Origin: Halovivax limisalsi
Lineage (GTDB): Archaea; Halobacteriota; Halobacteria; Halobacteriales; Natrialbaceae
Direction: 5' to 3'
Length of the DNA: 64,000 nt
Assembly (NCBI RefSeq): GCF_023093535.1
Contig: NZ_CP095757.1
Location: 372,001-436,000, forward strand
The notes under the pieces were generated by a model that saw only the letters and a list, made by a program, of their open reading frames with translations, made no database searches and was not told the origin of the DNA. Of the stretch, positions 1 through 64,000 are shown one piece after another. A program made the position numbers and the translations under genes. The number at the start of each line of letters is the position of its first letter. Position 1 is the first letter of the stretch.

Positions 1-1527
1 CGCCTCGGCGACGTCTTTGAAGGAGGGCGAGGGGATCCGCGAGACCTCGGGTTCGTCGCCGCGCGCGACGAGGGTGTGGTACTCTGAGCTGAGCGTGCTG
101 TCGTCCATGACGATGACCGTGACGTCGACGTCGTGGCGGACCGCGGTTTCGAGTTCCTGGATCGACATCATGGTGCCGCCGTCGCCGGCGATGACGAACG
201 ACTGCTCGTCCGCGGTGCCGACGGCCGTCCCGAGGCCGATGGGGAGTCCGAGGCCGATCGAGGCGAAATCGGCCGTGAAGTGGAACTTCGAGGGCGGCGC
301 GGAGATTCCGTCGGCGACCCAGCGCGCGAAGTGGCCCGCGTCGATCGTGATCTGGCGGTCCGCGGGCAGCACCTCGTCGAGCGTGCGCACCAGCTCCCTC
401 GGATCCATCGCGTCGGGCCGTTCCGGGAACTCGCGGTCGTTCATCGGGTCGAAGGTCGCGGCCCGCTCCCGGAGGTCATCGGTCCACAGCTCGCCCTCGC
501 GGTCGATGCCGATCTCCTCGAGCGCCTCGATCAGTCGGTTCACGGTGCGTTTGGCGTCGCCCTGAATCCCGAGGTCGATATCGGCGTGTTCGCCGATGAC
601 GCCCGGATCGCTGTCGACGTGGATGACTTCCGTCTCGTCGCCGAAGACGTGACCCTTGTCGATCGTGTAGGGATTCAGCGACGCCCCGATCGCGACGAGC
701 AGTTTGCTCTCGTTGGCGTGCGTGTTCGCCAGGTCGCTGCCCCACTTGCCGGTGAATCCCAGGTAGTACGGGTGATCGTCGAAGTAGTCCTTGGCCTGCA
801 GCGAGGTGACCAGCAGCGCGCTCATCCGCTCGGCGAGGTCGTAGATCGCCTCCTTGGCGTCGGCCCGGACGGCCCCGCGACCGGCCAGAATCACCGGCGG
901 CGTGAACGCGTCCGACTCGACGTACATGTCGACGGCCTCTTCGATGCGCTCCGGGGCGGGGTCGAGACGGGCGTCCGGCGCTCCGGTCGCGGCTCCGCGC
1001 GCCTCGACGGTCCGCTCCGCTTCCGTTTCGGGCAACTGCCCGTCGAGGACGTCCCAGGCGATCTGCAGCGCGAGGGGCCCGTCGCCGATCTTCACCCGTC
1101 GAATCGCCTCGCGCACCTTCGGGACGAGCGCCTCCGGCGATCGGACCGAAATCACGTCGCCGATCGTCGAGGTGAGGTAGCCCTCCTGGTCGAAGGCCTT
1201 GATATCGTAGGCGGCCGACCCCATCGGCTCGGGCACCATCACGAGGACGTTCGAGCCCTTCTTTCGGGCGGTCACCATCGCCGTCCCGGCCTGGGCGATC
1301 GCCGGCCCCCGGCCGACGAGGCTGACGCCGAACGAGTCGGTGGCGCGTGCGTACCCGTCCGACATCGCGATGGCCCCTTGCTCGTGTCGGCTCTTGTAGA
1401 GGCGGATGTCCGCGTCACCCTCGGCGATCTCGGACATCATGCTCATGTTGTCCTCGGACATATACGTGAATAGATTGTCGACGCCCTCGGCTTGCAGAAT
1501 CTCGATTACTTTGTCGTGTCCGTGCAT
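1..1527 (-). CDS. ThDP-dependent enzyme, acetolactate synthase-like (3' end outside window)
   Basis: The visible 509 codons show the three-domain layout of the acetolactate synthase/pyruvate oxidase superfamily. The N-terminal pyrimidine-binding domain carries the RHE motif with the activating Glu at residue 49. The C-terminal domain has the ThDP/Mg motif beginning GDG at 448-450 and ending in a DD pair rather than the common NN. Such enzymes form or cleave C-C bonds next to a 2-oxo group; the substrate cannot be read. The start at 1527 is supported by a TATATG box on the minus strand at 1556-1561. The stop codon lies left of the window. It is only distantly similar to the two 588-residue ThDP enzymes at 21.5 and 27.0 kb. 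Confidence 0.85.
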   Translation of the reverse strand, partial: MHGHDKVIEILQAEGVDNLFTYMSEDNMSMMSEIAEGDADIRLYKSRHEQGAIAMSDGYARATDSFGVSLVGRGPAIAQAGTAMVTARKKGSNVLVMVPEPMGSAAYDIKAFDQEGYLTSTIGDVISVRSPEALVPKVREAIRRVKIGDGPLALQIAWDVLDGQLPETEAERTVEARGAATGAPDARLDPAPERIEEAVDMYVESDAFTPPVILAGRGAVRADAKEAIYDLAERMSALLVTSLQAKDYFDDHPYYLGFTGKWGSDLANTHANESKLLVAIGASLNPYTIDKGHVFGDETEVIHVDSDPGVIGEHADIDLGIQGDAKRTVNRLIEALEEIGIDREGELWTDDLRERAATFDPMNDREFPERPDAMDPRELVRTLDEVLPADRQITIDAGHFARWVADGISAPPSKFHFTADFASIGLGLPIGLGTAVGTADEQSFVIAGDGGTMMSIQELETAVRHDVDVTVIVMDDSTLSSEYHTLVARGDEPEVSRIPSPSFKDVAEA

Positions 1528-1901
1528 GCTCGTGGGAAAGAACGCTCGCTCAATCCATATACAACTATCGCTCAGGGCGATGATTCGCCGGTCGAGACGG
1601 TACTCCGTCCGATCGACGGACGCGGACGACCGCTCGCGCTCGGTCGCCGGGCCCGTCGAAGCGGTTGGCTCGTCGGTCCGTATGGCTCGTCTCCGATGGG
1701 GAATCCGTCTCCGATCGAGAATTCGACGGTCACGACCGAGTGCGCGACGATCGATCGCGCCATCCCCGCGGTGAGACGGTCGGGTCGGCGAGTCGACGGT
1801 GAGCGGCCGGTCGATGCGCCGGCGAGTGTCGTTCGACGGCCGGAGCGGGTTGGCACTCGGACCGACGGTGAGTCGGTCGACGCAGCTGCCCGTTTCGCGA
1901 C
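1528..1901. other. Intergenic region with the ThDP gene promoter
   Basis: No gene is supported here. The right end of the flanking ThDP gene is served by a minus-strand TATA box at 1556-1561. The rest is GC-rich sequence whose open frames are arginine- and serine-rich and look non-coding. Confidence 0.5.
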
Positions 1902-2384
1902 TCAGCTCTCGGACGTCGGGAAGTACTTGCGCATGTCCGTCTCGCGGCGGGTTTCGAGGAAGAAGTCGACTGACTCGACGCCCTCGATCGCCCGCACGGC
2001 GTCGGTGCTCTCCTCGACGTCGGCGAGCGATTCGGCCAGTCGGACGGCGTAGATGTCGACCGACCCGACGCCGGAGCTGATGAACCAGTAGGGCAGTTCG
2101 CTCAGGGTCTCCTTGACGGACGCTTTCGCGTCGGGCGCATCGTCGACCGTGATCGAGAGGCGCAGCACGTGCCAGTCGTGGACGTTCGGATCGAGCATGA
2201 AGAACGTCGAGGTGGACTCGAACAGGTTCTGCACCCGGTATCGGATCCCCTCGCCGCTCATCTCGTGGCCCCGGCGTTCGAGTCGCTCGGAGATGTCCGA
2301 GTACGGCGTCCGCGGATCTTCGGAGAGGATCCCGAGGATGATGCGATCGATCTCGTCCAGCCCGTCCGTCGGTGGATTCGCCAT
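1902..2384 (-). CDS. Lrp/AsnC-type transcriptional regulator
   Basis: The 160-residue protein has an N-terminal winged helix-turn-helix (about residues 9-55, starting LDEIDRIILGIL, with the recognition region around IRYRVQNLFE) and a C-terminal RAM-like effector domain ending in GVESVDFFLET. This is the size and layout of Lrp/AsnC family dimers, which sense small molecules and bind dyad operators. It is a clear paralogue of the regulator at 40432-40917: both share PRTPYSDI, YRVQNLF, HDWHVLR, YWFISSGVGS or FWFISSGVGS, and DIYAV. It lies tail to head between the ThDP gene and a PrpD-family gene, both on the same strand, so local control of these catabolic genes is likely. The effector is unknown. 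Confidence 0.88.
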   Translation of the reverse strand: MANPPTDGLDEIDRIILGILSEDPRTPYSDISERLERRGHEMSGEGIRYRVQNLFESTSTFFMLDPNVHDWHVLRLSITVDDAPDAKASVKETLSELPYWFISSGVGSVDIYAVRLAESLADVEESTDAVRAIEGVESVDFFLETRRETDMRKYFPTSES

Positions 2385-2443
2385 ACCGACCGGTCGGTCG
2401 GCACGGACCTAAGGGTTCTGTCGTCGGTCCCCGGCCAGCCGGC

Positions 2444-3820
2444 TCAGCCGTCGCCCGCGATCGGCGCGAGCAGTTCCTCGGTGTCGAACGATTCGATCGA
2501 CCGGATGCGAGCGCGAAGCGTTTCACCGGCGCTCTCGCCGACGACGGGCGTGACGAGCCGGTCGTACTTCGCCTCGACGTCGTCCCAGGACAGCGGCGTC
2601 TCGGGATCGCCCTTCGCGTCGAGGACTCGCTTCGACACCGTGGAGTCGGTCGTCTCGATCTCGACCTCGATCGCCCACTGGTCGGGGTACAGGTCGTCGG
2701 CCCAGTCGGCGGCCGACGACTCGGTCGCGGCCACGAGCCGCTTCTCCTCCGCGGTGAACTCGCCGTCGATCGCGTCGAAGAGGGTATCGACCGTCACCTC
2801 GCCCCGGGTGATCGCGAGCATGGTGACGAACGGGAGGCTGAACTGGCCGTCGACGACCGTCTCGGGGATCGGTTTGGACGGGTTCCCGACGAGCAGTTCG
2901 CCCGAGGAGGAGAGTTCGACGCGGACGGCGGTCACGTCGGCCGGCTGGAGGTCGTGTTCGGTGACCAGCCCGACCACGCCGTCGATCAGCGGGTGGAGGA
3001 ATCGACAGACGGGATACGGTTTCAGGCCCGTCCGGTCGATCTCGAACGACTCCCCGAGGCCGTCGCGGGCCCGTTCGGGCCGCGGATCGTCGGAGTACGC
3101 CTGCAGGAAGCCGCGCGAGCCCTCGATGGGGTTGGTCGTCGCGCGAAAGCCGTTCCGGGCGAATCGCGTCGCCAGGTAGCCCGAGTGTGCGGCCAGGCCC
3201 GGGTGGAGCCGCTTGTTCCAGGAGCCGTCCTCGAGGAACTGCAACGAGCCCGCGGCCTGACTGCCGGCGATCCCGAAGGCCCGCCCGATCGTCTCCGCGG
3301 AGCCGTCCAGCAGCATCCCGGCGGCCGCGGCCGCGCCGAAGACGCCGCACGTACTCGTCGCGTGGAACCCCTTCGCGTAGTGGGCCTCCGAGTTGAGCGC
3401 CATCCCGAGTCGCGCCGTGACCTCGTAGCCGCCGACGAACGCCGTCAGGAGGTCCGTCCCGCTGGCGTTCGTCTCCTCCGCGGCGGCGAGCGTGGCTCCC
3501 AGCACGGGCGCGGCGGCGTGGACCGACCCCGCCCGGTGGGTCTCGTCGAAGTCGAGGCTGTGGGCCAGCGCGGCGTTCGCGAGCGCGCCGTAGTCGGGCG
3601 TCACCCGGTCGCCGGTCGCGAGGACGGTGGTCGAGCCGCCCTCGCCGTTCAACTCGCGCACCGTCTCCATGACCGTGGGCGTCGACTTCGCCCGGCGCCC
3701 GCCGATCGCGAGTCCCATCGTGTCGAGCAGGACGCGCTTGGCCTGGACGGCCGTCTCGGCCGGCAGGTCCGCCGCCGTCAGCGACGCGCAGTACGCGGCT
3801 AACTGGTCCGTGATGTCCAT
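2444..3820 (-). CDS. MmgE/PrpD family protein
   Basis: The 458-residue protein matches the MmgE/PrpD family, whose best known member is 2-methylcitrate dehydratase. Family features are the N-terminal AKRVLLDTMGLAIGG segment, the DETHRAGSVHAAAPV segment around residues 94-108, and the HATSTCGVFGAAAAA segment. Many family members are dehydratases or isomerases of branched carboxylic acids, but specificity cannot be inferred from sequence alone. No methylcitrate synthase or lyase gene is nearby, so a propionate role is not supported. It is divergent from the MaoC-like gene at 3907 and downstream of nothing on its strand except the regulator. Confidence 0.85.
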   Translation of the reverse strand: MDITDQLAAYCASLTAADLPAETAVQAKRVLLDTMGLAIGGRRAKSTPTVMETVRELNGEGGSTTVLATGDRVTPDYGALANAALAHSLDFDETHRAGSVHAAAPVLGATLAAAEETNASGTDLLTAFVGGYEVTARLGMALNSEAHYAKGFHATSTCGVFGAAAAAGMLLDGSAETIGRAFGIAGSQAAGSLQFLEDGSWNKRLHPGLAAHSGYLATRFARNGFRATTNPIEGSRGFLQAYSDDPRPERARDGLGESFEIDRTGLKPYPVCRFLHPLIDGVVGLVTEHDLQPADVTAVRVELSSSGELLVGNPSKPIPETVVDGQFSLPFVTMLAITRGEVTVDTLFDAIDGEFTAEEKRLVAATESSAADWADDLYPDQWAIEVEIETTDSTVSKRVLDAKGDPETPLSWDDVEAKYDRLVTPVVGESAGETLRARIRSIESFDTEELLAPIAGDG

Positions 3821-3906
3821 AGCGATCCCTTCGCAGCCAGCGGGTAAGCACTTTCGGCGGTTCGCCGCATCACAATCTTCAAGCCGGTCCTCGCCCGTGT
3901 GAGCGT

Positions 3907-4422
3907 ATGGTTCGCAAAACCCGCGAGGTCGGGGAGAACCGATACCGCGAGGAGTACGGCCGATTCTACGACGAGTTCGAGATCGGCGACGTCTACGAGC
4001 ACCGTCCCAACCGGACGATCACGGCCGTCGACAACTACTGGTTCACCCTCCTGACGATGAACACGCACCCGCTGCACTTCGACAACGAGTACGCGTCGGG
4101 GACGGAGTGGGGCCAGGAGCTGGTCAACTCCGCGCTGACGCTCTCGACCGTGCTCGGCATGACCGTCAGCGACGTCTCCTACCAGGCCGTCGCCAACCTC
4201 GGCTGGGAGGAGGTCCGCATGACGAACCCGGTCTTTCACGGCGACACGCTCTCGGCCGAATCCGAGGTCGTCTCGAAGCGCGAGAGCGAGTCGCGACCCG
4301 GCCAGGGCATCGTGAAGACGGAGACGACCGGCTTCAACCAGCACGGCGACGTCGTGATCGAATTTACCCGCTCGGTGCTCGTTCCCACCCGCGAACACGC
4401 CGAGTCGACGGACGACGAGTGA
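3907..4422 (+). CDS. MaoC-like (R)-hydratase family protein
   Basis: The 171-residue protein has the single hot-dog fold of MaoC-like enoyl/mesaconyl-CoA hydratases. The hydratase motif region reads NTHPLHFD at residues 52-59: the His (57) is kept, but the usual acidic residue is Asn52. The family adds water to, or removes it from, CoA thioesters. It is followed after 193 bp by an acyl-CoA dehydrogenase and a CoA-transferase on the same strand, consistent with a short acyl-CoA degradation unit. Because the catalytic Asp position is altered, hydratase activity is likely but not certain. Confidence 0.8.
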   Translation: MVRKTREVGENRYREEYGRFYDEFEIGDVYEHRPNRTITAVDNYWFTLLTMNTHPLHFDNEYASGTEWGQELVNSALTLSTVLGMTVSDVSYQAVANLGWEEVRMTNPVFHGDTLSAESEVVSKRESESRPGQGIVKTETTGFNQHGDVVIEFTRSVLVPTREHAESTDDE

Positions 4423-4615
4423 GTTCGGCCGGCCGGTGGCCCCACCGGAATTCGGCCGACATCGGTTCCGGTCGCCGGGTGCTAGTCGAGCCCGTCGGAC
4501 CCGGTTCGGCGGCCCGTCGGAAGGCCCGGGAGCGAATCGGACACCAGTCGACCGCCGGCGGCCCGGCCGGGTGGTGGACGCAATGTTTATGGGTGCTACC
4601 TCCGAGGTGGAGGAT

Positions 4616-5794
4616 ATGCTCGAGTTCAGTGGAGAGCAACAGCTCATCCAGTCGGAGATACAGAAGCTCTGTGCGTCCTACGAGGACGAGTACTGGCAGG
4701 CCAAAGACCGCGACGCCGAGTACCCGGAGGAGTTCGTCGAGGACCTCGCCGAGCACGGCTGGCTCGGCACCATCATCCCCGAGGCGTACGGCGGGACCGG
4801 CTACGATACGCTCGAGGCGGCGCTGATCCTCGAGGAGATCGCCGCCAGCGGCGCCGGCTTCAGCGGCTCGATGGCCTGTCACGGCGCCATGTTCGTCCCG
4901 CGGTCGATCCTGAACTACGGCTCCGAGGAGATGAAGGAGACCTACCTGCCGAAGCTGGCTTCCGGCGAGAAGTACCTCCAGTGCTTCGGCCTCACCGAGC
5001 CCGACGCCGGCTACGAGTCGACGGCGATCACCACCAACGCCGAGAAGGACGGCGATCGGTACCTCATTAACGGGCAGAAGACCTGGTGCTCTCGCTTTTA
5101 CGCCTCCGACTACATGGTCCTCGTCGCGCGAACGACCCCGATCGACGAGGTCGAGAAGAAGACCGAGGGGCTCACCCTCTTCCTCGTCGACATCGAGGAC
5201 GCGCTCGACCAGGGCGCGGTCGACACCCAGAAGATCGAAAAGAGCATTCGACGTGCGGTTCCCTCCTACGAGATCTGGTTCGAGGACCTCGAAGTGCCCG
5301 AAGCAAACGTCATCGGGGAGGTCGACGACGGCTTCTACCAGGTGATGGACGGCCTCAACGAGGAGCGCGTCGTCATCGCGGCCGAAGCGGTCGGGCTCGC
5401 CCGCGTCGCGATCGAGCGCGCGGTCCAGTACGCCAACGAGCGCGAGGTGTTCGACCGGCCCATCGGTGCCAACCAGGCGATCCAGCACCCGCTGGCCGAC
5501 GCCCACGCCCGGACGACGAGCGCGCGCAACCTGGTCTACCAGGCCGCACGCGCTTTCAAGGACGGCCGCGACGTCGGCGAGGCGGCCAACATCGCCGTCT
5601 ACATGGCCCGCGAGGCCGCGTCGAAGGCGGCCGACCACGCCGTCCAGACCCACGGCGGCTACGGCGTCGCGACCGAGTACGACGTCGAGCGCTACTACCG
5701 CGAGGCTCGCCTCGCCCACATCGCGCCGATCTCCGACGAGATGATCAAGAACTACATCGGGGAGCACGTCCTCGACCTGCCGAGGTCCTACTGA
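4616..5794 (+). CDS. Acyl-CoA dehydrogenase family protein
   Basis: The 392-residue protein has the acyl-CoA dehydrogenase fold: helical N-terminal domain, flavin-binding beta domain (CFGLTEPDAGYESTA near 123-137 and WCSRFYASDY) and C-terminal helical domain (QTHGGYGVATEYDVERYYRE). It would be a cytoplasmic FAD enzyme passing electrons to ETF. The frame is open from 4436, but the first 60 codons are arginine-rich; the start at 4616 follows GGTGGAGG and gives the family length. The usual C-terminal catalytic Glu (YEGT) is absent; that stretch reads IAPISDEM at 369-376. It is one base away from the CoA-transferase gene. Confidence 0.88.
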   Translation: MLEFSGEQQLIQSEIQKLCASYEDEYWQAKDRDAEYPEEFVEDLAEHGWLGTIIPEAYGGTGYDTLEAALILEEIAASGAGFSGSMACHGAMFVPRSILNYGSEEMKETYLPKLASGEKYLQCFGLTEPDAGYESTAITTNAEKDGDRYLINGQKTWCSRFYASDYMVLVARTTPIDEVEKKTEGLTLFLVDIEDALDQGAVDTQKIEKSIRRAVPSYEIWFEDLEVPEANVIGEVDDGFYQVMDGLNEERVVIAAEAVGLARVAIERAVQYANEREVFDRPIGANQAIQHPLADAHARTTSARNLVYQAARAFKDGRDVGEAANIAVYMAREAASKAADHAVQTHGGYGVATEYDVERYYREARLAHIAPISDEMIKNYIGEHVLDLPRSY

Positions 5795-5795
5795 G

Positions 5796-6992
5796 ATGCA
5801 CCCGCTCGAGGGTATCCGGGTCCTGGCGCTCGAAAGCGGCGTCTCGGCCCCGCTGTGTACCCGCCAGCTCGGCGACCTCGGCGCCGAGGTCGTCAAGGTC
5901 GAACGCCCGGGCGTCGGCGACAACAGCCGCCACTGGGACAACGCCGTCCACGGCGAGTCCTCGGCGCACGTCTGGGTCAACCGGAACAAGCGCAGCCTGA
6001 CGCTCGACTTGAAGAGCGACGAGGGCCAGGACATCTTCCGCGACCTGGCGGCCGACGCCGACGTCGTCGTCCAGAACTTCGCCCCCGGCGCGGTCGAGCG
6101 GCTCGGCTTCGACTACGAGTCGCTGCGCGACGACGAGCGACGCGACGATGCGCAGGACGACCTGATCTACGTCAACATCTCGGGCTACGGCCGCTCCGGT
6201 CCGTACCGCGACCGCAAGGCCTACGACATGGTGATGCAGGGCGAGACCGGGCTGATCCTCTCGAACGGCAGTCCGGACGCGCCGGCGAAGATCCCGCTGT
6301 CGATCTGCGACATCAACGCCGCGATGTACGCGACCATCGGGACGGTCACGGCGCTCTTCCAGCGCGCCCGGACTGGCGAGGGACAGGAACTCGACGTGAC
6401 CATGTTCGGCGGCATGCTGTCCTGGCTCGGCTACTTCCCGCACAAGTACTGGCACGAGGGCGAGATCCCCGAACGCGTCGGGATGCGCCACCACTTGTTG
6501 ACCCCGTACGGCCCCCACGAGACGGCCGACGGCGCCTACGTGAACTTCGCCGTCCTCAGCGAGGATCACTTCGAGCTCTTCTGCCGGGACGTGATCGAGC
6601 GACCGGCCCTGCTCGCGGACGAGCGATTCGAGACCAACGAGAAGCGCATCGAACACCGCGAGACGTTCGAGTCCATCGTCGAATCCGAGATCGCCACCCA
6701 GGACCGGGATTACTGGGCCGAGCGCCTCCAGGACGCCGGGATTCCCTGGGGCGACGTCAACCGGATCGACGAGGTACTGGAGCATCCGCAGACGGACCAC
6801 CTGGACCTCATCAAGACGGTCCAGGCGGGCGAGAACGAGATCAAGGTCGTCGACAACCCGATCGACTTCGGCGATGCTTCGGTGAAACGCGAGGCGATGC
6901 CCGACCTCGGTGCCGACAACGTCGACCTCCTCACCAGGCTCGGCTACTCGGCCGAGGAGATCGCCCGGCTCGAGGCCGAGGGCGTCATCTGA
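5796..6992 (+). CDS. CaiB/BaiF (class III) CoA-transferase
   Basis: The 398-residue protein is a class III CoA-transferase: N-terminal GIRVLALESGVSAPLCTRQL, the RNKRSLTLDLKS segment, and the catalytic Asp at 172 in LSICDINAAMYA. These enzymes move CoA between carboxylic acids through an aspartyl-CoA thioester. It starts one base after the acyl-CoA dehydrogenase stop, so the two are co-transcribed and probably act on the same acid. Together with the MaoC-like gene upstream, a plausible order is activation, oxidation and hydration of a short or branched acid. A second CoA-transferase of this class lies at 51832. Confidence 0.9.
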   Translation: MHPLEGIRVLALESGVSAPLCTRQLGDLGAEVVKVERPGVGDNSRHWDNAVHGESSAHVWVNRNKRSLTLDLKSDEGQDIFRDLAADADVVVQNFAPGAVERLGFDYESLRDDERRDDAQDDLIYVNISGYGRSGPYRDRKAYDMVMQGETGLILSNGSPDAPAKIPLSICDINAAMYATIGTVTALFQRARTGEGQELDVTMFGGMLSWLGYFPHKYWHEGEIPERVGMRHHLLTPYGPHETADGAYVNFAVLSEDHFELFCRDVIERPALLADERFETNEKRIEHRETFESIVESEIATQDRDYWAERLQDAGIPWGDVNRIDEVLEHPQTDHLDLIKTVQAGENEIKVVDNPIDFGDASVKREAMPDLGADNVDLLTRLGYSAEEIARLEAEGVI

Positions 6993-7561
6993 TCGAGAGC
7001 GGCGGGCGGGAAGATCGAGACGACGATCGGTGTCTCCCCGACGGAACCGACCGTCCGGAAAGAGCCGATCTTCGAGAGTGTGACAGTACAGTAATCAGTT
7101 TCACTCCATCATGGTATTGTGAGAATTATACACTAATGTCCCCGAGGGGTTCGGGACAGAGTCGCCCGGAATATGGGTCAAAACTACCGTATTGCGGGCC
7201 AATAGCGTTCGTGAACGCGATTTAGTTTTGAAAACGGGGCTGTATGTACATTGAACACAGGATATGTTCGATTTCGCCGGCGTATATATTACAATAGCAA
7301 CGTTCGTACGGGTAGTGAGTTCGAAGGCGGAATCTGCATTGGACCAGAGTATCGGGGCGGATAGTTAGCAGTATGTGTTCACTATTATACAATACCATCG
7401 ACCGAGTTCGAGGTGGGTATTTGAACATATCAGTTTCGTATAACGTGCAGCACCTCTCGGCCCGATCCGATTTACGACCGGGTCCGATGTGCCAGCCGCG
7501 ATTCGGTACGGGACAGGAGGGGTTTACGTCTGTTGACGACGTGCATTGGTATGTGGTAGCA
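6993..7561. other. AT-rich intergenic region
   Basis: The 569 bp hold no convincing gene. From about 7080 to 7450 the sequence is markedly richer in A and T than its surroundings and contains several TATA-like stretches, including GTATATATTA near 7285. A perfect dyad with 6-bp arms sits at 7205-7218. The promoter of the next gene is probably the TTTACG at 7523-7528. Confidence 0.5.
7205..7218. repeat. 14-bp perfect dyad, 6-bp arms
   Basis: The arms GCGTTC and GAACGC flank GT. It lies in an AT-rich intergenic region and could be an operator or a small hairpin; no target gene is close. Confidence 0.35.
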
Positions 7562-8155
7562 ATGAACGCATATTCCTCGAACGAAATCGATACTGGGGCG
7601 TCCGCCTGGCGGACGCTTCGAATCGCCGGCATTCTCGTGGTCGTTCTCGGGATCGTCGCGATCCTCCTCCCCGTCGGGACGGGTATCGCGATCGCGTACG
7701 TCGCGGGCGCGGCCCTGCTCGTCGGCGGCGTCGTCCACGCGGGACACGTCGTCACGATCGACGGCTGGGCGGGTTCGCTCTGGCAGGCGACGCTCGCGAT
7801 CGTCTCCATCCTCGCCGGCGCCCTCATCCTCGCGAACCCGGTTGTCGGCCTGCTGAGCCTGACGCTCGCAGCTATCGCGTACCTGCTCGTCGACGGCCTC
7901 GCGGAACTGGCCGCGAGCGCGCGGCTACCGGCAGGGACCGGGCGCGGGTGGATCGCCGCGAGCGGCGTTCTCTCGGTCGCCCTCGCGGCCTTGCTCTGGA
8001 TCGGCTTCCCGGTCGACGCGCTCTGGTTCGTCGGGTTCGTGGTCGGTCTGAGTCTGGTGTCGACCGGTCTCTCGATGATCGCCGTCGCCTACGGATCCCG
8101 CGGCGCCGTGGACGAGGCGGACTCGATGGCGACCGGCACGTCCCGGGGCGCCTGA
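7562..8155 (+). CDS. HdeD/DUF308-type membrane protein
   Basis: The 197-residue protein is almost entirely hydrophobic, with about six transmembrane segments in pairs, such as LRIAGILVVVLGIVAILL and IAIAYVAGAALLVGG. This matches the HdeD/DUF308 family of small integral membrane proteins, linked in bacteria to acid resistance but of unknown role in haloarchaea. The frame is open from 7373, but the extra N-terminal 63 codons are not membrane-like. The start at 7562 begins MNAYSSNE and has a TTTACG box at 7523-7528 upstream. It stands alone on its strand between AT-rich spacers. Confidence 0.75.
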   Translation: MNAYSSNEIDTGASAWRTLRIAGILVVVLGIVAILLPVGTGIAIAYVAGAALLVGGVVHAGHVVTIDGWAGSLWQATLAIVSILAGALILANPVVGLLSLTLAAIAYLLVDGLAELAASARLPAGTGRGWIAASGVLSVALAALLWIGFPVDALWFVGFVVGLSLVSTGLSMIAVAYGSRGAVDEADSMATGTSRGA

Positions 8156-8350
8156 CCCGATACGCGTCGGACCGTCGTCGATCGCGCGATCCGCACTCGG
8201 CCCCGACGCCAGCGTCGAGCGAGCGGGAATGCGACACCGGCGACTCGTCGACGATTCGACGCGACTCGTCAAGCGCTCGTACGTCCATCCGGCCGTCCGC
8301 AGGCACGTGCAACCCGAACGACGAACGGCGCGTTCGTCGGCAGTAGGCGT

Positions 8351-9142
8351 GTGAGTTTCTACCGTACGGACGCGGCGACCGACACCATCGATCGGATTCG
8401 CGACGCCGCCACCGAAATCGGCGACGCCCGATCCCTGCCCACGCGTGCCGGGCTGGCCGCCGTCGGGGGGATCCTGCTGGCTCGCGGCCTGCAGCGGCGG
8501 TCGCTCGGCGGCGCGCTGACCGCCGGCGTCGGCGGCTACGCCATCTACCGGGCGCTCGCGACGTCCGAATCGACGGCGATCGAGGACGCGACGGCCGGAG
8601 AAACGGGGCTCGAGAGAGCACGGTCGCACGATTTCCGCGCCGCGACCGATCGACCGGGCATCGAACGCTCGATCACGATCGACGAGTCGGCCGACGAACT
8701 CGCGGCGCTCGTCGACGATCCGGAGACGATCGACCGCCTCGTCGGTCCGGTCGCGTCCGTCGAGCCGATCGACGGCGACCCCGACTGGCTCCGGTGGACC
8801 GTCACCGGCCCGCGAGCGCTGACCGCCACCTGGGAGCTGGAACTCCTCGCCGAGCAGCCGGGTTCGTTCAGTCGATGGCGGTCGACCGACGGCTCCGTCC
8901 TGCCGGTCGAGTACTCCCTGACGTTCCAGGAGGCACCGGCCGACCGGGGAACCGAGGTGACCCTGCGGCTGTGGCTCGACCCGCCCGGCGGTCGGCTCGG
9001 AACGGCGGTGGTCGACCGGCTCCTCGCTCGCGACGTGCTCGCGAGCACGGCTCTCTATCGATTGAAGAGCCTCGCGGAGACGGGCGAGATCCCCACGCTC
9101 GATGGCAACGTCTCCGCGCGCGGTCGGGGTGATCTGGTATGA
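8351..9142 (+). CDS. SRPBCC-superfamily protein with N-terminal membrane-like segment
   Basis: The 263-residue protein starts at a GTG. Residues about 30-75 are a Gly/Ala-rich segment (GLAAVGGILLARGLQRRSL, TAGVGGYAIYRALA) resembling DUF2892-type hairpins. The rest looks like an SRPBCC (START-like) ligand-binding domain, including ITIDESADELAALVDDPETI, LRWTVTGPRALTATWELE and VLPVEYSLTF. Such two-part proteins bind hydrophobic ligands at the membrane. The stop overlaps the start of the zinc alcohol dehydrogenase gene by 4 bp (ATGA), so the two are translationally coupled and likely work together. The ligand is unknown. Confidence 0.7.
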   Translation: MSFYRTDAATDTIDRIRDAATEIGDARSLPTRAGLAAVGGILLARGLQRRSLGGALTAGVGGYAIYRALATSESTAIEDATAGETGLERARSHDFRAATDRPGIERSITIDESADELAALVDDPETIDRLVGPVASVEPIDGDPDWLRWTVTGPRALTATWELELLAEQPGSFSRWRSTDGSVLPVEYSLTFQEAPADRGTEVTLRLWLDPPGGRLGTAVVDRLLARDVLASTALYRLKSLAETGEIPTLDGNVSARGRGDLV

Positions 9143-10314
9143 GCATGCGCGCGCTCTGCTGGCACGGCGCGAACGACCTGCGGGTGAACGACGTCCCCGA
9201 ACCCGAACTCACCAACCCGCGGGACGTGGTCGTCGAGGTGACCAAGACCACCGCCTGCGGCTCGGACCTGCACTTCGTCGACGGCTACCTCCCAACGATG
9301 CGCGAGGGGGACGTGATCGGTCACGAGTTCATGGGCGTGGTCAGGGAGACCGGTCCGGACGTCGAGACGATCGGCGCGGGCGACCGCGTGGTCGTCCCGT
9401 CGTTCGTCGGCTGCGGCGCCTGTCAGTTCTGCGGCGACGACAAGTGGTCGCTCTGTGACAACACGAACCCGAATCCGGGGTTGCAGGAGCCACTCCTCGG
9501 CTATCCGACCGCCGGCATCTACGGCTACACCCACGCCTTCGGCGGCTACGCGGGTTCGCACGCCGAGTACGTCCGCGTGCCCCACGGCGACGAGAACTGC
9601 TTTCACGTGCCCGACGAGCTGGACGACGAGCAGGCGCTGTTCGCCTCCGACGCCTGGGCGACGGGCTACATGGGCGCCGACTTCTGTGACATCGAGGACG
9701 GCGACACGGTCGCCGTCTGGGGCTGCGGCGGCGTCGGGCTGATGGCCCAGCACAGCGCCGCGCTCATGGGCGCCGAGCAGGTGATCGGGATCGATCGACT
9801 CCCCGAACGCCTGCGACTCGCCCGGAACGAGGCCGGTTCCGAGACGATCGACTACACCGACGTCGACGGCGTCGTCGACGCGCTCAAGTCGATGACCGGC
9901 GGCCGCGGGCCCGACGCCTGCATCGACGCCGTCGGGATGGAAGCTCACGGCTCCGGCCTGTCCCACGCCTACGACCGCGCGAAGCAGCGGCTGCGGCTGC
10001 ACACCGACCGCGGCGAGGCGCTCCGGCAGGCGATCAGGGCGTGTCGCAAGGGCGGTACCCTCGCGATCCTGGGCGTCTACGGCGTGATGGACAAGTTCCC
10101 GCTCGGCGTCGTCATGAACAAGGGCCTCACCGTCCGCACGGCTCAGCAACACGGCCAGCGCTACGTGCCGGAGCTGATCGAACACGCCGTCGCGGGCGAC
10201 CTCGATCCCTCCTACCTCGCCACCCACGAGTTCTCGCTCGAGGAGGCGCCGCAGGGGTACGACATGTTCAAACACAAGGCGGACGGGTGCGTGCGGCCGG
10301 TCTTTGCGCCCTGA
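9139..10314 (+). CDS. Zinc-dependent alcohol dehydrogenase
   Basis: The 391-residue protein is a medium-chain dehydrogenase. Catalytic zinc ligands are visible as Cys40 (CGSDLH) and His62 (GHEFMG). The structural zinc lobe has four cysteines, at 92, 95, 98 and 106. The Rossmann motif reads VWGCGGVGLMAQ. The middle insert and length resemble the formaldehyde dehydrogenase-like branch rather than simple alcohol dehydrogenases. It would oxidise an alcohol or hemithioacetal-like adduct with NAD(P). The gene is coupled by a 4-bp overlap to the SRPBCC gene. Confidence 0.9.
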   Translation: MSMRALCWHGANDLRVNDVPEPELTNPRDVVVEVTKTTACGSDLHFVDGYLPTMREGDVIGHEFMGVVRETGPDVETIGAGDRVVVPSFVGCGACQFCGDDKWSLCDNTNPNPGLQEPLLGYPTAGIYGYTHAFGGYAGSHAEYVRVPHGDENCFHVPDELDDEQALFASDAWATGYMGADFCDIEDGDTVAVWGCGGVGLMAQHSAALMGAEQVIGIDRLPERLRLARNEAGSETIDYTDVDGVVDALKSMTGGRGPDACIDAVGMEAHGSGLSHAYDRAKQRLRLHTDRGEALRQAIRACRKGGTLAILGVYGVMDKFPLGVVMNKGLTVRTAQQHGQRYVPELIEHAVAGDLDPSYLATHEFSLEEAPQGYDMFKHKADGCVRPVFAP

Positions 10315-10503
10315 GTGCACGGCGTCGCGAATCCAACGTCGCCGTCGTCGCACGTGGCCGTCGGATCGAACGGCGTCGCCTCCGGAATCGTGCTCCGGCG
10401 GTCGCACCTGGCTCACGCTCCGGCGGTCGCGTCGATCGGACGCGACCGGATGCGACCGCCGACCGGACGCCCGCACCGACCGAGGGGCCCTCGATCGCCG
10501 ACC

Positions 10504-11676
10504 CTACCGGTTCGGATCCGGGGTACGCAGGCCCGGGAGCGTCTCCCGATCGCGGACTCGTCGCATCCGGGCCCGCATCGCCGGGTCGGCCCCGGGAACG
10601 TCGAGCGCGCCGGGCGTCGAACCGGCCGCGGTCTCGGACGCCTCGTCCTCGCCGAGATCGTCGAGCGACTTCGGAAACGACCGCAACGCCTCGTGGATCG
10701 CCAGACCGGCGTAGGCGCCGTCGCCCATCGCGATCGGCGTCTGGTTCTGGCCGTGGGTGAGATCTCCCACCGCGTAGACGCCGTCGACGCTCGTTCGCCG
10801 GTCCTCGTCGACCGCCACCGCGCCGTCGTCGGCGAGTTCGCAGCCGAGATCCTCGGCGAGGGTCGCGTTGTATTCGCTACCGTACATCGCGAAGCCGCCG
10901 AGGTAATCGCGCTCGGTTCCGTCGCCGAAGGCGAGGCCGCCGAGTCGCGAGTCGTCCGCGTGGTCGGGGTAGGCGGAGACGACCTCGGTGTCGACCCGCT
11001 CGACCGGGTGGGCGCGCAGCTGGGCGGCGGTCTCCTCGCTCCAGTCCGGTCCCCGATCGTCGAGCAGGAGGTCGACGTCGTCGGTGAAGTGCAGCATGAG
11101 CATCGCGACGTGGGCCGCGCGGTCGTCGTGGCCGAGGACGTAGACCGAGCCGTCGCCCAGGTCGTAGGCGTCGCAGTGCAGACAGTAGTACAGGCCGCGT
11201 CCGGTGTAGCGCTCGAGGTGGGCGACGTCGGGGCCGCGATCCGAGAACCCGGTCGCCAGCACGACGCAGTCGGCGTGGACCGTGGCGTGCGTCGCCTCGA
11301 GTCGAAACGAGCGGCCGTCGCGACCGCCGGCGGCGTCTCCGACCGCGGTCCCACCGCGTCCCTCCCCGCGGTCGCCGCCGCGAGGACCGTCCGCGGTCGC
11401 GGCGATCCGCTCGACGTGCTCGACGCTGTCGAGGTGGACGTCGCCGCCGTAGGCCTCGAGCTGATCGATGCCGTGGTCGGCGAGTTCCTGGCCGGAGACC
11501 GCCTCGGAGACGCCGAGGAGGTTGTGGACGTGATCGACCGCGGCGTGGCGGCCGCCCTCGCGTTCGAACAGGGCGGTTCGGTGGCCGAGTCGCGTGGTGT
11601 AGAGCGCCGTCGTAAGGCCGGCCGGGCCGCCGCCGACCACGGCGACCTCGTAGACGGGCGGTGATGTGGCGGTCAT
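10504..11676 (-). CDS. Thioredoxin reductase-like NAD(P)/FAD oxidoreductase
   Basis: The 390-residue flavoprotein starts with the FAD motif VAVVGGGPAG and keeps a redox-active CxxC (CLHC, Cys165 and Cys168) where thioredoxin reductases have theirs. The second nucleotide fold reads VYVLGHDDRAAH, and the C-terminal FAD motif is GVYAVGDLTHGQNQ. It is longer than thioredoxin reductase because of a Gly-rich insert at about 95-121 and a 45-residue tail. The start at 11676 was preferred over the in-frame ATG at 11691 and over 11778 because the FAD motif follows directly. The second dinucleotide motif is atypical (GHDDRA), so the electron donor is uncertain. Confidence 0.82.
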   Translation of the reverse strand: MTATSPPVYEVAVVGGGPAGLTTALYTTRLGHRTALFEREGGRHAAVDHVHNLLGVSEAVSGQELADHGIDQLEAYGGDVHLDSVEHVERIAATADGPRGGDRGEGRGGTAVGDAAGGRDGRSFRLEATHATVHADCVVLATGFSDRGPDVAHLERYTGRGLYYCLHCDAYDLGDGSVYVLGHDDRAAHVAMLMLHFTDDVDLLLDDRGPDWSEETAAQLRAHPVERVDTEVVSAYPDHADDSRLGGLAFGDGTERDYLGGFAMYGSEYNATLAEDLGCELADDGAVAVDEDRRTSVDGVYAVGDLTHGQNQTPIAMGDGAYAGLAIHEALRSFPKSLDDLGEDEASETAAGSTPGALDVPGADPAMRARMRRVRDRETLPGLRTPDPNR

Positions 11677-11790
11677 CGGTGACGGTACCATCGCGAGGCG
11701 GGAAGTACCAGGGCCCGGCGTGATTAGGTGCGCGACGGGATCCGCACACCGGCCCCCTCGGTTCGGAGTGGAGCGCACCGCGGCCCGGTC

Positions 11791-12594
11791 TCACCCTTCG
11801 GGTTCGTCGTGGGTCACCGAGTCCGGGTCCGGGGCGACGACCTCGTTGCCGCCCGGTTGCTCGGCCAGGAAGGAGAACTCGCCCTTCCCGTCGGGCGAGG
11901 ACCCCGTCGTCCAGGGTTGTTCCGGGTCCTCCCGCGGATTCCGTCGGGTCGACATGAAGGAGTAGTTGACCTCCTGGTTCTCCTCGCTCTGCGGAAAGCT
12001 CCCGGGAACCGGCACCGGGTCGTCGAGCGACTCCAGCGCGGCGAGCCACTGGTTCTGGTGCATCGTATCTCGGGCGATGAGGTACGAGAGCATGTCCTTC
12101 ATGCCGGGGTCGTCGGTGTACTCCCAGAGTCGCGTCGCCAGGGTGCGGCCGGTCGCCTCCGCCATCACGTTCGCGTAGAGATCGCCGGCGAGATTGCCCG
12201 ACGCGACGATGTAGCCGCCGGTGAACGGGACGCCGTTGCTGTCGACCGGCATCGCCGACTCCCCCGCCGAGAGGAACTGCCGGGGATTCTGTTCGGTCGC
12301 GGACCTGGCGGCTTCGATATCCTCGTCGGGCGACTTCGGCGACCCCCGCAGGTTCTTCGTGACGGCCGAGGCGAGCATCTCGATGTGGCCGAGTTCCTCC
12401 GTCGCGGTCTCCATCAGGAGGTTTCGATACGGCTCGTGCGTCGCCGGGATCGACCAGGACTGAAACATGTACTGCAACGCGACGCGCATCTCGCCCTCGA
12501 CGCCGCCGATCGCCTGCTGGAGCAGCGAGGCGAAGTGCGGATCCGGCTCCTCGACGGTGACCTCGTACTGGAGTTCGGGTTCGTGATAGTACAT
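11791..12594 (-). CDS. Manganese catalase
   Basis: The 267-residue protein is a dimanganese catalase that splits hydrogen peroxide in the cytoplasm. Metal ligands follow the family pattern: Glu35, Glu67-x2-His70 (EELGHIEM), Glu146 and His179 (ARDTMHQNQW). The frame is open to 12642, but family members start MFYH or similar. Here MYYHEPELQY begins at 12594, and a TTTATC box on the minus strand at 12620-12625 sits 28 nt upstream, so 12594 was chosen as a leaderless start. The gene is monocistronic and probably a general oxidative-stress gene. Confidence 0.9.
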   Translation of the reverse strand: MYYHEPELQYEVTVEEPDPHFASLLQQAIGGVEGEMRVALQYMFQSWSIPATHEPYRNLLMETATEELGHIEMLASAVTKNLRGSPKSPDEDIEAARSATEQNPRQFLSAGESAMPVDSNGVPFTGGYIVASGNLAGDLYANVMAEATGRTLATRLWEYTDDPGMKDMLSYLIARDTMHQNQWLAALESLDDPVPVPGSFPQSEENQEVNYSFMSTRRNPREDPEQPWTTGSSPDGKGEFSFLAEQPGGNEVVAPDPDSVTHDEPEG

Positions 12595-12976
12595 CCACTC
12601 CACCGACATCGAAGTGGAGGATAAACGTTTCATCCGTCGCACACGAAGTATGTGGGGACGGGTTGACTACACAACGGTCCTGAAAAGCGTGGATACGGAA
12701 CTCTCAGCCCTGACGCTGGCGAACCGTTTTGGGGCCGCCGGGCGTCGGTTCGATACCGATGCGCCGCACCGATACCGCGTCCGGGACGAACGCAGCGTTC
12801 GCGACCGGGCCGACCCGGCGAATCGTCGCCCGCTCCGGCCGCGCCCGTCCACGCCGCGCGGGCGGCCGGCGGTCCGGGATGAACGGGGAACGCGACCGCT
12901 CGGCGTCGGCCGGGGAGCACCCGCATCGGATCGGACGTCGGCGCGACCAGCGGCGAACGATCGACGAGGGGCACGG
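12595..12976. other. Divergent intergenic region
   Basis: Apart from the Mn catalase promoter at its left end, the 382 bp show no recognisable element. The open plus frame crossing it is arginine-rich and looks non-coding. No clear TATA box was seen before the membrane protein start at 12977. Confidence 0.4.
12620..12625 (-). promoter_or_regulatory. TATA box of the Mn catalase gene
   Basis: TTTATC on the minus strand is centred about 28 nt before the ATG at 12594. It decides against the two upstream in-frame start codons, one of which lies upstream of the box and one only 11 nt downstream of it. Confidence 0.6.
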
Positions 12977-13498
12977 ATGAGCGGACATCGCGCCGACGAC
13001 CGGGATTGGGACGAGCACGATCCGAGCGAACCGCACGACGAGCGCCGGCGGAACGGCGACGCCGTCACGCGCGACGATTCCATCGAGCACCGTCCGAACC
13101 CCGGCGGGGCGGGGCGCTCGCCCTCCGTCGTCGTCGCTCTGCTCGGCGCGTTCCTCGTCGGATTGGCCCTCGGCGTCGACGTCGACCCCGGCTGGGCCGC
13201 CTCGCTCGGCATCGTCGGCGCGGGACTGCTCGCCGCGGGCGCGTACAACGCGTATCGCCAGTCGAACGGGGAGCTGGGCAGCGTCGGCGTCGCGACGCTC
13301 GCCGCGATCCTCGCGGGCTGGCTCGTCGTCGCCGTCGCCCTTCTCGGCGCTGACAGCACCGCGATAGGCGAGTGGCTGATCCTCGTCGCCGGTGCGATCG
13401 CGTTCCTGACGAGCGCCGCCAGCGCTATCGCGATTCGCTCCCGCCGTCGAGCGGCCGACCCGCGGCCGACGGCGGTCTACGACCGGCGCGGGCAGTGA
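12977..13498 (+). CDS. Hypothetical four-helix membrane protein
   Basis: The 173-residue protein has an acidic, charged N-terminal stretch of about 55 residues followed by four transmembrane segments: VVVALLGAFLVGLALGV, LGIVGAGLLAAGAYNAY, VATLAAILAGWLVVAVALL and LILVAGAIAFLTSAASAIAI. It ends in a short arginine-rich tail. No family was recognised. The start at 12977 was chosen because codons upstream in the same open frame are arginine-rich and unlike a protein. It stands alone between the Mn catalase and an aldehyde dehydrogenase. Confidence 0.6.
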   Translation: MSGHRADDRDWDEHDPSEPHDERRRNGDAVTRDDSIEHRPNPGGAGRSPSVVVALLGAFLVGLALGVDVDPGWAASLGIVGAGLLAAGAYNAYRQSNGELGSVGVATLAAILAGWLVVAVALLGADSTAIGEWLILVAGAIAFLTSAASAIAIRSRRRAADPRPTAVYDRRGQ

Positions 13499-13647
13499 TC
13501 GCGGCCGGCGGTCGAACCGTCGCGGTCCGTTCCGCTCGCGACGTCGTCGGGCCGTCGGCACGGCCGCCGAGGCAGCACTTCGCTGCTGGCAATTCGAACC
13601 CGTCGGTCGAAGGTACACTAATTTACCCGCCCGTCGAACGGCGACGT

Positions 13648-15009
13648 ATGGAGGTCATCGATCCGTCGACGAACGAGCGCACCGACACGTACGAGGACGA
13701 TTCGGCCGACGACGTCGAGGACGCCCTCTCGCGGGCCAGCGAGGCCTTCGAGACGTGGCGCGAGGTTCCGATGCGCGAGCGTCAGGAGTTGCTCGCGAGC
13801 GCGGGCGACGTGCTTCGCGATCGCAAGCGCGAGTGGGCCGAGATCATGACCCGGGAGATGGGCAAGCCGATCACGCAGGCCGAGAGCGAGGTCGAGAAGT
13901 GCGCGTGGGCCTGCGATCACTACGCCGAGTACGCGGACGTCTACCTCGCCGAGGACCACCACCCGAGCCCGCCAGGGACGACGGTCAAGACCCGCTTCGA
14001 CCCGCTGGGGCCCGTCCTGGCGGTGATGCCGTGGAACTTCCCGTTCTGGCAGGTGTTTCGCTTCGCCGCGCCGTATGTGACCGCGGGCAACGTCGGCCTC
14101 CTGAAGCACGCCTCGAACGTCCCCGGCTGCGCGCTGGCGATCGAGGTGATATTCCGCGAGGCGGGCTACCCCGACGACGTCTTCCAGTCGCTGTTGATCC
14201 CCTCGGACCTCGTCGACGACATCCTCGAGGACGAGCGGGTGCGCGCCGCGACGCTTACCGGCAGCGGCCCGGCCGGCCGCGCGGTCGCCTCGACGGCCGG
14301 CGAGCAACTGAAAAAGACCGTCCTCGAACTCGGAGGCAGCGACCCCTTCGTCGTCCTCGACGACGCGGACCTCAAGGACGCGGCCGAGACCGGGGCGTGG
14401 GCGCGCAACTTGAACGGCGGCCAGTCCTGCATCGCGGCCAAGCGATTCATCGTCCAGGAGGCCGTGTACGACGAATTCCTCGAGCACTTCCTCGAGGAAG
14501 TCGAGTCGCTCACCGTCGGCGACCCGACGGACGAGGAAACGCAGGTCGGCCCGCAGGCCCGCCAGGACCTCCTCGAGGACCTCCACGAGCAGGTCGAGGC
14601 CAGCGTCGAGGCGGGCGCGACGGTGCTGACGGGCGGCGAACCGCTCGACCGCGAGGGCGCGTTCTACCCGCCGACGGTGTTGACCGACGTCCCGCCGGGC
14701 TGCCCGGCCGACTCGGAAGAACTGTTCGGTCCCGTCGCGGCCGTCTTCGCGGTCGAGAGCGAGGACGAGGCGATCGAGAAAGCCAACGACACCCGATTCG
14801 GCCTCGGCGCCTCGATCTGGACCGAGGATCGCGACCGCGGCGAGCGGGTCGCCGCGCGGATCGACGCCGGCTGCACGTACGTCAACCAGCTCACCAAGTC
14901 CGATCCGCGGGTGCCCTTCGGCGGCGTCAAGGACTCGGGCTACGGTCGCGAACTCGCCGGCGCCGGCATCAAAGAGTTCGTCAACCGGAAGACGGTCTGG
15001 ATCGAGTAG
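13648..15009 (+). CDS. NAD(P)-dependent aldehyde dehydrogenase (succinate-semialdehyde dehydrogenase-like)
   Basis: The 453-residue protein is an aldehyde dehydrogenase of the short succinate-semialdehyde branch: VMPWNFPFWQVFRF, LTGSGPAGRAVA, the catalytic Glu in LELGGSDPFVV and the nucleophile in GGQSCIAAKRFIV. It oxidises an aldehyde to the acid in the cytoplasm. The frame is open from 13372, but the start at 13648 gives the family N-terminus (IDPSTNE) and has a TTTACC box at 13622-13627. It is followed closely by an unrelated winged-helix gene. Its physiological aldehyde is not evident. Confidence 0.88.
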   Translation: MEVIDPSTNERTDTYEDDSADDVEDALSRASEAFETWREVPMRERQELLASAGDVLRDRKREWAEIMTREMGKPITQAESEVEKCAWACDHYAEYADVYLAEDHHPSPPGTTVKTRFDPLGPVLAVMPWNFPFWQVFRFAAPYVTAGNVGLLKHASNVPGCALAIEVIFREAGYPDDVFQSLLIPSDLVDDILEDERVRAATLTGSGPAGRAVASTAGEQLKKTVLELGGSDPFVVLDDADLKDAAETGAWARNLNGGQSCIAAKRFIVQEAVYDEFLEHFLEEVESLTVGDPTDEETQVGPQARQDLLEDLHEQVEASVEAGATVLTGGEPLDREGAFYPPTVLTDVPPGCPADSEELFGPVAAVFAVESEDEAIEKANDTRFGLGASIWTEDRDRGERVAARIDAGCTYVNQLTKSDPRVPFGGVKDSGYGRELAGAGIKEFVNRKTVWIE

Positions 15010-15072
15010 CCAACGTCGATCGAGTGCGGCCGCCCGGTTCGAATTAAGTGCGTTCGCCGCGGCATAGGACCC

Positions 15073-16059
15073 GTGGGGTCGAACACGCTGGACGAGCTCG
15101 GCCGGGCGACGCTCGAAGCGATCGCGGAGCGGCGAGTGACGGCCGACGCGCTCGAAACCGAACTCGACGCCGATAGGGAGGCCATCGACGATCGCCTGGC
15201 GCAGCTGGTCGACAACGCGCTCGTCCGCCGCGTCGCCGCCGAAGGCGACGAGGCGGCCGACGATCCGGGCGTCGACGGCGCCTACGAACTCACCGAAAAC
15301 GGCCGCCGCGTCCTCGAGGCGACGCCGGTCGGCGCGCGCGACTACCGCATCGACACGCCAGACGCCGTCGAGCAGGCGATCGAGGGATTCGACCTTCGGC
15401 CGGACGAGGCGTCGGCCGTCCGGAGCGCCTTCTCCTTTCTGCGCTACTGGGAGGAAGCCACGACCGCCGAGATCGTCGACGCCACCTACAGCGAGGTACC
15501 GGCCGGCTACGGGTCGGCCGACCGCTGGTGGGACGACTGCGTTCGCGATCGACTGGCGGCCCTGCCCGACGTTCGCGCGCGGCCCGACGACCCGATCGAC
15601 GGGACCGAGTCGTGGACGTACGACGGGACCGCGGCGGTCGAGCCCGACGACCGGGACGGCCGCGCGGTCGCGGATCCGATGGGCGCGCCGCCGCCGTTCG
15701 CGAGCGCTCGCCACGCGATCGAGCGCGCGAGGCCGGACGACGTTCGACAGGGCGAGAGCGGCGGGGACGAGCGACCGGAAGAAGACGACGTGCGAGCGCC
15801 GGCGCGAGCGGCGTTCGCCGTCCTCTTCGAGCGCGGACGGGCGACGACGGTGGAACTCCTCGAGGGACTCGACGACGAAGGCGTCGACGCCGCGGCGCCG
15901 GCGGCCGCGAGCGACGATCGCACGGACAGGCTGGCCGCTCTCCTCGACTCCGTCCCCGGCGTCGAGCGGGGACGGGGATCGAACGGCGAGACCGTCTGGA
16001 CTTACGATCCGTCGGGCGGGGTCGACGGTCGCTCCGCGGATCCCGACGGCGGTGACTGA
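15073..16059 (+). CDS. Winged-helix-containing hypothetical protein
   Basis: The 328-residue acidic protein begins at a GTG. Its N-terminal 80 residues look like a winged helix (LDELGRATLEAIAERRVTA, AIDDRLAQLVDNALVRRV, YELTENGRRVLEA), as found in archaeal regulators. The rest has two weak repeats of a similar helical pattern separated by low-complexity acidic linkers. No enzyme motif is seen. A DNA-binding or scaffold role is possible. The last 12 codons lie inside a 37-bp tandem duplication, so the C-terminus may have been changed recently. Confidence 0.6.
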   Translation: MGSNTLDELGRATLEAIAERRVTADALETELDADREAIDDRLAQLVDNALVRRVAAEGDEAADDPGVDGAYELTENGRRVLEATPVGARDYRIDTPDAVEQAIEGFDLRPDEASAVRSAFSFLRYWEEATTAEIVDATYSEVPAGYGSADRWWDDCVRDRLAALPDVRARPDDPIDGTESWTYDGTAAVEPDDRDGRAVADPMGAPPPFASARHAIERARPDDVRQGESGGDERPEEDDVRAPARAAFAVLFERGRATTVELLEGLDDEGVDAAAPAAASDDRTDRLAALLDSVPGVERGRGSNGETVWTYDPSGGVDGRSADPDGGD

Positions 16060-16096
16060 CGACGGTCGCTCCGCGGATCCCGACGGCGGTGACTGA
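16023..16096. repeat. Perfect 37-bp tandem duplication spanning a stop codon
   Basis: Positions 16023-16059 and 16060-16096 are identical. The first copy holds the last codons and stop of the winged-helix gene; the second lies in the spacer. A degenerate third copy follows near 16118-16147. Perfect identity suggests a recent slippage event. Confidence 0.85.
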
Positions 16097-16157
16097 CGGT
16101 CGTCGTGGCGGGTTCTGACGACGGTCGCGACGGATCCCGGCGACGATCGTGGTGCAC

Positions 16158-17135
16158 TCATTCGTCGCCGAGCGCGCGCCGGATTCCCGCCTCGATCCGG
16201 TCTGCGTCGGGCAGATAGGCGTCCTCGCGGGCGAACAGCGGCACCGGCACGTCGTAGCCGGTCACCCGCTCGACCGGCGCCTCGAGGTAGTAAAAGGCCT
16301 CCTCGTTGATTCGCGCGATGATCTCGCCCGCCATCCCGGCGGTTTTCGGCGCCTCGTGGACGACGACGCAGCGGCCGGTATCGCGGACGGACGCGACGAT
16401 CGTCTCGGTATCGAGTGGGTAGAGCGTCCGGGGGTCGACCACCTCGACGTCGGCGTCGATCTCGTCGACCGCGTCGAGCGTCTCGCGGAGCATCGATCCC
16501 CAGGCGACGACCGTGACGTCCTCGCCCGGCTCGACCACGCGCGCCTCGCCGAGGGGGATCTCGTGGTCGTCGGGCACGTCCTCGCGGACCGAGCGGTACA
16601 GCCGCGTGGGTTCCATGAACACGACCGGGTCCGGGTCGCGGATCGCGCTCCGCAGCAGCCCCGCCGTCTCGGCCGGTGAGGCGGGGAAGACGACCTGGAG
16701 GCCGGGCACGTGGGCGAACCCCGCCTCGAAGCTCTCGGAGTGCAGTTCGAGCGCGTGGATGCCGCCGCCGTACGGCGTGCGGATCGTCATGGGACAGGAG
16801 ATCGTCCCGCGCGAGCGACTCCGGATGCGGGCGACGTGCTGGGCGAGCTGGTGAAAGCCCTGGTAGAGGAAGCTCTGGAACTGGATCTCCGGGACGGGGC
16901 GCAACCCCGTCGCGGCGAGCCCGACGCCCACGCCGACGATGCCCGCCTCCGCGACCGGGGCGTCGAACACGCGGTCCGGATGGTCCTCGATCAGTCCCTC
17001 CGTCGCGCGAAAGACGCCGCCCGCCCGGCCGACGTCCTCGCCGTAGACGAGGACGGCGTCGTCCCGCTCCAGTTCCGCGCGCAGCGTCTCGCGAACCGCC
17101 TCGACCATCCGGAGGCGCTCAGCCACCCCGCTCAC
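16158..17135 (-). CDS. 2-oxoacid dehydrogenase E1 component, beta subunit
   Basis: The 325-residue protein is the E1 beta subunit of a pyruvate/branched-chain 2-oxoacid dehydrogenase. Signatures are VYGEDVGRAGGVFRATEGL, FDAPVAEAGIVGVGVGLA, PVPEIQFQSF and the C-terminal transketolase domain with VEVVDPRTLYPLD. With the alpha subunit it decarboxylates a 2-oxoacid using ThDP and transfers the acyl group to lipoyl-E2. Its start overlaps the end of the alpha gene by 17 bp, so they are coupled. No E2 or E3 gene is in the window. Which 2-oxoacid is used cannot be decided. Confidence 0.9.
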   Translation of the reverse strand: MSGVAERLRMVEAVRETLRAELERDDAVLVYGEDVGRAGGVFRATEGLIEDHPDRVFDAPVAEAGIVGVGVGLAATGLRPVPEIQFQSFLYQGFHQLAQHVARIRSRSRGTISCPMTIRTPYGGGIHALELHSESFEAGFAHVPGLQVVFPASPAETAGLLRSAIRDPDPVVFMEPTRLYRSVREDVPDDHEIPLGEARVVEPGEDVTVVAWGSMLRETLDAVDEIDADVEVVDPRTLYPLDTETIVASVRDTGRCVVVHEAPKTAGMAGEIIARINEEAFYYLEAPVERVTGYDVPVPLFAREDAYLPDADRIEAGIRRALGDE

Positions 17136-18303
17136 CCCCGCGCCCGTCCGCCTCGTTCGTTCGCCCGGACGACTCGCCGCTCCGCTCGCCAGCCTCGTTC
17201 CCTCGCGCTTCGGCCTCCGTTGCCCGCTCGTCCGCCTCGATCCGCCGCTCGAACGCCGCCCGCTGGGCCTCGAGTTCGGGCGGCGGATCGTCGTAGACGT
17301 AGCGGAACATGTCCGCCGGGTCGATCTCCTCGCGCGCCGCCCGCGCCCGATCGATCGCGTCTGCGATCTCGGTCTCGATCCGCTCGTCGATCGCCGACTC
17401 GGTTTCGTCGTCGAGGATCCCGCGTTCCTCGAGGTACAGCTGGAAGCGGACGATCGGGTCGCGCGCCTCCCACTCCGATTCCTCCTCGGCCTCGCGGTAG
17501 ACGCTGGGGTCGTCGGAGGTCGTGTGCATCGAGCGCCGGTAGGTCAGCGCCTCGATCAGGAGCGGGTCGCCGTGGCGCGCCTGCTCGATCGCCGCCTTCG
17601 CCACGCGGTAGACGCCCAGCACGTCGTTGCCGTCGACGCGGATCCCCTCTATCCCCGCCGCGACGGCCTTCTGGGCGAGCGTCTCCGCGGCGGTCTGGTG
17701 CTCGAGTCGCGTCGAGATGGCGTAGCGGTTGTTCTGGCAGACGAAGACGGTCTGGGCGTCGTAGACGCCCGCGAAGTTGAGGGCCTCGTAGACGTCGCCC
17801 TCGCTGGTGGCACCGTCGCCGAAGTAGGTGACCGCGACGGCGTCCAGGCCCTGGAGGGCCTCGCCCCAGCCGACGCCGACGGCGTGCAGCGGCTGGCTGC
17901 CGACGGGGATGGCCGGCGGCAGCGCACCCTCGCCGCCCGGGACCTCGGCGCCCTCCTCCATCCCCATCGCGTACTGGAGGATCGCTTCCGGCGGCGTGTC
18001 GCGGACCAGCAAGGCCGGCTGTTCGCGGAAGGAGGGGACGATCCAGTCCCCCTCGGCCATGGCGAACGCGCTGCCCACCTGGGCCGCCTCCTGCCCGATC
18101 GCGGGGGCGTACGTGCCGAGTTCGCCGCGACGCTGCAGCGAGATCGCGCGCTCGTCGAGCCGGCGCGAGCGCTTCATCCCCTCGTACAGGTCCAGCAACC
18201 CCTCGTCGGTCAACTCGGGAACCATCGATTCGTCGACCGTGCCGTCCGCCGCGAGCACCTGGACGGACTGGATAGAGAACTCCGCGACGTCCTCGCGAGC
18301 CAT
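17119..18303 (-). CDS. 2-oxoacid dehydrogenase E1 component, alpha subunit
   Basis: The 394-residue protein is the E1 alpha subunit, with the ThDP motif running from FGDGATSEGD to FVCQNN and the phosphorylation-loop region YRRSMHTTSDDPSVYR. The N-terminal signature is GELGTYAPAIGQEAAQVGSA. The last 30 residues are a Glu/Gly/Arg-rich tail not usual for the family; it is encoded where the beta gene begins. The frame is open to 18498, but the start at 18303 gives the normal N-terminus (MAREDVAEFSIQSVQVL). It is transcribed ahead of the beta subunit. Confidence 0.9.
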   Translation of the reverse strand: MAREDVAEFSIQSVQVLAADGTVDESMVPELTDEGLLDLYEGMKRSRRLDERAISLQRRGELGTYAPAIGQEAAQVGSAFAMAEGDWIVPSFREQPALLVRDTPPEAILQYAMGMEEGAEVPGGEGALPPAIPVGSQPLHAVGVGWGEALQGLDAVAVTYFGDGATSEGDVYEALNFAGVYDAQTVFVCQNNRYAISTRLEHQTAAETLAQKAVAAGIEGIRVDGNDVLGVYRVAKAAIEQARHGDPLLIEALTYRRSMHTTSDDPSVYREAEEESEWEARDPIVRFQLYLEERGILDDETESAIDERIETEIADAIDRARAAREEIDPADMFRYVYDDPPPELEAQRAAFERRIEADERATEAEARGNEAGERSGESSGRTNEADGRGGERGG

Positions 18304-18489
18304 AGCGGGAGTACGGCGGCGGGGCTGGTAATGGGGAGACTTGCATTCGAGCGAGCGGATCGCTCGATCCCGTTCCTCGCGGACGACGGAACCGCCCTCG
18401 CGAGCCCGGCGGCCGGTCGAGGAGCGGCCACCTCGCTCCGGACACTGCAGGCAGCACCGGTTTCCAGCGCAGCGGCGCACCCTCAACGC

Positions 18490-19281
18490 ATGGTCCACCA
18501 GCTATCCGAGGACGACGTCGGCAAGCGCGTCGAGGATCCGGGCGGCACGGCGATCGGCTACATCGTCGCCGTCGAGGGCGACACGCCGTACGTCGAAGCG
18601 GATCCCGACCTGACGGACTCGATCAGAGCCGCCCTCGGCTGGCGCGGCGACGAATCGGAAGCGGTCCCCATCGCGCCGGACGCCGTCGAGACGGTCACCG
18701 ACGATGCCGTCCGCCTCCGAGAGCAGGTCGACGACGGCGACGAACTCCGCGACGGTGACGGCGCCCTCGGGGACGCCGACGAGGGCCTCACCGAGCGCGA
18801 TATCGGCGCCGGGGCCACCGCCGCCGGCGTTCCCGTCGACGCCGATCGAGCGACGGACGAGGCCGACCCGGGACGATCGCGAGCCTCCGACCGTGATACG
18901 GGGACGGACGTCGAATCGACGCGCGAGAAGGCGGACGATCCGGGCGGGTCGGGCGACTCGACAGAACGAGCCGACTCGAGCGAGCCGGACGCGCACGACC
19001 TGGAGACCGAAACCGACCTCGATCGAGCCCAGCGCCAGCTCACCCGCGCGAGCGAGGCCGCCGACGAACCCGTCCAGGACCACGTCGACTCGGTGCAGGC
19101 CGGCATCCGCGAGGAACGACTCGACGACGACGTTCCGCCGAAGCTCGATCGCATCGAGGAACTGGCCACCAAACTCGACGAGCTGGCGGCCGAGGAAGCG
19201 CCGGGGCCGGTCGCGGATCGAATTCGACGGAGCCGGGATCACCTTCGCGAGTACCTCGCAGATCGGGAATCGTCTGAGTGA
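18490..19281 (+). CDS. PRC-barrel domain protein with acidic linker
   Basis: The 263-residue protein has an N-terminal PRC-barrel-like domain (about 1-65: GKRVEDPGGTAIGYIVAVEG). A long disordered Asp/Glu-rich middle (about 80-175) follows, then a C-terminal helical region (LDRAQRQLTRASEAA, PPKLDRIEELATKLDELA) that may form a coiled coil. PRC-barrel proteins in haloarchaea take part in RNA processing or act as adaptors; the specific role here is unknown. The start at 18490 was chosen because the domain begins right after it. It is divergent from the E1 genes. Confidence 0.7.
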   Translation: MVHQLSEDDVGKRVEDPGGTAIGYIVAVEGDTPYVEADPDLTDSIRAALGWRGDESEAVPIAPDAVETVTDDAVRLREQVDDGDELRDGDGALGDADEGLTERDIGAGATAAGVPVDADRATDEADPGRSRASDRDTGTDVESTREKADDPGGSGDSTERADSSEPDAHDLETETDLDRAQRQLTRASEAADEPVQDHVDSVQAGIREERLDDDVPPKLDRIEELATKLDELAAEEAPGPVADRIRRSRDHLREYLADRESSE

Positions 19282-20080
19282 TTCGCAGGCCCCATCACCG
19301 GCGGCCGATCGGGTTCGGCTACGTACCTCCAGATCGTTACTCTCGGGCCGGACTGGACGAGGAACTCGTGCCGGCGCAGTCGGCGGGCTGACCCCGTTCT
19401 CACCGATGGCGCACGGCTTCTCCCGCCAAGTTATAGAAGCCAAAATATACCGCAATTCAAATTCTAATTTCTATATTTGGCGAAGGCGGGAACAATAACA
19501 GAGATATTGATGCCCGATTTCCGGCTGTAAGCCGTATTTCGGCTCCAAGGAGGTGCCTGAAGCGCCACCACCCGCGCAGGAAGCTGGTGCGGGCAGTCTC
19601 GATCCCCGGCACCCTCGTTCGCGGTCGTCCGTTCCATTAATACCCGATATGAGGCAATTCCCAACGGATATCGGCACTTCGCGGGCGGCGAGAGGATGCC
19701 GCCACTGGCAGCCGCCCGTATATAAATATATGTGATCATTCTTTGAGTCTATTTTTGTCTTGTAGTGGTTTCAGTTCCGCATCCGGCACTCAGTTGGCGT
19801 CGGTTCCCGATGCGACCCGGTTGCCACGGATTGGCGAGCGGCCAGGCGATACTCGTCCGGCGCGCTCGCCGATCCGGCGGCCACACGAACCGCGATGGGT
19901 CGGGACTGCGGCCAGCACGAGTCCCGCCGTCGTGATACCGCGGTTGCGGCTGCGTACCCAGAACAACCCGGGCCCCGAAGCCGACAGATTGGGTGCCGAC
20001 GGCGCGACCGCCGCTGCGAGCCACCGTCGGCGGCGGAAACGCCGTGTTTATGCAACCGCGAGCGGAACGGGTGCACCAGC
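19282..20080. other. Long intergenic region with AT-rich core
   Basis: The 799 bp contain no convincing protein gene. From about 19425 to 19765 the sequence turns AT-rich, with stretches such as AAAATATACC near 19441 and GTATATAAATATATG near 19720, followed by a T-rich run near 19750. Short frames here lack haloarchaeal composition. The right end holds the promoter of the MFS gene. A small RNA or decayed insertion is possible but not shown. Confidence 0.45.
20047..20052 (+). promoter_or_regulatory. TATA box of the MFS transporter gene
   Basis: TTTATG centred about 31 nt before the GTG at 20081 supports that GTG as a leaderless start and argues against the ATG at 19895, which lies upstream of the box. 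Confidence 0.55.
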
Positions 20081-21355
20081 GTGTCCATCGGCCGCACCGT
20101 GTTCGGGGACGAGGCGACGGTCCTGTCCGAGCGGAACTTCCAGCTCCTGCTCTTGACGGCCCTGTTTCCCGTCCTGGGAACGGCGCTCGTCTCGCCCATC
20201 CTCGACGCGGTGATCGACCCGTTCGGGACGAGCGCCGCGAACGTCGGCTTGATGATGTCGTTCGTCACGGCGCCGGCGATCGTCCTCATTCCGGCCGCCG
20301 GGGCGCTCGCCGATCGCTACGGTCGGAAGCCGCTCCTCGCCGGCTCGCTGATCTGCTTCGGCGCCGCCGGGGCGAGTATCGCGCTGACGACCGACTTTCG
20401 CGTCGTTCTCGCTCTTCGCTTCGTCCAGGGGGTCGGCTACGCCGGGCTCGCCCCGATCATCACGACCTGTATCGGTGACATGTACGACGGCGCCCGGGAA
20501 TCGACCGGGCAGGGGATCCGCATGACGGCGAACGGGTTCAGCGGCGCGACCATGCCGCTACTGTCCGGCGTGCTGGTCGGCGTCGCCTGGCAGTTTCCCT
20601 TTCTGCTCTACGCCGTCGCCATCCCCGTCGGGGGCGTCGTCTGGCTGTGGTTCGAGGAACCGACGGCGACTGGAGCGACTGCGGGGCGACCGGATAGCGG
20701 GCGGTCGTATTACGCGACGCTGGCCGAATTTCTCGGGAACCCACGCGTCGTCGCGGTTCTCGTGGGCCGGTCGCTCCCCGTCGTCGTCTGGATCGCCTTC
20801 ATCACGTACAACTCGCTGGTCGTCGTGCGGTTGCTCGGCGGGACGGTGATTCAGGCCGGGCTGTTGGCCGCGCTGGGCAACGCCGTCTACGCACTGGCCG
20901 GCGCGCAGGCGGGACGCATCACGTCGGTCTTCGGCTCCCGGTACCGGCCGCTGCTCGTGGGGAACGGGTTCCTCGCGGTCGGATGGGGCTTCTTCGTCCT
21001 CGCTCCGACGCTCCCGGTCGCGACCGCGGGCGTCGTCTCGATGGGAATCGGATTCGGGATCACGGTCACGCTGTTCCGGAGCCTCGTCACCGCCCTCGCG
21101 CCGACCGATCTCAGGGCCGGGCTGGTCGGGCTCGGCTCGATGGGCTCTCGGCTCCTGACGACCGTCACGCCGATCGCCATCGGAGGCGGTGTCGCCCTCG
21201 CCGAATCCACGGTTGGCTTCGCGTCGGCGTTGCGCGTCGCGGGACTCGGGGTCGTGTTGTTCAGCGTCTGCGTCTGCGTCGGCTGCGTGATCTTCGTCTA
21301 CGCCGCTACCGACCGCCCGCTCGACGACGGGGACGTGGGACCCGGAATTCAGTGA
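20081..21355 (+). CDS. MFS transporter
   Basis: The 424-residue protein is a major facilitator superfamily transporter with 12 predicted membrane helices and the loop 2-3 motif GALADRYGRKPLLAG. It probably exchanges a small molecule or drug with protons or sodium across the membrane. The frame is open from 19895, but the first 62 codons are Arg/Cys-rich. The GTG at 20081 has a TATA box at the right distance and is followed directly by the charged N-terminus and first helix. It lies next to the ThDP/SDR block but on the other strand, so a link is unproven. Confidence 0.85.
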   Translation: MSIGRTVFGDEATVLSERNFQLLLLTALFPVLGTALVSPILDAVIDPFGTSAANVGLMMSFVTAPAIVLIPAAGALADRYGRKPLLAGSLICFGAAGASIALTTDFRVVLALRFVQGVGYAGLAPIITTCIGDMYDGARESTGQGIRMTANGFSGATMPLLSGVLVGVAWQFPFLLYAVAIPVGGVVWLWFEEPTATGATAGRPDSGRSYYATLAEFLGNPRVVAVLVGRSLPVVVWIAFITYNSLVVVRLLGGTVIQAGLLAALGNAVYALAGAQAGRITSVFGSRYRPLLVGNGFLAVGWGFFVLAPTLPVATAGVVSMGIGFGITVTLFRSLVTALAPTDLRAGLVGLGSMGSRLLTTVTPIAIGGGVALAESTVGFASALRVAGLGVVLFSVCVCVGCVIFVYAATDRPLDDGDVGPGIQ

Positions 21356-21512
21356 CGGGAACACGCCGCGTTCCTTTCGATTGCGGGCCGAGACCGCCGG
21401 GGCCGGGAGAGTGAAGCACGTCTCGTCGGAGGGTGACCGCGGCCGCCTGTGCCCGTCGGACGAGCGTCCCGATCGGGAGGTCGACGGCGCCCCGGTGGCA
21501 CACTATCGGTTC

Positions 21513-23279
21513 TCAAGGCGTCGGGTAGTCCGGAATGCCGTCCTCGACGCGGACGTCGACGATTGCGACGTCGCCGGCTTCAACCGCGTCGATCGCCGCC
21601 GACAGCGTGGATTCGAGCGCGTCCGGATCCGCGACCGTCGCGCCGAACCCGTCCCAGACGTCGGCGACTGACGCGTAGTCGGGGTCCGGTTCGATCGCCG
21701 AGCCGTAGTACGTGTCCGTCTGCTCCGCCCACCCGTCGCCGTAGCGTTGCTGGAGGCTGAACTTCATCGACTCGTAGGCGCCGTTATTGAACAACACGAC
21801 GAGCAGCGGAAGGTCGTACTCCTGGGCGGTCCCGAGCGCGGCCACGACGGAGTTGTAGTGGAACGACCCGTCTCCCATCAGGACGGTCGCCAGGCGATCC
21901 GGACGGGCGAGTTTCGCTCCCAGGGCGACGCTGAGTCCCGTTCCAAGCCCGCCTCTGTTCGCCCGCGAAACGAACAGATCGTTGCGCCCGTGCGATCCGA
22001 CGATGTTCGAAACCGCGGGGGTGTGAACGATGACCTCGTGGAAGACCATCGCATCACGAGGGAGCGTCTCGTTGACGGTATGACAGAGCAGGCACGGGTC
22101 GATCGGCGTCTTCCGCTCGCCCGCACGAATCGCCCCGTCCCAGCGACGCTGCCAGGCGTCGTGGGCGGCCGACCAGTCGATCGACCGGCTCCCCTCGTGG
22201 GCCGCCGTTCGCTCGCGGAGCGTCGCCAGTAGCCGGGACGGGGCGGCGGTGACCAGCAGATCGGCCGGATAGTTCCAGTACCCGAATTTTTCCTGGACGG
22301 GTTCCTCGTGGACCACGACGATCTCCGCGTCCGACGGCGCTCCGTCGTGCGGCGGGTACCACGGCGTCTTCGCGTCGAGCACGAGGACGAGATCGACGTC
22401 GGAGTGGTGATACAGCTCGTCGGCGCCCGGCTGGTCGAGGGTCGCTCCCATGTACAGCGGGTGGTCCATCGGGAAGTTGTTCGTCTTTCGCTGGGTCTCG
22501 AACACCGGCGTGTGGAGGTGTTCGGCCAGATCGACCAGCGCCGCCCGATCCGCGTTCGACCGCCCGAGCCGGCTGGTGAGGATGACGGGGTTGGCCGCCG
22601 CTTCGAGCGTCGAGACGATCCGTTCGATCGCGTCCTCGTCGGGCGCCGGCGGCGTCGCGGGCGCGAGTTCCGGGAGGTGCACCTCGGTCTTGTCCCGGTC
22701 GTGGGAGAGTTCCATCGAGATGTTCAGCAACACCGGCCCCTCGGGGCTGGCGTTCGCGATCCGGAACGCACGTGCGAGGCGACGTTCGGCGTTGTCGTTC
22801 GTATCGAGGTTGGCGATCCACTTCGTGTACCGGGCGACGTTGTTCTCGTGGCCGCCCGGCGGGTGATAGCCGAAGTAGTACGGTCCCGCCGTGCCGCCGA
22901 ACTGCTCGTTCTCGTGGGTCGCGCTGTGGGATCCGAGGAGGAGCATCGGTACGGAACTCTGGTAGGCCGTGTTGATATCCATCGCCGCGTGGAGCGGCCC
23001 GGAACTCCCGTGGAGTTTGACGACCTGCGGGTCGCCGGTCATCGTCGTGTACCCCCGCGCCATGTTGACGGCGACGTCCTCGTGCCGGCAGTTCATGTGC
23101 GTCGGCACCGATCGGGCCGTCGATTCCTCCGTCGCGTCGTGTTTCGCCAGGAACTCCCAGTAGGGGGAGTCGTCCGACCCGGGCGAGTTGAAGAAGTACT
23201 CGACGCCCTGATCGGCGAACACGCGCAGGTACGCCTCCGCTGCCCCGTCGACCGGTTCGCGTCGAACCGACTCGTCCAT
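21513..23279 (-). CDS. ThDP-dependent lyase/synthase, acetolactate synthase-like (paralogue 1)
   Basis: The 588-residue protein is a three-domain ThDP enzyme. The activating Glu is Glu67 (NCRHEDVAVNMARGY); the ThDP/Mg motif starts GDG at 469-471 and ends NN at 498-499. The central domain (VILTSRLGRSNAD to VVVHEEPVQEKFG) is degenerate compared with FAD-binding relatives. It is clearly paralogous and equal in length to the enzyme at 27004-28770, sharing FFNSPGSDD, THENEQFGG, PGGHENNV and NNFPMDHPLY. Likely chemistry is carboligation, decarboxylation or C-C cleavage of a 2-oxo or 1,2-dicarbonyl compound. It points away from the SDR gene upstream on the same strand. Confidence 0.87.
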   Translation of the reverse strand: MDESVRREPVDGAAEAYLRVFADQGVEYFFNSPGSDDSPYWEFLAKHDATEESTARSVPTHMNCRHEDVAVNMARGYTTMTGDPQVVKLHGSSGPLHAAMDINTAYQSSVPMLLLGSHSATHENEQFGGTAGPYYFGYHPPGGHENNVARYTKWIANLDTNDNAERRLARAFRIANASPEGPVLLNISMELSHDRDKTEVHLPELAPATPPAPDEDAIERIVSTLEAAANPVILTSRLGRSNADRAALVDLAEHLHTPVFETQRKTNNFPMDHPLYMGATLDQPGADELYHHSDVDLVLVLDAKTPWYPPHDGAPSDAEIVVVHEEPVQEKFGYWNYPADLLVTAAPSRLLATLRERTAAHEGSRSIDWSAAHDAWQRRWDGAIRAGERKTPIDPCLLCHTVNETLPRDAMVFHEVIVHTPAVSNIVGSHGRNDLFVSRANRGGLGTGLSVALGAKLARPDRLATVLMGDGSFHYNSVVAALGTAQEYDLPLLVVLFNNGAYESMKFSLQQRYGDGWAEQTDTYYGSAIEPDPDYASVADVWDGFGATVADPDALESTLSAAIDAVEAGDVAIVDVRVEDGIPDYPTP

Positions 23280-23459
23280 ACACCCTCCACCGAGCGCGAT
23301 ACCGTAGGTGTTGTGCCTCCCGCGGATCTGCGACGGGTAATCGCCCGGTACTGGATCCGTTTACGAGAGACGTCGGACCGTCTCGAGGAACGTGCGTCGA
23401 GCCGGCGCGGTTGGGTCCGTTACGGTCGCGAGACGGTGGACCCGTCGCTGCGGATACCG

Positions 23460-24221
23460 TCAGTGCAAGGCCGTGATACCGCCGTCGACGGCCAGCGGGT
23501 GGCCCGTGACGAACGACGACTCGTCCGAGCAGAGCCAGACGACGGCGCTGGCGACCTCCTCCGGCTTGCCCAGGCGGTCCATCGGCCGGCCCATCGACAT
23601 CCGTTCGAGTCGCTCCGGGTCCGATTCCTGGAGTCGGTCGACGGCCTCGGTCTTCACGACGCCGGGACAGACGGCGTTGACCCGCACCCCGTCGCCGCTG
23701 AACTCCAACGCCGCCGTCCGCGTCAGACCGACGACGCCGTGTTTCGTCGCCGCGTACGGCGTCAGATTCCAGTGGCCGCCGAGTCCGGCGACGGAGGCGG
23801 TGTTGACGATCGCGCCGCCGCCGTCCTCCAGCATGGCCGGGATCTCCGCCTTGAGGCAGCGCCAGACGGCTTTCAGGTTGAGGTCGTAGAGTGTGTCCCA
23901 CGCTTCCTCCGTCTGTTCGGTGAGCGGCGCCTCGGCGCTGCTCGTCCCGGCGTTGTTGTGCGCGAAGTCGAGGCCGCCGTACGTCGAGACGACCGTCTCG
24001 ACCATCTCCTCGACGTCCGCTTCGCGAGTGACGTCTGCCTGCACGAACGTGGCCTCGCCGCCCGCGTCGCTGATGGCGGCGACCGTCTCCCGGCCGCCGT
24101 CCTCGTCGATGTCCACGACGGCCACGTTCGCGCCTGCTTCGGCGAAGCGCGTCGCCGTCGCTCGGCCGATACCCGATCCTGCGCCCGTTACCAGTCCGAC
24201 GCTGTCTGCTACTCCGTCCAT
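23460..24221 (-). CDS. SDR family oxidoreductase
   Basis: The 253-residue protein is a classical short-chain dehydrogenase. The cofactor motif is VTGAGSGIGRATA with Asp in VVDIDEDGG, which favours NAD. The NNAG element is present, and the catalytic Ser, Tyr and Lys lie in VNTASVAGLGG and PYAATKHG. It interconverts a hydroxyl and a keto group. It sits directly upstream of paralogue 1 of the ThDP enzymes on the same strand with 180 bp between, so co-transcription is plausible. It is divergent from another SDR at 24388. Confidence 0.9.
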   Translation of the reverse strand: MDGVADSVGLVTGAGSGIGRATATRFAEAGANVAVVDIDEDGGRETVAAISDAGGEATFVQADVTREADVEEMVETVVSTYGGLDFAHNNAGTSSAEAPLTEQTEEAWDTLYDLNLKAVWRCLKAEIPAMLEDGGGAIVNTASVAGLGGHWNLTPYAATKHGVVGLTRTAALEFSGDGVRVNAVCPGVVKTEAVDRLQESDPERLERMSMGRPMDRLGKPEEVASAVVWLCSDESSFVTGHPLAVDGGITALH

Positions 24222-24387
24222 ACTATCACGTGTGTTGAGCGGCTCCGTGCCGACGTGTGTCAGGTACTCACAAAAATCTGCCTATCGACCAGGGTGGTCG
24301 CCTGCCCCTGCGTCGGCCGGTCCAAGCGACGACCGGCCCGTCGAACACCGGGTGGGTTTACGTACTGGCGATCCCATCTCGGTGTAT

Positions 24388-25254
24388 ATGCTGTCCGATA
24401 GCGTATTCGTCGTCACGGGTGCCGGGCGGGGAATCGGCCGAGCGGTCGCGTTCGAACTGGCGGACAACGGCGCGAGCGTCGTCGTCAACGATCTCGGCGT
24501 CGACCTCGACGGCACCGGCGCGGACGCCGACCCCGCCGAAACCGTCGCCCGGGAGATTCGCGAGGCCGGCGGGGATGCGATGGCACATTTCGGCGACGTG
24601 ACCGACCTGGAGTACGTCCAGACCCTGCTCGAGGACGCGCTGTCGGAGTACGGCCGGGTCGACGGCGTGGCGAACTTCGCCGGGAATCTGCGCAGCGCGC
24701 CGATCCATGAGATGACCGGTGAGATGTGGGACGCCGTCGTCCACGTCCACCTGCGCGGGCACTTCGCGCTACTGCGGACGTTCAGCGAGCACTGGGTCGA
24801 GCGCGACGGAACCGGCGATCGGTCGTTCGTGGCCGTCTCGAGTCCGTCCGCGCTGGGCCACCCCACCCAGTCGAACTACGCCGCCTCGAAGGCCGGCATC
24901 CTCGGCCTCGTTCGGTCCACGCGGGAGGAACTCGCACCCTACAACGTCCGCGTCAACGCGCTGGTTCCGAAAGCGTACACGCGGATGACCGAGTCGGTGC
25001 CGGACGAACCGTTCGGGGAGGACGTCTCGCCGGACAAGGTCGCGCCGATGGTCGGCTACCTGTTCTCCGAGGCCGCCGCCGACGTCACCGGCTGTACCGT
25101 CTACGCCGGCGACGACGAGATCGGGTTCGTCTCGGAACCCCAGATCACCAGGGTCGGCGTCAAGGACGACGGCTGGTCGATCGAAGACATCGCCGAACGG
25201 TTCTCGGGGAACGTCACGCAGGGCATCGACCTGAATCGAGAGAGCCGGCCGTAG
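24388..25254 (+). CDS. SDR family oxidoreductase, long form
   Basis: The 288-residue protein has VVTGAGRGIGRAVAFE, NFAGN in place of NNAG, and the active-site Ser/Tyr/Lys in VSSPSALGHPTQSNYAASKAG. A C-terminal extension of about 45 residues (TRVGVKDDGWSIEDIAERF) resembles the tail of peroxisomal 3-hydroxyacyl-CoA dehydrogenase-type SDRs. The long loop after the second strand (GVDLDGTGADADPAETV) also fits that group. A hydroxyacyl-CoA or hydroxyacid substrate is therefore possible. The start at 24388 is supported by TTTACG at 24357-24362; the same frame is open far upstream but without coding character. Confidence 0.87.
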   Translation: MLSDSVFVVTGAGRGIGRAVAFELADNGASVVVNDLGVDLDGTGADADPAETVAREIREAGGDAMAHFGDVTDLEYVQTLLEDALSEYGRVDGVANFAGNLRSAPIHEMTGEMWDAVVHVHLRGHFALLRTFSEHWVERDGTGDRSFVAVSSPSALGHPTQSNYAASKAGILGLVRSTREELAPYNVRVNALVPKAYTRMTESVPDEPFGEDVSPDKVAPMVGYLFSEAAADVTGCTVYAGDDEIGFVSEPQITRVGVKDDGWSIEDIAERFSGNVTQGIDLNRESRP

Positions 25255-25367
25255 GGGCTCGGAAGGCAGGCCGAAATAGACCCTGCACGAGTGAGACGCG
25301 GCTCGTCGAGTCGTACATCAGTTGGCCATCGTGATGCCGATTGCGCCGTTCTCCGGACGCCGTCGGA

Positions 25368-26858
25368 CTAGTCGAAGGGGTTCGCCACGGTGTCGGAGTG
25401 GTCGATCCAGACGGTTTTTGTCTGGCGGTACTCGTCGAGTCCCTCCATCCCGTTTTCCCGGCCCAGTCCGCTGTCGTCGTAGCCGCCGAACGGCGCGCGC
25501 GGCGAGCCCAGGCGGTACTCGTTCACCCAGATCACGCCGGCGCGGATGCGGTTCGAGACGCGGTGGATCTGCGCGGGGTCGTTCGACCAGACGCCCGCCG
25601 TCAGCCCGTACCGGGTGTCGTTCGCCGCCTCGATCACCTCGGCCTCGTCGTCGAACCGGATGAGACAGAGCACCGGGCCGAAGATTTCGTCCTGGGCGAT
25701 CGCCATGTCGTTCGAGACGTCCGCGAAGATCGTCGGTTCGACGAACCGGCCCTCGGGGACGCCGTCGGGTTCCCCGCCGCCGTACAGCAGCGTCGCGCCC
25801 TCCTCCTGCCCGCGTTCGATGTAGCGCCGGATCTTCTCGCGCTGGGCCTCAAAGGCGATGGGGCCGAACTCGGTCTCGGGGTCGAGGGGATCGCCCGCGG
25901 TGATCCAGTCGACGCGTTCGAGCAGCGCCTCGACGACGTCGTCGTACACCGCGTCGTGGACGAACGCGCGGGATCCGGCGAAACAGGCCTGTCCCGACGA
26001 GGAGAAGATGCCCTTCATGATCCCGTTGACGGCGTTGTCGACGGTCGCAGACGGGAAGACGATGTTCGGGCTCTTGCCGCCGAGTTCGAGCGAGACGGGG
26101 ACGAGCTGATCGCCCGCGTTCCGGCCGATCTCGCGCCCGACGGTCGTGCTCCCCGTGAAGGCGAACTTGTCGATCCCGCCGTGGGTCGTGAGCGCGCTCC
26201 CGGTCCGCTCGCCGTCGCCGGTGACGACGTTGTACGCGCCCGGCGGCAGGTCGGTGTGTGCGGAGAGTAGCTCCGCGAACCGGAGGGCGCTTACGGGTGT
26301 CTTCTCGCTGGGTTTGTGGACGAACGTGTTGCCCGCGGCCAGCGCCGGCGCGAGTTTCGAGACCGTGAGGTTCAACGGCGAGTTCCACGGGGTGATCGCG
26401 CCCACGACCCCGTACGGTTCCGTCGTGGTGTAGTTGAACTGCTGGTCGGGGGCGCCGTCGACCGGGAGGACTGCGCCGCTTGATACCTCGCACAGCCCCG
26501 CGTAGTAGCGGAACCAGCGCGGCAGTAAGGCCATCAGGCCCTCCATGTCCCGGATCGGCTTGCCCGTCTGTCGCGTCTCCAGTTCGGCGAGTTCCGCGGC
26601 GTACTCTGCGATCGTGTCGGCGATCTCGTGGAGGAGCGTCGCCCGCTCGCTCGGCGTGATACCCCGCCAGTCGTCGCTCTCGAACGCCTCGCGAGCAGTG
26701 GTAATGGCGTCGTCAACGTCCTCGTCAGTCCCGTTGGGGACCGTCGCCCACTCCTCGCCGGAGTACGGGTTAGCGACCGCGAGCCGGTCGTCCGCGTTCG
26801 ATCGCCGGTACGACCCACCGACGTGGTGGTCGTAGTCGCCGCTGAAATCGCTTGCCAT
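25368..26858 (-). CDS. NAD(P)-dependent aldehyde dehydrogenase
   Basis: The 496-residue protein is a full-length aldehyde dehydrogenase: ITPWNSPLNLTVSKLAPALA, FTGSTTVGREIG, the catalytic Glu in LELGGKSPNIVF, the nucleophilic Cys in SSGQACFAGSRAF and the C-terminal PFGGYDDSGLGRENG. The start at 26858 was chosen because a TATATG box lies at 26882-26887 on the minus strand, 27 nt upstream; the frame is open to 27005. It is divergent from the second ThDP enzyme with only 145 bp between, which suggests joint regulation: an aldehyde released by the ThDP enzyme could be oxidised here. Confidence 0.9.
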   Translation of the reverse strand: MASDFSGDYDHHVGGSYRRSNADDRLAVANPYSGEEWATVPNGTDEDVDDAITTAREAFESDDWRGITPSERATLLHEIADTIAEYAAELAELETRQTGKPIRDMEGLMALLPRWFRYYAGLCEVSSGAVLPVDGAPDQQFNYTTTEPYGVVGAITPWNSPLNLTVSKLAPALAAGNTFVHKPSEKTPVSALRFAELLSAHTDLPPGAYNVVTGDGERTGSALTTHGGIDKFAFTGSTTVGREIGRNAGDQLVPVSLELGGKSPNIVFPSATVDNAVNGIMKGIFSSSGQACFAGSRAFVHDAVYDDVVEALLERVDWITAGDPLDPETEFGPIAFEAQREKIRRYIERGQEEGATLLYGGGEPDGVPEGRFVEPTIFADVSNDMAIAQDEIFGPVLCLIRFDDEAEVIEAANDTRYGLTAGVWSNDPAQIHRVSNRIRAGVIWVNEYRLGSPRAPFGGYDDSGLGRENGMEGLDEYRQTKTVWIDHSDTVANPFD

Positions 26859-26881
26859 GGTCCGACGTCGCACGCGGGTTC

Positions 26882-26978
26882 CATATACCTGTCTCTCCGG
26901 TTCGTCGAGCGCGTCCGGGCGGACCCTCCGAATACGCTCGATCCGCATGCGGACACCTCCACCGGGGGAAACTATACA
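26882..26978. promoter_or_regulatory. Divergent promoter pair, aldehyde dehydrogenase / ThDP enzyme
   Basis: A minus-strand TATATG at 26882-26887 serves the gene starting at 26858. A plus-strand TATACA at 26973-26978 serves the gene starting at 27004. Both are 26-29 nt from their start codons, as for leaderless transcripts. Confidence 0.6.
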
Positions 26979-27003
26979 CCAGTGGCCTGCCATCACCTGG
27001 CAC

Positions 27004-28770
27004 ATGGACGCAGACGACTCGTCAGCGCCAGTCGAGGGTGCCGCCGAGGCCTACCTCCGGTTGTTCGATCGATTCGGCGTCGACGTCTTCTTCAACTCGC
27101 CCGGCTCCGACGACGCGCCGTACTGGGAGTTCCTGACGAAGCATTCGGCGGACGACGATACCGACGCGCCGGTCCCGGCGTACGTGAACTGTCGGCACGA
27201 ATCGGTCGCCGTCAACATGGCCCGGGGCTACACCATGGTGACGGGCCGAGCGCAGGTGGTGAAACTCCACATCAACACCGGGACGCTCCACGCGGCGATG
27301 GACCTCCACGCCAGTTACCACTCGGGGACCCCGATGATCGTGCTGTCTTCCTACGCCGCGACACACGAGAACGAACAGTTCGGCGGGTCGCCGGGACCGC
27401 ACTACCTCCGGTCGCAGGAACCCGGCGGGCACGAGAACAACGTGAAACGGTACACGAAGTGGGTGTGTCCGCTCGACACGAACGACAACGCCGAACAACT
27501 GCTCTCGCGAGCGTACAACGTCGCGAGCGCCTCCCCGCAGGGCCCGGTCTTCGTGAACATCTCACGGGAACTCGCCCACGACCGCTCGAAGGAGACGGTA
27601 GAGTTCGTCGAGCCGACGGTTCCCTCGCCACCGTTTCCCGACCCGGAGACGTTCGAAGCGCTCGTCGACCGGCTGGAGGGGGCGACGAACCCGCTCCTGT
27701 TGACCGGGTCGTACGGGACCGACCCGGACGCCGTGCCGGACCTGGTTCGACTCGCCGAAACGCTCGAGATGCCGATCTACGAGACCGAAAAGCGGGTGAA
27801 CAACTTCCCAATGGACCACCCGCTGTACCTCGGTGCCGGCCTCCTCCAATCGGATACGCTCGAGGCGTACCTCGCGAAGGACGTCGACCTCGTTTTCGTC
27901 CTCGACTCGCCGTTTCCCTGGTACCCGCCCCGCGGCGGCGCCCCGACCGACGCGGAGATCGTCATGGTCGACGAGGACCCGCTGCAGGAGCGGAGCCACT
28001 ACTGGAACTATCCGGCCGATCTGCTCGTCGAGGCCGACTCGGCCGCCCTGGTGCCTGCGCTGGCCGATCGCGTCTCCCCTACCTCGGTCGATCGGCCGGT
28101 CGACTGGCGCGACGAGCACGAAAAATGGCGGCGCCGGTGGGACCGGGCCGCCGAGGACGGCCGGGACGAACAGCCGATCGACCCGTTCTGGCTGTGTCGC
28201 GTCCTCGACGAGACGCTCCCCGACGACGCGCTGATCCACGACGAGACCGTCGTCCACACCTCGATCGTGGCGAACCTCGTCCGGACGACGGCGCCCGACC
28301 GGATCGGGACGCTACAGGCCAACCGGGGCGGGCTCGGCGTCGGGCTGGGCGTCGCCCTCGGCGCGAAGCTGGCTCGCCCCGAGCGGACTGGCGTGTTGCT
28401 CGTCGGCGACGGGGCGTTCAACTACAACGCCGTCGCCGCGGCCTTCGGGACGGCCCAGGAGCACGACCTGCCGATCCTCGTCGTCGTCTTCAACAACGAA
28501 TCCTACGAGTCCATGCGGACGAGTCATCGACTGAATTACCCGGACGGGTGGGCCGAGGACGCGGACACCTACGTGGGCGCGTCGATCGAGCCGACGCCCG
28601 AGTACGCCGACATAGTGTCGAGCTGGGGCGGGTACGGGGAGAAGGTGGCCGATCCGGACGAGATCGGACCGGCGCTCGAACGCGGGCTCGACGCCGTCTC
28701 GACGGGCCGGATCGCCGTCGTCGACGTCGTTCTCGAGGACGGATTCCCGTCGGATCCGACGCCGGAATGA
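27004..28770 (+). CDS. ThDP-dependent lyase/synthase, acetolactate synthase-like (paralogue 2)
   Basis: The 588-residue protein has the same length and architecture as the product of 21513-23279. It keeps the activating Glu (NCRHESVAVNMARGY) and the ThDP motif from GDGAFNYN to VVFNN. Differences cluster in the central domain and the C-terminal specificity region, so the two probably use different but related substrates. The ATG at 27004 is preferred because a TATACA box lies 28 nt upstream; codons before it in the same frame include the promoter. It is divergent from an aldehyde dehydrogenase. Confidence 0.87.
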   Translation: MDADDSSAPVEGAAEAYLRLFDRFGVDVFFNSPGSDDAPYWEFLTKHSADDDTDAPVPAYVNCRHESVAVNMARGYTMVTGRAQVVKLHINTGTLHAAMDLHASYHSGTPMIVLSSYAATHENEQFGGSPGPHYLRSQEPGGHENNVKRYTKWVCPLDTNDNAEQLLSRAYNVASASPQGPVFVNISRELAHDRSKETVEFVEPTVPSPPFPDPETFEALVDRLEGATNPLLLTGSYGTDPDAVPDLVRLAETLEMPIYETEKRVNNFPMDHPLYLGAGLLQSDTLEAYLAKDVDLVFVLDSPFPWYPPRGGAPTDAEIVMVDEDPLQERSHYWNYPADLLVEADSAALVPALADRVSPTSVDRPVDWRDEHEKWRRRWDRAAEDGRDEQPIDPFWLCRVLDETLPDDALIHDETVVHTSIVANLVRTTAPDRIGTLQANRGGLGVGLGVALGAKLARPERTGVLLVGDGAFNYNAVAAAFGTAQEHDLPILVVVFNNESYESMRTSHRLNYPDGWAEDADTYVGASIEPTPEYADIVSSWGGYGEKVADPDEIGPALERGLDAVSTGRIAVVDVVLEDGFPSDPTPE

Positions 28771-28939
28771 GGAAAGTGTCGTCACCAGCCCGCGGGCGAA
28801 CCCGTTCGATCTGACGGTCAAAACGAGAGGACGGTCAGCGTGATCGGCGGCCAGAGCGATCGGGCGGATCAGCACGGTCGGATATGGGTCGATCGGCGCG
28901 GGCGGACGGTCAGAGGGATCGGTCAGCCCGGTCGGTTTA

Positions 28940-30664
28940 TCAGAGCTGGATGTCGTCGTCCAGGTGCTCGCCGCCCACCTGGTGGACGAGGATGGCGACG
29001 AGCAGGAGCGAGCCCATCAGCACGACGCCGAGCGCCGAGACGACCTGGTACTGTCCCTGGCTGTTCAGGTCGTTCAACACGGCGGCGACCATCTTCGTGT
29101 CGGCGCTGCCGAGCAGCATCGCGATGGGCAGTTCGAGGAAGATAATCGCGAAGCGGACCGAGAAGAGCGCCCGCGCGACCGGCACGATGAGCGGGAGGAT
29201 GATCGAGTAGATCGTCCCGATCGAACTCGCGCCGCTGACCTTGCTCGCGTCGATCAGGTCGTCGTGGACCTGCACGACCGACGGATAGACGATGCGGATC
29301 GTCGACGGGAGATAGCGGATGCAGTAGGCCAGGACGAGGATGAAGATCGTTCCGTAAATCCCGATGGGGAACAGGAAGAGGTAGATGAACATGATCCCGA
29401 CGCCGAGCGCCGCCGACGGGATCCCCATCGGGAGGAAGGAGAGGTAATCGATGTACCGCCGGAAGGGCACGTCCGTCTTCTCGATGAGCCACACGACGAA
29501 GAGGCCGATCGCCATCAGGAAGACGGTGGCCAGCCCGGCGACCATCACGCTGTTGAGAACGCCGTCGACGATCGCGGGATTGTCGAACAGCCCGGCGTAG
29601 CCCTCGATCGTGAAGTCGGGGACGTTCTCGGTGAGCGGAGAGACGTAGTAGGGAAGCAGCGAGGCGTAGACCATCACGATCACCGGGATCACGACGGTGA
29701 TCAGGACGTAGACGCCGACGACGGCCGAGACGACGTAGCGCCACCGCCCGATGTCGATCGCGTTCCGCGAGTAACCCTCCCCCGAGACGGTCATGTACTT
29801 CTCGGTCGCGCCGAGCGTCTTGTAATACGAGTAGAGCAATGGGATCGACATCAGGACGAGGAGGATCCCCGCCGCCATGGCCACGCCGTACTGGATCGGT
29901 TGCGTGTTGGTGGCGTCGTAGATGTAGGTCGCGAGCACGTTGATGTTGTTGGGCTCTCCGATGACGAGCGGGACCCGGAACGCGCCCAGGTTGATGATCA
30001 GCGTGAGGACGAACACCATCAGGATCCCCGGTTTCGCGATCGGGAGCGTGATATCCGTGAGGATGCTGCGCAGCGAGGCGCCGGACGTTTTGGCCGCCTG
30101 TTCCATCGAGTTGTCCATGTTCGAGAAGATCGGCGAGAGCAAGATCAGCCCGAACGGGACGAAGCTCACGCCCGACACGACGATCATGCCCGGAAGCGAG
30201 TAGATCGAGAAGTCGAAGCCGAGCAACTGGGTATAGATCCCGTTGTTCCCGAGCAGGAAGACCCAGACCTGCTCCCACGTGATCGGCGGCGCAAAGAGCA
30301 GCGCCAGGAGGAGGTAGTAATAGGGACCCGACAGCGGCAGATCCGTCCGCGTGAGGACGAGAGCGATGATCGTCGACAGGATTGTAGTGAGAACAGTCGC
30401 CCCAACCGCGTAGACGACGGTGTTGAAGATGACGGGCCTGAGCGTCACGAACAACGTCGTCCAGTTCTCGAGCGTGAAGGCCTCGAAGACCGTCACGTTG
30501 GAGCCGAAGAACGACCCGCCCAGGAGGACCAGAATCGGGAGGATATTGAAGTAGATCAGGCTAAGCAGGACGACGGCGCCGACGAGCGTCGCCCTGTTCC
30601 GACCGACGTGTTCCGAAGCGACGGCTTTCAGCGTGTGCAGATAGTGACGGCCAGAAGATGACAT
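28940..30664 (-). CDS. ABC transporter permease, fused two-domain (FbpB-like)
   Basis: The 574-residue protein has about 12 membrane helices in two halves. Each half carries an EAA loop for contact with the ATPase (EQAAKTSGASLRSILTDITL and IDASKVSGASSIGTIYSIIL). Such fused permeases occur in importers of ferric iron, 2-aminoethylphosphonate, thiamine or polyamine type. The gene begins 6 bp after the stop of the binding-protein gene, so both form one operon. No ATPase gene follows; the best candidate partner is the FbpC-like ATPase at 35785. Confidence 0.88.
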   Translation of the reverse strand: MSSSGRHYLHTLKAVASEHVGRNRATLVGAVVLLSLIYFNILPILVLLGGSFFGSNVTVFEAFTLENWTTLFVTLRPVIFNTVVYAVGATVLTTILSTIIALVLTRTDLPLSGPYYYLLLALLFAPPITWEQVWVFLLGNNGIYTQLLGFDFSIYSLPGMIVVSGVSFVPFGLILLSPIFSNMDNSMEQAAKTSGASLRSILTDITLPIAKPGILMVFVLTLIINLGAFRVPLVIGEPNNINVLATYIYDATNTQPIQYGVAMAAGILLVLMSIPLLYSYYKTLGATEKYMTVSGEGYSRNAIDIGRWRYVVSAVVGVYVLITVVIPVIVMVYASLLPYYVSPLTENVPDFTIEGYAGLFDNPAIVDGVLNSVMVAGLATVFLMAIGLFVVWLIEKTDVPFRRYIDYLSFLPMGIPSAALGVGIMFIYLFLFPIGIYGTIFILVLAYCIRYLPSTIRIVYPSVVQVHDDLIDASKVSGASSIGTIYSIILPLIVPVARALFSVRFAIIFLELPIAMLLGSADTKMVAAVLNDLNSQGQYQVVSALGVVLMGSLLLVAILVHQVGGEHLDDDIQL

Positions 30665-30670
30665 GTGGAG

Positions 30671-31744
30671 TTAGAAACCCAGGATCTCGGACGCGCGTTG
30701 GTTGTAGGTCGCACTTTCTTCCTCGGTGAAGATGACGGCGTACATCTCGTCGACGTACTCGTCGATCTGGTTCTGGATGTACTCGCTCCGGCCGCTCATG
30801 TCGGGATTAATCGGTTCCGATCCGCCTTCGCCTTCCGTGACCAGTTCCTGTCCCTCCTCGGTCATCGCAAATTTGACGAACTCCCTGGCGAGTTCGGGAT
30901 TGTCGCCGGCGTCCGTCGCCGCGTAGTGGCCGGTCGACGTTCCGGTCTTCGGCGGAAGCGTCACGCCAAGCGGGGCGCCGTCCTCCCGGAAACCGGGGAC
31001 CCGGTTCAACAGCATCCAGAAGCCGACGTCGACTTCGCCGGAGAGGATCGTCTGGGGCATGTCGACGATCCCGCCCCATTGGATATCCTGCTCGCCGAAG
31101 TCGGCGAGGTAATTCTCGGCTTCCTCCGTCGAGTAGCCCAGGAACTTGTCCATCGTCCCGAGGACGTTGTACATCGCGTACTGGGCGGCCCCGATTCGCC
31201 CCTCGAAGCGCGAGTCGAGGATATCCTCGAACGTCGCCGGCGGCTCCGACACCGCTTCTTCGTGGTACAGGAAGCAGAAGGGGTTATGATACGCCGTGTG
31301 AATGAGTTGTTTGGCGTCGTCCCCGAAGATATTCGTGATCGACTCTTCGATGGAGGAGCCGAGCGCTCCCGTGTAGACTTTGTCTTGGTTGGGCGTGTCG
31401 ACGGACTGGATCGTGTCAATCGCGGGCGTCAAGAGATTCGCCAGCCCCCCGTTGAAGTTGAGGACGTCGGCCGACGTCTCGCCCGCGTCGGTCTCGGAGA
31501 TATACCGAGTCGCCCACTCCGAGCCGTTCAACGCCTCCCGGTTGACGGTGACGTCGTGTTCCTCTTCGAAGGCTTCGATGAGGGCCACGTCCGACCCCTG
31601 ATGGTAGATAAGCATCTCCTCCGAGCTGCCCGATCCGCCACCTAACCCACCGATACAGCCGGCACTTACACTCGCAACGGTAACTCCGCTCGCCGTGAGG
31701 AACGCTCGACGGGACGCTCCCCTCCTATTATTGGGGTTTGACAT
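30671..31744 (-). CDS. ABC transporter substrate-binding lipoprotein (Fbp-like)
   Basis: The 357-residue protein begins with a Tat-type signal (SRRAFLTASG) ending in a lipobox with Cys30 (SAGC), so it is anchored outside the membrane. The mature part follows the extracellular solute-binding pattern of the iron/polyamine/2-aminoethylphosphonate group (ADVLNFNGGLANLLTP, NPELAREFVKFAMTEEGQEL). The ligand is unknown. It is the first gene of an operon with the fused permease. A minus-strand TATA-like sequence at about 31783-31792 would give a short leader. A shared 23-bp dyad lies 221 bp upstream. Confidence 0.86.
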   Translation of the reverse strand: MSNPNNRRGASRRAFLTASGVTVASVSAGCIGGLGGGSGSSEEMLIYHQGSDVALIEAFEEEHDVTVNREALNGSEWATRYISETDAGETSADVLNFNGGLANLLTPAIDTIQSVDTPNQDKVYTGALGSSIEESITNIFGDDAKQLIHTAYHNPFCFLYHEEAVSEPPATFEDILDSRFEGRIGAAQYAMYNVLGTMDKFLGYSTEEAENYLADFGEQDIQWGGIVDMPQTILSGEVDVGFWMLLNRVPGFREDGAPLGVTLPPKTGTSTGHYAATDAGDNPELAREFVKFAMTEEGQELVTEGEGGSEPINPDMSGRSEYIQNQIDEYVDEMYAVIFTEEESATYNQRASEILGF

Positions 31745-31964
31745 CGTTCTTATGGAAGTCTGAGTCGAAGGTTGGAGTCAAAGTTTATAATAGTATCGAC
31801 TAGCCGGGTGCTGCAGACGGCGATGACGCGGCGATCGGCCCCGGAGCGGCCGCTGGCCGTCGCCAATCGTTCCGACCCGGTGGCGCCTCCGAAATCGGTT
31901 CTCGCTGTCACGATCCCGCCTCGGCAGTTGCCGGGTTCGGTCGATCGGCTGCGAGGGCGCAGGA

Positions 31965-31987
31965 AATAACACACTGAGTGGGTTATT
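31965..31987. promoter_or_regulatory. Shared 23-bp dyad, site A
   Basis: Outer arms AATAAC and GTTATT and inner arms ACT and AGT are arranged around a central G. The same arrangement occurs at 40254-40276 and 58240-58262. It is a probable operator for a dimeric regulator. Confidence 0.6.
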
Positions 31988-32027
31988 ATTTCTATCCTGG
32001 ATTTTTAGAATGGGGAATGGTACCTGT

Positions 32028-32044
32028 TTTCACGAGTCGTGAAA
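32028..32044. promoter_or_regulatory. 17-bp perfect palindrome
   Basis: Arms TTTCACGA and TCGTGAAA flank a single G. It lies 41 bp from site A in the same intergenic region. It could be an operator for a second regulator; it is too short and AT-flanked to be a typical terminator. Confidence 0.5.
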
Positions 32045-32316
32045 CCGTGTGATATACCGCCAGCACTCAGGGTTGATACTCGCAGACACGCGACGATGCA
32101 CCGACCTCGACCGACCGATCACGTCAATGCAGGCTCATCCGCGCACTGGCGGCGGTGGGCCGGTCAGACGAGCCGCCGGATCGACACGCCGCGCTCTCGC
32201 ACCAGGCGCACAACAATCGATAGCCATCGTCCGCCTTCCATCGACGACCGGAGGCCAGGCGACGTGTTAGACGATAGATTTAACTGATCTCCATCGATCC
32301 TGTTTGGTGTACACAC

Positions 32317-32784
32317 ATGGCAGCAGCAGACATCGATCTCAAGAGCGAGATGCCCACTCTCGCGCTGCTCGAAGGGGCGTGGGAGGGAAAGTACGTCATG
32401 GTCGATCCCGACGAGGAGGAGATCAAGCGAGCGGATTCGCGGGTCACCACCGAGTTTCCCGAGGACGGCGAGTACCCCTACCGGCAGGTCAACGAGTACG
32501 AGTGGGACGACGGGACGAGCGAGCGATACGAGTTCCCGGGGTCCTACGAGGACGGACGGCTCGACTTCGATACCGAACGGATGACCGGGCACGCGTGGGA
32601 AGCCGAACACGCCGAGCGGACGACCCTGGTCCGGTGGACGCGATCGGACCTTCCCAACAGCGACTTCTTCGAGATGACGCAGGTCAACGAGCGCGCGACG
32701 GAACGCGCGCGAATCTGGCACTGGTTCAAAGACGACGAGCTCGAGGCTCGCATGATCATCCAGGAGTATCCCGTCGAAGAGTGA
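32317..32784 (+). CDS. Lipocalin-like hypothetical protein
   Basis: The 155-residue acidic protein has alternating polar/hydrophobic strands and begins its core with LEGAWEGKYVMVDPDEEE, similar to the start of lipocalin/nitrobindin-like or DUF3598-like small beta barrels. WHWFKDDELEARMIIQEYP closes it. No catalytic motif is seen; ligand binding is a guess from fold resemblance. A TTTAAC box at 32279-32284 lies 35 nt before the ATG. The gene leads into the nitrilase-like/aldehyde dehydrogenase pair on the same strand. Confidence 0.6.
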   Translation: MAAADIDLKSEMPTLALLEGAWEGKYVMVDPDEEEIKRADSRVTTEFPEDGEYPYRQVNEYEWDDGTSERYEFPGSYEDGRLDFDTERMTGHAWEAEHAERTTLVRWTRSDLPNSDFFEMTQVNERATERARIWHWFKDDELEARMIIQEYPVEE

Positions 32785-33064
32785 CGTCCACGCGCGAGAG
32801 GCGAGGGAGCATCACACCGCACCGTCCACGGCCGTGGATGCCACGACCAAGCCGCGAGACGACGGCACCCCGCGTCGAGACGACGCAAATCTCGCGACGA
32901 ACGACGGCGTCTACTGCGAAACGAAGGCGGTCCGTCGACGAGACGGCGGGTAGCACCGACCGCGGATCATTGGACCGCTGTTACACTACGCGACTGCCGG
33001 ACCATGGAAACGCACACACCGAGAACCCGCAGCAGACCGATAGTCGATCGCCCGAGGCCCTAGC

Positions 33065-34105
33065 ATGAGTAAGTCCGCACCACCGGCCTACAGGGCGCTC
33101 GCGCTCCAGACGAACTGCCGATCGATTCACGACGTCGGAGATTGCGACGCTGCGTCCGACCATATGGCGGCGTCGATCGAGCGACTGGACCGCCAGATCC
33201 GTTCCAGTACGGCCTTTATCGGGTCGGACTGTCGGCTCGTCGTACTCCCCGAGTACGTACTGACCGGGTTTCCGATGGGGACCTCGCTCGAGGAATGGGG
33301 CGAGACGGTCGCCGTCTCCCCCGACGGCCCGGAGTACGAACTGCTCGGCGAGATCGCGGCGGATAACGACATCTTCCTCGCCGGCAACGTCTACGAGCGA
33401 CCGCCGAACTTTCCGGACCTGTTCTTCCAGACCGACTTCGTGATCGATCCTGACGGGGACGTGATCCTCCGGTATCACCGGCTCCACTCGATGCACACGC
33501 CGACGCCGTTCGACGTCTGGGACGAGTACCTGGAGCATCACGACCGCGAGGACGTGTTCCCCGTCGTCGACACCGAAATCGGGCGGCTGGCCACGGTCGC
33601 GTCCGCCGAGATCCTGTATCCGGAACTCGTCCGCTGTCTGGCGATGCGGGGGGCCGAGGTGCTGGTACACCCGACGTCCGAACCCTACGCAACCAGGCCG
33701 ACGGCCCGCGATGTAGCCAGGCGCGCCCGAGCGATCGAAAACGGGATGTACGTGGTCTCGGCGAACACGGCCGAGATCGTGGGATCGCCGTTCCCGTCCG
33801 CGTCGGGCGACGGCGGGTCGACGATCGTCGACTATCGAGGGTCGGTCCTGACCGAGGCCGGCCAAGGAGAGACTATGTCAACATTTACCGAACTAGACCT
33901 ATCGGCGCTTCGGCGCCACCGACGACGTCCAAGACTCGAGAACACGTTACCGGACCAGCGGTTCGACCTCTACGCCGAGAGTTACCGCGACCGCGAGTTC
34001 TATCGACCGAACGCCCTCGCCGACGGGCCGGTCACGAGAGAACGACTCGCGGCGGCGCGGGCGGACACCGTCGATCGACTCGTCGAAACGGGGGTGTTCC
34101 GGTGA
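33065..34105 (+). CDS. Nitrilase-superfamily protein lacking catalytic Cys and Lys (pseudoenzyme candidate)
   Basis: The 346-residue protein has the carbon-nitrogen hydrolase fold. Compared with its relative at 37815, the catalytic Glu63 (VLPEYVLTGFP) is kept. The Lys position is Arg139 (ILRYHRLHS) and the nucleophilic Cys position is Ser180 (ATVASAEILYPE). Normal Cys-based amide or nitrile hydrolysis is therefore unlikely. It may be a regulatory or structural partner of the active amidase, or use another chemistry. Its stop overlaps the GTG of the aldehyde dehydrogenase gene by 4 bp (GTGA), so it is being translated in an operon and is not an obvious pseudogene. Confidence 0.8.
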   Translation: MSKSAPPAYRALALQTNCRSIHDVGDCDAASDHMAASIERLDRQIRSSTAFIGSDCRLVVLPEYVLTGFPMGTSLEEWGETVAVSPDGPEYELLGEIAADNDIFLAGNVYERPPNFPDLFFQTDFVIDPDGDVILRYHRLHSMHTPTPFDVWDEYLEHHDREDVFPVVDTEIGRLATVASAEILYPELVRCLAMRGAEVLVHPTSEPYATRPTARDVARRARAIENGMYVVSANTAEIVGSPFPSASGDGGSTIVDYRGSVLTEAGQGETMSTFTELDLSALRRHRRRPRLENTLPDQRFDLYAESYRDREFYRPNALADGPVTRERLAAARADTVDRLVETGVFR

Positions 34106-35541
34106 CCGAACCGATCGAGGCGCGCGATCCGCGCACCGGCGACGTCGATTATCGAGTTACGCCACCCACCGACGACGAGCTGGACCGGGTCGAGCAATCC
34201 ATTCGAACGTCCCAGGAAGGCTGGCGCGAGGAGGGCCTCGAGCACCGGCTCGACGTCCTCCAGCGGTGGAAAGACGAGATCGAGGCGAATCGAGAGCGAC
34301 TGACGGACCGCGTCGCGGCCGACACCGGGAGGCGGGGCATCTCCGCGACCGAGGTCGACGCGCTCGTGAGCATGATCGATCGCGTCTGCGAGCAGGCGCC
34401 GGCCGTCCTGACACCCGATCCGCTGGGCGAAGCGTCGATATCCTCGATTCGGCTCGACCCAGAGCTGGTGCCGTACCCGCTCGTCGGCGTCGTCAGCCCC
34501 TGGAACTTTCCCCTCTTACTGTCCGCCATCGATACGGTCCCGGCGCTGGCGGCCGGCTGCGGCGTCATCGTCAAGCCGAGCGAAGTGACGCCGCGGTTCG
34601 TCGAGCCGCTTCGCGAGACCATTGCGGCCGTCCCGGAACTCGACGCGGTGCTCGAGTACGTCCCGGGCGCCGGTCAGACCGGGGCCGCCGTGGTCGACCG
34701 GGCCGACGCCGTCGCGTTCACCGGCAGCGTCGAAACCGGCAAGAAAATTGCCCGCCAGGCCGCCGGCTCGGTCAAACCCACGTTTCTCGAACTCGGCGGG
34801 AACGACCCGGCGATCGTCCTGGCGGGCGCCGACGTCGACGCGGCGACCTCGGCGATCCTGTGGGCGTCGACGGTGAACACCGGACAGGGCTGTCAATCCA
34901 TCGAGCGCGTCTACGTCCACGAGGGGGAGTACGACCGGTTCGTGGACCAACTGCTGGAGAAAGCCGCCGACGTCGGACTGGCGTATCCGGACGAGGATAG
35001 CGGCCGACTCGGTCCGTTCATCTCGCGCGAGCAGGCCGACATCGTCCAGCGCCAGCTCGACGACGCCGCGGAGAAGGGGGCGACGATTCGCCACGGCGGC
35101 AAGATCGAGACCCACGGCGGCGGTCGGTGGCTTCGTCCGACCGTCCTGACGGACGTCGACCACTCGATGGCCGTGGCAACCGAGGAGACGTTCGGCCCCG
35201 TCATCCCCGTCGCGTCGTTCGAAACCGCCGACGACGCCGTCGAGCTCGCGAACGATACCGTCTACGGTCTCAGCGGGGCCGTCTTCGGCGAAACGGAAGC
35301 GGCCGCCATCGACGTCGGCCGACGGATCGAGGCCGGCGCGATCAGCATCAACGACGCATCGCTCACGGCCGTCCTGCAGGAAGGCGAGAAACAGGCGTTC
35401 AAGCAGTCCGGGCTGGGCCAGAGTCGGTTCGGCCCCAAGGGTATCGATCGCTTCCTCCGCCGGAAGATGCAGATGGTCAAGACAGACGCGGTGCCGGATC
35501 CCTGGTGGTACGACGTCGACGAATCGTGGCTGACCGAGTGA
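34102..35541 (+). CDS. Aldehyde dehydrogenase (succinate-semialdehyde dehydrogenase-like)
   Basis: The 479-residue protein starts at a GTG overlapping the preceding stop. It has VVSPWNFPLLLSAIDTVPAL, FTGSVETGKKIARQ, the catalytic Glu in LELGGNDPAIVL and the Cys in NTGQGCQSIERVYV. The C-terminus (RRKMQMVKTDAVPDPWWYDV) extends past the usual end by about 15 residues. It oxidises an aldehyde to an acid. Coupling to the degenerate nitrilase-like protein suggests the two are needed in fixed ratio. Confidence 0.9.
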   Translation: MTEPIEARDPRTGDVDYRVTPPTDDELDRVEQSIRTSQEGWREEGLEHRLDVLQRWKDEIEANRERLTDRVAADTGRRGISATEVDALVSMIDRVCEQAPAVLTPDPLGEASISSIRLDPELVPYPLVGVVSPWNFPLLLSAIDTVPALAAGCGVIVKPSEVTPRFVEPLRETIAAVPELDAVLEYVPGAGQTGAAVVDRADAVAFTGSVETGKKIARQAAGSVKPTFLELGGNDPAIVLAGADVDAATSAILWASTVNTGQGCQSIERVYVHEGEYDRFVDQLLEKAADVGLAYPDEDSGRLGPFISREQADIVQRQLDDAAEKGATIRHGGKIETHGGGRWLRPTVLTDVDHSMAVATEETFGPVIPVASFETADDAVELANDTVYGLSGAVFGETEAAAIDVGRRIEAGAISINDASLTAVLQEGEKQAFKQSGLGQSRFGPKGIDRFLRRKMQMVKTDAVPDPWWYDVDESWLTE

Positions 35542-35784
35542 CCGATTTCGCCGGTGAGCGCGGGGCGGACGCGAGACCGAATCGGCCGCCAGCCCCGGGC
35601 CAGCGTGTGGCCGCGACGGGGCGTTCGTCGACGAGCAAGACCCCTCGGCGACCGTGAAGACCAGTACTACTATATGCTCACACTGCTCACAGATGAACGA
35701 CCTATCCGTGTTCGCGGAACCCGAACCCTCGGCACGTCACCCCACGAGTGAGCGTGCCGGGTACCGCCGCGACGGAGGAGGACA

Positions 35785-36906
35785 ATGACAAAGCTACGAG
35801 TCGAAAACCTGACGAAGAAGTACGGCGCCCTCGTCGCCGTGAGCGACGTCGACTTCACGCTCGAGGAGGGGAAGTTACAGACGCTGCTCGGCCCGAGCGG
35901 GTGCGGCAAGACGACGCTCCTGAAGTGCATCGCGGGGCTCGAGGATCCCACGTCCGGGAAAATTTGGCTCGACGGGGAACTGGTGTGTGACGCCGACAAC
36001 GGGATGACGGTTCCGACCCGGAAGCGAAACATCGGCATGGTGTTTCAGTCGTACGCCGTGTGGCCGCACATGACCGTCAAGCAGAACGTCCGCTATCCGC
36101 TGAAAAAGCAAAACTGGGGGACGAAAGACGAACAGCAGGAGCGGGTTCGCTACCTCCTCGACGTGGTCGGCCTGGGAGCGGAGGGCGACAAACTCGCGAC
36201 GAACCTCAGCGGCGGTCAACAGCAGCGCGTCGCCATCGCGCGAGCGCTGGCCCCAGAGCCCGAGATACTGCTCTTCGACGAGCCGCTGTCCAATCTCGAC
36301 GCGAAACTCCGCCGGGAGATGCGAAGCGAGATCAAGGCCATTCAGAAGGAGTTCGAGGTCACGGTCCTGTACGTCACCCACTCCCAGGACGAAGCGATGT
36401 ACCTCTCGGATACGATCTCGATCCTCCGGGACGGCGAATTCGTCGAGCACGGGTCCCCACAGGACCTGTACGCCAGCCCGGAAACCCACTTTGCAATGCA
36501 GTTCATGGGGCAGTGTAACTCGATCGACGGCACGGTGTCGACCGTCGACGAGATGCGGATAGCGACGCCGATCGGCGACATTCGCTCCGACGATCACTCG
36601 GCCGGCGTCTCCCCCGGCGACGAGGTGTCCGTCTGTTTCCGACCCAAACACTGCCAGATCGACGACCCCTCGTCGTCGGCGGCCGACGCGAACGTCTTCT
36701 CCGGACCGATTACCGCCAGATCCCTCACGCAGGACTTCACCGAGTACGAGGTCGAGATCGAGGGCCGGTCGATCCTGGTCCGGACCGCCGACCCCCTCTC
36801 GATAACCGAGGGAGACGACGTCACGGTGTCCGTTCCGACGTCGAAAACGCGCGTCTTCGCGACCGGCGACGCCGAACAGATGCGGGCGCAGGTCGTCGAA
36901 CACTGA
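35785..36906 (+). CDS. ABC transporter ATPase (FbpC/PotA-like)
   Basis: The 373-residue protein has Walker A GPSGCGKTT, Q-loop MVFQSYAVWPHMT, signature LSGGQQQRVAIARA, Walker B ILLFDEPLSNLDA and a C-terminal TOBE-type regulatory domain (about 250-373). It energises an importer from the cytoplasmic side. Its group pairs with FbpB-like permeases, so the operon at 28940-31744, which lacks an ATPase, is the likely partner although it is 4 kb away and on the other strand. A strong ribosome-binding site (GGAGGAGG) precedes the ATG, so this transcript has a leader; a TATA-like ACTATATGC lies near 35669. Confidence 0.88.
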   Translation: MTKLRVENLTKKYGALVAVSDVDFTLEEGKLQTLLGPSGCGKTTLLKCIAGLEDPTSGKIWLDGELVCDADNGMTVPTRKRNIGMVFQSYAVWPHMTVKQNVRYPLKKQNWGTKDEQQERVRYLLDVVGLGAEGDKLATNLSGGQQQRVAIARALAPEPEILLFDEPLSNLDAKLRREMRSEIKAIQKEFEVTVLYVTHSQDEAMYLSDTISILRDGEFVEHGSPQDLYASPETHFAMQFMGQCNSIDGTVSTVDEMRIATPIGDIRSDDHSAGVSPGDEVSVCFRPKHCQIDDPSSSAADANVFSGPITARSLTQDFTEYEVEIEGRSILVRTADPLSITEGDDVTVSVPTSKTRVFATGDAEQMRAQVVEH

Positions 36907-36961
36907 GTCGCTCGCTCCTCGGACCACAAAGTACAAGCTTTTCGTGGCGGATGGTGACGAT

Positions 36962-37681
36962 ATGCACGGCTGGAAGGCCCGGATCGGCGTTATCACGACC
37001 TCCGTCAACACGGTGGTGGAACCGGAGTTCCACGAACTCGCGCCCGACGGAGTGACGATCGCGACCTCGCGACTCCGACACGGCGGGAAGACGAGCGAGG
37101 AGAACACGAATTCGATGAACGAGGACGTGAACCGCTGCGCCGAGTTGCTCGCGACGGCGAACCCGGACGCCGTCCTCTACGGCGTCACGGCGGGCAGTTT
37201 CCTCAACGGCCGGGAGTACGAGGAGGAGATGTCGGAGACCATCACGGACATCGCCGGAGCCCCGGCGATCACCGCGTCGTCGTCGATTCGACGCGCGCTG
37301 GAGACCCTCGGCGCGGAGCGCGTGTCGGTCGCGACCCCGTACATCCCGAAGTTCGACGATCGGCTCGAATCCTACCTTCGGGAGTTCGGCTACACGGTGG
37401 CGGCGATGGACGGCCACACGATCGAGGAGGGGTTCGAGATCGCCGCCGTCCACCCGGAGGCGATCTACCGCGCCGTGAAACGCGCCGATCGGCCAGAGGC
37501 CGACGCCGTCGTCATCAGCGGAACGAACTACCGGACGATGGAAGTCATCGAGGATCTCGAAGCCGACCTCGGAAAGCCGGTGGTCTCCGCCAACACCGCG
37601 TCCCTGTGGGACGTCCTCACGACGGTCGGGGTCGACCCGGCGACCGTGTCGTGCGGCGAACTCTTCGAACGAGCGGACTGA
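36962..37681 (+). CDS. Asp/Glu racemase-superfamily protein (maleate isomerase/arylmalonate decarboxylase-like) without active-site Cys
   Basis: The 239-residue protein has the two-lobed fold of maleate cis-trans isomerase, arylmalonate decarboxylase and Asp/Glu/hydantoin racemases. The two loops that normally hold catalytic cysteines read GVTAGSF (Val75 at the first position) and ISGTNYRT (Gly187 at the second). Thus both cysteines are missing; only Cys59 and Cys231 exist, outside the motifs. Anion-binding residues around the loops (TAGS, GTNYRT, SANTA) remain. Cofactor-free proton transfer by Cys is unlikely; ligand binding or other chemistry is possible. It follows the ABC ATPase by 55 bp. 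The start at 36962 was preferred to 36944 because it directly precedes the conserved core. Confidence 0.75.
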   Translation: MHGWKARIGVITTSVNTVVEPEFHELAPDGVTIATSRLRHGGKTSEENTNSMNEDVNRCAELLATANPDAVLYGVTAGSFLNGREYEEEMSETITDIAGAPAITASSSIRRALETLGAERVSVATPYIPKFDDRLESYLREFGYTVAAMDGHTIEEGFEIAAVHPEAIYRAVKRADRPEADAVVISGTNYRTMEVIEDLEADLGKPVVSANTASLWDVLTTVGVDPATVSCGELFERAD

Positions 37682-37783
37682 GAATCGATCGGTGCGGTTT
37701 TGGCCCGATCGGCTCCGCGAAATGGCACTCGATCGGCGGTGAAACGGCCCCGGCGACCCGAACGACGGCGCCCGGACCATAGG

Positions 37784-37789
37784 TTTAAG
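37784..37789 (+). promoter_or_regulatory. TATA box of the amidase gene
   Basis: TTTAAG centred about 28 nt before the ATG at 37815 supports that ATG over the in-frame one at 37794, which would lie upstream of the transcript start. Confidence 0.6.
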
Positions 37790-37814
37790 ACGAATGCAAG
37801 GAGAGTGCGAACAG

Positions 37815-38909
37815 ATGACACAGACGAGCTTCCGGGCCGCAGCCGTACAGCCCAAGATGGAGACGGCCGACGTCACCGATCCCGACTCGGCCGAGGCGAC
37901 GATTCGGAGCAATCTCGACCGGTACATGGGGTACGTCGATTACATGTGTAACGGCGGCCACGGGCCGAAACTCATCGTGTTTCCCGAGTCCTGCCTGACG
38001 AACTTTCCACGGAACCGAACGCTCGAGGCCTACCGGAACGTCGCCGTCGAACTCCCCGGGTTCGTCACGGATATCGTGGGGGAGAAAGCCCGAGAGTACG
38101 ACACCCACATCGTCATGGCCACCTACGAGGTGGACCCGGACTGGCCCGAACAGGTGTTCAACACGGCCTTCATCGTCGGGCCGAGCGGCGACCTCATCCT
38201 GAAGTACCGCAAACTCAACGACGCGCAGGTCGGGCTCCCGATCTCCGCCAATCCGGGCGACTTCTACGAGGAGTACGTGGACTTCTACGACGGCGATCCC
38301 GAGGCGCTGTACCCGGTCGTCGATACGGAGATCGGAAAACTCGCCTGTATGACCTGCGCGGACGTCCGGTACGCCGAGGTCACGCGCTGTCTGGCCCTCC
38401 AGGGCGCCGAAATTATCTGTCACCCGACGGGCGAAGGCCGGGAGGTGCAGGATTACAAGGAGAGCTACAACGCCTGCAAGCAAGTCCGGGCGTTCGAGAA
38501 CCAGGTGTACCTGATCGCGTCGAATACCGGGCAGCTGCTCGGCGGCGAGCGCCCCGAGTTCCGCTTCCGGGGTAACTCGACGATCTACGGCCCGCAAGGC
38601 GAGACCATTTCCCAGGTCGAGGGCGCCGGCGAAAGTCTGGTGACGGGAACGGTCGAACTCGAAGCGCTGAGGGAGGAGCGCGCCGGACGGATCGGGTGGA
38701 ACGTCCCGGCGACCTCGCGGTACCGGACCTACACGTCGATCATGGAGGAGAAGGAGGTCTGGCCGACCGACGCCTTCGCGGACGAACCGATTCGGTCGCC
38801 CGCGGATATCCGGGAGGTCCAGGAAGAAGCGCTGGAGAACGCCTACGAGACGGGCGTCTTTACCCGGCCGGAATCGGATTCGGGACCGACCGACGAGCAG
38901 CCGCGCTAG
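37815..38909 (+). CDS. Carbon-nitrogen hydrolase (aliphatic amidase-like)
   Basis: The 364-residue protein is a nitrilase-superfamily enzyme with a complete triad: Glu58 (VFPESCLTNFP), Lys133 (ILKYRKLND) and Cys181 (CMTCADVRYAE). Length and the region around the Cys place it near aliphatic and formamide amidases rather than true nitrilases. It hydrolyses a C-N bond in an amide, releasing ammonia. It has its own leaderless promoter. The related but inactive-looking protein at 33065 lies 3.7 kb upstream in the same direction, suggesting an active/degenerate pair. Confidence 0.88.
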   Translation: MTQTSFRAAAVQPKMETADVTDPDSAEATIRSNLDRYMGYVDYMCNGGHGPKLIVFPESCLTNFPRNRTLEAYRNVAVELPGFVTDIVGEKAREYDTHIVMATYEVDPDWPEQVFNTAFIVGPSGDLILKYRKLNDAQVGLPISANPGDFYEEYVDFYDGDPEALYPVVDTEIGKLACMTCADVRYAEVTRCLALQGAEIICHPTGEGREVQDYKESYNACKQVRAFENQVYLIASNTGQLLGGERPEFRFRGNSTIYGPQGETISQVEGAGESLVTGTVELEALREERAGRIGWNVPATSRYRTYTSIMEEKEVWPTDAFADEPIRSPADIREVQEEALENAYETGVFTRPESDSGPTDEQPR

Positions 38910-39081
38910 GTGTCCCGGCTACCGCCCTGACACGGCGAACGGCGCGGTGGAGCGATCGGCCGAACGGAGCGGTGACGACGTATCCATGTGCTAGAACGGA
39001 TCCGGGGTGTCCTACGGCCGCGCCGTCCACACCGCGGCCCAATATCTTGCTGATACCGAAACGCCTATCCGACCGTGCGCG

Positions 39082-39771
39082 ATGAAGTCAGACATGTCTG
39101 TCGTGGATGAAGAGGTATCAGCATTCGTCGAGAATATGACCTCGACGTACAACCAGAAGATGACGACGGCCGTCCGCGAGAACTTCACCGACGACTACTT
39201 CGATAGTCTCGGCGGGCCCGAGGCGGTGATGAAAAAGCAGTTTCCCGCCCAGGCCTGGCGGGAGTTCTACAACGGAACGCTGCCGCCCGCCCGGCAGATG
39301 ACGCAGGTGTACGAACTGGGCGAACCGTACGGCCGGGACCGGGACATCATCGTCGGACTCGGGAAACAGCTCAGCGACGAGGTCAAACACGCCCGGATCC
39401 TGGCGAACCTGTCCGAGGAGCTGGGTACGTCCTGCGACCTGGCGACCTGGGAGGGCGAGAACTACGACAAGTTCGTGAGCAAGTGCCGGACGACGACCGA
39501 GTGGGACGAGCCCCACCACATCGCCGCCGGCTTGCAGTGTTCGACGGAGATCATCGCCGCGCGAACGCTCGAGCGGATCGGCGAGTACGTCGAGGACGAC
39601 TACCCCGATATCACCGCCAGTCTGCGAGACATCGCGGCCGACGAGGGCGACCACATTCACGTGGGGCGGCTGATCATGAAACGGTTCGCCTCGCCGGACG
39701 AACTCGACACGCTCGACGAGATCGCCGAACGAAAGTACGACGCGGCCGTGTCCGTGCTGGAAAGCCTCTAA
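39082..39771 (+). CDS. Ferritin-like diiron carboxylate protein
   Basis: The 229-residue helical protein has two E-x2-H motifs (Glu100-His103 in SDEVKHARILA; Glu188-His191 in ADEGDHIHVG), a third-helix Glu156 (CSTEIIAARTLERIG) and candidate first-helix Glu61 or Glu78. This is the ligand pattern of ferritin-like diiron proteins. No cofactor or transit sequence is seen. Possible roles are hydroxylation or N-oxygenation of a pathway compound; iron storage is less likely given the catabolic context. An upstream AATATC-like box near 39042 favours the ATG at 39082; 39094 is an alternative. A 75-residue protein gene follows after 2 bp. Confidence 0.72.
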   Translation: MKSDMSVVDEEVSAFVENMTSTYNQKMTTAVRENFTDDYFDSLGGPEAVMKKQFPAQAWREFYNGTLPPARQMTQVYELGEPYGRDRDIIVGLGKQLSDEVKHARILANLSEELGTSCDLATWEGENYDKFVSKCRTTTEWDEPHHIAAGLQCSTEIIAARTLERIGEYVEDDYPDITASLRDIAADEGDHIHVGRLIMKRFASPDELDTLDEIAERKYDAAVSVLESL

Positions 39772-39773
39772 CC

Positions 39774-40001
39774 ATGTCCGACACGATTCAACTGAACGAA
39801 GAGACGTCCGTCGAACTCTCCGGCTCCTCGGAGATCAACGCCGTTCACCTCGAGAGCCTCTCGTTTCTCCTCGACTTCGACATCGACGAGGACGACGACG
39901 TTACCAGCTGCGAGATCGACGTGTCGAAGCTCGTTCGCGTGATGACGTACTACTCGTCGATGGAGGAACGGCGCCACGATTGGCGCAGGATGCACGGATA
40001 A
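39774..40001 (+). CDS. Small acidic protein, companion of the diiron protein
   Basis: The 75-residue protein starts 2 bp after the diiron gene stop. It has a Glu/Asp-rich middle (FDIDEDDDVTSCEIDVSKL) and a basic-aromatic C-terminus (YYSSMEERRHDWRRMHG). No family was recognised. The tight spacing suggests a subunit, metallochaperone or effector protein for the diiron protein, as small effector proteins accompany several diiron oxygenases; this is inference. Confidence 0.62.
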   Translation: MSDTIQLNEETSVELSGSSEINAVHLESLSFLLDFDIDEDDDVTSCEIDVSKLVRVMTYYSSMEERRHDWRRMHG

Positions 40002-40431
40002 CGCTCGCTGCCTAATTTTCCGATTCCACGTTGCTGCTCCGCCCCGGGAATTTCGCTTCTCGACCGCTCACCTGTGTTAAACCAGTCGGCCGTACCGCGA
40101 TCGTTGCGATGCCAGCGGTAGGGACCGGACGCAGCCTGGTTGAACCGGGTGCCGACCGGGTCGTAACGTGCTGCGAGTTCCGTCGCGACGATGGGCGGTG
40201 CCGTGCGTATATTTCCGAACTCGTTTTGTGGCACGCAATTCTCGTTCGCGTGTTATAACGTACTTAGTTCGTTATTTCGTTTCCCGTATTACTTGATATC
40301 GCGAATTAACCAACCGTACTCGAATGGATTACAGGTGTACGGCCGTCACACTATGGTCCGACGATCGGGCGACGGCCCGATCCGGTCGGTCTCGGCCAAA
40401 TACATATGACCCGAGCGGTCCTACGGCCGAT
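40002..40431. other. Intergenic region with shared dyad
   Basis: The 430 bp hold no gene. The right half is AT-rich and contains site C of the shared dyad (40254-40276) and the TACATA box (40401-40406) of the regulator gene. Confidence 0.55.
40254..40276. promoter_or_regulatory. Shared 23-bp dyad, site C
   Basis: Outer arms TATAAC and GTTATT (one mismatch from the perfect dyad) and inner arms ACT and AGT surround a central T. It lies 155 bp before the Lrp-like regulator start, which would fit autoregulation. Confidence 0.55.
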
Positions 40432-40917
40432 ATGACCCACTCCCCCTCGGACGACCTGGACGAAATCGACCGCATCATTCTGAGCATCCTCTCCGACAAT
40501 CCGCGGACGCCGTACTCGGATATCGCGGCCGAGCTCGAGCGTCGCGGCCACAACATGAGTAGCGAGGGGACGCGCTACCGCGTCCAGAACCTCTTCGACG
40601 CGACGTCGACGTTCTACATGCTCAACCCCGAGAGCCACGACTGGCACGTCCTTCGCGTCTCCGTGTCCGTCGACGACTCGGTCGACGCCAAGGCGACCGT
40701 CACCGAAAAACTCCAGGATCGGCCGTTCTGGTTCATCAGTTCGGGCGTCGGTTCGTTCGATATCTACGCCGTGGCGCTGGCCAAAACCCTGGCCGAGGTC
40801 GACGAATACATCGGCGACGTTCGAAGCATCGAGGGGGTCGAGTCGCTCGACTTCTTCCTCGAGACTCACCGGACGACGGACATGGGGAACTACTTCCCGC
40901 TCGGCGAGGCGATCTGA
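40432..40917 (+). CDS. Lrp/AsnC-type transcriptional regulator
   Basis: The 161-residue protein has an N-terminal winged helix (LDEIDRIILSILSDNPRTPYSDI) and a C-terminal RAM-like effector domain (WFISSGVGSFDIYAVALAK, GVESLDFFLET). It is a paralogue of the regulator at 1902-2384, with closely similar sequence throughout. A TACATA box at 40401-40406 gives a leaderless start at 40432. It is adjacent to one of the three shared dyads and sits between two catabolic blocks, so it is the prime candidate for the island regulator. Confidence 0.88.
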   Translation: MTHSPSDDLDEIDRIILSILSDNPRTPYSDIAAELERRGHNMSSEGTRYRVQNLFDATSTFYMLNPESHDWHVLRVSVSVDDSVDAKATVTEKLQDRPFWFISSGVGSFDIYAVALAKTLAEVDEYIGDVRSIEGVESLDFFLETHRTTDMGNYFPLGEAI

Positions 40918-41001
40918 GCGGGTTCGGGCGGCCTCGTTCCAGACTTCGTCGCCCGGCGGGGACTCGGTCACCGGTCCTCGTCGCCGGAATCGAGGTCCGG
41001 T

Positions 41002-41718
41002 TCACCAGTCGTCGGCCGTATCCGCCACGTATTCGGTTTCCAGGGGGCCGTCGGTCCGGAAGAACGTGAGACAGCCGGTGCTGGTCGAGAACGGGCCGTG
41101 TGGGATGTCGGGCGGCCGCCAGAAGTACTTCCCCGCGGAGAAGTGGCCCTGGTCCGATTCCATCGTTCCCTGCACCTGGTAGGCCTCCTCGACGACCGGG
41201 TGGGATTCGAGCCGCGTCTCCCGCCAGTGGGCCAGGACGCCCAGCAGCCACGTCGAAGCGCCCGTCCGCGGATCCTGATAGAGACTCTTCCGAGCCGCGC
41301 CGGCGGGAAACCCCTCCGTCCGGGGCTGTTCCCACGACAGTTCGGCCGTTCGGGTGAGAACGGGCTCGGGTTCGGGGTGATCGTCGGCGTGCTGGATGGT
41401 CATGTACAGGACCCGCGCCCCGTCGGTCGTCTCGTAGGAGACGGGAACGTCGGCCGGCACGAACGCGTGGCCCGACCGATTCAGTCTCGTTCCATCGACG
41501 CGAAGGCCGCCGTCGACGACGAACAGCTCGGCGTCGTAGGTGGCCGCAGCTGGGGCCATCGTCGCCCCGGCCGGGATCGATATCAGTCGCGTCGATTCAC
41601 CCGTTTCGGGGTCTCGAGACAGCGTTTTTTGCGTCGTTCCCGCGGGAAAGACGTCCGATTCGTCCGCCGACCACGAGCGCGTGGTCGGATCCAGGAATTC
41701 TACGTGGTCTCGTGGCAT
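41002..41718 (-). CDS. Two-domain cupin protein
   Basis: The 238-residue protein contains two beta-barrel halves of cupin type. The first includes AELFVVDGGLRVDGTRLNRSG; the second includes SHPVVEEAYQVQGTME and a metal-site-like PPDIPHGPF near the end. It may be a dioxygenase, isomerase or sensor in catabolism; family members resemble DUF4437/ChrR-like cupins. It is the last gene of a minus-strand group with an alpha/beta hydrolase and an ABC importer. A related cupin at 48625 shares the FWRP..I.HGP pattern. The frame is open to 42903, but the start at 41718 fits the domain. Confidence 0.72.
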   Translation of the reverse strand: MPRDHVEFLDPTTRSWSADESDVFPAGTTQKTLSRDPETGESTRLISIPAGATMAPAAATYDAELFVVDGGLRVDGTRLNRSGHAFVPADVPVSYETTDGARVLYMTIQHADDHPEPEPVLTRTAELSWEQPRTEGFPAGAARKSLYQDPRTGASTWLLGVLAHWRETRLESHPVVEEAYQVQGTMESDQGHFSAGKYFWRPPDIPHGPFSTSTGCLTFFRTDGPLETEYVADTADDW

Positions 41719-41918
41719 GGGATTGGATTCGTGGGCTGGGAGTTGTGGCGTGGCATGTGGATGGGTCGTGACGGGAGCGGTGGTGAGCGAGATGGTGTGA
41801 TGGGTGACGGCATCGGTGGTGTGCGGCGGCACCGGACTCGACGGCAGCGGCGGGACGCGTCGGCAGGTGCGGCGCGGTGGCAGCAGGGCAAGCGGCGTCA
41901 ACGGCGGTGAACCGCGTC

Positions 41919-42731
41919 TCAGTAGCCGTGTTCGCGCAGGAACCGGCGTACCTCCGACGTCACCGAGTCGGGGTCGGCGACCGGTTCGAGCATCGCCCCG
42001 CCGACCTCGACGGTGTCCACGTCCGGATAGTCCTCTCGCGCCCGGCAAAACGCCTCCCAGAGCAGGTCGCCCTCGGCGGCCATCAGGAGCCGCGGGACCT
42101 CGATCTCGGCGAACAGGTCGGGGAAGTTCTGATCTCGCCCGACGCCGTGAGCCTGTTTGGCCCCGGTTCGGGAGTTCAGCGCGTCGAGCGCCATCCGGTG
42201 CTGGGTTTCGGCGTCGATGGGCTGTCCGTCGAACAGCTCCCAGTGGTGCAGCAGGTGGCGCCCGTCCGGTTCGACCGGCGGAACCGCCTCGTCGGGCGAC
42301 TCGCCGTAGGAATCTTCGAGGATCTCCTCGCGCTCCGCCCGGCTGAAGTACGGCGGGCCGATGAAACAGACCGTCTCGACCCGGTCGGCCTCGTTCACCG
42401 CGATCTCGACGCCGGTCCCGGCCCCGGTATGGTGACCGAGGACGTGGAACCGGTCGACGTCCAGGTTGTCGATCGCCTGCGTCAGGACGTCGGTGTAGTA
42501 ACTGAACGTCGTGACGTCGTCCGGTTCGTAGGACTGGCCGTAGCCGGGTATGTCGAACGCGATGACGTGATAGTCGTCTTCGAGGCCGCGGATGAGGTCC
42601 TCGAACATCAGTGACGACGAAGGATTCTGGTGGAAACAGAGCACCGGCGGGTCGCCGGCGTGTGACTCGCCCCCGTATCGGTAGTGAATCTGGCCCTCGT
42701 CGGTGTCGACGTACCCCTTTCTCACGCTCAT
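41919..42731 (-). CDS. Alpha/beta hydrolase with His at the nucleophile position
   Basis: The 270-residue protein has the alpha/beta hydrolase fold: oxyanion region LCFHQNPSSS, the strand-turn VIAFDIPGYGQS, and a nucleophile elbow reading LGHHTGAG with His101 where Ser, Cys or Asp is expected. No clear acid-His pair at the C-terminus was identified. It may be a noncanonical hydrolase or lyase acting on a pathway compound. The start at 42731 was preferred to 42815 because MSVRKGYVDTDEG opens the fold; a minus-strand GATATAAGG lies near 42766. It precedes the cupin gene on the same strand by 200 bp. Confidence 0.78.
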   Translation of the reverse strand: MSVRKGYVDTDEGQIHYRYGGESHAGDPPVLCFHQNPSSSLMFEDLIRGLEDDYHVIAFDIPGYGQSYEPDDVTTFSYYTDVLTQAIDNLDVDRFHVLGHHTGAGTGVEIAVNEADRVETVCFIGPPYFSRAEREEILEDSYGESPDEAVPPVEPDGRHLLHHWELFDGQPIDAETQHRMALDALNSRTGAKQAHGVGRDQNFPDLFAEIEVPRLLMAAEGDLLWEAFCRAREDYPDVDTVEVGGAMLEPVADPDSVTSEVRRFLREHGY

Positions 42732-42921
42732 AGTCTCGAACGGTCCAACGAGGTCGGCCCGGTTCCTTATATCTTGTGTAGAACTGGTTCTCGTCGGCCG
42801 ATTTTTCCGGTGCACCGGTCCGCACAGTGTGCAGCGCCGTTGCGACGAACAGAGTGAAATCGCAACGTCCGCCGATCAGAACGGCCCTGCGCCGGTTCGC
42901 CACTACGCCAGCCGCCGGCGA

Positions 42922-44010
42922 TCAGGCGATCCTGACGCCGGAGCTGGGGTCGTACAGTTGCACGTGGTCGGGCGCCAACTGCAAGCCGTAGGTGCCGCCG
43001 TTGCCCTCGAACTCGGCGTCGGTGACCGCGATCGTCTCGCCGACCGGCGTCTCGAAGAACGAGTGGGTGACGTCGCCGAGCGGTTCGTCGAGGTAGTGCT
43101 CGGCGGGAATGCCGCCGTCGCTGCCCACCGAGATGTGCTGGGGTCGAATACCGAGTTTGACCGGTTCGTCGACGTAGCCGTCCAGGGTGGCCGACGAGAT
43201 GGTCGTCTCGACCGTGGATCCGTCGTCGAGTTCGACCGAGATCGCCGACTCGCCGTCGACCGCGGTTCCCGCGAAGAACTGCGTGGTCGGCTGGCCGATG
43301 AACCCGGCCGAGAAGTCGCTCACCGGGTCGTTGTAGAGCGCCTTGGGTTCGTCGATCTGTTCGATCTCGCCCTCGTTCATCACCGCGACCCTGTCCGAGA
43401 GCGTCATCGCCTCCTCTTGGTCGTGCGTGACGTAGATGACGGGACAGCCGATGTTCTTGGTGATCCGCTGGATCACCGGGCGCAGTTCCCGCTTGAGTTT
43501 GGCGTCGAGATCGCTCATCGGCTCGTCGAAGAGGAAGACTTCCGGGTCGCGAACGAGCGATCGGCCGAGCGCGGCGCGCTGTTGCTGGCCGCCGGAGAGG
43601 TCGGCCGGGCTCTTGTCGAGCTGGTCCGAGATGTGCAGGCGTTCGGCCGCCTCTTTAGCCCGTTTTCGGCGTTCGTCCGCCGACACGCCGGAGATCTTGA
43701 GCCCGTACGCGATGTTTTCGGCCACCGTCATGTGCGGGTAGAGCGCGATATCCTGAAAGAGCAGCGCGACGTCGCGTTTCTGCGGCGCGAGATCAGTCAC
43801 GTCCCGATCGCCGAATCGGATCGTCCCGGCTGTCGGGAGTTCGAGCCCGGCGATGCAGCGCATCGTCGTCGTTTTGCCACAGCCGGAGGGTCCGACGAGC
43901 GAGACGAACTCGCCGTCCGCGACGTCGAGATCGATCTCGTCCACGGCGACAATCGTCCCGTCACCCGTCGTAAAATGTTTGGACATGTTCCGGACGCTAA
44001 TGTCGACCAT
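42922..44010 (-). CDS. ABC transporter ATPase (UgpC/MsmX type)
   Basis: The 362-residue protein has Walker A GPSGCGKTTTMR, Q-loop LLFQDIALYPHMTVAENIAY, signature LSGGQQQRAALGRS, Walker B VFLFDEPMSDLDA and a C-terminal OB/TOBE domain (LGIRPQHISV). It drives the importer whose permeases lie just upstream (44118-45913) with a 107-bp gap. The frame is open beyond 44010, but the ATG there opens MVDISVRNMSKHF, the normal family start. Substrates of this class are sugars, polyols or their derivatives. Confidence 0.9.
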   Translation of the reverse strand: MVDISVRNMSKHFTTGDGTIVAVDEIDLDVADGEFVSLVGPSGCGKTTTMRCIAGLELPTAGTIRFGDRDVTDLAPQKRDVALLFQDIALYPHMTVAENIAYGLKISGVSADERRKRAKEAAERLHISDQLDKSPADLSGGQQQRAALGRSLVRDPEVFLFDEPMSDLDAKLKRELRPVIQRITKNIGCPVIYVTHDQEEAMTLSDRVAVMNEGEIEQIDEPKALYNDPVSDFSAGFIGQPTTQFFAGTAVDGESAISVELDDGSTVETTISSATLDGYVDEPVKLGIRPQHISVGSDGGIPAEHYLDEPLGDVTHSFFETPVGETIAVTDAEFEGNGGTYGLQLAPDHVQLYDPSSGVRIA

Positions 44011-44117
44011 GGGAGATGCACGTGAGCACTGGACGATATATTTTTTGCATGGGCGGAAGCGATCGGCGGTGTTCGATCCGACGAGAATCGGTTCGGCGGG
44101 ATCGCGTCGACGGGCGA

Positions 44118-44978
44118 TCAGAGCGACTGGACCTGGAAGCCCTTCAGGAGGTAGCTCTGCAGGAGGTAGGCGAACAGCAGCGGCGGAATCGTCATCACGA
44201 ACGAGACGGCCATCACCTCCGCCCAGGAGATCTCGAAGCCTTGCCTGACGAGGCGCAGCACGCCGGGTGCGAAGGTCGTCGCCTCCTGGCGGGGGAGCAG
44301 GATCTGCGCGATGGTGAAGTCGTTCCAGGCGACCGCGAAGGAAAACAGCGTCGTCGCGATGATCGCCGGCTTGGTCTGGGGCAGGACGACGTCGCGGAAC
44401 GCGCGGAAGCGTGAGGCCCCCTCGATCCAGGCGCTCTCCTCGTACGAGCGCGGGATCGTCTGGATGTACTTCCACATCAGCCACACGGAAAAGGGGAGCG
44501 AGATCCCCGTGAGCGCGACGATGAGGCCGAAGTGGGTGTTCAACAGCCCCAGGTTTCGCCAGATCATGTACAGCGGCAGCGCCAGCACGATCGGGCTGAA
44601 CATGTATCCCAGCAGCAGGAATCGGGCGAACGTCATCTTGAGCGGGAAGCGGAACCTGGCGAGGCCGTAACCGGCGACGAGGGCGACGACGTTCGTCAGC
44701 GCGATCGTGCCGGACGTCACGATCACGGTGTTCAGAATGTAACCCATGACCGCGTCGCTCAGCACCACGGAGAAGTTCTCGAGCGTAAACGTACCGGGCA
44801 TGGGGTACGCCGAGACGCCGTCGAGGATCGCGCTCCTGGTTTTGAAGGCCGACTGGATCATCCAGTAGATCGGGAACAGGCCGACGAAGGCCATGACCAG
44901 CGCGCTCGCGTAGACCGCGACATTGTACGTTCGATCGCTCACGTAGTGATTGTTCAGGTACCAGAACGGCGATTTCAT
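44118..44978 (-). CDS. ABC transporter permease (MalG-like)
   Basis: The 286-residue protein has six membrane helices and the EAA loop SAWIEGASRFRAFRDVVLP. It is one half of the channel of a CUT1-type importer. Its start overlaps the end of the partner permease by 4 bp, so the two are translationally coupled. Confidence 0.9.
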   Translation of the reverse strand: MKSPFWYLNNHYVSDRTYNVAVYASALVMAFVGLFPIYWMIQSAFKTRSAILDGVSAYPMPGTFTLENFSVVLSDAVMGYILNTVIVTSGTIALTNVVALVAGYGLARFRFPLKMTFARFLLLGYMFSPIVLALPLYMIWRNLGLLNTHFGLIVALTGISLPFSVWLMWKYIQTIPRSYEESAWIEGASRFRAFRDVVLPQTKPAIIATTLFSFAVAWNDFTIAQILLPRQEATTFAPGVLRLVRQGFEISWAEVMAVSFVMTIPPLLFAYLLQSYLLKGFQVQSL

Positions 44979-45913
44979 GTTTCCACCTCCTCGCTGGGGT
45001 TAAAGAGCTTGAAGTAGATGACGCCCGAGATCGTCAGGAAGAGGAACATAACGACCGACATGGCACTCCCGAGCCCGTAACTACCGTCGGTGAACGTGAC
45101 CTCGTAGGCCAACAGCGGCAGCGTTTCCGTCACCGATCCGGGCCCGCCGTTGGTTAACTGTGCGATGATATCATACTTGTTGAACATGAAGACCCCGCGC
45201 AGGAGGACGGCGACCAGGACGATGCCCTTGATCCGCGGCCAGGTGATGTCGCGGAACATCTGCCACCGGTTCGCCTGACAGATCTTCGCGGCCTCGTAGT
45301 ACCGGTCCGGAATCGCCCGCAACTGCGCGAGTGCCAGGATCGTCACGAACACCGAGAACTTCCAGGACCCGATCAGCACGACGAGCGGCATGGCCCAGTC
45401 GGGACTGCCGAGGGCGAACGCGTCGGCCTCCCACAATCCGAGCCAGTTCCCGAAGACCATGTGCAGGACGCCCGTGTCCGGGTCGAACATGTACAGCGCC
45501 CAGAAGGCGACGATGACGGTCGGAATCAGGTAGGCCGTGAAGATGATCGCCGTGAGGACGCGCTTCCCGCGGGTGATGCGGTTCAGGACGAGGGCCATCC
45601 AGATGCCGACGACGATCTGGAAGATCGTGTTCCCGACCGTGAACACGACCCCCGTTCGGAGCGAGTGCCAGAAGTCGTCCATGGCCAGCACCTCGGCGTA
45701 GTTCTCGAACCCGACCAGCTCCCACTCGGGATTCAGGAGCGGAATCCGGTGGACGGAGGCGTAGAGGGCGAAGAGGATCGGCAAGCCGAAGATCAGGCTG
45801 TAGATGACTAACACCGGCAGGATGCTGCTGACGCCCCAGAAGGCCTCTCGATCACCGTCCAGGCGGAGGACCGAGCGGAACCGCTGGTACCGAGTTGCTT
45901 CCGTTGTTCCCAT
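44975..45913 (-). CDS. ABC transporter permease (MalF-like)
   Basis: The 312-residue protein has six membrane helices and the EAA loop YEAAKICQANRWQMFRDITW. It forms the other half of the CUT1-type channel. A cytoplasmic N-terminus of about 25 residues precedes the first helix (SSILPVLVIYSLIFGLPILF). It is transcribed after the binding-protein gene, with 190 bp between. Confidence 0.9.
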   Translation of the reverse strand: MGTTEATRYQRFRSVLRLDGDREAFWGVSSILPVLVIYSLIFGLPILFALYASVHRIPLLNPEWELVGFENYAEVLAMDDFWHSLRTGVVFTVGNTIFQIVVGIWMALVLNRITRGKRVLTAIIFTAYLIPTVIVAFWALYMFDPDTGVLHMVFGNWLGLWEADAFALGSPDWAMPLVVLIGSWKFSVFVTILALAQLRAIPDRYYEAAKICQANRWQMFRDITWPRIKGIVLVAVLLRGVFMFNKYDIIAQLTNGGPGSVTETLPLLAYEVTFTDGSYGLGSAMSVVMFLFLTISGVIYFKLFNPSEEVET

Positions 45914-46103
45914 CGGAGCGGTGTTTCGATTCGCGCTATAAAAACACTTCGTTCATTGGGAACTGGGCGCACATCGGTGCGGCGACCGGGGTCGCGGTGC
46001 ATTCGACGGTGGGAGGACGGTGGACGATCGGCGGGGTCGATCTCGCGGGGAGACGATGCGACCGAACTGGGGGCGAGGTGCGGTCGACGAGGCGGGAGGC
46101 GAG

Positions 46104-47489
46104 TTACTCGAAGCGCTCTTTGGCGTCGGAGAGTCGCGACTCCATCTCCGAGCGGTACGTCTCGTAGGCTTCCTCCGGATCCATGCCGGCGACGAGGACC
46201 TCGTGGAGCATCTCGCCGAGCTGGTAGCCCTGTCGCAGGTAGATTCCCTCGACGGTGCGGATCGGCGTGACGCCGTCCCAGTCGTTGTGGACGTACTCGT
46301 CGCTGATCTCCTGGACCTGCTGGAGTTTTTCGAGGTGGCTGGGAAACTCCTGGAAGTGGCTGATGCTCTGGTAGGCGTCGGACTCGAGGACGCCCTCGTG
46401 CGTGGGGAGGAAGCGCATCGGTGCGGGTTCGTAGACGCCGGCGAGGCGCTCGAGGTCGTCGGTGTACAGCCACTCGATGAACTCCCGCGCGCCGGCCGTA
46501 TTGCCACCGCCGTCGAAGACGAAGTAGCCGTTGACCTCGTTGACGAGGAGCGTGTCCTCCTTCGCGACGCCCGCCTGGAGCGGGATGTGACTGACGCCCG
46601 TGTTCCGCGCGATCTCGGGATCGATGGCGGCCGCGACGCCGGCGGGCCACATGTTCAGGTGGATCTGCTGGGCGTAGCTGCCGGCGCCCCAGTCCTCGAG
46701 CCCCTGGGCGAAGCCGATCTGTGACGGATCCGGCGAGTACGCGGCCAGCTCGGAGACGAGTTCGAGCACTTCGACGGCCGGCTCTTTCGGGAACCAGAGT
46801 TCGACCTCTTCCTGGGAGTCGGACGCCCAGCGAAGCCGGGCGCTGGCCGTGTTGTTGTACAGCGACCGGAAGAACGCGTCCGCCATGACCAGGCCGCTGC
46901 TGGCGGGGACGCCGATCCCGCGCGTATCGAACTCGTCGGACTCGTCGATGATTCGGGCGTTCTCGAGCAGGTCCTGGAACGTCTCCGGCGGCGAGAGGTC
47001 GAGCGCTTCGTAGACGTCCTCCCGGTAGAGGAACGTGGCCTCGTAGTAGCCGTGAGGCACCTGGTAGACGTCGTCGCCGAACTCGATGGGCGGCGCCACG
47101 AGGTCGCCGGCCAGCTCGCTCATCGCGTCGTTGATCTCGTCGACCGACTGGAGCTGACCCGCGGCGACGTTCTGGGCGACGCCGGCGTGGTTGTTCGTGA
47201 TCGTGTCCGGTGGATCGCCGGACTGCACCAGCGTCGACAGCCGCTGTTCCGCCTGGGAGCCGCCGCCGGTGACCTCCAGGTTGATCTCGTGATCCGACTG
47301 CTCCTCGAAAGCCGGAATGAGCTCGTCGTTCCACTTCGTCTGCCAGGCGTCGCTGCCGTAGTCGGTCATGAGGTGGACGGCCTCGGAGCTGCCGTCGTCC
47401 GAGTCGCCGCCGAGACACCCGGCCAGGCTCGCACCGATCGCGGAGCCGGCGGCTATCGTGAGCTGTCGCCTCGTGGGATTGGCTACCAT
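46104..47489 (-). CDS. ABC transporter substrate-binding lipoprotein (CUT1 type)
   Basis: The 461-residue protein has a Tat-type signal (NPTRRQLTIAAG) and a lipobox with Cys25 (LAGC), so it is a membrane-anchored extracellular protein. The mature part is a type-I extracellular solute-binding protein (LIPAFEEQSDHEINLEVTGGG, EFIEWLYTDDLERLAG). With the two permeases and ATPase downstream it makes a complete importer. The start at 47489 follows a TTTATA box at 47515-47520 on the minus strand by 28 nt; the frame is open to 47501. The ligand is unknown; the neighbours suggest a polar organic acid or amide-bearing compound rather than a simple sugar. Confidence 0.88.
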   Translation of the reverse strand: MVANPTRRQLTIAAGSAIGASLAGCLGGDSDDGSSEAVHLMTDYGSDAWQTKWNDELIPAFEEQSDHEINLEVTGGGSQAEQRLSTLVQSGDPPDTITNNHAGVAQNVAAGQLQSVDEINDAMSELAGDLVAPPIEFGDDVYQVPHGYYEATFLYREDVYEALDLSPPETFQDLLENARIIDESDEFDTRGIGVPASSGLVMADAFFRSLYNNTASARLRWASDSQEEVELWFPKEPAVEVLELVSELAAYSPDPSQIGFAQGLEDWGAGSYAQQIHLNMWPAGVAAAIDPEIARNTGVSHIPLQAGVAKEDTLLVNEVNGYFVFDGGGNTAGAREFIEWLYTDDLERLAGVYEPAPMRFLPTHEGVLESDAYQSISHFQEFPSHLEKLQQVQEISDEYVHNDWDGVTPIRTVEGIYLRQGYQLGEMLHEVLVAGMDPEEAYETYRSEMESRLSDAKERFE

Positions 47490-47514
47490 ACACGCCAGCA
47501 CTCTGCCTTTCGCC

Positions 47515-47520
47515 TATAAA
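47515..47520 (-). promoter_or_regulatory. TATA box of the CUT1 importer operon
   Basis: TTTATA on the minus strand lies 28 nt before the ATG at 47489, fitting a leaderless start of the binding-protein gene and of the operon. Confidence 0.6.
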
Positions 47521-47693
47521 TCTATCGCCACCAGCTACGGTTTCGTAAATTAAACCAGGGTAATTATTCACATCATTCACGTTCGGGTTCGCTATCGGTG
47601 GCCCGGCGGGTGGGCCAGCCGTTCGCTTCGGGAGACGCCGACGACGGCGATCGGTTGTCGGCAGCGAGAAGTGGAACGGTCGCGCGGGAAGGC

Positions 47694-47782
47694 GACCGGG
47701 TACAAGGGTGGGATGGTGACCGGATACAGCGGTGGGATGGTGGCTACGTACCCCGGTAGGGTGGTGACCAGGTACGCGGACG
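47694..47782. repeat. 24-bp imperfect tandem repeat, about 3.7 copies
   Basis: Units start at 47694, 47718, 47742 and 47766. Units 1 and 2 differ at three positions; unit 3 is more diverged and unit 4 is partial. The array ends exactly at the peroxiredoxin stop codon on the minus strand. There are no spacers, so it is not a CRISPR array. Confidence 0.75.
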
Positions 47783-48253
47783 TTACGCGCTCTGGACGGC
47801 GTCGTACACGGCCTCGTAGTCGGGTTCGTTGCTCGGATCGCCGTCCCAGGAGAAGACGATCTCGCCGTCGCCGTCGATGACGAAGACGGCCCGGGACGTG
47901 ATGTCGAAGCCGAGCAGTTCGGACTCGATGTCGGCGTCGTACTTCGAGGCGATGTCCGTGTTGAAGTCGCTGATCAGGTCGAACCCGAGATCGAGCTGGG
48001 CCTTGAACTCGTTCAGCGAGAAGGGCAGGTCGGCGCTGATCCCGTAGATCGACGCGCCCTCCGCCTCGAAGTCGGACAGCCGAGCGTTGAACTCGTTCAT
48101 CTCGCTCATACAGACCGTCGAGAACGCGCCCGGGAAGAACGCGAGGACGATCGGTGCGTCGTCGAGGTTCTCGCTGAGTGTGAAGCTCTCCTCCACTTCG
48201 CCGTTCGCGAGCGGTGCAGTGAAGTCTGGCGCCGGATCTCCGACAGTTACCAT
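47783..48253 (-). CDS. Peroxiredoxin (AhpC/TSA family)
   Basis: The 156-residue protein has the thioredoxin fold of peroxiredoxins. Early motif VGDPAPDFTAPL and the peroxidatic Cys in FPGAFSTVCMSEM are present. No second Cys is seen further on, so it would be a one-Cys type needing an external thiol. It reduces peroxides in the cytoplasm. The start at 48253 lies 25 nt after a TTTATG box on the minus strand at 48276-48281. It is monocistronic. Confidence 0.9.
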   Translation of the reverse strand: MVTVGDPAPDFTAPLANGEVEESFTLSENLDDAPIVLAFFPGAFSTVCMSEMNEFNARLSDFEAEGASIYGISADLPFSLNEFKAQLDLGFDLISDFNTDIASKYDADIESELLGFDITSRAVFVIDGDGEIVFSWDGDPSNEPDYEAVYDAVQSA

Positions 48254-48624
48254 GTCACTTCGTGATTCGTCGGTCCATAAATAACATTCGACACTGTCAA
48301 CGATTGGGGGTGTGTTCGCCGTTCCGCCGCCCCCGGCGGTATCCGGGCCTGTCGTCCGCGGCTGCCACGTCGTCCGGACCGGCGGCCCCGGAGCGGTGCC
48401 GTGAGCAGCGCCGGGGTTCGGGACGAGACGGGGAGACTGTGTCCGCACCGAATCAGTGTCAGTTCAGTGTGACTGCGGGCGCCGGGACGGTGTCCAGCGT
48501 GATTGCGTGGCGGCGGGACCGTGTCGACTGGCAGGCCTCGGTGGCGTGGGGTGGCGGCGGTCGCGGCGGACGGGGTCGATCCTCCAAAGAACTATATACG
48601 TATTTGCTCAATTTAGCGTTGGCA
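48254..48624. other. Divergent intergenic region
   Basis: The 371 bp hold the peroxiredoxin promoter at the left (48276-48281) and a TATATA box at 48593-48598 for the cupin gene at 48625. The GC-rich middle shows no gene or repeat. Confidence 0.5.
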
Positions 48625-49455
48625 ATGCGCGTTAACCCAGCATGGGTCGATACGACAGGTGAGGGTTCGCTCCCGGAGCCGACCTACGAGGAGGCGATCG
48701 ACCGCGAACACATCGAATACGCCCGCAACGAGGAGTATCCGTGGCAGGAAGAGTCCCTGTCCGGCGAACTCCCGGCGTTTCGAAACAAGGTGCTCTCGAT
48801 CGACGAGCGAACGGGCGCGTTCACTCGCGAAGTCGTCCTCCCCCAAGGGTGGGCGACGGAGTCGGTGACGTTCCCGACGGTGCAGGAGCTGTTCGTCATC
48901 GAGGGGAACCTGACCGTCGAGGGGTACGAGCTCGACGAAACGTCGTACCTTCGCGTCCCGGACGAGATGCCGGTCTCGATGGCCGCCCAGAGCGAGACGC
49001 GACTCCTCTGGACGTCGGATAGCGCCCTCGACGGCGACGGCGATCACGACGGCCACCGGTACTGGCACGCCCCCGAAGACGAGATCACCCACGTCGATCC
49101 GAAGGAGATGGAGTGGGAGATCACGCCGAAGGAGGGTCCCGGCGACGGCCTCGAGAGCATCTGGCTCTGGCACGACGAGGTCTCCGGTGCCACGACCTTC
49201 CTCTGCAAGGCGGAGGTCTGGATGGAGGAGCGCCAGGTCCACCACGACGTCGCGGAGAGCTGTTACATCCTCGAGGGCGGCGTCGAGCTGGAAGGCCGCG
49301 GCATGATGGAGGAGGGCGACTACTTCTGGCGACCCGCCTGGATCCACCACGGGCCGATCAAGCCCCACGACAACGGCTTCTACGGCTTCCTGCGCGTCGA
49401 CGCGAACCTCGTCAACTACTACACCTCGCCCGAGGGCGTCCCGCTCAATTACTGA
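48625..49455 (+). CDS. Two-domain cupin protein
   Basis: The 276-residue acidic protein has two cupin-like halves: the first includes TVQELFVIEGNLTVEGYE, the second MEERQVHHDVAESCYILEGGVELEG with FWRPAWIHHGPI. Histidines at the second half (HHDVAES and WIHHGPI) could bind a metal. It resembles the cupin at 41002-41718, so both probably act on related compounds. The start is set by a TATATA box 29 nt upstream. It may be a dioxygenase or isomerase; no assignment is possible. The hydrolase operon follows after 272 bp on the same strand. Confidence 0.72.
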   Translation: MRVNPAWVDTTGEGSLPEPTYEEAIDREHIEYARNEEYPWQEESLSGELPAFRNKVLSIDERTGAFTREVVLPQGWATESVTFPTVQELFVIEGNLTVEGYELDETSYLRVPDEMPVSMAAQSETRLLWTSDSALDGDGDHDGHRYWHAPEDEITHVDPKEMEWEITPKEGPGDGLESIWLWHDEVSGATTFLCKAEVWMEERQVHHDVAESCYILEGGVELEGRGMMEEGDYFWRPAWIHHGPIKPHDNGFYGFLRVDANLVNYYTSPEGVPLNY

Positions 49456-49727
49456 TCGCACTGACTCGATCGACGGCGCCGCGCACTCGCGGTCGCCGCT
49501 CGAATTTCGACCGACCGTCACCGTCCCGAGTCACGACCAGCGCCAGCCCCGCTCGGCGATCAATCACCCGCGTCCCGACGACCGACGCTCCGGAGTGGCG
49601 ACGACCGACTATCGGGAGTGCCGACGACCCACGTCCTCCGTGCCGAGCGTCGACTCCCATCACGTCGAGGGGCGAGTACCCGAATGATTCATGTGCGTGC
49701 GCTCTGCATCGAGAGATACCGTCACGC

Positions 49728-50399
49728 ATGACCACGCACATCTGGGACGACCTGCTCTCCGAGCAGGACAAACAGGTTATCGAAGCGGCCGGGTACGACG
49801 AGGGCGGCGCCTCCTCCTGGGAGTCCCGCGGGCTCGGCTCGAACCCGATGGTCCTGGTGATCGACGTCCAGAAACTGATCGTGGGCGACGACGTCCCGAT
49901 CCTCGAGGCCATCGAGACACACCGGACGGCGATGGGCGAAATCGCCTGGGACGCCGTCGACCGGATCGGGGACTTCCTCGCTCACGCCCGCGACCACGAC
50001 GTACCGGTCGGATACACCCGCGTCGTCCCGTCATCGTACGACGATCCGGACCACGAGGACCTACAGATCGTCGATCCCGTGGCGCCCGAACCCGACGACC
50101 TCGTCGTCGACAAGAGCTACGCGAGCGCCTTCTACGGGACCGACCTTCTCGCCCGCCTCAATCGAGCGGACGTCGACACGCTGATCGTGGTCGGCAATTC
50201 GACGAGCGGCTGCGTGCGGGCGACCACCGTCGACGCCCAGCAGCACGGGTTCGACGTCGTCCTCCCGCAGGAGTGCATCTTCGATCGCATCCAGGCGTCC
50301 CACAAGATCGGCCTGCTCGACATGTGGATGAAGTACGCCGAGGTGCTGGAGACCGAAGAGGTCGAACGGTACGTCGAGAACCCGGGTGATCCGTCGTGA
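49728..50399 (+). CDS. Isochorismatase-family cysteine amidohydrolase
   Basis: The 223-residue protein has the triad of cysteine hydrolases of the isochorismatase/N-carbamoylsarcosine amidohydrolase group: Asp46 (VLVIDVQKL), Lys129 (VVDKSYASAFYGT) and Cys162 (GNSTSGCVRATTVDA). True isochorismatases lack the Cys, so this is an amidase type that releases ammonia or carbamate. An N-terminal extension of about 40 residues precedes the core. Its stop overlaps the GTG of the hydantoinase gene by 4 bp, implying coupled translation and consecutive steps. Confidence 0.9.
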   Translation: MTTHIWDDLLSEQDKQVIEAAGYDEGGASSWESRGLGSNPMVLVIDVQKLIVGDDVPILEAIETHRTAMGEIAWDAVDRIGDFLAHARDHDVPVGYTRVVPSSYDDPDHEDLQIVDPVAPEPDDLVVDKSYASAFYGTDLLARLNRADVDTLIVVGNSTSGCVRATTVDAQQHGFDVVLPQECIFDRIQASHKIGLLDMWMKYAEVLETEEVERYVENPGDPS

Positions 50400-51787
50400 C
50401 CTACGACCTCGTCGTCAGCGGCGGGACGGTCGTGACGGCGTCGGATCGGTTCGAGGCGGATATCGCCGTCGACGACGGGACGATCGCCGCGATCGGCGAT
50501 CACGACTCGTTCGAGGCCGACACCGTGGTCCCCGCCGACGGCAACTACGTCCTGCCGGGCGCGATCGACCCCCACACTCACCACGGGATCTACAACTCGC
50601 TGGCCGACGACGCGAACACCGAGAGCCGGTCGGACCTCGTCGGCGGCGTGACGACGATCGGGAACTTCTTCCGCCGGCCGGGGTCGTACCCGGAGATCAT
50701 GGACGACTACTTCGAGGTGGCCGAGGCGAACTACCGCCACGATTACTTCTTCTCGCTGGGCCTGCTCTCGTTCGAGCACGTCGAGGAGATCCCGACGATC
50801 GTCGACGAGCTCGGCATCACCACGTTCAAGTGGTACATGAATTACAAGTACGCCGCCAGCGAGAAGTTCGGCGTCGACTGCGAGATGCGAGACGACTTCG
50901 GGAACGCGTTCATCGAGACCCTCGCCGAGCAGGAGGCGCCGACGACGCTCGGCTACCACTCGGAGAACGTCGAGATCACTAACGCGCTCGCGGGCGGCAA
51001 TCCCTACGTCGAGACGGAGTCCGACGCGGACGCCGCGTCGGCGGACTACGGGACGCTCGTCGAGGAGTTCCCCGACTACGCCGAGGCCCAGAGCCTGGTC
51101 GCCGGGGCCAGCCTCGCGAAACAGCACGACTACGACGACAGTTTCTACGCGGTCCACGTCAGCGCCGGCCGGACGGCCGACGAACTGGCGGCGCTCCAGG
51201 ACGCCGGCTACGGCGTGACCGGCGAGACCTGCACGCACTACCTGACGCTCACCGCCGAGGAGTGCGACGACCGAATGAAGGTCAACCCGCCCGTCCGAGG
51301 GCCGGAGGATCGCGAGACGCTGTGGGAACGGGTCGCCGACGGCACCATCTCCTGCATCGGCACCGACCACTGCGCGAACGAGACCGAGGACAAACTCGGC
51401 GAGACGATCCGCGACAGTCAGCTCGGCTTCCCGTCGACGGGGACGATGCTGCCACTGATCCTTTCGGAAGGGGTCGACGAGGGCAGGATCGACCTCGAAC
51501 GGGCGGTCGCGGTGACGAGTACGAACACGGCGAGGGCATGGAACCTCTACCCGAAGAAGGGGGCGATCCGGGTCGGGAGCGACGCGGACCTGGCCGTCGT
51601 CGACCTGGACGAGACGAAGACGGTCACGCCGGAGTTGCTCCAGAGCGCGGGCGACTACTCGATTTACGAGGGCCGGGACGTCACCGGGTGGCCGACCCAC
51701 ACCATCGCCGGCGGCGAGGTCGCCTACGAGGACGGCGACGTGCTCGCCGAGCCCGGCTCCGGAACGCACGTCGACCGGCCGATCTAA
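50396..51787 (+). CDS. Dihydropyrimidinase/hydantoinase-like cyclic amidohydrolase
   Basis: The 463-residue protein is a binuclear metal amidohydrolase: His60 and His62 (DPHTHHG), carbamylatable Lys145 (TTFKWYMNY), His188 (GYHSEN), His254 (YAVHVSAG) and Asp324 (GTDHCAN). It opens cyclic imides, ureides or lactams to the N-substituted amino acid or amide. It starts at a GTG overlapping the amidase stop. Hydantoinases often work with a second C-N hydrolase, which the upstream amidase could be. Confidence 0.9.
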   Translation: MTYDLVVSGGTVVTASDRFEADIAVDDGTIAAIGDHDSFEADTVVPADGNYVLPGAIDPHTHHGIYNSLADDANTESRSDLVGGVTTIGNFFRRPGSYPEIMDDYFEVAEANYRHDYFFSLGLLSFEHVEEIPTIVDELGITTFKWYMNYKYAASEKFGVDCEMRDDFGNAFIETLAEQEAPTTLGYHSENVEITNALAGGNPYVETESDADAASADYGTLVEEFPDYAEAQSLVAGASLAKQHDYDDSFYAVHVSAGRTADELAALQDAGYGVTGETCTHYLTLTAEECDDRMKVNPPVRGPEDRETLWERVADGTISCIGTDHCANETEDKLGETIRDSQLGFPSTGTMLPLILSEGVDEGRIDLERAVAVTSTNTARAWNLYPKKGAIRVGSDADLAVVDLDETKTVTPELLQSAGDYSIYEGRDVTGWPTHTIAGGEVAYEDGDVLAEPGSGTHVDRPI

Positions 51788-51831
51788 CGCCTATCGTGGC
51801 ACCAACCAACACACACTCATCCCAGACGACA

Positions 51832-53037
51832 ATGTCATCCAACGAAACCGGCCCGCTCGCAGGCCTGACCGTCGTGGAAGTCGGATCGATGATCTCCGGG
51901 CCGACCGTCGGTCGATTCCTCGCCGATTTCGGCGCGGACGTGATCAAGATCGAACACCCCGAACACGGCGATCACATCCGGAACTTCGGGACCCAGGCGG
52001 ACGGCACCGGCACGTGGCACAAGTACCTGAGTCGGAACAAACGGTCGGTCACGCTCGATATCTCCGCCGAGCGCGGCCAGACCGTCTTCCGCGACCTCGT
52101 CTCGGAAGCCGACGTGCTGATCGAGAACTTCCGGCCGGGCACGCTCGAACGCTGGAACCTCGGCTACGAGACGCTCTCCGCCGAGAACCCCGGCCTGGTC
52201 ATGTTGCGCATGTCCGGCTTCGGGCAGACGGGGCCGTACGCCGAGAAGCCGGGCTTCGGCACGCTCGCCGAGGCGATGAGCGGCTTCGCCTACGTCAACG
52301 GCTTCGAGGACCGCGAACCGCTGCTCCCGCCGACGGGGCTGGCCGACAACATCGCCGCGCTGTACGCGACCTTCTCGGTCATGTTCGCCCTCTACCACCG
52401 CGACGTCAACGGCGGCTCCGGCCAGGTGGTCGACGTGAGCCTCATCGAACCGATCTTCAACCTGATCGGGCCGTTCCCGCTCACGTACGACCAGACCGGC
52501 GAGATCGCCCGGCGGTCGGGCAACCGCTCGACATCGTCGGCCCCGCGAAACGTCTACCGGACAAAGGACGACCGGTGGGTCGCGCTCGCGGCGAGCGCCC
52601 AGCCGCTCGCGATGCGGACGTTCGACGCCATCGGTCGCCCCGACCTCAAGGACGATCCGCGTTTCGCCGACAACGAGAGCCGCCTGGAGAACGTCGAAGA
52701 ACTCGACGCGATCATTCAGGAGTGGATGACCGACCACACCAGGGAGGAGGTACTCGAGGCGTTCGAGGAACACGACGCGACCATCGCGCCGGTCTACAAC
52801 GTCGAAGACATCCTCGAGGACGAACACTATCAGGCCCGAGACGCAGTCGTGACCGTCGATGACGACGACCTCGGCGAGGCGCAGGTCCAGAACGCGATCC
52901 CGAAGTTCAGCGAGACGCCCGGGCACGTCGAGTACCTCGGGCCCGACCTGGGCGAGCACAACGACGAAGTGTTCGGCGACGTCCTCGGCTACGACGACGA
53001 CCTCGTCGCGGCCCTCGAATCGGAGGAGGTCATCTGA
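51832..53037 (+). CDS. CaiB/BaiF (class III) CoA-transferase
   Basis: The 401-residue protein has GLTVVEVGSMISGPTVGRFL at the N-terminus, RNKRSVTLDISAERGQ, and the catalytic Asp172 in TGLADNIAALYA. It activates a carboxylic acid with CoA from a donor thioester. The stop and the ATG of the following lyase gene overlap by one base (TGATG), so activation and cleavage are coupled. The frame is open from 51262, but 51832 gives the normal N-terminus. It differs clearly from the CoA-transferase at 5796. Confidence 0.92.
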   Translation: MSSNETGPLAGLTVVEVGSMISGPTVGRFLADFGADVIKIEHPEHGDHIRNFGTQADGTGTWHKYLSRNKRSVTLDISAERGQTVFRDLVSEADVLIENFRPGTLERWNLGYETLSAENPGLVMLRMSGFGQTGPYAEKPGFGTLAEAMSGFAYVNGFEDREPLLPPTGLADNIAALYATFSVMFALYHRDVNGGSGQVVDVSLIEPIFNLIGPFPLTYDQTGEIARRSGNRSTSSAPRNVYRTKDDRWVALAASAQPLAMRTFDAIGRPDLKDDPRFADNESRLENVEELDAIIQEWMTDHTREEVLEAFEEHDATIAPVYNVEDILEDEHYQARDAVVTVDDDDLGEAQVQNAIPKFSETPGHVEYLGPDLGEHNDEVFGDVLGYDDDLVAALESEEVI

Positions 53038-53987
53038 TGGACCTCCCCGAGCGCGCCACCGTCGTCGAGATGCTCCCGCGGGACGGCTTCCAGCGCTATC
53101 CCGACTTCGTCCCGACCGAGGAGAAAGTCGAGATCGTCGACGCGCTCTCGACGACCGGCGTCGACGAGATCGAGTTCACCTCGTTCACGCACCCGAAGGC
53201 CGTTCCGAGCCTCCGGGACGCCGACGAGGTCGCAGCGCGCATCGAGCGCCGCGAGGACGTCTGTTACCGGGCGCTCGTGCCGAACGCCGTCGGGATGGAG
53301 CGTGCGATCGCGGCCGACGTGGACAAGGTCAACGCGCTGGTCGTCGTCAGCGACGCCTACCGCGAGAAGAACCAGGGGATGACCCTGGCGGAGAACCTCG
53401 CGGAAGTCGAGGCGATCGTCGAGCTGGCAGACGGCACGGACGTCGAGGTCGAGGCGGGGATCGGGACGAGCTTCTTCTGTCCCTACGAGGGCCGGATCGA
53501 CCGCGAGCGGACGCTGTCGGTCGTCGATCGCGTCCTCGAGGCCGGCGTCGACGAGGTGACGCTCGCGACGACGATGGGCATGGCCGATCCCCGGCAGGTG
53601 ACTGAGACTCTGCGGGCGGTGTTCGACGCCCATCCGGACGCGGACGTCGGCCTCCACCTCCACGACACGAACGGGATGAGCCTGGCCAACACGCTCGCCG
53701 CGCTCCAGTGTGGCGTCGACCGGTTCGACGCGTCGGTCTGCGGGCTCGGCGGCGGCACCATCCTGCCCGGCGAGCTCACCGACGTCGGAAACACGCCGAC
53801 CGAGGATCTCGTGAACATGTTCCAGGATATGGGGATCGAGACCGGCGTCGACGCCGATCGCCTCCTGGCGGTCGCGCGGGACGTCGCCAAGCGGCTCGAC
53901 CTCGGGGCGCCGAGTCACGCCCTGATGGGCGGCACGAGAGCGCAGGTGCTGGCTGCCACCGGCGGCGATACGACGCCACAGCAGTGA
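53037..53987 (+). CDS. HMG-CoA lyase-like enzyme (DRE-TIM family)
   Basis: The 316-residue protein is a DRE-TIM metallolyase: RDGFQ at 15-19, the metal histidines in GLHLHDTNGMS (207 and 209) and the loop CGLGGGTILPGELTDVGN. In HMG-CoA lyase the loop has Cys after two glycines; here that position is Gly240. It should cleave a 3-hydroxy-3-methyl-type CoA ester, or citramalyl-CoA, into an acyl-CoA plus a keto acid. Its place between CoA-transferase and LeuCD-like genes supports a citramalyl-CoA-type lyase. Confidence 0.85.
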   Translation: MDLPERATVVEMLPRDGFQRYPDFVPTEEKVEIVDALSTTGVDEIEFTSFTHPKAVPSLRDADEVAARIERREDVCYRALVPNAVGMERAIAADVDKVNALVVVSDAYREKNQGMTLAENLAEVEAIVELADGTDVEVEAGIGTSFFCPYEGRIDRERTLSVVDRVLEAGVDEVTLATTMGMADPRQVTETLRAVFDAHPDADVGLHLHDTNGMSLANTLAALQCGVDRFDASVCGLGGGTILPGELTDVGNTPTEDLVNMFQDMGIETGVDADRLLAVARDVAKRLDLGAPSHALMGGTRAQVLAATGGDTTPQQ

Positions 53988-54027
53988 TACCGATCGCGAA
54001 CGAACGGCCGAGACGAGAGACCACCCA

Positions 54028-55347
54028 ATGACAGCAAAGACCATCACCGAGAAGATCCTCTCGCGGAAAGCGGGGGCGGACGTCACGGCCGGCGACTTCG
54101 TCGAGGCCGATCTCGACGCGATGTTCGCCCACGACGTGACCGGGCCGCTGGCGATCGACGCCTTCGAGGCGGTGACGGACGAGGACGGAACGCTGGTCGC
54201 GCCAGAGCGGACCGTCTTCACGCTCGATCACCACGCGCCGGCCGACGGCGTCGAAGCGGCGAACAATCACAACATCGTGCGGGACTTCGCGGCGGCCCAG
54301 GGCGCCCACCAGTACGAGATCGACGACGGCATCTGCCACCAGGTGCTGATCGAGGAGGGGTTCGCCGAACCGGGCTCCCTCGTCGTGGGCGCCGATTCGC
54401 ACACGACCACGTTCGGCGGGATCGGCGCGCTGGGAACCGGCGTCGGCTCGACTGACCTGGGAACGGCGCTCGCGACCGGCGAACTCTGGTTTCGCGTCCC
54501 CGAGACGATCCGATTCGAGGTCGCGGGCGACCTCCCCGACGGCGTCTACGCGAAGGACCTCATCCTCACGTTCATCGGCGACGTTGAGTTCGACGGGGCG
54601 ACGTACATGACCGCCGAGTACGGCGGCAGCGCGATCGAATCGCTCCCCATCCACCAGCGACTCGTCCTCGCGAACATGGCGATCGAGATGGGCGGCAAGG
54701 CGGGGATCGTCGAGCCCGACGATCGCGTCGCCGACTTCCTCGCGGCCCAGGCCGACCTCGACGTCTCGATCGATCCCTCGCTTTCGAGCGACGATGACGT
54801 GAGCTACGTCGCCTCCTACACCTACGAGGCGGGCGACCTCGCGCCGCAGGTCTCGAAGCCGTCCAATCCCGAGAACGCGGTCGACGTCGGGGCCGTCGCC
54901 GGGACCGGGATCGACCAGATATTCGTCGGCACCTGCACGAACGGCCGCTACGAGGATATTCGCGTCGTCGCCGACATCCTCGAGGGCGAGTGCGTGGCCC
55001 CCAACACCCGACTGATCGTCGTCCCGGCCTCGCGGACGGTCTACGAGCAGTGCCTCTCGACCGGCGTGCTGGAGACGCTGATCGACGCCGGGGCGATGGT
55101 CCAGAGCGCCGGTTGCGGCGCCTGTGCGGGCTACCACCAGGGCGTGCTCGGCGACGACGACGTCTGCCTGGCGACGGCGAACCGCAACTTCCCCGGACGG
55201 GAGGGTTCGATGGACAGCCGCGTCTACCTCTCGAGTCCGGCGACGGCGGGCGCCAGCGCGCTGTACGGCGAGATCACCGATCCCCGGACGGTTCGGACGA
55301 ATCGGTACGACGATCACGCCACGACGGACCTCGGGGTGGTCCGATGA
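54028..55347 (+). CDS. Aconitase-superfamily hydratase, large subunit (LeuC-like)
   Basis: The 439-residue protein has the [4Fe-4S] cysteines Cys303 (GTCTNGR), Cys363 and Cys366 (GCGACAG), plus VGADSHTTTFGGIGALGTGVG. It is of the short archaeal isopropylmalate isomerase/homoaconitase type, which includes citraconate, maleate and dimethylmaleate hydratases. No leucine biosynthesis gene is adjacent; the context is catabolic, so hydration of an unsaturated dicarboxylate is more likely. The stop overlaps the small subunit start by 4 bp. Confidence 0.88.
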   Translation: MTAKTITEKILSRKAGADVTAGDFVEADLDAMFAHDVTGPLAIDAFEAVTDEDGTLVAPERTVFTLDHHAPADGVEAANNHNIVRDFAAAQGAHQYEIDDGICHQVLIEEGFAEPGSLVVGADSHTTTFGGIGALGTGVGSTDLGTALATGELWFRVPETIRFEVAGDLPDGVYAKDLILTFIGDVEFDGATYMTAEYGGSAIESLPIHQRLVLANMAIEMGGKAGIVEPDDRVADFLAAQADLDVSIDPSLSSDDDVSYVASYTYEAGDLAPQVSKPSNPENAVDVGAVAGTGIDQIFVGTCTNGRYEDIRVVADILEGECVAPNTRLIVVPASRTVYEQCLSTGVLETLIDAGAMVQSAGCGACAGYHQGVLGDDDVCLATANRNFPGREGSMDSRVYLSSPATAGASALYGEITDPRTVRTNRYDDHATTDLGVVR

Positions 55348-55853
55348 CGGACGCCGAGCCCGGGCGCGCGTGGGTCTTCGGCGACGACGTCGACACCGAC
55401 CAGATCACGCCCTCACGGTTTCTCGTCTCGTCTGACCCGGACGAACTCGCCGACCACGCCTTCAACGACCTCAGACCCGAATTCGCGGGCGCGGTCCGGC
55501 CGGGCGACTTCGTGGTCGCCGGCGAGAACTTCGGCTCCGGGTCCTCCCGCGAACACGCCCCGCTCGCGCTGCGTGGCGCGGGCGTGGAGGCCGTCGTGGC
55601 GCAGTCGTTCGCCCGGATCTTCTTCCGGAACGCGATCAACATCGGCCTCCCGGTCCTGATCTTCCCCGACGCCGACTGCATCGGCGACGGCGATCGCATC
55701 TCCGTCGACGTCGACACTGGCGCGGTCACCAACCACGAGACGAACGAGGAGTATCGGGCGGAATCACTCCCCGACTTTCTCCAGGAGCTCGTCGACGCCG
55801 GCGGGCTGAAGCCCTACACGAAGCGAAAGCTGGGCACCCACTCGGATCGATAA
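55344..55853 (+). CDS. Aconitase-superfamily hydratase, small subunit (LeuD-like)
   Basis: The 169-residue protein is the swivel-domain subunit: VFGDDVDTDQITPSRFL, the ENFGSGSSREHAPLAL loop that holds substrate, and AQSFARIFFRNAINIGLPV. The residues that follow DQI and set specificity for isopropyl versus methyl or carboxyl side chains read TPSRFL here. It pairs with the LeuC-like subunit and is the last gene of the hydrolase operon. Confidence 0.9.
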   Translation: MTDAEPGRAWVFGDDVDTDQITPSRFLVSSDPDELADHAFNDLRPEFAGAVRPGDFVVAGENFGSGSSREHAPLALRGAGVEAVVAQSFARIFFRNAINIGLPVLIFPDADCIGDGDRISVDVDTGAVTNHETNEEYRAESLPDFLQELVDAGGLKPYTKRKLGTHSDR

Positions 55854-55978
55854 CGCCCGTTTCGACGAACCTCGAGAACTGTTTGTGAAGCGCCGTCGTC
55901 GTTCGGAGACGCCGACGGGCCGGCCCGATATCTGACTGAACCAGTAAATATATGTGGTGAGATTACGATTCTGGTATC

Positions 55979-56254
55979 ATGACGGACGCATTCGTAACTG
56001 TCGTCGTCGACGGAGATGCCGGTGAAATCGCGTCGACCCTCTCGGAGATCGACGCCGTGTCCGCGGCCCACCACGTTCGCGGCGAGTACGACGTGCTGGT
56101 CGAACTGACGCTCGAGGAACCCGAGCGACTCCAGGAGATCGTCACCGGACTCATCCTGAAGACCGACGGCGTCGAGGACACGACGACGGTCGTCACGCCC
56201 GAGCTCGCCGAGCTTCACGAGCCCGAGCCGATCCGGTTGACGCCGGCGAACTGA
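55979..56254 (+). CDS. Stand-alone Lrp/AsnC effector-binding (RAM) domain protein
   Basis: The 91-residue protein has only the alpha/beta RAM domain of Lrp regulators (AFVTVVVDGDAGEIASTLSEI, GEYDVLVELTLEE, GVEDTTTVV) and no helix-turn-helix. Such proteins bind amino acids or other small ligands and may form mixed oligomers with full-length Lrp proteins. A TATATG box at 55949-55954 gives a leaderless start. Placed right after the operon, it may modulate the island regulators. Confidence 0.85.
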   Translation: MTDAFVTVVVDGDAGEIASTLSEIDAVSAAHHVRGEYDVLVELTLEEPERLQEIVTGLILKTDGVEDTTTVVTPELAELHEPEPIRLTPAN

Positions 56255-56509
56255 CCGTCTCGCTGCCCGTCGCGACCTCATTGTTCGACCCGGTAGACGA
56301 CCGATCCGCGAAACGGGAGTGACGATGCACGCTCGGACGTGCCGCTCGACCAGCGAGCATCCAGCAGGTCCGCAGAACGAGTGAGAGAGTTGGGAAACGA
56401 CCAGCGGCCCGCGTCGCGCCCAGCTGCCGGCGTCAGCGGCGGGCCAGCTGTCAGCGACGGGCTGGTCCTCGAATCACCCGCTCAGATAGGCCGTGACAGT
56501 CGATAGCGC

Positions 56510-57253
56510 CTAGCCCTCCCAGAGGATATCGATTCCCTGGAACGCCATCCCGATGTCGATGACGTAGCCGCGGTGGACGGTAATCGGCACCAGATCGCCG
56601 AACAGCGTCTCGTCGAGGTCGAGCGAGGCGGGGCCCTCCCAGACGTGGTCGGCCTCGACCTCGTCGTACGATTCCATGATCACCTGGTCGACGAGCGTCG
56701 GCGTCTCCGGCGCCGCGTCGTCGACGTGGTGGCGCCGGCCGATCACGTTGAGGGCGAACGGCCACGGGTGCTCGCTCTCGGGCGTTTCGAGCGTGACGCT
56801 ACCGGAGAGGCGCGTCTGGCCCTGGAGGGTGGTTGCCGTCTCGAGTTCCATCCCGGCTTCGGGGGTGACGAACTCGGCCAGTTCCGGCGGGAACTCCGGG
56901 ACCTCGATCGAAGCGAGCGTCGAATCGTGGCCCATCGAGTGGAGTTTCTTCGCCCCCCAGTCGGGCTCCGCGAAGTGTTCCGTGACGTAGGCTCCCTTCC
57001 GGCCGTCGAGCTCGCAGGGCAAGGAGATCGACGATTCGCGGAACGTCGAGTCGTGGGGCGGTAACGTCCCCTTCGCGTCGACGATCGTCGGATCCTCGAT
57101 GATCGCCTCGCCGAAGTAGACCATCGCCTCACCGACGCGGATGGGGTCGAGCGGGTCGGGGATGCGCTCGATCGCGGCGTCCTCGTCCACCTCGACGTGG
57201 TAGCCCACCATCGTCTGCCCGCCGTAGCGCAGCGTATCACTCAAGGTGGTCAC
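56510..57253 (-). CDS. Acetoacetate decarboxylase-superfamily protein
   Basis: The 247-residue protein resembles acetoacetate decarboxylase: a Glu (Glu73 in FRESSISLP) and a Lys pair (Lys102 and Lys103, DWGAKKLHSM) at the positions of the active-site Glu and the Schiff-base Lys pair. Members decarboxylate beta-keto acids or act as hydratase-aldolases through a Lys Schiff base. Its start overlaps the end of the next upstream gene by 17 bp, and that gene encodes a related protein, so both probably form one complex or act in sequence. Confidence 0.72.
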   Translation of the reverse strand: MTTLSDTLRYGGQTMVGYHVEVDEDAAIERIPDPLDPIRVGEAMVYFGEAIIEDPTIVDAKGTLPPHDSTFRESSISLPCELDGRKGAYVTEHFAEPDWGAKKLHSMGHDSTLASIEVPEFPPELAEFVTPEAGMELETATTLQGQTRLSGSVTLETPESEHPWPFALNVIGRRHHVDDAAPETPTLVDQVIMESYDEVEADHVWEGPASLDLDETLFGDLVPITVHRGYVIDIGMAFQGIDILWEG

Positions 57254-58028
57254 CCCACGTGCCGCTGGCCGGCGCGAGCGTCCGTTCGCCCTCGTACGTG
57301 AAGCCGAACGTCGCGTGGTAGCCGCCGAGGACCTCCTCGACGAGGTCGGCCAACACCCCGTCGTTCCACTGCCCGAACTCGAGCGTCGTGGGGCCCTCCC
57401 AGACCGAGCCGACAGAGAACGCGGGACAGTGCATCGACGTGACGTCGGCGACGAGCCCGTCGCTCTCCTCGCCGGCGAGCGGGTCGGGCAGGTGGCGGTA
57501 GTGCGCGAAGTCGAAGAAGCCGTCCGGAAACGCCTCGTCGGCCGACGTCTCCCGCTCGATGTCGAGCGTCGCGGAGAGGACCGACTGGCCGCGGTGCGTG
57601 GCGGTGCCGGCCAGCGCTTGGCCCGGCTCGATCGACGATCGCGTCGGGCAGGCGACGTGCCACTTCGTCTTCTCGATCGATCCGATGCCCCGGACGATCC
57701 CGCGTCTGAATCCGGGCGAGTGCCGATCGAAGAACGTCAGCGGCGAGAACGTGTACTGCTCGGACTCGTATCGGGCGGGGATCGCGACCGCGGCCTCGGT
57801 GAGTTTCGTCGGCAGGCGGGGGTCCTCGCGGGGCCGATACATCGTCGGCAGAATCGTCCGGGAGACGATCGCCCACCCCGTATCACCGTCGCCGACCGGC
57901 TCCAGCGCGGGCGGGAGAAACGTCGACTGCAGTCGCTCCGGATCGCCGCGAAAGCGGATCACCAGCGCGCTCTGGGCCGTGACCCCGTCGTTGGTCGTAA
58001 GTTCCTCGTGCTGGGATGTGACGCTCAT
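57237..58028 (-). CDS. Acetoacetate decarboxylase-superfamily protein, divergent
   Basis: The 263-residue protein follows the same strand order as its neighbour at 56510. The Lys pair position reads EKTKWHVA (Lys120 and Lys122), and a Glu precedes it (Glu79 in TEAAVAIP). The spacing differs, so Schiff-base chemistry is less certain. The shared C-terminal pattern (VWEGPTTLEFGQWNDG against VWEGPASLDLDETLFG) shows a common origin. The start at 58028 was preferred to 58106 because MSVTSQHEEL opens the fold. Site B of the shared dyad lies 212 bp upstream. Confidence 0.65.
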   Translation of the reverse strand: MSVTSQHEELTTNDGVTAQSALVIRFRGDPERLQSTFLPPALEPVGDGDTGWAIVSRTILPTMYRPREDPRLPTKLTEAAVAIPARYESEQYTFSPLTFFDRHSPGFRRGIVRGIGSIEKTKWHVACPTRSSIEPGQALAGTATHRGQSVLSATLDIERETSADEAFPDGFFDFAHYRHLPDPLAGEESDGLVADVTSMHCPAFSVGSVWEGPTTLEFGQWNDGVLADLVEEVLGGYHATFGFTYEGERTLAPASGTWGDHLE

Positions 58029-58439
58029 GTGATTGGTCAACCTGTGGTGGAACTTGCGCCACCGGGGGCTTAACGATTTGGACGCAACCGATCCCCACCG
58101 CGTCACCGTACGCCGGCCGCCTCGGCGCCGTTCACGACCCTGAATGCGGGGGCGAGATGGCGGAGCGGAACGATCGCGGTCGTTTCGGTCACCAAATATA
58201 TGAACCGCTCATTTGGGATCAGCAAATCGCAATATCTCTAATAACGGACTAAGTGAGTTATTTTCTCGGATCGGTGGCTGTCGGGTGTGTCGAATGCTAT
58301 CGAGTAGTCCGCCACCGCTGTACTACATTGACACGACGTGCGGCGGTTGACCCCCGGGCGAGCCGTCGCGAGGCGCCGGGACGTGCGGTGTGTTCGGTAT
58401 ACCCAAGGATTTTATAGGGTAGAATCGCACGACACCTGT
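58029..58439. other. Divergent intergenic region with shared dyad
   Basis: The 411 bp separate the decarboxylase-like pair from the ligase gene. They contain an AT-rich core with site B of the dyad (58240-58262) and the TTTATA box (58411-58416) of the ligase. No gene is seen. Confidence 0.6.
58240..58262. promoter_or_regulatory. Shared 23-bp dyad, site B
   Basis: Outer arms AATAAC and GTTATT are perfect and inner arms ACT and AGT surround a central A. It is identical in layout to site A and lies midway between two divergent gene starts. Confidence 0.62.
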
Positions 58440-59981
58440 ATGGGTTCTATACCACCGCAGCGTGCGTACCTGGAGAGCCACGTCGACTGGCGACCCGACG
58501 AGACGGCGATTCGATTCGCGGATACCGACGAATCGCTGACGTTCGCGGAGTTCGGCACCCTGGCCAACCAGTTCGCCAACGCGATGCACGACCGGGGCGT
58601 CCGATACGGGGATCGGGTCGGGATGGTCCTGTTCAACACACGGGAGTTCCCGATCGCGCTCTACGGCTGTCACAAGCTGGGCGCGATGCCGGTCGCGGTG
58701 AACACGCAGCTGGCGGCCGACGACATTGCCTACATCTTCGACGATATGAACGCCGAGGCGCTCGTCTACGACACCGAAATCCGCGAGACGGTCGAGACGG
58801 CGGCGGCCGACTCGGTTTCGGAGCACCACCTGATCGGGGCCGGGTTCGAGCCGGACGACGGCGAGTCGTTCGAGGCGGTGCTCTCCTCGGGCAGCGACGA
58901 GCGGCCGCCGGAATTCCGAAAGGCCGAGTCGGACCCCTCCTACATGTTCTACACCTCGGGGACGACCGGCAAACCGAAGGGCGTGGTTCACTCCGTCAAG
59001 AGCGGCCGCGAGCGCTCGAACTCGGCCATCATCGAGTGCGGCATCTCCTCCGAGAGCATCTCGCTCGCGTTGCTTCCCTGGTACCACGGCGCGGGGATCG
59101 ACATCACGATCCGCGCAACGGTGTCGGCCGGCGCGGAGATCATCGTGTTGAAACACCCGGACGTCGAGCGCTCGCTCGAAGTCATCGAGGAGTACGGCGT
59201 CAGCCACGTCATGAGCGTCCCGTCGCTCTCCCAGCGGTTCGTCGAGCACGAATCGATCGACGACCGCGACCTCTCCTCCGTGGACAACTTCATGCACACC
59301 GGGGAAGTCCTCACGGAGAAGCACGCTCGAACGTTCCACGAGGTCCTCTCGGAGAACATCTACAACCTCTACGGCTCCTCCGAGAGCGGCATCAGCACCG
59401 TGCTCAAACCGGACGCGCTGCCCGAACAGGCGGGGACCGTCGGATTGCCGGCGAAAGGCGTCGAGGCACGGATCGTCGAGCCCGAGAGTTCCGGACTGCC
59501 CGACCCAGACAACCAGGTGCCGCGGGGCGAGCAGGGCGAACTCATCGTCCGAACCGACCAGCTCTTCAGCACTTACTTCGAGAACGAAGCGGAGGCGCGG
59601 ACGGTCAAGCGCGACGGCTGGTACTTCACCAACGACCTCGCGATCATCAACGACGACGGCTACATCGAGGTGACGGGCCGGGCCGACGACATGATCATCA
59701 GCGGCGGCGAGCTCATCTCGCCGATCGAAGTCGAAGAGGCGATCGAACGCCACGACGCGGTCGCGGGGGCGATCGTCGTCGGCCACGAGGACGACCAGTG
59801 GGGCCAGCGCGTCACCGCGTACGTCAGCGGCGACGGCTCGCTCGAGACGGACGACCTGGATCGCTTCCTCAAAGAGTCCGACCACCTGGCCGACTTCAAG
59901 CGCCCGAAGGCGTACAACATCATCGACGAACTGCCCCGAACCGGCGCGAACAAGAAGAAGCGCGCCGAGTTCAGGGATTGA
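58440..59981 (+). CDS. Acyl-CoA ligase (AMP-dependent synthetase)
   Basis: The 513-residue protein is an ANL-superfamily ligase. The P-loop motif is YTSGTTGKPKGVVHS; others are YGSSESG, WYFTNDLAIINDDGYIEVTGR and the adenylation Lys region at the end (PRTGANKKKRAEF). It activates a carboxylic acid with ATP and CoA. The frame is open from 58338, but a TTTATA box at 58411-58416 puts the start at 58440. It is divergent from the decarboxylase-like pair and followed by an FAD dehydrogenase on the same strand. The acid is unknown. Confidence 0.9.
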   Translation: MGSIPPQRAYLESHVDWRPDETAIRFADTDESLTFAEFGTLANQFANAMHDRGVRYGDRVGMVLFNTREFPIALYGCHKLGAMPVAVNTQLAADDIAYIFDDMNAEALVYDTEIRETVETAAADSVSEHHLIGAGFEPDDGESFEAVLSSGSDERPPEFRKAESDPSYMFYTSGTTGKPKGVVHSVKSGRERSNSAIIECGISSESISLALLPWYHGAGIDITIRATVSAGAEIIVLKHPDVERSLEVIEEYGVSHVMSVPSLSQRFVEHESIDDRDLSSVDNFMHTGEVLTEKHARTFHEVLSENIYNLYGSSESGISTVLKPDALPEQAGTVGLPAKGVEARIVEPESSGLPDPDNQVPRGEQGELIVRTDQLFSTYFENEAEARTVKRDGWYFTNDLAIINDDGYIEVTGRADDMIISGGELISPIEVEEAIERHDAVAGAIVVGHEDDQWGQRVTAYVSGDGSLETDDLDRFLKESDHLADFKRPKAYNIIDELPRTGANKKKRAEFRD

Positions 59982-60207
59982 CGAGGACGGCACCGAACGG
60001 GGCGACCCGACGCGGTGTCGAATGGGTATCGACGGCTCGATGACCTCGTTCGAACGGGTATCGGCTGCCCGATCGACTTCGTCCGACGGCCTATCCGTGG
60101 CTCGGCCGATTTCGCTCACCGTGTATCGACGGCTCGACCCCGTTCGAATCCGGGTCGATCGGGGCGGTCGCCGGAATTATATAACTCCTCACCAGTTGTG
60201 CACGTGA

Positions 60208-61641
60208 ATGTCTGTGGACGAGTACGCAGCCGACGCGGTCGTCGTCGGTGCGGGGACGGCCGGGCTGGCGTTTTCGATCACGGCGGCCGATCGCGGCCTC
60301 GACGTGGTCGCGATCGAGAAGGCCCAGCACGTCGGCGGCACGCTCCCCTACACCGGCGGCGTGATGAGCGCCGCGGGAACCGAACGCCAGCGAGAACGGG
60401 GGATCGACGATTCGCCCGCCGAGCACTTCCGCGAGGTGATGGCGATCAGCAACCACACGGCCGACGCCGACATCGTTCGGCTGGCCGTCGAGGAAGCGCC
60501 GGACACGGTCGACTGGCTCGACGACCTCGGCTTTCCCTTCGACCCGGAGACGCCGTCGAAACAGGACGCCCACGAATCGTACTCGACCGCCCGGGAGTAC
60601 TGGGGCGTGGACGACGGCCGCTCGGTCCTCCGGACGATTCGCCCGCTCTGGGACCGCCACGTCACCGCCGGGCGGATTCGCCCGCTGCTGAACACCGAGG
60701 TGACTGACCTCGTCGTCGCGGACGGCGCCGTCGAGGGCGTTCGCGCGTCGGGCCCCGGCGGCGACGTCGTCGTTCGGGCGCCCAGCACCGTGCTGACCAC
60801 GGGCGGGTACGGCGCGAACCCGACCCGATTCGGCGACGTCGACGACCAGGATCGGACCATCGTGAGTAACGCGGCGGAGACGTCGACCGGCGACGGAATC
60901 GACCTGGCCAAATCGGTCGGAGCCGCCTTCGGCGGGACCGAGTACCGGCGTCCGACGATGGGCGGCGTCGAGATCGAACCCGGGTCGAACCGCGTGAACT
61001 GGCGGGATCGCTGGGTCCACGTCGAGAACGTCCACATCCACCCGCCCTACGAGATCTACGTGGACGAGCAGGGGGAGCGATTCCTCGCCGAAGACGAACC
61101 GAAGATCTCGACCCGGGAAGCGGCCGTCCAGGACCTCCCCGATGGCACCTTCTGGGTGGTCTTCGACGAGACCGGCCTCGAAGCGCCGGACGAACCGATT
61201 CTCGCCGGCAAAGACACCGATTTCGTTCGCGAACTCGCCCGCGAGGGGGACGTCGCCTGGCGTGCGGACTCGATTCCCGCCCTCGCGGAGACCGCCGGGA
61301 TCGATCCGGAGGGACTGGACGCGGCGGTCGAACGATACAACGAGGCCGTCCGCACCGGCGACGACCCGCTCGGACGCACCTTCCTCCCGAGCGCGATCGA
61401 GGAGCCCCCGTACTACGCCATTCAGACCCACGACACCACGCTGGTCACCTTCGGCGGGATCGAGGTCGACGACGACTTGCACGTGCTGGACGAGGCGAGC
61501 GATCCCATCCCCGGACTCTACGCCGCGGGCGAGATTATCGGCGCGGCAACGACGAGCGGCGAGAACTTCGCTGGCGGCATGTCCTTCACCCCCTCGCTCA
61601 GCTTCGGTCGGATCCTCGGGCGCACGGTCCCGACCGAGTGA
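60208..61641 (+). CDS. FAD-dependent oxidoreductase (fumarate reductase/ketosteroid dehydrogenase-like)
   Basis: The 477-residue flavoprotein has the FAD motif VVVGAGTAGLAFSI, the GG loop AQHVGGTLPYTGGVMSAAG and the C-terminal FAD segment GLYAAGEIIGAATTSGENFAGGMSF. The middle resembles the FAD_binding_2 capping domain of flavocytochrome fumarate reductase and 3-ketosteroid delta-1-dehydrogenase. It adds or removes hydrogen across a C-C double bond next to a carbonyl. The TTATATAA box at 60177-60184 gives a leaderless start. It has its own promoter 226 bp after the ligase. Confidence 0.85.
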   Translation: MSVDEYAADAVVVGAGTAGLAFSITAADRGLDVVAIEKAQHVGGTLPYTGGVMSAAGTERQRERGIDDSPAEHFREVMAISNHTADADIVRLAVEEAPDTVDWLDDLGFPFDPETPSKQDAHESYSTAREYWGVDDGRSVLRTIRPLWDRHVTAGRIRPLLNTEVTDLVVADGAVEGVRASGPGGDVVVRAPSTVLTTGGYGANPTRFGDVDDQDRTIVSNAAETSTGDGIDLAKSVGAAFGGTEYRRPTMGGVEIEPGSNRVNWRDRWVHVENVHIHPPYEIYVDEQGERFLAEDEPKISTREAAVQDLPDGTFWVVFDETGLEAPDEPILAGKDTDFVRELAREGDVAWRADSIPALAETAGIDPEGLDAAVERYNEAVRTGDDPLGRTFLPSAIEEPPYYAIQTHDTTLVTFGGIEVDDDLHVLDEASDPIPGLYAAGEIIGAATTSGENFAGGMSFTPSLSFGRILGRTVPTE

Positions 61642-62086
61642 CGCCGGGCCGACTCGGAATTCGTTTCGGCGCGCCCGTTCGTCCCTGACAGGACCCGTCC
61701 GCGGTCGATCTCGGTCCGTACACAGTGCTCGTCGTTACCGCACTGGTACCGACATAATTTATTCAGGCTTATGCTTCCCAGTTGAGTATTCCGCCGAATT
61801 ATATAGATTTTGTCATAGATAGCGGGGCAGTCCTTCCGGCTCGACGTTGCTGGGGCGCGCTCGACAGCCAGCAATATCGTCGTCAAATCGGCTTAAGACC
61901 GGTATATATCCGGTTTAGTTCCGAGAGGATCCGGGGTGTTCGGTCAGTGCCGTGGCTTCGGACGAGTTCTATTTCCGAAACTATATATATATCTAGAGAA
62001 TGTGGCCTCGATAATACAGCTTCGGATCGCGGGCGAGCGGTCATGCGTACATTTACATATATGTGGGGAGAGGGCCCGTACAACCA
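61642..62086. other. AT-rich intergenic region upstream of rdfA
   Basis: The 445 bp carry several TATA-like stretches (near 61790, 61903, 61982 and 62056) and a 17-bp dyad around one of them, but no protein gene. It is the right edge of the catabolic region. Several promoters or a small RNA are possible. Confidence 0.5.
61898..61914. promoter_or_regulatory. 17-bp dyad enclosing a TATA-like core
   Basis: Arms ACCGG and CCGGT flank TATATAT. A dyad around a TATA element could let a repressor block TBP or allow bidirectional initiation. The element is about 175 bp before the rdfA start. Confidence 0.4.
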
Positions 62087-62812
62087 ATGTCCGAATACGG
62101 CTGCAAGGTGTGTCGCGTCCTCGATGCCCGAGGGATGGCGGACTACGAGTCCCAGCTGGTGGCCCACTGGAACGGCGAACGAGGCCAGCGCAAGGGATAC
62201 CGCCAGCTCGCAGAGTGGCTCAACGTGACGATGCTCCGGCGCGAGATCGACCGGGCCGGGCTGTCGACGCTCGGCAACGAGGCGGAATCGAAGTACGAAC
62301 GGCTCCAGTCGGATCCGACGATCGCGGAGGAGGTTCGAACGGCCCTCCGGACCGCCGGCGTGCCGATCGACGACGTCGAGTCGGACTTCGTCTCCTACGG
62401 CGTCGTGCGGACCCACCTCGTCGACTGTCTGGGCGAAGAGTACACCGAAGAGTCGACCGACTGGGAGCCCGAGGCGATCGAGATCGCTCGCGAGCACGCG
62501 ACGACGAAGATCACCGAAGCGGTCAGCTCGGCGACGTCGAAGGGCACGCTCGAGGCGGTCGGCGACGTGTCGGTCGACGTCTCCGTCGAACTCGAGTGCG
62601 ACGAGACGCACGTGACGGTGCCGATCGATCGCGCCCTGCGACGCGGGTACGTGAGTAAACCGCGGGACGACGAGGAGACACAGGGGTCGAACGACACCGG
62701 CGACGCTGGGACGGACGAGGAACGGACGGATAGCGACCGATCGGACGGCAACCGAACGGACGACATCGAGACGTCCGGCGAAGCGGGCGCACCAGCAGGT
62801 GATCTCCGATGA
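62087..62812 (+). CDS. rdfA: Rod-determining factor RdfA-like protein
   Basis: The 241-residue protein starts with the conserved CKVCRVL pattern and DYESQLVAHWNGE, followed by a helical segment with YRQLAEWLNVTMLRREIDRAG, as in RdfA-family proteins of haloarchaea, where RdfA is needed for rod shape. The C-terminal 50 residues are an acidic disordered tail. The start at 62087 lies about 28 nt after an ACATATAT box. Its stop overlaps the start of the SMC-related gene by 4 bp, matching the rdfA-sph3 arrangement known in Haloferax. Confidence 0.78.
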   Translation: MSEYGCKVCRVLDARGMADYESQLVAHWNGERGQRKGYRQLAEWLNVTMLRREIDRAGLSTLGNEAESKYERLQSDPTIAEEVRTALRTAGVPIDDVESDFVSYGVVRTHLVDCLGEEYTEESTDWEPEAIEIAREHATTKITEAVSSATSKGTLEAVGDVSVDVSVELECDETHVTVPIDRALRRGYVSKPRDDEETQGSNDTGDAGTDEERTDSDRSDGNRTDDIETSGEAGAPAGDLR

Positions 62813-64000
62813 GCGAGTTCCACATCTCGGTCGAGAACGTCGGCGGGATCGACAGCACGGAGATGACGTTCGCGGACGGCGTCACGCTGATTTCGGGTCG
62901 AAACGCCTCGAACAAGACGTCGTTGTTACAGGCGCTACTGTTCGCGCTGGGGACCGACGACGTCCCGATCCGGACCGGCGCGGATTCGGCGACCGTCGAG
63001 CTGACGATCGACGGCCGGACTATCCGCCGGACGGCGTCCCGATCGGGGGCCGGCGTCTCCGTCTCGGGGACGCCGCTCGTCGAGGATGATTCGACGCGCT
63101 TCGCCCGCTTCGCGGGCCTCCTCGAGGAGAACGCGCTCCGCACGGCCGTGCAGACGAACGGGGACTTCGAAACCCTCCTGAAGGAGCCGATGGACATCGA
63201 CGAGCTGGAACGAGAACGGGCCGCGAAACTCGAGCGAAAATCGGAGCTGCAGGCCCAGCTCGACGACGGCGCTGACCTCGAATCCAGGCTCTCGACCGTC
63301 GAGTCGACGCTCGAGGACCGACGGGCGGAGGCTGACGAGCTCTCGGAGACGCTCGACTCGCTGTACGACGAACTCCCGGAGGGTGACGACGAACTCGAAT
63401 CGGTCCGCGAGGAGCGGACGAACCTCGTGTCCCGGCGGGAACGCCTGACCGCCCAGATCGGCGATATCGAGGACGCGATCGACCGTCTGGACGAGAAACT
63501 CGAGGAGCTGACGGACGAGCGGTCGACCCTCGAAGACGAGGCGGCGTCGACCGATCTCGAATCGCTACGCGCGCAGCGTCGCGAACTCCGGGATCAGGTC
63601 GCCGACGTCGACGAGCGCATCGACGTCCTGCAGTCGGTGCTGACGACCAATCGGGAGATGCTCGATTTCGACGTCCGATCGGTCGTCGAGTACGAGTCGG
63701 GGATCGACGAGGACGCCGTCGAGTGCTGGACCTGCGGACAGATGGCGCCGATCTCGGCGTTCGAGGAGACGGTCGAGGAGTTGACGTCGCTCATCGAGGC
63801 GGAGAAGGCGAAACGTCGAGAGTTCGACCCGGAACTGGACGAACTCTCGGAGGCGATCGAGGAACGCGAGCGGACGTCCCAACGGCTCTCACGACTCGAC
63901 GAGCGCATCGAGTCCGCGAAAGCGAAACGCGAGTCTCACCGGGAGTCGATCGCCGACAAGCGCGAGGAGGTGTCCTCGATCGAGGCCGAACTCGAGTCGA
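62809..64000 (+). CDS. Archaea-specific SMC-related protein (3' end outside window)
   Basis: The visible 397 codons show a Walker A-like loop (SGRNASNKTSLLQALLFALG, near residues 28-47), then a coiled coil from about residue 135. A CxxC zinc-hook-like motif (CWTCGQMAP, near residue 307) and a returning coiled coil follow, as in Rad50/SMC-related proteins. In Haloferax the equivalent Sph3 works in cell-shape control with RdfA. The C-terminal ATPase half lies beyond the window. Translation is coupled to rdfA by an ATGA overlap. Confidence 0.83.
   Translation, partial: MSEFHISVENVGGIDSTEMTFADGVTLISGRNASNKTSLLQALLFALGTDDVPIRTGADSATVELTIDGRTIRRTASRSGAGVSVSGTPLVEDDSTRFARFAGLLEENALRTAVQTNGDFETLLKEPMDIDELERERAAKLERKSELQAQLDDGADLESRLSTVESTLEDRRAEADELSETLDSLYDELPEGDDELESVREERTNLVSRRERLTAQIGDIEDAIDRLDEKLEELTDERSTLEDEAASTDLESLRAQRRELRDQVADVDERIDVLQSVLTTNREMLDFDVRSVVEYESGIDEDAVECWTCGQMAPISAFEETVEELTSLIEAEKAKRREFDPELDELSEAIEERERTSQRLSRLDERIESAKAKRESHRESIADKREEVSSIEAELES

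Follow-up and report, generated by a model that had tools for sequence, protein, structure and literature searches.

The gene at 36962-37681 of the window (the whole stretch of 64,000 nucleotides of Halovivax limisalsi DNA analysed here) is predicted, from its profile match and modelled fold, to encode a folded member of the arylmalonate decarboxylase (AMDase)/maleate isomerase family in which valine and glycine occupy the positions of the two catalytic cysteines. In descriptions of this fold, racemases, isomerases and decarboxylases alike depend on one or two cysteines for their chemistry. Judged from the sequences of its relatives, the double cysteine loss is a recurrent natural state. Taken alone the haloarchaeal gene is one odd paralogue, but it points to a group that recurs and is probably misnamed. 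The existence of a recurrent group without either cysteine, often annotated as 'arylmalonate decarboxylase', makes it likely that many names in databases are wrong, and implies either that the fold has a chemistry that dispenses with cysteine or that it has been reused for binding. The question can be put directly to the test by comparing this gene with its Cys/Cys paralogue in the cell, and through IgiC in the setting of its operon.

The protein and its two catalytic positions

The reading frame is intact from an ATG at 36962 to the stop at 37681 and gives a product of 239 amino acids (Table 1). A longer alternative would start from a GTG at 36944, but the start at 36962 is preferred because relatives begin M-Y-G-W-R-A-R at the residue that matches it. 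The protein matches the Amdase profile PF17645 across its whole length (positions 1-228 of 228) with a score of 120.1 bits against a cut-off of 25.9, and the Asp_Glu_race Pfam profile weakly. An AlphaFold2 model computed from 56 rows, the query together with locus-derived relatives, has a mean pLDDT of 95 and a pTM of 0.92, and its top Foldseek matches are 4ix1 and the maleate isomerases. The structure prediction and alignment proposed by the first-pass annotation of this DNA thus recovered the maleate isomerase and AMDase fold, VIA-align superimposing the model on 2xed_A over 238 residues with a Z of 35.6 and an rmsd of 1.5, and on the AMDase of Bordetella bronchiseptica (3ixl) with a Z of 33.3.

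Table 1. Positions in the window of the gene, its catalytic loops and cysteine codons, and the neighbouring genes.
Feature	Position	Strand	Basis
ABC transporter permease	28940-30664	-	
Extracellular solute-binding protein of ABC transporter	30671..31744	-	
Carbon-nitrogen hydrolase (nitrilase-like) paralogue, Glu63-Arg139-Ser179 for Glu-Lys-Cys	33065..34105	+	profile, alignment
Aldehyde dehydrogenase, same cluster	34102..35541	+	profile matches
ABC transporter ATPase, next gene upstream, ending 55 bases before the Amdase family gene	35785..36906	+	profile matches
Amdase (PF17645) family gene, no Cys at either catalytic position	36962..37681	+	open reading frame, Pfam profile, model, fold match
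Cys59 codon TGC, outside the catalytic loops; aligned with Cys of both maleate isomerases	37136..37138	+	alignment
First catalytic loop GVTAGSF, residues 74-80; Val75 (GTC, 37184-37186) for first Cys	37181..37201	+	alignment, codons
Second catalytic loop ISGTNYRT, residues 185-192; Gly187 (GGA, 37520-37522) for second Cys	37514..37537	+	alignment, codons
Cys231 codon TGC, near the C terminus, ahead of the model's last helix	37652..37654	+	codons, model
Carbon-nitrogen hydrolase, Glu-Lys-Cys triad intact, directly downstream	37794..38909	+	profile, alignment

The closest structures are the maleate cis-trans isomerases of Nocardia farcinica (2xec/2xed) and Pseudomonas putida S16 (4fq5/4fq7), with Z scores of 34.7 to 35.6, rmsd values of 1.4 to 1.5 and 24 to 27% identity. 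They share with the query the pocket Asn and Tyr and the match to Cys59, whereas their two catalytic cysteines align with Val75 (the first) and Gly187 (the second); the title of 2xed names a covalent succinylcysteine intermediate in a cysteine mutant. Because the second loop of the isomerases carries one extra residue just before the catalytic cysteine, the match of Gly187 was fixed by the six residues that come after it. In AMDase numbering, Val75 corresponds to Gly74 and Gly187 to Cys188, the residues given in a passage of PMC4996985 as the proton donor (Cys188) and the glycine opposite it. Cys59 and Cys231 were considered as catalysts and rejected on the sequence alignment; in the model the former lies within helix 56-64 and the latter just ahead of the last helix, 233-236. 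A one-base sequencing slip is likewise ruled out, since codon 75 is at least two bases away from either cysteine codon and the same pair of residues occurs in a second species.

The first-pass annotation had proposed that both active-site cysteines are missing, a claim that would fall if Cys59 or Cys231 proved to lie in the active site. The sequence alignment bears the proposal out and places neither residue there. No acid or base replaces cysteine at position 75 or 187, and on the evidence of the sequence cysteine-based racemase, isomerase or AMDase chemistry is excluded. The protein should accordingly not catalyse maleate isomerisation, racemisation or the stereospecific protonation of AMDase, and this protein and its relatives in the same state probably do not work as their database names suggest.

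A further claim, that the ligand-binding residues remain, was right for the greater part of the pocket, the lining of which we take from the cited papers and from general knowledge of the family. Asn16, Thr76, Tyr127, Asn189, Tyr190, Arg191 and Asn211 are kept, but positions 13, 15, 77 and 210 deviate: Thr13, Val15, Ala77 and Ala210 of the query all differ from the haloarchaeal Cys/Cys consensus in the alignment. Compared with the dioxyanion hole of AMDase, described in part of PMC4996985 as Thr75, Ser76, Tyr126 and Gly189, the query agrees at Thr76 and Tyr127 and differs at Ala77 and Thr188. The hydrophobic pocket of AMDase (Leu40, Val43, Tyr48, Val156 and Met159) is faced in the query by the stretch SRLRHGGKTSEEN, which misfits by eye in a region where the alignment is gapped. 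According to the passage of PMC4996985 that treats proteins without the AMDase pocket features, arylmalonates were considered improbable substrates for them, and the one example put to the test agreed. The query scores 112.2 bits against the AMDase equivalog NF052327 (NCBIfam), for which the cut-off is 225. It matches the EutA profile TIGR02990 over its full length, but at 110.6 bits against a cut-off of 318, and profile searches of the neighbourhood recognised no ectoine genes around 36962-37681. The solved Rhodococcus opacus protein OPAG_01669 (4ix1), whose function is unnamed, has glycine at both positions and no cysteine in either catalytic loop; it shares the fold of the query (Z 29.8) but differs from it in its loop motifs and sits on a long, separate branch.

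Relatives lacking both cysteines and their descent

We read 161 archaeal loci, 107 of them obtained by searching samples at genus, family, order and class level and 54 fetched later, fragmentary or broken matches being only partly fetched. They gave 134 unique family sequences, 128 with letters at both catalytic positions. Cysteine occupies both in 121 of the 128; three are Gly/Cys, one is Arg/Cys, one (L113) is a misaligned fragment and two are Val/Gly. One of the two Val/Gly sequences is the query; the other, L045, comes from a genome (G217) of another haloarchaeal family. The two are 45% identical, and no orthologue above 45% identity was found in the genus, family, order and class sample searches. 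L045 has the same Val75/Gly187 pair and an identical GVTAGSF loop and, against the family consensus, the two have in common Thr12, Leu38, Pro68, Ala77, Phe80, Thr104, Leu135 and Ala210. A profile made from these two rows (A1) scored 471 and 461 bits, with the next best match at 275. The pocket of L045 nevertheless carries Asp14, Met188, Glu189 and His211, unlike that of the query at all four positions, so that the two proteins need not share a reaction. Their neighbours differ as well, those of L045 being branched-chain-amino-acid-type ABC genes (read by eye). The genome of the query encodes a second copy of the family at 358418-359131, 42% identical to the first and with both cysteines kept, near a hydantoinase/oxoprolinase-like gene (read by eye). 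Separately, the haloarchaeal relative L054/L086 (G202) carries arginine at the first cysteine position and cysteine at the second, as does 2dgd of Sulfolobus.

Outside the archaea, a relative on a Roseomonas plasmid is Ile/Gly, and further plasmid relatives were aliphatic/Gly in eight of eight cases, a choice biased by their having been picked from the match list of the Roseomonas relative. Profile A1 found a match in 67 of 246 genomes of the class to which Actinokineospora belongs. The best-scoring 30 loci among the matches in those 67 genomes hold 45 family proteins, of which 12 are aliphatic/Gly, 16 are Cys/Cys, 15 are Cys/Asp, one is Gly/Cys and one is Cys/Ser. A search for homologues with the same double loss, as the first-pass annotation had suggested, was therefore productive, yielding L045 and 21 bacterial aliphatic/Gly relatives, and this recurrence makes a one-off dead copy less likely.

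Residue 75 of the 21 bacterial rows is methionine in 14, valine in four, isoleucine in two and leucine in one. The one row of that alignment to combine Gly187 with Cys75 is the broken L113. Twelve residues, among them Asn16, Thr17, Pro126, Tyr127, Glu200 and Trp216, are identical throughout the 23 Gly187 rows without Cys75, a count that leaves out L043 (Phe75/Gly187). The latter, from Actinokineospora, was the sole relative obtained by a protein search of genome contigs; its identity is 28% and its branch very long. The bacterial aliphatic/Gly proteins are about 25 to 33% identical to the query and share with it the aliphatic residue 75, Gly187, Asn16 and Tyr127. Ser76, Gln185, Asn189 and Asn211 are invariant in all 21; the query has Thr76 and Ile185 instead, but agrees at Asn189 and Asn211. 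Literature searches over titles and abstract openings returned no paper on natural family members without either cysteine, which is a weak negative.

These bacterial genes are found in transporter, catabolic or biosynthetic gene groups. On plasmids of Leisingera caerulea, Rhizobium jaguaris and Bradyrhizobium elkanii (L129, L130 and L131) the aliphatic/Gly gene adjoins a large amino-acid adenylation gene, a TetR regulator and an NAD(P)-dependent oxidoreductase; an MFS transporter is present in all three, and a tautomerase is listed in the first two. All three genes are annotated arylmalonate decarboxylase, yet lack the cysteine that the name requires. The indigoidine operon of Leisingera is given in a section of PMC5014874 as igiR, igiB, igiC (arylmalonate decarboxylase), igiD, igiF and igiE, and a part of PMC12826045 describes igiC as implicated in pigment production. 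From gene order and annotation we infer that the three plasmid genes are igiC, and this context is the sole hint found for the cellular role of a cysteine-less member.

In a quick tree of 64 rows, using all columns, the query and L045 were sisters (SH-aLRT 87) among haloarchaeal Cys/Cys proteins, and the bacterial aliphatic/Gly clade was separate from them. A more careful tree of 45 rows, from which columns 75 and 187 had been removed, kept both within a haloarchaeal set into which the maleate isomerases and 4ix1 also fall, but did not resolve the two as sisters; a query-L045 clade was not rejected by the AU test (p 0.424). As the sister relation is unsupported without the trait columns, we do not claim a single origin for the pair. 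A separate haloarchaeal origin of the Val/Gly pair is nonetheless better supported than bacterial descent. Were the pair to derive by gene transfer from the bacterial aliphatic/Gly subfamily, its function would be that of the IgiC-like group; we consider this improbable. The AU test leaves unrejected a clade that unites the pair with 13 bacterial rows (p 0.356), but both trees place the pair among haloarchaeal proteins and apart from the bacterial clade, and the query has the haloarchaeal residues Thr76, Gly78, Ser79, Ile185, Ser186 and Asp217 where Ser, Glu, Thr, Gln, Val and His predominate in the bacterial members. Transfer is a matter of descent, compatible with either of the functions discussed below, and its low probability is counted outside theirs.

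The gene cluster and the possible function of the protein

The two carbon-nitrogen hydrolases of the cluster (Table 1) are 32% identical to each other. When 61 genomes were searched with the 37794 and 33065 hydrolases, the best outside relative was in G032, of another haloarchaeal genus, at 31% and 35% identity; that of the 33065 hydrolase reads Glu-Lys-Ala at the triad. No Amdase family member was present among 12 predicted genes around the G032 hydrolase, and the best plasmid relative of the 37794 hydrolase is 33% identical. One cluster thus contains members of two unrelated enzyme families without the catalytic cysteine, the Amdase-family gene and the 33065 hydrolase, a paired loss that could reflect non-catalytic partners or chance. 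Beyond the downstream hydrolase, the gene at 39007-39771 (+) matches nothing in Pfam or the PDB; the one plasmid match, in Halorussus vallis, is annotated as a ferritin-like domain protein.

The reading we favour, with confidence a little short of even, is that the protein is a cysteine-independent enzyme that binds a small carboxylate and turns it over. Both of the cysteines that serve in proton transfer or as nucleophiles have been lost and most of the carboxylate-binding shell kept, so that a small carboxylate could be held through Asn16, Thr76, Tyr127, Asn189 and Asn211. Turnover might then proceed, for example, by stabilisation of an enolate or enediolate, with the proton supplied by water or by way of Tyr127, and the reaction may be one step of a catabolic cluster with the amidase-like, aldehyde dehydrogenase and ABC transporter genes. 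Retention of the family and the fold, as seen by Pfam, AlphaFold2 and fold comparison, argues for catalysis, as do the presence of the same state in L045 and the 21 bacterial rows, the residues invariant in 23 of 23, and the transporter or biosynthetic settings of the bacterial members, including igiC, reported to be implicated in pigment formation (PMC12826045, in part). The chemistry of AMDase also speaks for it: as set out in portions of PMC12576825, the carboxylate is held in the dioxyanion hole while Cys188 supplies only the proton, to the enediolate, and with aromatic malonates decarboxylation rather than protonation is rate-limiting. In the unrelated proline racemase superfamily, dehydratases occur without one or both of the usual cysteines, with Ser and Thr in one solved case (part of PMC4113996), and a change in the cysteine pair can therefore accompany a change of reaction. 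Set against a cysteine-independent enzyme are the lack of a replacement acid or base at 75 or 187, the change of the dioxyanion-hole Ser of AMDase to Ala77, the divergence of the L045 pocket at 14, 188, 189 and 211, and the want of an orthologue above 45% identity for a selection test. Catalytic residues are, moreover, also gone from the neighbouring 33065 hydrolase, and non-catalytic partners would fit this equally well.

That fit leads to the second reading, somewhat less probable in our estimate, in which the protein is a pseudoenzyme that senses, buffers or carries a dicarboxylate or a related acid, or lends stability to another protein of the cluster. The first-pass annotation had offered both readings, a binding protein or an enzyme using a different base, and the present results accord with either. 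A pseudoenzyme would account for the absence of both cysteines and of any acid or base substituting for them, with the binding residues retained, for the pairing of a 33065 hydrolase without Lys and Cys with an intact paralogue, and for the presence of a Cys/Cys paralogue in the same genome. The bacterial aliphatic/Gly members, however, are numerous and conserved as a group, with genes in many catabolic or biosynthetic settings, which is less expected of a pure binder, and the Pfam profile search detected no DNA-binding or signalling domain attached to the Val/Gly protein. It is unlikely that the gene is a functionless, drifting paralogue whose cysteines were lost by neutral decay, as the retained Cys/Cys copy and the rarity of the state (two of 128 archaeal rows) might suggest, for the frame is intact, the third-position GC of 0.90 is the same as in neighbouring genes, the fold is retained along with most pocket residues, and a distant species (L045) shows both replacements too.

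To extend the cysteine-independent enzyme to the aliphatic/Gly proteins of the AMDase/maleate isomerase fold at large, as an enzyme class of more than one origin that includes IgiC and the haloarchaeal pair and carries out a carboxylate reaction new to the fold, is a more doubtful proposition, which we advance tentatively.

Two other arrangements were seen among the actinobacterial loci. The small genomes (1.0-1.7 Mb) of L135, L136, L138, L139 and L140 each have two to three family members, one of them Met/Gly. Of the 30 Actinomycetota loci, 15 (within L142-L163) carry a Cys/Cys gene close to a Cys/Asp gene, and the products of the two may form a heteromeric pair.
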